The notes under the pieces are model-generated. The model was given only the letters and a program-made list of their open reading frames with translations, was not told the origin of the DNA and searched no databases. Of a DNA stretch of 14,133 nt, positions 1-14,133 are shown piece by piece; the stretch's first letter is position 1; every line of letters begins with the position of its first letter. A program made the position numbers and the translations under genes. This DNA is from Halobacteriales archaeon (lineage in GTDB: Archaea > Thermoplasmatota > SW-10-69-26 > JACQPN01 > JAIVGT01). The stretch is taken from NCBI GenBank assembly GCA_020201485.1, contig JAIVGT010000017.1:1-14133 (forward strand), written 5' to 3'.

Positions 1-527
1 AACCAGGTCCACGGAACGGTCGCGCTCACGTATCCCTGCTGGCCGATGGGGATTGGGACGCCGTTGACCCAAAACTGGCAGAAGCCGCTCCCAGGCGGGA
101 CGAATACGATGCCCACGACGCCACCATTGGCGTTGAAGTGGCAGCGCCAGATGTTCACGTTGCCATTGGCGTAGTTCTGGCCGACGTCCACGTCCGTGGC
201 GCCCATGGCGGCGTTGTACACGCCGAAGGCGTCCAGGAGGTGGTACACGCCGAGGTGCGTGAAGCTGCCCGTGCAGCTGAGCGCAGCCGGGGCCGCGGTG
301 ACGCAGGCGTCGCCCGTGCTCAAGGGCGAGGGCAGGCTGGTCTCTGTCACGACCTCGGCGATGAACTGGCCGTCCCCCGTGATGCCCAGGTGCCACATGG
401 CGCCGGGCTGGGCCAGCTTCGCGGGGTCGAGCTGGAAGTTGTACACGTTCTGCTGGGCGCTATAGGCGGGCGCGCTCGCCAGGAGGGCGAGCGCCGCGAT
501 GCCGAGCGCGAGGAGGCTCCTCTGCAT
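1..527 (-). CDS. Secreted Cys-containing protein, C-terminus outside window
   Basis: The frame is open from an ATG at 527 down to the window edge, giving 175 codons with no stop, so this is the N-terminal part of a longer protein. It begins with a clear signal peptide: MQRSLL, then an Ala/Leu-rich core, then a likely cleavage near residue 23 (APAYSA, before QQN). The mature part has four cysteines (in GDACVT, LSCTG, WRCHF, GFCQF), which could form two disulfides outside the cell. The rest looks beta-rich, with many Gly, Val and aromatic residues. The start is supported by GGAGTGA a few bases upstream and by a TATA-like CTTAT on the same strand near 591. I do not recognise a family. It is divergent from the carboxylase genes and probably unrelated to them. 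Confidence 0.8.
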   Translation of the reverse strand, partial: MQRSLLALGIAALALLASAPAYSAQQNVYNFQLDPAKLAQPGAMWHLGITGDGQFIAEVVTETSLPSPLSTGDACVTAAPAALSCTGSFTHLGVYHLLDAFGVYNAAMGATDVDVGQNYANGNVNIWRCHFNANGGVVGIVFVPPGSGFCQFWVNGVPIPIGQQGYVSATVPWTW

Positions 528-585
528 GTCTCGTCACTCCAAGAGGCGCGCGAACTGCACGCCGAAGGGGCGACGCCGGAGTGCG

Positions 586-596
586 CTGATAAGGCC
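586..596 (-). promoter_or_regulatory. TATA-like box for the secreted protein gene
   Basis: Read on the minus strand the sequence is GGCCTTATCAG, with the same CTTAT core seen before other genes in this window. It lies about 64 bases ahead of the ATG at 527, which leaves room for a short leader carrying the visible GGAGTGA. It is assigned by position and resemblance only. Confidence 0.4.
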
Positions 597-682
597 TCTC
601 GGGAGAGCGGCTCCCAGCGCCTCTGTTGAGTCTGGTCAACCCGCGCCATCACGTTGAAGCCTCGCCGCGTCTTCGCACGGTC

Positions 683-2167
683 GTGCTCCGCAAGGTCCTC
701 GTCGCCAACCGCGGCGAGATCGCCGTCCGCGTGCTGCGCGCGTGCCGCGAGCTGGGCGTGCGCAGCGTGGCCGTGTTCAGCGACGCCGACCGCGACGCGA
801 TGCACGTGCGGCTCGCCGGCGAGGCGGTGCGCCTCGGCCCCGCGCCGAGCGGCGAGAGCTACCTCCGGCAGGACAAGGTCCTGGAGGCGGCGCAGCGCAC
901 CGGGGCCGAGGCCGTCCACCCCGGCTACGGCTTCCTGAGCGAGAACGCCGGCTTCGCCCGGGCCTGCGCGAAGGCGGGCGTGACCTTCATCGGCCCTAGC
1001 CCGGAGGCGATGGAGCAGCTCGGCGACAAGGTGCGCGCCCGGCAGCTCGCCATCCGCGAGGGCGTGCCGGTCGCCGCCGGCAGCGAGGGCGCGGTGAAGG
1101 ACAGCGCCGAGGCTGCGCGCGTCGCGGAGCGCATCGGCTTCCCGGTCATGCTCAAGGCCGCGGGCGGGGGCGGCGGCATGGGCCTGCGCGTCGCGCGCAC
1201 CGCGCAGGAATTGCCCAGGCTGTTCGAGGACGCGCGCGCCCAGGCGGAGCAGGCGTTCGGCAACGGCGCGATGTTCGTGGAGAAGTTCCTGGAGCGCCCG
1301 CGCCACATCGAGGTCCAGGTCCTCGGCGACGCGAAGGGGCACCTCATCCACCTCGGGGAGCGCGAGTGCAGCATCCAGCGCCGGCACCAGAAGCTCCTGG
1401 AGGAGGCGCCGAGCGCCGGCCTGGACGCGAAGCAGCGCGAGATGGTGGGCGCGCTCGCGGTGAAGCTGGCCCAGGTCGGCAAGTACAGCAACGCCGGCAC
1501 GATGGAGTTCCTCCTCCAGGACGGCAAGTTCCACTTCAACGAGATGAACACCCGGCTCCAGGTCGAGCACCCGGTCACGGAGATGGTCACGGGCGTGGAC
1601 CTCGTGCAATGGCAGCTCCGCATCGCGAGCGGCGAGGAGCTCACCCTGCGCCAGGAGCAGGTCCACTGGAACGGCCACGCCATCGAGGTGCGCATCAACG
1701 CCGAGGACCCGCTGCACGACTTCCGCCCCAGCCCGGGCCCGGTGAGGCGCTGGGTGCCGCCGAGCGGGCCGGGCGTCCGCGTGGACAGCGCGCTGGCCGA
1801 GGGCTGGACCGTGCCCAGCCACTACGACTCCCTCGTCGCCAAGGTCATCGCCTGGGGCCCGACGCGCCGCGAGGCGGCGCAGCGCCTGCACGGCGCGCTG
1901 GGCGAGATGAGGCTGAGCGGGTTCCCGACGAACGCCGCGCTGCACCGCCTGCTCCTGCAGGACGCGCACTTCCTCGAGGGCGACCTGAGCACGCGCTTCC
2001 TCGACGAGCACAATGTCATGGAGCGCTTCGCGCAGCAGGCGCAGCAGGAGCGCGCGCAGGCCGAAGAGCGCGCCGCGGCGCTGGCCGCTGCCTTGGCCCT
2101 GGCCCCGCAGGGCGGCATCGGCACGCTGCACGAGCGCCACACCCGGCCGCCGCGGAGGGAGGAATAA
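683..2167 (+). CDS. accC: Biotin carboxylase subunit of acyl-CoA carboxylase
   Basis: Cytoplasmic ATP-grasp enzyme that carboxylates the biotin of the carrier encoded next door, using ATP and bicarbonate. From a GTG start it is 494 residues, the length of a stand-alone biotin carboxylase. The N-terminal domain opens with LRKVLVANRGEIAVRV and has HPGYGFLSEN near 79. The ATP-grasp part has K116, K158 and the glycine loop GGGGGMG (161-167). The catalytic stretch EMNTRLQVEHPVTE (287-300) supplies E287, R291 and E295, with E275 as the other metal ligand. A C-terminal biotin-carboxylase domain and an Ala-rich helical tail follow. The family normally starts at this point, which favours GTG 683. An in-frame TTG at 626 would add 19 unconserved residues and is the alternative. 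The stop overlaps the next ATG by one base. Substrate specificity is not set by this subunit. Confidence 0.96.
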   Translation: MLRKVLVANRGEIAVRVLRACRELGVRSVAVFSDADRDAMHVRLAGEAVRLGPAPSGESYLRQDKVLEAAQRTGAEAVHPGYGFLSENAGFARACAKAGVTFIGPSPEAMEQLGDKVRARQLAIREGVPVAAGSEGAVKDSAEAARVAERIGFPVMLKAAGGGGGMGLRVARTAQELPRLFEDARAQAEQAFGNGAMFVEKFLERPRHIEVQVLGDAKGHLIHLGERECSIQRRHQKLLEEAPSAGLDAKQREMVGALAVKLAQVGKYSNAGTMEFLLQDGKFHFNEMNTRLQVEHPVTEMVTGVDLVQWQLRIASGEELTLRQEQVHWNGHAIEVRINAEDPLHDFRPSPGPVRRWVPPSGPGVRVDSALAEGWTVPSHYDSLVAKVIAWGPTRREAAQRLHGALGEMRLSGFPTNAALHRLLLQDAHFLEGDLSTRFLDEHNVMERFAQQAQQERAQAEERAAALAAALALAPQGGIGTLHERHTRPPRREE

Positions 2168-2655
2168 TGCACATCGTCCTGGAGCTGGACGGCGAGCCGT
2201 TCGAGCTCTGGCTCGTGCGCGAGGGGGCGGAGGTGCGCGTGGAGGTGGGCGGGCGCACGCTCGACGCGCGCGTCCAAGGGCCGGGACCGTTCGACGTGCA
2301 GGTCGGGGGCCGGACGCATCGCGTCGAGGTGCCCGATGCCACGCACGCTGTCGTGGATGGGGAGCGCGTCGGCTTCCGCATCCCGTCCTTCGCCCCGGGC
2401 GGAGCGCCAGGCCAGCACGACGAGGAGGAGGGCGGGAGCAAGGTCGTGAAGCCGCCCATGCCCGGCCGCATCGCCGCGCTCAAGGTGCGCGAGGGCGACA
2501 CGGTGCAGAAGGGCCAGATCCTGCTCGTGCTGGAAGCGATGAAGATGCAGAACGAGGTCGCCGCGCCGCGCTCGGGCAAAGTGGCGCGCATCCACGTGAA
2601 GCCGGGCGACGTGGTCGAGAGCGGCAGCGTGCTCGTGGAGCTCGAGGACGCTTGA
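2167..2655 (+). CDS. Biotin carboxyl carrier protein of acyl-CoA carboxylase
   Basis: A 162-residue carrier that shuttles carboxyl groups from the biotin carboxylase to the carboxyltransferase. Residues about 92-162 form a biotinyl domain with the diagnostic EAMKMQNE. The lysine at 126 is the predicted biotin attachment site and should be modified by a BirA-type ligase. Residues 1-75 are a separate beta-rich domain (LELDGEPFEL... VEVGGRTL...), resembling the BT-like region that links carrier and carboxylase in larger alpha subunits. An acidic Gly/Glu linker near 78-90 joins the two. The TAATG overlap with the upstream stop, preceded by GGAGGGAGG, indicates translational coupling and 1:1 production. 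Here carboxylase and carrier are separate chains, unlike the fused alpha subunits of many bacterial propionyl- or methylcrotonyl-CoA carboxylases. Confidence 0.94.
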   Translation: MHIVLELDGEPFELWLVREGAEVRVEVGGRTLDARVQGPGPFDVQVGGRTHRVEVPDATHAVVDGERVGFRIPSFAPGGAPGQHDEEEGGSKVVKPPMPGRIAALKVREGDTVQKGQILLVLEAMKMQNEVAAPRSGKVARIHVKPGDVVESGSVLVELEDA

Positions 2656-2676
2656 GGCGTCGGCGCCACCCCGCGA

Positions 2677-2689
2677 AAAGGCTTATGGG
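2677..2689 (+). promoter_or_regulatory. TATA-like box for small genes and carboxyltransferase
   Basis: AAAAGGCTTATGG is an AT-rich element in very GC-rich surroundings, just after the carrier gene. Its centre is about 27 bases before the ATG at 2712, the spacing expected for an archaeal leaderless transcript. It would give the downstream small genes, and possibly the carboxyltransferase, their own transcription start. Confidence 0.55.
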
Positions 2690-2711
2690 ATGGAGCGCGG
2701 ACTTAGGCGCG

Positions 2712-2855
2712 ATGGCGGAGTCGCCCCGCAATCGAACCCGCGACGTGCAATGGCTGCACATCATGCGCGACGTGCCGGACGACTTGTACCGCCGCCTCGT
2801 TGCCCGCCGCATGGCGCGGGAGCCCGGCTGGACCCCCCCGCCCGAGCGCCCATGA
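2712..2855 (+). CDS. Small basic protein (47 aa) in the carboxylase cluster, unknown
   Basis: Short frame from ATG 2712, 47 residues, rich in Arg, with aromatic and hydrophobic positions (VQWLHIMRDV, DDLYRRLVARRM) that suggest one or two amphipathic helices and a Pro-rich end. I recognise no family. Support is contextual. A TATA-like box sits at leaderless distance from this ATG, the frame lies inside the carboxylase cluster, and its stop overlaps the next start as ATGA. An ATG at 2685 in the same frame lies inside the promoter box and is less likely. Small accessory subunits are known for acyl-CoA carboxylases (epsilon subunits of actinobacteria, PccX of haloarchaea), so a role as such a subunit is possible. 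That is inference from position, not from similarity. Confidence 0.55.
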   Translation: MAESPRNRTRDVQWLHIMRDVPDDLYRRLVARRMAREPGWTPPPERP

Positions 2856-3064
2856 CCGACCACCATGCAGCGGTCAACACCTTGCGCACTCGCGCGCGCG
2901 AATCTGCCGGCGCGTTGGTGGATATCGAGCGGGAGCAGGATGAGGAACCCACGAACACCCTGCTGAACGACCTGTTCATCACGACGGCCGTCGAGCTCCG
3001 CGTGTACCTCCAGGCAGCCGAGGGCCTGGCGGCCCTTCCCCGCGCGGACCAAGAGGACTCATAG
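2852..3064 (+). CDS. Small helical protein (70 aa) before the carboxyltransferase, unknown
   Basis: A 70-residue frame from ATG 2852, overlapping the previous stop by four bases (ATGA) and ending 23 bases before the carboxyltransferase start. It is predominantly helical and amphipathic: a first segment around TLRTRARESAGALVDIE, an acidic loop (EQDEEPTN), then a second helix (LLNDLFITTAVELRVYLQ). There is no signal peptide or membrane segment. I recognise no family. Translational coupling on one side and the carboxyltransferase on the other make it a candidate carboxylase accessory subunit, comparable in size and position to AccE or PccX. No motif of those families is visible, so that role remains a hypothesis. 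Confidence 0.6.
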   Translation: MTDHHAAVNTLRTRARESAGALVDIEREQDEEPTNTLLNDLFITTAVELRVYLQAAEGLAALPRADQEDS

Positions 3065-3087
3065 TCTCGAACGGCGTCGCGCCCTCG

Positions 3088-4629
3088 ATGACCGAGCAGC
3101 CCGACCGCGACGCCGCCATCCGCGAGGACATCGCGCGCCTGCAGCAGGGCGGCCCGGCGAAGTACCGCGACGCGCTCAAGGAGGAGGGCAAGCTCTTCGT
3201 CCGCGACCGTCTGCAGCTCTATTTCCCCGGCGGCCTGAAGTTCGAGGATGGGCTGTTCGCGAACAACCGCCAGCCCGACCTGGCCGCCGACGGCATGGTC
3301 ACGGGCGTGGGCGAGCTCGACGGCCGGGACGTGTTCGTCATGGCCAACGACTACACGGTCAAGGCGGGCAGCATGGCGGAGAAGGGCGTCGAGAAGTTCC
3401 TCCGCGTGCAGGAGCGCGCGCTGCGCGCGCAGAAGCCCATCCTCTACCTCGTGGACAGCAGCGGGGCGCGCATCACGGACCAGTCGGGGTTCTTCGCCAA
3501 CCTGCGCGGCATTGGCAAGTACTTCTACTACCACTCGCTGCTGAGCGGAGCCGTGCCGCAGGTCGCCGTGCTCTACGGGCCCTGCGTCGCCGGCGCGGCC
3601 TACACGCCGGTGTTCTGCGACTTCACCATCATGGTGCGGGGCATGAGCGCGATGTGCATCGCCAGCCCGCGCATGGTGGAAATGGTCACGGGCGAGCGCA
3701 TCGCGATGCAGGACCTGGGCGGGCCGGAGATGCACGCGACCGAGTCCGGGAGCTGCCACCTCATCGCCGAGAACGAGGAGGACGCGGCGCGCCTCGCCTG
3801 GCGCCTGCTGAGCTACCTCCCGGACAACCACGCCGAGCGCCCGCCGCTGTACGAGGCGAAGGAGCCGGCGCGCAGCCCGGAGGACATCGCCCGCATCGTC
3901 CCCGACGACCCGAACGCGCCGTTCGACATGCACCACGTCATCGACTGCCTCGTGGACGCGGGTTCCCTGCTGGAGCTGAGCCCGGAGTTTGCCCCGGAGC
4001 TCATCACGGCCTTCGCCCGGCTGGGCGGGCGGGTCGTGGGCATCGTCGCGAACAACTCCCGGCACAAGGCCGGGGCCATCTGGCCGGGCAGCGCGGACAA
4101 GGCGGCGGAGTTCATCCTGAAGTGCGACGCGTTCAACGTGCCGCTCGTGTACCTGTGCGACACGCCCGGCTTCATGGTCGGCCTGGAGGTGGAGAAGCAG
4201 GGCGTGCTCAAGCGCGGCAAGAAGTTCATCTACGCCACGAGCACGGCGACCGTGCCCAAGGTGTGCGTCGTCGTGCGCAAGGCGTACGGAGCCGGCATCT
4301 ACGCCATGTGCGGCCCGGCGTTCGAGCCGGAGGCCACGCTCGCCCTGCCGGGCGCGGAGATCGCGGTCATGGGCGCGGAAGCGGCCATCAACGCCGTGTT
4401 CCGCCGCCACATCGACAAGGTGCCAGCCGGGCCGGAGCGCGAGCGCTTCATCGCCGAGAAGCGCGCCGAGTACCAGCGCGACATCGACATCCACGTCACG
4501 GCCGGCGACCTCGTCGTGGACGCCGTCGTGCCGGGCGGGCAGCTGCGCGAGGAGCTGACGCGACGATTGCGGGCAGCCCGCGACAAACAAATGCCGCTTC
4601 CCGCCAAGCGCCATGGCACCGTCATCTAG
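3088..4629 (+). CDS. Acyl-CoA carboxylase carboxyltransferase (beta) subunit
   Basis: A 513-residue carboxyltransferase with two crotonase-fold halves. It moves the carboxyl group from biotin to an acyl-CoA in the cytoplasm, probably as a hexamer. The N-terminal half has YLVDSSGARITDQ and the oxyanion-loop region GPCVAGAAY, then LGGPEMHATESG. The C-terminal half has CDTPGFMVGLEVEKQG and the second glycine loop KAYGAGIYAMCG, followed by AEIAVMGAEAAINAVF. Length is typical. Substrate is unclear: the LGG...H...SG and YLPDN region and IAVMG resemble propionyl/acetyl-CoA enzymes, while GFMVG and GAGIYAMCGPAF resemble methylcrotonyl-CoA enzymes. The ATG at 3088 is preceded at about 26 bases by an AT-rich TCATAG, so it may also be transcribed without a leader. 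It follows the biotin genes and the two small frames on one strand. Confidence 0.95.
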   Translation: MTEQPDRDAAIREDIARLQQGGPAKYRDALKEEGKLFVRDRLQLYFPGGLKFEDGLFANNRQPDLAADGMVTGVGELDGRDVFVMANDYTVKAGSMAEKGVEKFLRVQERALRAQKPILYLVDSSGARITDQSGFFANLRGIGKYFYYHSLLSGAVPQVAVLYGPCVAGAAYTPVFCDFTIMVRGMSAMCIASPRMVEMVTGERIAMQDLGGPEMHATESGSCHLIAENEEDAARLAWRLLSYLPDNHAERPPLYEAKEPARSPEDIARIVPDDPNAPFDMHHVIDCLVDAGSLLELSPEFAPELITAFARLGGRVVGIVANNSRHKAGAIWPGSADKAAEFILKCDAFNVPLVYLCDTPGFMVGLEVEKQGVLKRGKKFIYATSTATVPKVCVVVRKAYGAGIYAMCGPAFEPEATLALPGAEIAVMGAEAAINAVFRRHIDKVPAGPERERFIAEKRAEYQRDIDIHVTAGDLVVDAVVPGGQLREELTRRLRAARDKQMPLPAKRHGTVI

Positions 4630-4645
4630 GCGGGCGGGCGGGCAA

Positions 4646-4663
4646 GCGCCTCCAGGAAGGCGC
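4646..4663 (+). other. Small hairpin after the carboxyltransferase gene
   Basis: GCGCCT and AGGCGC form a perfect 6-base-pair stem around a 6-base loop, 16 bases past the carboxyltransferase stop. There is no T-run after it, so it is not a standard intrinsic terminator. It may stabilise the mRNA 3' end or be chance in GC-rich DNA. Confidence 0.3.
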
Positions 4664-4710
4664 AACCCCGGGACAGCATGGTAGGCCGGCCCCAGCGATG
4701 CGACGAAATG

Positions 4711-4719
4711 CCTAAAAAG
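4711..4719 (+). promoter_or_regulatory. TATA-like box for the MEDS-type gene
   Basis: CCTAAAAAG is the only AT-rich patch between the two genes. Its centre is about 28 bases before the GTG at 4743, consistent with leaderless transcription and with choosing that start. Confidence 0.5.
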
Positions 4720-4742
4720 ACCGGCTGCACAATCTCGGAGGG

Positions 4743-5333
4743 GTGGACCCGCATCGGGGCCTGGCACGACCGATGGCGCGGTTCATGGACGGCGCGCGGC
4801 CGGACCCGGCGGCGTTCCACGACAACGTGGCCAGCGTGCTGCACGCGGCGCGCGCGACGGGCGCGACCGAGGTCCGGGCGTGGGGCGAGATGGTCAACCT
4901 CCTCTGGAAGCAGGGCAACCTGCCCGCGGCGATGCGCCTGGAGGAGCTGTGGAACGAGGCCATCGACAAGCACGGCATCCGGCTCCTCTGCTCCTACGAG
5001 ACGCACGGCCTGGACGTGGGCACCTTCGACCTCCTGTCCTCGCTCACGCACGGCCACGGCCGCCTCATCCCGGTCGAGGACACGGACCGGCTCGACCACG
5101 CCGTGGCGCAGGCCGTGCTCGACGTGTGCGGCGAGGACGCGCCGGCGCTCATGCGCGCCATCGCCAAGGGCACCTCGCCGCTGGCCATGCCCCGCTCCGC
5201 GTCCATGCTCGTCGCGCTCCGCCGCATGCTGCCCTACTTCGGGGACCGCATCATCGCCCGCGCGCGCGACCACTACGACGGCGCGCGACGCGCCCCCCCG
5301 CCGGCGATGGTCCCGGGCGACACCGTGGCCTGA
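4743..5333 (+). CDS. Partial MEDS-domain sensory protein
   Basis: A 196-residue soluble protein from a GTG start. Residues 44-85 contain the signature of the second half of the MEDS (methanogen/methylotroph DcmR sensory) domain: VRAWGEMVNLLWKQGN, AMRLEELWNEA and LLCSY. The first half, normally 70-100 residues with a conserved His and Tyr near the start, is absent, and only 113 bases separate this gene from the previous one, so it is not simply mis-started. The rest (about 90-180) is helical with a short Pro-rich end. Full MEDS proteins are thought to bind small ligands and are often linked to histidine kinases or anti-sigma systems. This gene converges, three bases apart, on a histidine-kinase pair, so a signalling role is plausible but unproven. 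Alternative starts are ATG 4773 and ATG 4785. Confidence 0.75.
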   Translation: MDPHRGLARPMARFMDGARPDPAAFHDNVASVLHAARATGATEVRAWGEMVNLLWKQGNLPAAMRLEELWNEAIDKHGIRLLCSYETHGLDVGTFDLLSSLTHGHGRLIPVEDTDRLDHAVAQAVLDVCGEDAPALMRAIAKGTSPLAMPRSASMLVALRRMLPYFGDRIIARARDHYDGARRAPPPAMVPGDTVA

Positions 5334-5336
5334 GCC

Positions 5337-6176
5337 TCAGCGGCTTTGGGCGTGCCCGCGGCCATGGGTGCGCGGCGGCGGGGCCGGCTCCGCGACCTCC
5401 TCGAACGCCGCGTCCCTGCCCTGGCCGTTGGCCACGGCGGTGATGCCGCGCCTGCGCACCCAAGCCGGCGGGCGGTACGCCGCGAGGATGACCAAGGCCG
5501 CGCCCAGGCCGATGAACTTGTTCGCGACCTGCCAGAAGTCGGACTGTGACGCGCCCGCCACGTTCTGCACGAGGGAGCTGCCGAACCACACCGTCGTGGC
5601 CACGGACACGAGCGCGATGCGATAGCGCTGGCTCCGGTCGTTGACCTTGAAGTAGAGCGTGCCGTAGGCGATGCCGACGAGCAGCTCGGGCAGGAGGACG
5701 GCCCCGATGAGAGCGGCGTAGGCCGGGCCGGTGACGGGCTGGCGGTACAGCAGCGTCACGCTCCACTCCTTGACGGCGACGTCGTACGGGTCCTGCACGA
5801 CAACGAAGTACACCAAGCCGGCGAGCACGCCGGCGTAGAACACGGTGAGGGGCGCGAGGAGGCTGCGCTTCCCCGTGTACACGTAGAGCAGGTAGTACAC
5901 GAACCCCCACAAGGCCACGGCGAGCACCATGAGCGCGAGGTAGGTGAACGTGACATGGGCCGCGAGGTTCACGTAGCCCGCCGCCACGGCGAGCGTCTGC
6001 AGCCCGCTGACGAGGACGAGCGCGCCGAGGCCGAGCCACCACAGCACGAACAGGTTCCACGCCGTGGCCGCCTCGCCCTCGACCTTGCGCTTGCGCAGCT
6101 CCACGCCGACGTAGACGAAGACCAGGGCCTCGATGATGCCGAAGGCCGCGCTCACGGCGAGGGTCGTCACGACCAT
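5337..6176 (-). CDS. Seven-helix integral membrane protein, putative receptor
   Basis: A 279-residue protein with seven hydrophobic segments at roughly 3-25, 40-65, 70-100, 104-128, 149-176, 186-206 and 214-235, and a polar C-terminal tail of about 45 residues. Short charged loops (ELRKRKVEGE, YFKVNDRSQR) suggest an N-out, C-in topology like other 7TM sensors. No enzymatic motif is visible. The start ATG lies three bases after the stop of the upstream histidine kinase (TGA CCC ATG), so the two are almost certainly co-transcribed and translationally linked. A membrane sensor working with that kinase is the simplest idea. It is not a clear rhodopsin: there is a Lys at 220 in the last helix, but the usual helix-3 retinal-pocket residues are missing. 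Transport remains possible. Confidence 0.75.
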   Translation of the reverse strand: MVVTTLAVSAAFGIIEALVFVYVGVELRKRKVEGEAATAWNLFVLWWLGLGALVLVSGLQTLAVAAGYVNLAAHVTFTYLALMVLAVALWGFVYYLLYVYTGKRSLLAPLTVFYAGVLAGLVYFVVVQDPYDVAVKEWSVTLLYRQPVTGPAYAALIGAVLLPELLVGIAYGTLYFKVNDRSQRYRIALVSVATTVWFGSSLVQNVAGASQSDFWQVANKFIGLGAALVILAAYRPPAWVRRRGITAVANGQGRDAAFEEVAEPAPPPRTHGRGHAQSR

Positions 6177-6179
6177 GGG

Positions 6180-7652
6180 TCAGATCAGCTCCTTGGCGCG
6201 GTCCGCGACGGTTTCCGCCGACCGGGCCGGCTGCACGGGCACGATGGTCTCCGGCACGGCGCGCTCGCCCGCCTCGATGGGCACGATGAAGCTCACCGTC
6301 GCCCCCTGGTTCACGCCGCCGCTCTCCGCCCAGATGCGCCCGGCGTGCAGCTCCACCAGGCCCTTGCTGATGTACAGGCCCAGGCCGGTGCCCGGCTTCG
6401 TGCGCTGCATCGGGTCGTGCACCTGGCTGAAGGGCTGGAACAGCTTGGGCATGTCCGCGGCGCGCAGGCCGATGCCCGTGTCGCGCACGCGCACGAGCGC
6501 CCCGCCCCGCACGCGCGCCGTCTCGACGATGACCTGGCCGCCGCGCGGGGTGAACTTGATGGCGTTGCTCAGGAGGTTGAACATGACCTGCGTCAGGCGC
6601 TTCGCGTCGCCCTCCAGGCGCAGGTCGGGGTTGAGGTGCGTCTGGAGCGCCACGCCCGCCTGCCGGGCCGGCTCCTGGAAGCTCTCCGCCGCCTCGAGCA
6701 CGATGCGGTTCAGGTCCATGGGCCGGCGGTCGATGCCCAAGCGCCCGGCTTGCAGGCGCGCGACCTCGAGCACGTCCTGCACGAGCTGCGTGAGGCGCTG
6801 GATGTTGCGGTCGAGGATGTCCAGGCTCTTCTGCTGCTGCGGCGTGAGCTCGCCCGTGCCTTGGCGGAGCAGGTCCACCTGGAGCTTGATGGGGGTGAGG
6901 GGCGTGTTCAGCTCGTGGGCCGCCATGTTGATGAACTGCGTCTTGAAGCGGTCGATCTCCTTCAGCCGCTCCAGCTCCTTGAGCGCCTCCATGGAGGCGA
7001 CGCGCTGCTCCTCCGCGCGCCGCCGCTCCGTGAGGTCGCGCGTGACCTTCGTGAAGCCGCGCAGGTCGCCCTTCGCGTCCCGGAGGGCGGTGACGACCGT
7101 GTTCGCCCAGAACTGGGTTCCGTCCTTGCGCACGCGCCAGCTCTCGTCCTCGATGCGCCCGGCCTCGCGCACGTCGCGCAGCTCGCGCTCCGGCTTCCGC
7201 GCATGCACGTCCTCGGGGAGGAAGAACCTGGAGAAGTGCTCGCCCAAGACCTCCTCGCGCGCGTAGCCGAAGATGCGCCGCGCGCCCGCGTTCCAGCTCG
7301 TGACCTTGCCTTCGGGGTCGATGGTGAAGATGGCGTAGTCCTGCACGTTCTCCACCATGCTGCGGATGCGCTCCTCCGCCTCCGTCACGAGGTCCAGCCG
7401 GTGCTGGTTCGCCAGGAGCTCCTTGCGCATGACGCTGATGACGAACGCCAGCGCGAGGATGGTGGCGACGAAGCCGCGGGAGGTGTAGATGACCTGCATC
7501 GCCCACCCCGGCAGGTTCTCCTGGATCCAGGCCAGGGCGAGCTGCGTCGGGATGTAGATGAGCGCCAGGATGAAGGCCGAGCCCGCGAGGAGCCGCGCCC
7601 AGGGGAACTGGGGGCGGGGCGGCGCATCCGGTGGGCTGGGCGCGTCCGGCAT
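6180..7652 (-). CDS. Membrane PAS-domain sensor histidine kinase
   Basis: A 490-residue kinase from ATG 7652. Two membrane helices (about 18-42 and 52-76) enclose only a short outside loop, so sensing is probably in the membrane or cytoplasm. A PAS domain with its PAC end covers about 92-210 (SMVENVQDYAIF, FGYAREEVLGE, ESWRVRKDGTQFW, GFTKVTRDLTERR). The HisKA helix has the phospho-acceptor at H246 in AAHELNTPL. The ATPase domain shows the N box NLLSNAIKFT (359-368), G1 DTGIGL (391-396), F box LFQPF and G2 GTGLGL (421-426), so it should be active. No receiver domain is attached and no response regulator is adjacent. An upstream in-frame extension to 7835 is unconserved and overlaps the lyase gene, so it was rejected. 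The seven-helix gene follows in the same transcript. Confidence 0.93.
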   Translation of the reverse strand: MPDAPSPPDAPPRPQFPWARLLAGSAFILALIYIPTQLALAWIQENLPGWAMQVIYTSRGFVATILALAFVISVMRKELLANQHRLDLVTEAEERIRSMVENVQDYAIFTIDPEGKVTSWNAGARRIFGYAREEVLGEHFSRFFLPEDVHARKPERELRDVREAGRIEDESWRVRKDGTQFWANTVVTALRDAKGDLRGFTKVTRDLTERRRAEEQRVASMEALKELERLKEIDRFKTQFINMAAHELNTPLTPIKLQVDLLRQGTGELTPQQQKSLDILDRNIQRLTQLVQDVLEVARLQAGRLGIDRRPMDLNRIVLEAAESFQEPARQAGVALQTHLNPDLRLEGDAKRLTQVMFNLLSNAIKFTPRGGQVIVETARVRGGALVRVRDTGIGLRAADMPKLFQPFSQVHDPMQRTKPGTGLGLYISKGLVELHAGRIWAESGGVNQGATVSFIVPIEAGERAVPETIVPVQPARSAETVADRAKELI

Positions 7653-7716
7653 GCAGGCGGAACATCGGGGCCCGGGGCCATGATGGTTTGCCTTTGACGA
7701 CGTGAGGCAAGACGGG

Positions 7717-8559
7717 TCAAGGAGCGTCCGCGCGTGCCAGGACGCGCTGGGCCTGCAGCACGAGCGGCCGGTCGACCATCTTCCCATCCACGACCACGAG
7801 GCCGCCCGCCTCCGAGCCCGCCGCGCTGGCGGCATCGAGGATGCGCCGGGCCTGCGCCAGCTCGTCGGGGCTGGGGCGGTAGGCGCGGTGCACGGGCGCG
7901 ACCTGGTCCGGATGGATGAGCATCTTGCCGCGGTAGCCGAGCTGCGCGCCGAGGCGCGCGTCGCGCTCCAAGCCGTCGAGGTCCTTCAGGGCTGGCCAGA
8001 CCTGGTCGATGGCGTCGATGCCGGCCGCGGCCGCCGCGGCCACGACCCGGCTGCGCGCGTACAGGACCTCGAGGCCTTGCGCCGTGCGGAGCGCCCCGAC
8101 GCTCGCCGCATAGTCCTCGGCCCCGAAGGCGATGGCCTGCACGCGCTTGCTCGCCAGCGCCAGCTCCGGCGCGCGCAGCACGCCGCGCGCCGTCTCGACG
8201 AGCAACAGGAGCCCGGCCTCGCAGCCGCGCTTCTGCAGGGCCGCGGCCAGGCCGCGCACCTCGTCCGGGTCCTCGCACTTCGGCACGGCCACAAGCTCGG
8301 GCTGGAGGGGGGCGAGCGCGTCCACGTCCTCCTGCGCCCAGGCGCTCGGCCAGGCGTTGATGCGCACGCCGACCTCGGCCTGGCCGCGCGGAGCTGCGCC
8401 CAGCGCGTCCGCGAGGGCGGCGCGGGCTTGCGCCTTCTCCGCGGGGGGCACCGCATCCTCCAGGTCGGCGATGCACACGTCCGCCGGGCCGGGCAGGGCC
8501 TTGCGCCAGCGGTCGGGCCGGCTCGCCGGGGTGAAGAGCACGCTGCGCCGCAGCCTCAT
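7717..8559 (-). CDS. CitE-family CoA-ester lyase (HpcH/HpaI fold)
   Basis: A 280-residue TIM-barrel lyase of the citrate-lyase-beta/malyl-CoA-lyase group, which cleaves or forms beta-hydroxyacyl-CoA esters with Mg. Landmarks: SVLFTPASRPDRW (6-18), ADLEDAV (31-37), RINAW with R67, VPKCEDPDEV (92-101), VETARGV with metal ligand E122, FGAEDY with metal ligand D149, and KMLIHPDQV (212-220). The length fits the stand-alone CitE-like enzymes, such as mycobacterial Rv2498c (citramalyl-CoA and HMG-CoA lyase), better than the longer malyl-CoA lyases. The start ATG overlaps the stop of the MaoC gene as ATGA, so the hydratase and lyase are translated together and probably act in sequence: hydration of an unsaturated C5 or C6 CoA ester, then cleavage to acetyl-CoA plus a keto acid or acetoacetate. 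The exact substrate is inference. Confidence 0.92.
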   Translation of the reverse strand: MRLRRSVLFTPASRPDRWRKALPGPADVCIADLEDAVPPAEKAQARAALADALGAAPRGQAEVGVRINAWPSAWAQEDVDALAPLQPELVAVPKCEDPDEVRGLAAALQKRGCEAGLLLLVETARGVLRAPELALASKRVQAIAFGAEDYAASVGALRTAQGLEVLYARSRVVAAAAAAGIDAIDQVWPALKDLDGLERDARLGAQLGYRGKMLIHPDQVAPVHRAYRPSPDELAQARRILDAASAAGSEAGGLVVVDGKMVDRPLVLQAQRVLARADAP

Positions 8560-9017
8560 GCCTTGTCCTCCGGCTGCCGGACCTGGACCAGCACCTTGCG
8601 CACGAACTGGCACACGATCTCGTCGCGCTGGTTGCGCACGACGTGCTCCAGCTCCACGAGGCCGCGGTCCGGCTTGCTCGTGCGCCGCTTCGCCAGCACG
8701 TTCGTGCTCACGCGCAGCGTGTCGCCGTGGAAGACCGGCTTCGGGTGCTCGACCTTCTCGTAGGCCAGGTTGGCGACGAGCGTGCCCTCCGTCGCGTCGC
8801 GCACGCTGATGCCCACGGCGAGGGCCATGGTGAGCAGCCCGTTCACGATCGGCTGGCCGAAGGGCCCGGCCTTGGCCGCCTCGTGGTCCAGGTGCAGGGG
8901 CTGGGTGTTCAGGGTCAGGGAGCAGAACAGCACGTTGTCCGCCTCGGTGACCGTGCGGCGCAGGGCGTGCTCGATGCGCTGCCCCGGCTCGAAGTCCTCG
9001 TAGCAGCGGCCCGGCAT
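8556..9017 (-). CDS. MaoC-family acyl-CoA hydratase
   Basis: A 153-residue single hot-dog hydratase from ATG 9017. The N-terminus YEDFEPGQ and RTVTEADNVLFCSLTLNTQPLH are typical, followed by a glycine turn (FGQPIVNGLLT) and PVFHGDTL. The hydratase motif around H42 reads LNTQPLHLD, where classic R-specific enoyl-CoA hydratases have GDxNPxH, so the usual Asp is Asn37. The CitE-linked MaoC proteins of the mycobacterial leucine/itaconate operon (Rv2499c type, an itaconyl/methylglutaconyl-CoA hydratase) appear, from memory, to share this form. It overlaps the lyase start by ATGA. The start is set by a TATA-like box 29 bases upstream, predicting a leaderless mRNA. Mesaconyl-CoA hydratases of the double-hot-dog type are about twice as long, so an itaconyl- or methylglutaconyl-like role fits better, but the substrate is not proven. 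Confidence 0.9.
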   Translation of the reverse strand: MPGRCYEDFEPGQRIEHALRRTVTEADNVLFCSLTLNTQPLHLDHEAAKAGPFGQPIVNGLLTMALAVGISVRDATEGTLVANLAYEKVEHPKPVFHGDTLRVSTNVLAKRRTSKPDRGLVELEHVVRNQRDEIVCQFVRKVLVQVRQPEDKA

Positions 9018-9040
9018 CGGCGGGTCATGGCAGGGACGGG

Positions 9041-9052
9041 CAAAGGCTTTTG
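9041..9052. promoter_or_regulatory. Shared near-palindromic TATA box between MaoC and NYN genes
   Basis: CAAAGGCTTTTG is an almost perfect palindrome in the short gap between two divergent genes. Its centre is about 29 bases from the MaoC ATG (9017), ideal for a leaderless transcript. It is about 40 bases from the NYN ATG (9087), leaving a leader that contains a GAGG ribosome site. Both strands therefore carry a usable TATA-like box in the same bases. Confidence 0.5.
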
Positions 9053-9086
9053 GGGAGGCTCCACGTCGCCCCGGGCGAGGATCGCA

Positions 9087-9662
9087 ATGTCCGAGGCAAT
9101 GCCCGACCGCGTCGCGCTCTTTGTCGACAGCGCCAACATGCACCACGCCTGCAAGCGCGCCGGCTTCTTCATCGACTGGCGCAAGGCGCGCGAGCACTTC
9201 ACGAAGGACCGGAGCTTCGCCAGCGCGTTCTTCTACTACGCCGTGCCGCCGCAGGTCGAGCCGGACCGGCAGCGCTTCCTCGACTTCCTCAGCTACAACG
9301 GCTACGTCGTGCGCACGAAGACGCTCAAGACGGTCTACGACAGCCAGACCGGCGACAGCATCCAGAAGGCGAACCTGAGCATCGAGATCGCCTTGGACAT
9401 GGTGAACACGAGCGACAACTGGGACGTGGCCTACCTGTTCAGCGGGGACGGCGACTTCGAGCGCGCCGTCGAGCTGCTGCGCTCCCGGGGCAAGCGCGTG
9501 TTCGTCGTCACCTCGCAGGGCATGCTGGCCCGCGAGCTGGCCTACGTCGCGGACAAGCCCGTGGTCTGGCTGGACGAGGTGGAGCGCCACATCGGCCGCA
9601 CCGACCGCCGGCCGGAGCCGGTGCAGCACGTCGCTGCTGAAGAGCGGCTGGAGCCGGCATAG
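9087..9662 (+). CDS. NYN-domain (LabA/DUF88-like) putative RNase
   Basis: A 191-residue PIN-like protein. The NYN fold shows its acidic metal site: D14 and N17 in LFVDSANMHH, D104 in IEIALDMV, and D121 and D123 in FSGDGDF, followed by LLRSRGKRVFVV. Known members are metal-dependent RNases or RNA-binding proteins, and bacterial LabA-like forms affect gene expression, so an RNA-processing role is likely but the target is unknown. The N-terminal ATG at 9087 has GAGG seven bases before it; ATG 9099 is a close alternative. An in-frame ATG at 9027 lies upstream of the shared TATA box and would not be on a leaderless mRNA. The tail after about 170 is polar and probably disordered. Confidence 0.88.
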   Translation: MSEAMPDRVALFVDSANMHHACKRAGFFIDWRKAREHFTKDRSFASAFFYYAVPPQVEPDRQRFLDFLSYNGYVVRTKTLKTVYDSQTGDSIQKANLSIEIALDMVNTSDNWDVAYLFSGDGDFERAVELLRSRGKRVFVVTSQGMLARELAYVADKPVVWLDEVERHIGRTDRRPEPVQHVAAEERLEPA

Positions 9663-9708
9663 ACCCGGGTGCGGTTTGTGAGACGGTCTTGAGATTGCGA
9701 CGCCAAGT

Positions 9709-9717
9709 CTTATCTAA
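9709..9717 (+). promoter_or_regulatory. TATA-like box for the poly-G secreted-protein gene
   Basis: CTTATCTAA stands out from its surroundings, with its centre about 25 bases ahead of the ATG at 9738, the leaderless spacing. It supports 9738, not the internal GTG at 9829, as the true start of the secreted protein gene. Confidence 0.55.
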
Positions 9718-9737
9718 TTCGCCAGGCGTGCCTCGCC

Positions 9738-10515
9738 ATGCGCGGCCTCCACCTCGGAATCGGTTTTCTCTTGGCAACGCTCGCAAGCGCCGCCACGACC
9801 GGGGGGGGGTAGTCTCCCGTCGCAATCGGTGTTGAACGCTGATACCCTCCAAGTTGGCCAGTTCATCCCGGTTGGTCAGTCCGTGAATGGAGTGTGCCGG
9901 GCCGACGTCGAAGTCAACACCGTCACGTCCCTTATGGGCACGCCTCGTTGGCTCGACATCGCCCTTGGTCCGATGTGCGGGGTCACAGTCGCCTACGTCG
10001 GGACCGTTCCTCCCTTCCTTCTGGCCTCAACAGCACGGCCAGGACAGGAGACGCCCCAGGCTCCGTCCCCAGAGAGCGTCCCAGGCGTTGATTCCGTCTG
10101 CAAGACCGCGGAACAAGACGTTTTCATGTATGGCTATGGTGGCGAAGGAGACCAACTCACCCACAAGCATGGCACGCTCAGTTTCTGCTACAACGGGACG
10201 AATGCCTGGGGGACCGGCCAGAGCGGCACGTGTCAAGGCTCGGGCCATGGCTATTACAACTGGGTCTACGATTCATGCGTACTCGACCAGTACGTTCCGG
10301 GACCGCAACAGACCATTTGGCGGAAGGGACACGGGGCCTATCATTGCGACCCGATTCACGCGTTCCCATGCGACGTCTCGGCGAACGACGGTTACTACCC
10401 TTCGCTTTATGATACCGAGAGCGGGTACAACGAAGGGACGGGAATCTGTAGCTTCACGTACTCTGGGGAGATCGTCAGCGGAGTCGACAACCACATCGTC
10501 CAGGGATGCCCTTGA
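9738..10515 (+). CDS. Ten-cysteine secreted protein, frame broken by a G9 tract
   Basis: From ATG 9738 a signal peptide is read (MRGLHLGIGFLLATLASAA, then TTGGG) and stops at TAG 9810-9812, directly after nine G. The long frame that follows, open through 9829 (GTG) to TGA 10515, is in the next phase and has no signal peptide of its own. With eight G the two join as TTGGG-SLPSQSV and give a 258-residue precursor. The mature part has ten cysteines, many aromatics (GHGYYNWVYDSC, HGTLSFCYNGT) and Gly, consistent with a disulfide-rich extracellular beta-sandwich. I recognise no family. The gene is GC-poor for this window (35 of 60 bases at 9841-9900, against 43 of 60 at 12121-12180), suggesting recent acquisition. 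The membrane-protein gene overlaps its end by ten bases. As sequenced, only the unsecreted part from GTG 9829 could be made. Confidence 0.75.
9801..9809 (+). repeat. Homopolymer G9 tract at the frame break
   Basis: Nine consecutive G immediately after ACGACC and before TAG, the longest single-base run I noticed in the window. It sits exactly between the signal-peptide coding part and the mature-protein frame. A change by one base (to G8) would put them in register. Such tracts vary in length by slipped-strand pairing, and are also prone to sequencing error. Confidence 0.9.
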
Positions 10516-10901
10516 GCGGGCTCTGGCAGATTGCGCGTGTGCTCGCCCTAGTCTTCAGCGCCAGCGTGATGGTGCTGTCGGCATTCTTTTCCTTCGTTGG
10601 TGTGCCCAGCCAAGAAACCGCGGAAGGCGCAAGCGAGGCAACGCTCGCGTTCACGCCTGCGCCGATAGCGACCGCACCCCTCCTCCTCGCAGCAGCCTTG
10701 TGCGCAACGATTGCCATGCAGATTTCGATCTCGGTTCTGCCTTTGCTCCTTCTCACAAGTCTCCTGGTATTTGAAGGCTTCACCATTTTTGGAATCGGCT
10801 CCGATCTCCTGTTGCTCACTCTTCCCCTCCTCGTCCTTGTTCCGTTCTCGGCACGCCGCAAGCGCCGGTTCGTCAGCCGGTCGCCACCCGATGCCGCGTA
10901 G
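10506..10901 (+). CDS. Small membrane protein, unknown
   Basis: A 131-residue protein with three or four hydrophobic stretches: about 9-32, 48-71 and a long one from 73 to 113 that could cross twice. A basic C-terminus (SARRKRRFVSR) probably faces the cytoplasm. Between the first two segments is a short polar loop (PSQETAEGASEA). There are no enzymatic or transport motifs, and I do not recognise it. It starts inside the last codons of the ten-cysteine secreted gene (10-base overlap) and shares that gene's lower GC (34 of 60 bases at 10561-10620), so the two probably arrived together. A role in anchoring or exporting the secreted partner is conceivable but unsupported by any motif. Confidence 0.65.
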   Translation: MPLSGLWQIARVLALVFSASVMVLSAFFSFVGVPSQETAEGASEATLAFTPAPIATAPLLLAAALCATIAMQISISVLPLLLLTSLLVFEGFTIFGIGSDLLLLTLPLLVLVPFSARRKRRFVSRSPPDAA

Positions 10902-10970
10902 CCCGAGCATGCATCGCATCTGCTGGGATTGTCCCCCAAACAACATTCGCCGGCGCGATGGCCAATCCCC

Positions 10971-11186
10971 ATGGGCACGGAACCCGAGAACATCGAGAAC
11001 GCGCTGCGCGGGCGCAAGACCTTGCCCGAGACCGAGCCGAACAAGGGCAGCGGGCCGGGCGAGCCGGAGCCGGGGGCGAAGGACGCCAAGCACGGCAAGC
11101 ACGGCGAGCTCCTGAGCGAGGACGAGGACCATCGGTTCAACGTGCGCGGCGGGCGCTTCAACGCCGCAAGCACGAAGGAGCGGTAG
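10971..11186 (+). CDS. Small charged, probably disordered protein (71 aa)
   Basis: A 71-residue frame from ATG 10971, hydrophilic throughout: PENIENALRGRK at the start, a Pro/Gly/Glu stretch in the middle (GPGEPEPGAKD), a Lys/His/Gly piece (KHGKHGE) and an acidic-then-basic end (SEDEDH, RGGRFN). There is no hydrophobic core, cysteine, signal peptide or membrane segment, so it is likely flexible and may bind nucleic acid or a partner. GC content is back to the level of the main genome. A weak AT-rich CAAACAAC about 30 bases before the ATG could be a leaderless promoter. A start at 10929 in the same frame and an overlapping frame from ATG 10958 exist, but this one reads most like protein. Function unknown. 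Confidence 0.6.
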   Translation: MGTEPENIENALRGRKTLPETEPNKGSGPGEPEPGAKDAKHGKHGELLSEDEDHRFNVRGGRFNAASTKER

Positions 11187-11280
11187 GACGCGTCCCGGCG
11201 CGGGACCAAGGCCCGTTCACCCCCTGCGGTGACGCCGCGAAGGCCAAGCGCGGTCCCCGAGGTGGTCTTGTTTGGAGGCA

Positions 11281-11297
11281 GCCGGCACCAGGCCGGC
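11281..11297 (+). other. Hairpin just ahead of a ribosome binding site
   Basis: GCCGGC is repeated after a five-base gap. Because the hexamer is self-complementary the two copies can pair as a stem. It ends four bases before the GGAGG used by the gene at 11313. It might affect translation or be chance in GC-rich DNA. Confidence 0.25.
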
Positions 11298-11312
11298 GCT
11301 CGGAGGCATCGC

Positions 11313-12032
11313 ATGCACAAGGGTCCCCTCGTCCTGACCGCGCTCCTGCTCGGGCTCACGCTCGCGGGGAGCGCGGCGGCGCAGACGCTCGACCAGTACG
11401 CGCTCCACGCCGCGCAGGGGGCGGCGGGCCAGGCGCAGGGCCAGCTCCGGCCGGACGACGTCGCCGGCTCCGTCGGCAGCGGCACGACCCTGTCCATCGA
11501 CATCGTCCGCGACTCCCCCGGCTTCACCGAGGCGGCCCTGTCCTACGGGCAGGAGCGCGCGCAGCCCTACGAGGACCAGCTCCTCGCCCAGCTCGACGCC
11601 GGCACGAGCGTCGCGCGCGGCGCCTTCGAGCAGGCGAACGCCGCGACCTGTCCGGCGTGCCACGTCGGCACCCTGCAGGGGCTGCTCGCGCCGTCGGAGA
11701 CCGCCACGCTCGACCTCGCGGCGCAGGCGGATGCGCCGGCCACCGTCGCCCTCGCGCACGGATTCGCCGCCCTCGAAGGGGCCAAGCAGGGCGCGACCCC
11801 CGACGCCGCCTGGGCGTGCCCGGCGACCCAGGAAAGCTGGGGCGCGATGTTCCACGACGCGCTCCCCCGCGACGGCGCGACGCTCGCCGCGGCCGGCGCG
11901 GACTACCTGGCCCGCGAGGTCCCGGCCCCGCCCCCGCCCGCCGACGGGCTGGGCGGCGTGGCGAGCGGAGCGCGCGCGCTCCTGCGCGACGTGCCCGGCA
12001 TGGCCGAGCCGGACTTCCCGACGACCTGCTGA
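11313..12032 (+). CDS. Secreted protein with one CxxCH (possible heme c) motif
   Basis: A 239-residue protein with an ideal ribosome site (GGAGG, six bases before the ATG) and a clear signal peptide: MHKGPLVL, a leucine-rich core, then SAAAQ, with likely cleavage near residue 23. The mature chain is Ala-rich and mostly helical. It contains one CPACH motif (C113, C116, H117), the form that binds covalent heme c, plus cysteines at 169 and 239. In a helical secreted protein this makes a mono-heme cytochrome plausible. However, no c-type maturation gene is in view and the distal ligand cannot be assigned, so a metal site or disulfide is an alternative. A Pro-rich stretch (VPAPPPPADG, 203-212) separates a short C-terminal part. 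The MFS gene begins 35 bases later. I do not recognise a family. Confidence 0.8.
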   Translation: MHKGPLVLTALLLGLTLAGSAAAQTLDQYALHAAQGAAGQAQGQLRPDDVAGSVGSGTTLSIDIVRDSPGFTEAALSYGQERAQPYEDQLLAQLDAGTSVARGAFEQANAATCPACHVGTLQGLLAPSETATLDLAAQADAPATVALAHGFAALEGAKQGATPDAAWACPATQESWGAMFHDALPRDGATLAAAGADYLAREVPAPPPPADGLGGVASGARALLRDVPGMAEPDFPTTC

Positions 12033-12067
12033 GCGAGGTTCATGGGCCGGGCAGGGGTTCCCGCCCC

Positions 12068-13246
12068 GTGCCGCGCCTGCCCGTCGGCCGCGCCATCGCC
12101 CTCCTCGGCTTGGTCAGCCTGCTCACGGACATCGCCGGCGAGATGGCGCAGCCCCTCCTGCCGCTGTTCCTGAGCGGGCTGGGCGTGGGCGCGCTCGGCA
12201 TCGGCGCGGTGGAGGGAGCGGCCGAGGCCGCGGTGAGCCTGGTCAAGGTCGCCAGCGGGCGCATCGCCGACCGCGTGCCGCGCCGCAAGCCCCTCGTCGT
12301 GCTCGGCTACGGCATCGCCGCACTGGCGAAGCCCGCCCTCGGCCTGGCGCAGGGCTTGACCGACACGCTCCTCCTGCGCTCCTTCGACCGCGTGGGCAAG
12401 GGCGTGCGGGGCGCGCCGCGGGACGCGATGATCGCCGACCTCGCCGCCGAAGGGCAGCGCGGGCTGGCGTTCGGCTTCCACCGCATGGCCGACACGCTGG
12501 GCGCGGTCGCCGGGCCCCTCATCAGCCTGGCCCTGCTCGCCGTCCTCGGGCAGGGCACGGGCGCGCTGCGCACCGTGTTCCTGCTCACCGCCCTCCCCAT
12601 GCTGCTCGCGCTCGCTGTGCTCGTCCTCGGCGTGCGCGAGCCCGCGGTGCACCGCGCGCGGGGCGGGCAGGCCGCGTCGCCCCTGCCGGGCAGGTTCCAC
12701 GGCTTCCTCGCCATCGCCGCGCTGTTCGGGCTGGGCCAGCTCAGCTACGTGTTCTTCCTCTTGCGCGCCGCCCAGCTTGGCGCCAGCACGGTCGAGGTCA
12801 TCGCGCTCTACCTCGTGTACAACGCGGTCTACGCCGCGGCCAGCATCCCGGCGGGGAAGCTGAGCGACAAGCGCGGCCGCGCGCCGGTGCTCGCCGCGAG
12901 CTTCGCGCTGTTCGGCCTGCTCGCGCTCGGCTTCGCCCTCGCCCCCGGCTGGCTCTGGACCCTGCCCCTGTTCGCGCTCTACGGCGTGTTCAGCGCCGGG
13001 TTCGAGACGGTGAGCCGCGCCTTCGCCGTGGACCTCGCGCCGCGCGAGGCGCGCGCGCGGGGCTTGGGCATGTACCACGCCACGGTCGGCATGGCGGCGC
13101 TCCCCGCGGGCATCATCGGCGGCCTGCTCTGGGAGCGCGTCGGGCCGTGGGCGAGCTTCGCCTGGGGCGCGGGGCTCGCCCTCCTCGCCGCGCTCCTCCT
13201 CCTGGGCTTCGCCCGCGCTCCGCACCGGCCCAGGAACAGCTTATGA
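12068..13246 (+). CDS. MFS transporter
   Basis: A 392-residue permease with about twelve hydrophobic helices, the usual length for this superfamily. Motif A is clear in the loop between helices 2 and 3 (GRIADRVPRRK, 64-74), and its second-half counterpart is GKLSDKRGR. The first helix carries LLTDIAGEMAQPLLPLFL, and RVGKGVRGAPRDAMIAD plus FGFHRMADTLGAVAGPL follow. These features are typical of a widespread prokaryotic MFS group annotated as drug or solute exporters. The transported compound cannot be told. The GTG at 12068 is chosen because it directly precedes the first helix; ATG 12042 is in another frame and no in-frame ATG lies nearby. The neighbouring secreted CxxCH protein is 35 bases upstream. 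The stop overlaps the TATA-like box of the next gene. Confidence 0.9.
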   Translation: MPRLPVGRAIALLGLVSLLTDIAGEMAQPLLPLFLSGLGVGALGIGAVEGAAEAAVSLVKVASGRIADRVPRRKPLVVLGYGIAALAKPALGLAQGLTDTLLLRSFDRVGKGVRGAPRDAMIADLAAEGQRGLAFGFHRMADTLGAVAGPLISLALLAVLGQGTGALRTVFLLTALPMLLALAVLVLGVREPAVHRARGGQAASPLPGRFHGFLAIAALFGLGQLSYVFFLLRAAQLGASTVEVIALYLVYNAVYAAASIPAGKLSDKRGRAPVLAASFALFGLLALGFALAPGWLWTLPLFALYGVFSAGFETVSRAFAVDLAPREARARGLGMYHATVGMAALPAGIIGGLLWERVGPWASFAWGAGLALLAALLLLGFARAPHRPRNSL

Positions 13247-13248
13247 GA
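13238..13248 (+). promoter_or_regulatory. TATA-like box overlapping the MFS stop codon
   Basis: CAGCTTATGAG contains the recurring CTTAT and is centred about 27 bases before ATG 13270. It includes the MFS stop codon at 13244-13246, so the promoter of the SerK-like gene is embedded in the end of the transporter gene. Confidence 0.5.
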
Positions 13249-13269
13249 GGGAGGGGCGTTGCGCGCGCG

Positions 13270-13668
13270 ATGGCCCGCCCGCAGCTCGCCTTCGTGCCGG
13301 AGGAGAAGCTCCTGGCGCACGAGGAGGTCGTGCCGCCCAAGGTGGACGAGCTCCTGGCGGTGCTGCGCCAGGAAGGGGCCATCCGCCTCGCCATCGTCGC
13401 GGACGAGCGCACGCTCGTCGTGCTCGACGGGCACCACCGCCTCACGGCGCTGCGCCGGCTCGGGGCCAAGCGCATCCCCGTCCTGCTCGTGGACTACGAC
13501 AGCCCGGATATCCGCGTCGGCACGTGGCGGCCAGGCGAGGAGCCGCCGACGAAGGACGAGGTCGTGGCCCACGCCCGCGCCGGCAAGCTGTTCCCGCCGA
13601 AGAGCACGCGGCATTTCTTCCCGTGGAAGCTGCAGGAAGAGCCGGTGCCCCTGGCGGAGCTGATGTAG
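13270..13668 (+). CDS. ParB-fold protein, SerK-like (free serine kinase)
   Basis: A 132-residue ParB/sulfiredoxin-fold protein. The N-terminal region has LLAHEEVVPPKVDELL (14-29), the nucleotide-binding signature DGHHR (53-57) in VVLDGHHRLTALRRLG, then PVLLVDYDSPDIRVGTWRPG and KLFPPKSTRH (106-115). These features match the archaeal ParB-like proteins that include SerK of Thermococcus, an ADP-dependent kinase that turns free serine into O-phosphoserine for cysteine synthesis, where a glutamate in the first motif is the base (here E18 or E19). It is shorter than SerK, with little beyond the core, and no DNA-binding domain, so chromosome partitioning is unlikely. ATG 13270 is chosen from the leaderless TATA spacing; ATG 13243 overlaps the MFS stop and is the alternative. 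It converges on the surface-protein gene with one base between them. Confidence 0.75.
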   Translation: MARPQLAFVPEEKLLAHEEVVPPKVDELLAVLRQEGAIRLAIVADERTLVVLDGHHRLTALRRLGAKRIPVLLVDYDSPDIRVGTWRPGEEPPTKDEVVAHARAGKLFPPKSTRHFFPWKLQEEPVPLAELM

Positions 13669-13669
13669 C

Positions 13670-14133
13670 TCAGCGGCTGCGCCACTTCCACACGGCCAGG
13701 GCCGCGCCGGCGACGACGAGCACGGCGGCGAAGCCGATGAGGACCATGGGGCTGCCCTCGATGGCGCTCGCCGGCCCGGGCGGGGACGCGCCCTGCGGCT
13801 GCTGGTCCCCGGGCGGCTGGTTCGCCAGGCCCTGCTGGCCGTTCAACCCGCCCAGGCTGTTCGCGCTGGCCAAGCCGGATGGGTCCACGCGGAACTTGCC
13901 GCTCACATCGCTGTTGCTGAGCGAGCCGTCTGTGGCCTCGACCTTCACGCGCCAGTCGCCCGGCTGCAGCGCGCCGATGTCCCAGGCGTAGCTCGTGCCC
14001 GTTGGGGAGGCGATGGCGCTCCACGTCGCGCCGCCGTCGCTGCTCGTGTAGAGGTTGATGACGGGCACCGTGCCATCGGGGTCGCTGGCGCGCCACTTGA
14101 CCTCGAGCGTGCGCACGCCGAGGAAGCTCTCGC
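13670..14133 (-). CDS. C-terminal end of a membrane-anchored surface protein
   Basis: The frame is open from the right edge of the window to TGA at 13670-13672, 153 residues, so the N-terminus lies outside. The visible part begins ESFLGVRTLEVKW, continues through an Ig-like or fibronectin-like beta domain (ASDPDG, YTSSDGGATW, YAWDIG, GDWRVKVEATDG), then a flexible Asn/Gln/Gly/Pro linker (about 80-120), and ends in a single hydrophobic helix (SPMVLIGFAAVLVVAGAALAVW) with a basic KWRSR tail. This is the usual plan of an archaeal cell-surface protein held by a C-terminal membrane anchor. No PGF-type sorting motif is seen. DPDG repeats in such proteins often bind calcium or occur in tandem modules. 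It ends one base from the SerK-like stop. A GTG at 14116 is internal, not the start. Confidence 0.82.
   Translation of the reverse strand, partial: ESFLGVRTLEVKWRASDPDGTVPVINLYTSSDGGATWSAIASPTGTSYAWDIGALQPGDWRVKVEATDGSLSNSDVSGKFRVDPSGLASANSLGGLNGQQGLANQPPGDQQPQGASPPGPASAIEGSPMVLIGFAAVLVVAGAALAVWKWRSR

Follow-up and report, generated by a model that had tools for sequence, protein, structure and literature searches.

The G9 tract described here lies in a 14,133-nucleotide stretch of archaeal DNA (the window), between a predicted signal peptide and the register of a Cys-rich protein. The most likely single reading is that it forms a homopolymer contingency (phase-variation) locus, and we put the probability of this at roughly one half (0.52). 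Slipped-strand mispairing at replication would alter the tract by one base or more; one register would join the signal peptide to the secreted Cys-rich protein (ON), and the other two would terminate at or shortly past the tract (OFF). In the OFF state the overlapping downstream gene may also lose translational coupling, and the assembled sequence would represent an OFF allele. The layout of the locus, the change of register, the uniqueness of the tract in the assembly and six tracts at the same kind of gene in a relative (G003) are direct observations; from them we infer that the tract is unstable, that its changes are reversible, that the gene is expressed and that switching has a selected role.

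The features of the locus are collected in Table 1. Direct reading and recomputation confirmed the claim of the initial annotation that a signal peptide starting at ATG 9738-9740 runs into nine G residues and then into a TAG stop. Its further claims, that the next phase is open across the mature protein and that a TATA box precedes the start codon, also hold: shifted one base on, the sequence stays open past the tract for 234 codons, closing at TGA 10513-10515, and the midpoint of a TATA-like sequence lies about 24 bases upstream of the ATG. By register, the open codons past G9 number 0, 234 and 7, and a change in tract length would, by shifting the register, turn a truncated product into a full-length one or the reverse. 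The motif CTTATC stands upstream of 3 of 110 other genes in the sampled part of the same genome, 26-35 bases before the start, and in these three genes it occurs only at that distance and nowhere else within 80 bases. The signal peptides here and below were called by a simple home-made rule, not SignalP.

Table 1. Features of the G9 locus, in window positions.
Feature	Positions	Strand	Remarks
TATA-like box, CTTATCTAATT	9709..9719	+	Centre about 24 bases upstream of ATG 9738
Predicted signal peptide, 21 codons, MRGLHLGIGFLLATLASAATT	9738..9800	+	Best register by codon model; called by simple home-made rule
G9 tract	9801..9809	+	Sole G/C run of at least 9 in the assembly
TAG stop closing the signal-peptide register	9810..9812	+	Read from the sequence
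Predicted mature secreted protein, next register	9811..10515	+	234 codons past the tract, 10 Cys, GC3 0.70
131-aa hydrophobic protein	10506..10901	+	ATG overlaps the 3' end of the secreted gene

When codon usage was modelled from 61 genes of this genome, the signal-peptide register scored best over 9738-9800 (1.3 bits, with -12 for the runner-up), and the other register did so over 9829-10512 (-78.5 versus -229). Since the model picks different registers before and after the tract, the change of register at G9 is real. The negative absolute score of the second segment reflects the low GC of the gene: GC3 is 0.70 both for the secreted gene and for its follower, as against 0.91-0.98 in seven other window genes, a comparison that leaves out the eighth, 11314-12032, which was measured out of frame. 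The pair at 9738-10901 is GC-poor and without known relatives, among GC-rich neighbours; it is possibly acquired or fast-evolving, and its two overlapping genes are possibly co-expressed. The length of the open reading frame is by itself weak evidence for a gene, as open stretches of at least 265 and 237 codons turn up in 46 and 90, respectively, of 1000 Markov sequences.

Searches with the mature protein gave no match in Pfam, NCBIfam or PHROGs, nor among plasmids, phages, GTDB contigs and viral contigs, and the best E against PDB sequences, 0.21, was taken as chance. Among 389 genomes of the phylum, its own included, there was no convincing homologue; the only other match there, in G257 (E 0.006, 26% identity), was rejected, having two internal stops and overlapping an unrelated open reading frame. 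Because no relative of the mature protein was found, tract lengths are not comparable between homologues. The follower gene had no match in Pfam, NCBIfam, PHROGs or 40 relatives. Single-sequence structure prediction of the mature protein yielded a useless model (pLDDT 31.6). G003 carries the NYN neighbour at 53% identity, but the gene context differs, and synteny was rejected.

This picture of a GC-poor pair that lacks detectable homologues, and of a gene that no other phylum genome searched carries convincingly, accords with a plain frameshift, in which a G run present by chance slipped and so disabled a secreted gene, either fast-evolving or laterally acquired, that has not yet decayed further. 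The length of the tract fits as well: with 12 runs of at least 8, run-length decay in the sampled genome leads one to expect roughly one run of 9. Against it, the 234-codon register carries no other damage and the downstream gene is intact.

The genome itself is archaeal, its ribosomal protein L3 (on a sampled contig) scoring 407 bits against TIGR03626 and 53 against the bacterial model, and its assembly comprises 2.24 Mb in 404 contigs at 77% completeness. Distinct G/C runs reaching 8 number 12 in this assembly, G9 included. At the other 11, the codon model gave the same best register on both sides in seven and differing registers in four, and in these four an open, well-biased frame starts past the run or crosses it. 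No gene breakage was seen at any of the 11, and on these registers and frames the notion that the genome's runs of 8 point to more broken genes was rejected. The break at G9 is therefore a single event in its own genome, and is not thereby shown to be adaptive. Two of the genome's runs of 8 lie near signal-peptide-like sequences: L011 is a C8 run, and a signal-peptide-like protein has its first Met 64 bases further on; L012 lies within a signal peptide, in register.

A single event in a fragmented and incomplete assembly, at a homopolymer, where such errors occur, is also what an assembly or sequencing indel would produce, the true tract then keeping the gene in register. The initial annotation had offered phase variation, a fixed mutation and an assembly error as its three options. 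The window genome does not separate them, and it is G003 that tips the balance toward phase variation.

G/C runs of at least 9 were surveyed tract by tract in ten relatives. G003, which belongs to the same order as the window genome and to another family, has six such runs, of 9-11 bases (L064, L068, L072, L076, L080 and L083), and all six lie at the 5' ends of genes for predicted signal-peptide proteins. These proteins have about 206-256 residues (L072 and L080 counted past the tract) and 8-14 Cys, and 57-65% GC. The layout of the window locus is repeated at L080 on dissimilar sequence (blastp E 0.72): a signal peptide of 27 codons leads into G9, a stop comes one codon on, and 256 codons stay open in the next register. 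This register has no codon-position bias (GC1-3 0.58, 0.57 and 0.56) and leads the other five frames only slightly in amino-acid make-up; its status as a gene rests on being open, where the other five frames hold 5-15 stops each, and on its 14 Cys. The closest parallel to the window locus, L080, is accordingly itself only a putative gene. At L072, C9 comes right after ATGACT, just inside the start, with the core of the signal peptide in another register; its register is off in the direction opposite to that of the window locus and L080. All three coding-type tracts, in the window, L080 and L072, are thus out of register in their assemblies, an outcome that simple arithmetic puts at 30% by chance for a switch and that errors or decay would give equally.

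On our preferred reading, the remaining four tracts lie between a TATA-like stretch and the start codon. L076 and L083 have an AT-rich box followed directly by C11 or C10, and an ATG follows after a further 21 or 13 bases. In L064 and L068, which are paralogues, TTAAG precedes G9 and a GTG start follows 10 bases on; their TATA-like stretch is weak (6/8 A/T), and in an alternative reading an ATG 18 bases before the tract would place the tract inside the coding region. L064 and L068 share 87% identity over the 265 bases that hold promoter, tract and signal peptide but 47% between their proteins, which suggests that the exported part diverges fast. L080 and L083 share weak similarity (E 0.001 one way, 0.086 the other). 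The proteins of L064, L076, L080 and L083 gave no match against Pfam. As a weak measure of rarity, one GC-poor, Cys-rich secreted open reading frame was found in 323 kb of G003 by an ATG-only scan requiring codon bias, which by its rules could not find L064, L068, L072 or L080.

By itself, the window would be explained by either a fixed frameshift or an assembly indel. We prefer a contingency locus because both a fixed frameshift and an assembly indel leave the six of six G003 tracts at the 5' ends of one gene class unexplained. The plain frameshift, which would also have to accommodate four G003 runs that precede the start codon on the preferred reading, is in our judgement unlikely. An assembly indel appears still less probable: a similar layout and break recurs in another assembly, at L080, and an indel artefact does not account for where the G003 tracts lie. 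It is very improbable that the locus is instead recoded at the level of expression, with RNA polymerase slippage on G9 or ribosomal frameshifting at GGG-GGG-GGG-TAG yielding some full-length protein, for although none of the three coding-type tracts is in register in the DNA and slippage sites are described as often being homopolymers of eight or more (PMC3711429), the opposite sense of L072 is contrary to one programmed direction, the tracts between TATA-like stretch and start would go unexplained, and such indels are described in the same source as usually lying in motifs like runs of A or T.

The estimate for a contingency locus is held down by the weak coding signal of L080, by the lack of enrichment in other relatives and by the fact that length variation was not observed. 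How strongly G003 departs from expectation was assessed with a mechanical test, framed after its loci had been seen, in which a run passes if it lies at most 35 bases before the start of a signal-peptide open reading frame of at least 100 codons, or at most 130 bases inside it, the register past the run being left free. L064 and L068 share flanks and were counted once, leaving five distinct G003 tracts, all of which pass, compared to 255 of 2833 runs of 4-8 in 323 kb of the same genome (Fisher 6e-6). With an AT-rich box required, four of the five pass (L072, L076, L080 and L083), compared to 15 of 2833 shorter runs (7e-9).

In the nine other relatives, by comparison, 4 of 91 runs of at least 9 pass, and one of 91 does so with the AT-rich box; G003 compared with these relatives gives 2e-6. 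The passes are 0/5 in G002, 1/4 in G004, 0/19 in G005 and 0/19 in G006, together with 3/44 in G009, G011, G012, G013 and G020 pooled. The 91 come from 100 tracts; those too close to a contig end (two in G004, five in G006) were left out, and so was one more in each of G006 and G020. By this test there is no enrichment in G002, G004, G005 or G006, and G001, a relative in the family of the window genome, has no run of at least 9. An earlier ATG-only test of 45 tracts in G002, G003, G005 and G006 gave 6/45 and 3/45 in its two main classes, with 30/412 and 20/412 among control runs, and thus no clear excess in tracts. Under the host codon model, none of 30 tract loci of relatives had confident coding on both sides. 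The G9 tract of the window passes both forms of the mechanical test, with and without the AT-rich box. Enrichment is a property of G003; for the window genome it is only suggestive, because 109 of 958 of its shorter runs (about 11%) pass as well.

Several tracts of the other relatives deserve a comment of their own. The one pass in G004 (L130) looks like low-complexity chance. L079 of G002, which fails the test, has C10 directly past an ATG (tract at about 1501-1510) in register with a 110-aa open reading frame that by eye resembles a helix-turn-helix regulator; L075 of the same genome, with a TATA-like stretch and G11, has a similar look and also fails. Runs of 9-10 G/C lie 50-63 bases before an ATG at L073 and L102 (G006) and at L074 and L078 (G005), a distance that exceeds the 35-base limit of the test, and the genes downstream are signal-peptide or lipoprotein-like. 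A run of 21 occurs at L118 (G004), and in G010:C1, from about 95145, some 76 or more G in a row look like a sequencing artefact.

Would a run of this kind be prone to change? NucS is present in six of six relatives, and a review describes repair of the NucS type as unable to correct indels (PMC8228993), so that long runs may be left unstable in these archaea. NucS was not found in the window genome, which at 77% completeness may reflect an assembly gap. MutS domain V is absent from the window genome, G001 and G002, and comes near the cut-off in the other four relatives.

Held against what is expected of a contingency locus, then, a homopolymer long enough to slip is present in G9, unique in the assembly and judged unstable from its length only, and a surface or secreted product is predicted by the signal peptide and the 10 Cys of the mature part. 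Several loci per genome, beyond chance, would be expected as well: G003 has six candidates, the window genome has one, and G002, G004, G005 and G006 show no enrichment. More broadly, we tentatively propose that this archaeal order keeps a set of contingency loci which switch fast-diverging secreted Cys-rich proteins, a proposal to which we give slightly less than even weight. Two modes would be involved: a register mode, with the tract in or just past the signal peptide as in the window, and a promoter-spacing mode, with the tract between TATA box and start.

Most work on simple-repeat phase variation concerns bacteria. Databases are biased toward bacterial pathogens and commensals according to a 2025 review, which names archaea for future surveys (PMC11868660), and for the haloarchaeal virus phiCh1 a phase-variation system appears in a title cited in PMC9319562. 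Among the matches listed in the literature on archaeal homopolymer phase variation, as judged by titles and abstracts, there was no archaeal poly-G/C switch. If our reading is true, archaeal poly-G/C loci on secreted Cys-rich proteins would extend simple-repeat phase variation to another domain. Could it be a virus, a grazer or a competitor that these secreted proteins meet outside the cell?

Homopolymer loci in promoter spacers are known from bacteria, for example from fetA and porA of Neisseria. Four of the G003 tracts resemble them in lying, on the preferred reading, between a core-promoter-like element and the start, where tract length would change the spacing; they differ in that the spacing runs from an archaeal TATA-like stretch to the start codon or transcription start, and not between -35 and -10 boxes. 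A survey of 81 bacterial and 18 archaeal genomes describes homopolymeric tracts as 5'-biased in genes and proposes them as a means of gene inactivation (PMC2831843). The window and G003 tracts are likewise near gene starts, whereas in that survey poly(A)/poly(T) is reported as over-represented and poly(G)/poly(C) as generally under-represented. The meningococcal haemoglobin receptors are described as homopolymer contingency loci with the tract in the coding region (PMC3786947). Unlike them, the window locus has an archaeal-type promoter near the start, a single such tract in its genome and a protein without known relatives, and its switching is predicted from sequence; like them, it carries poly-G in the coding region, where a change of register would switch a predicted exported protein.
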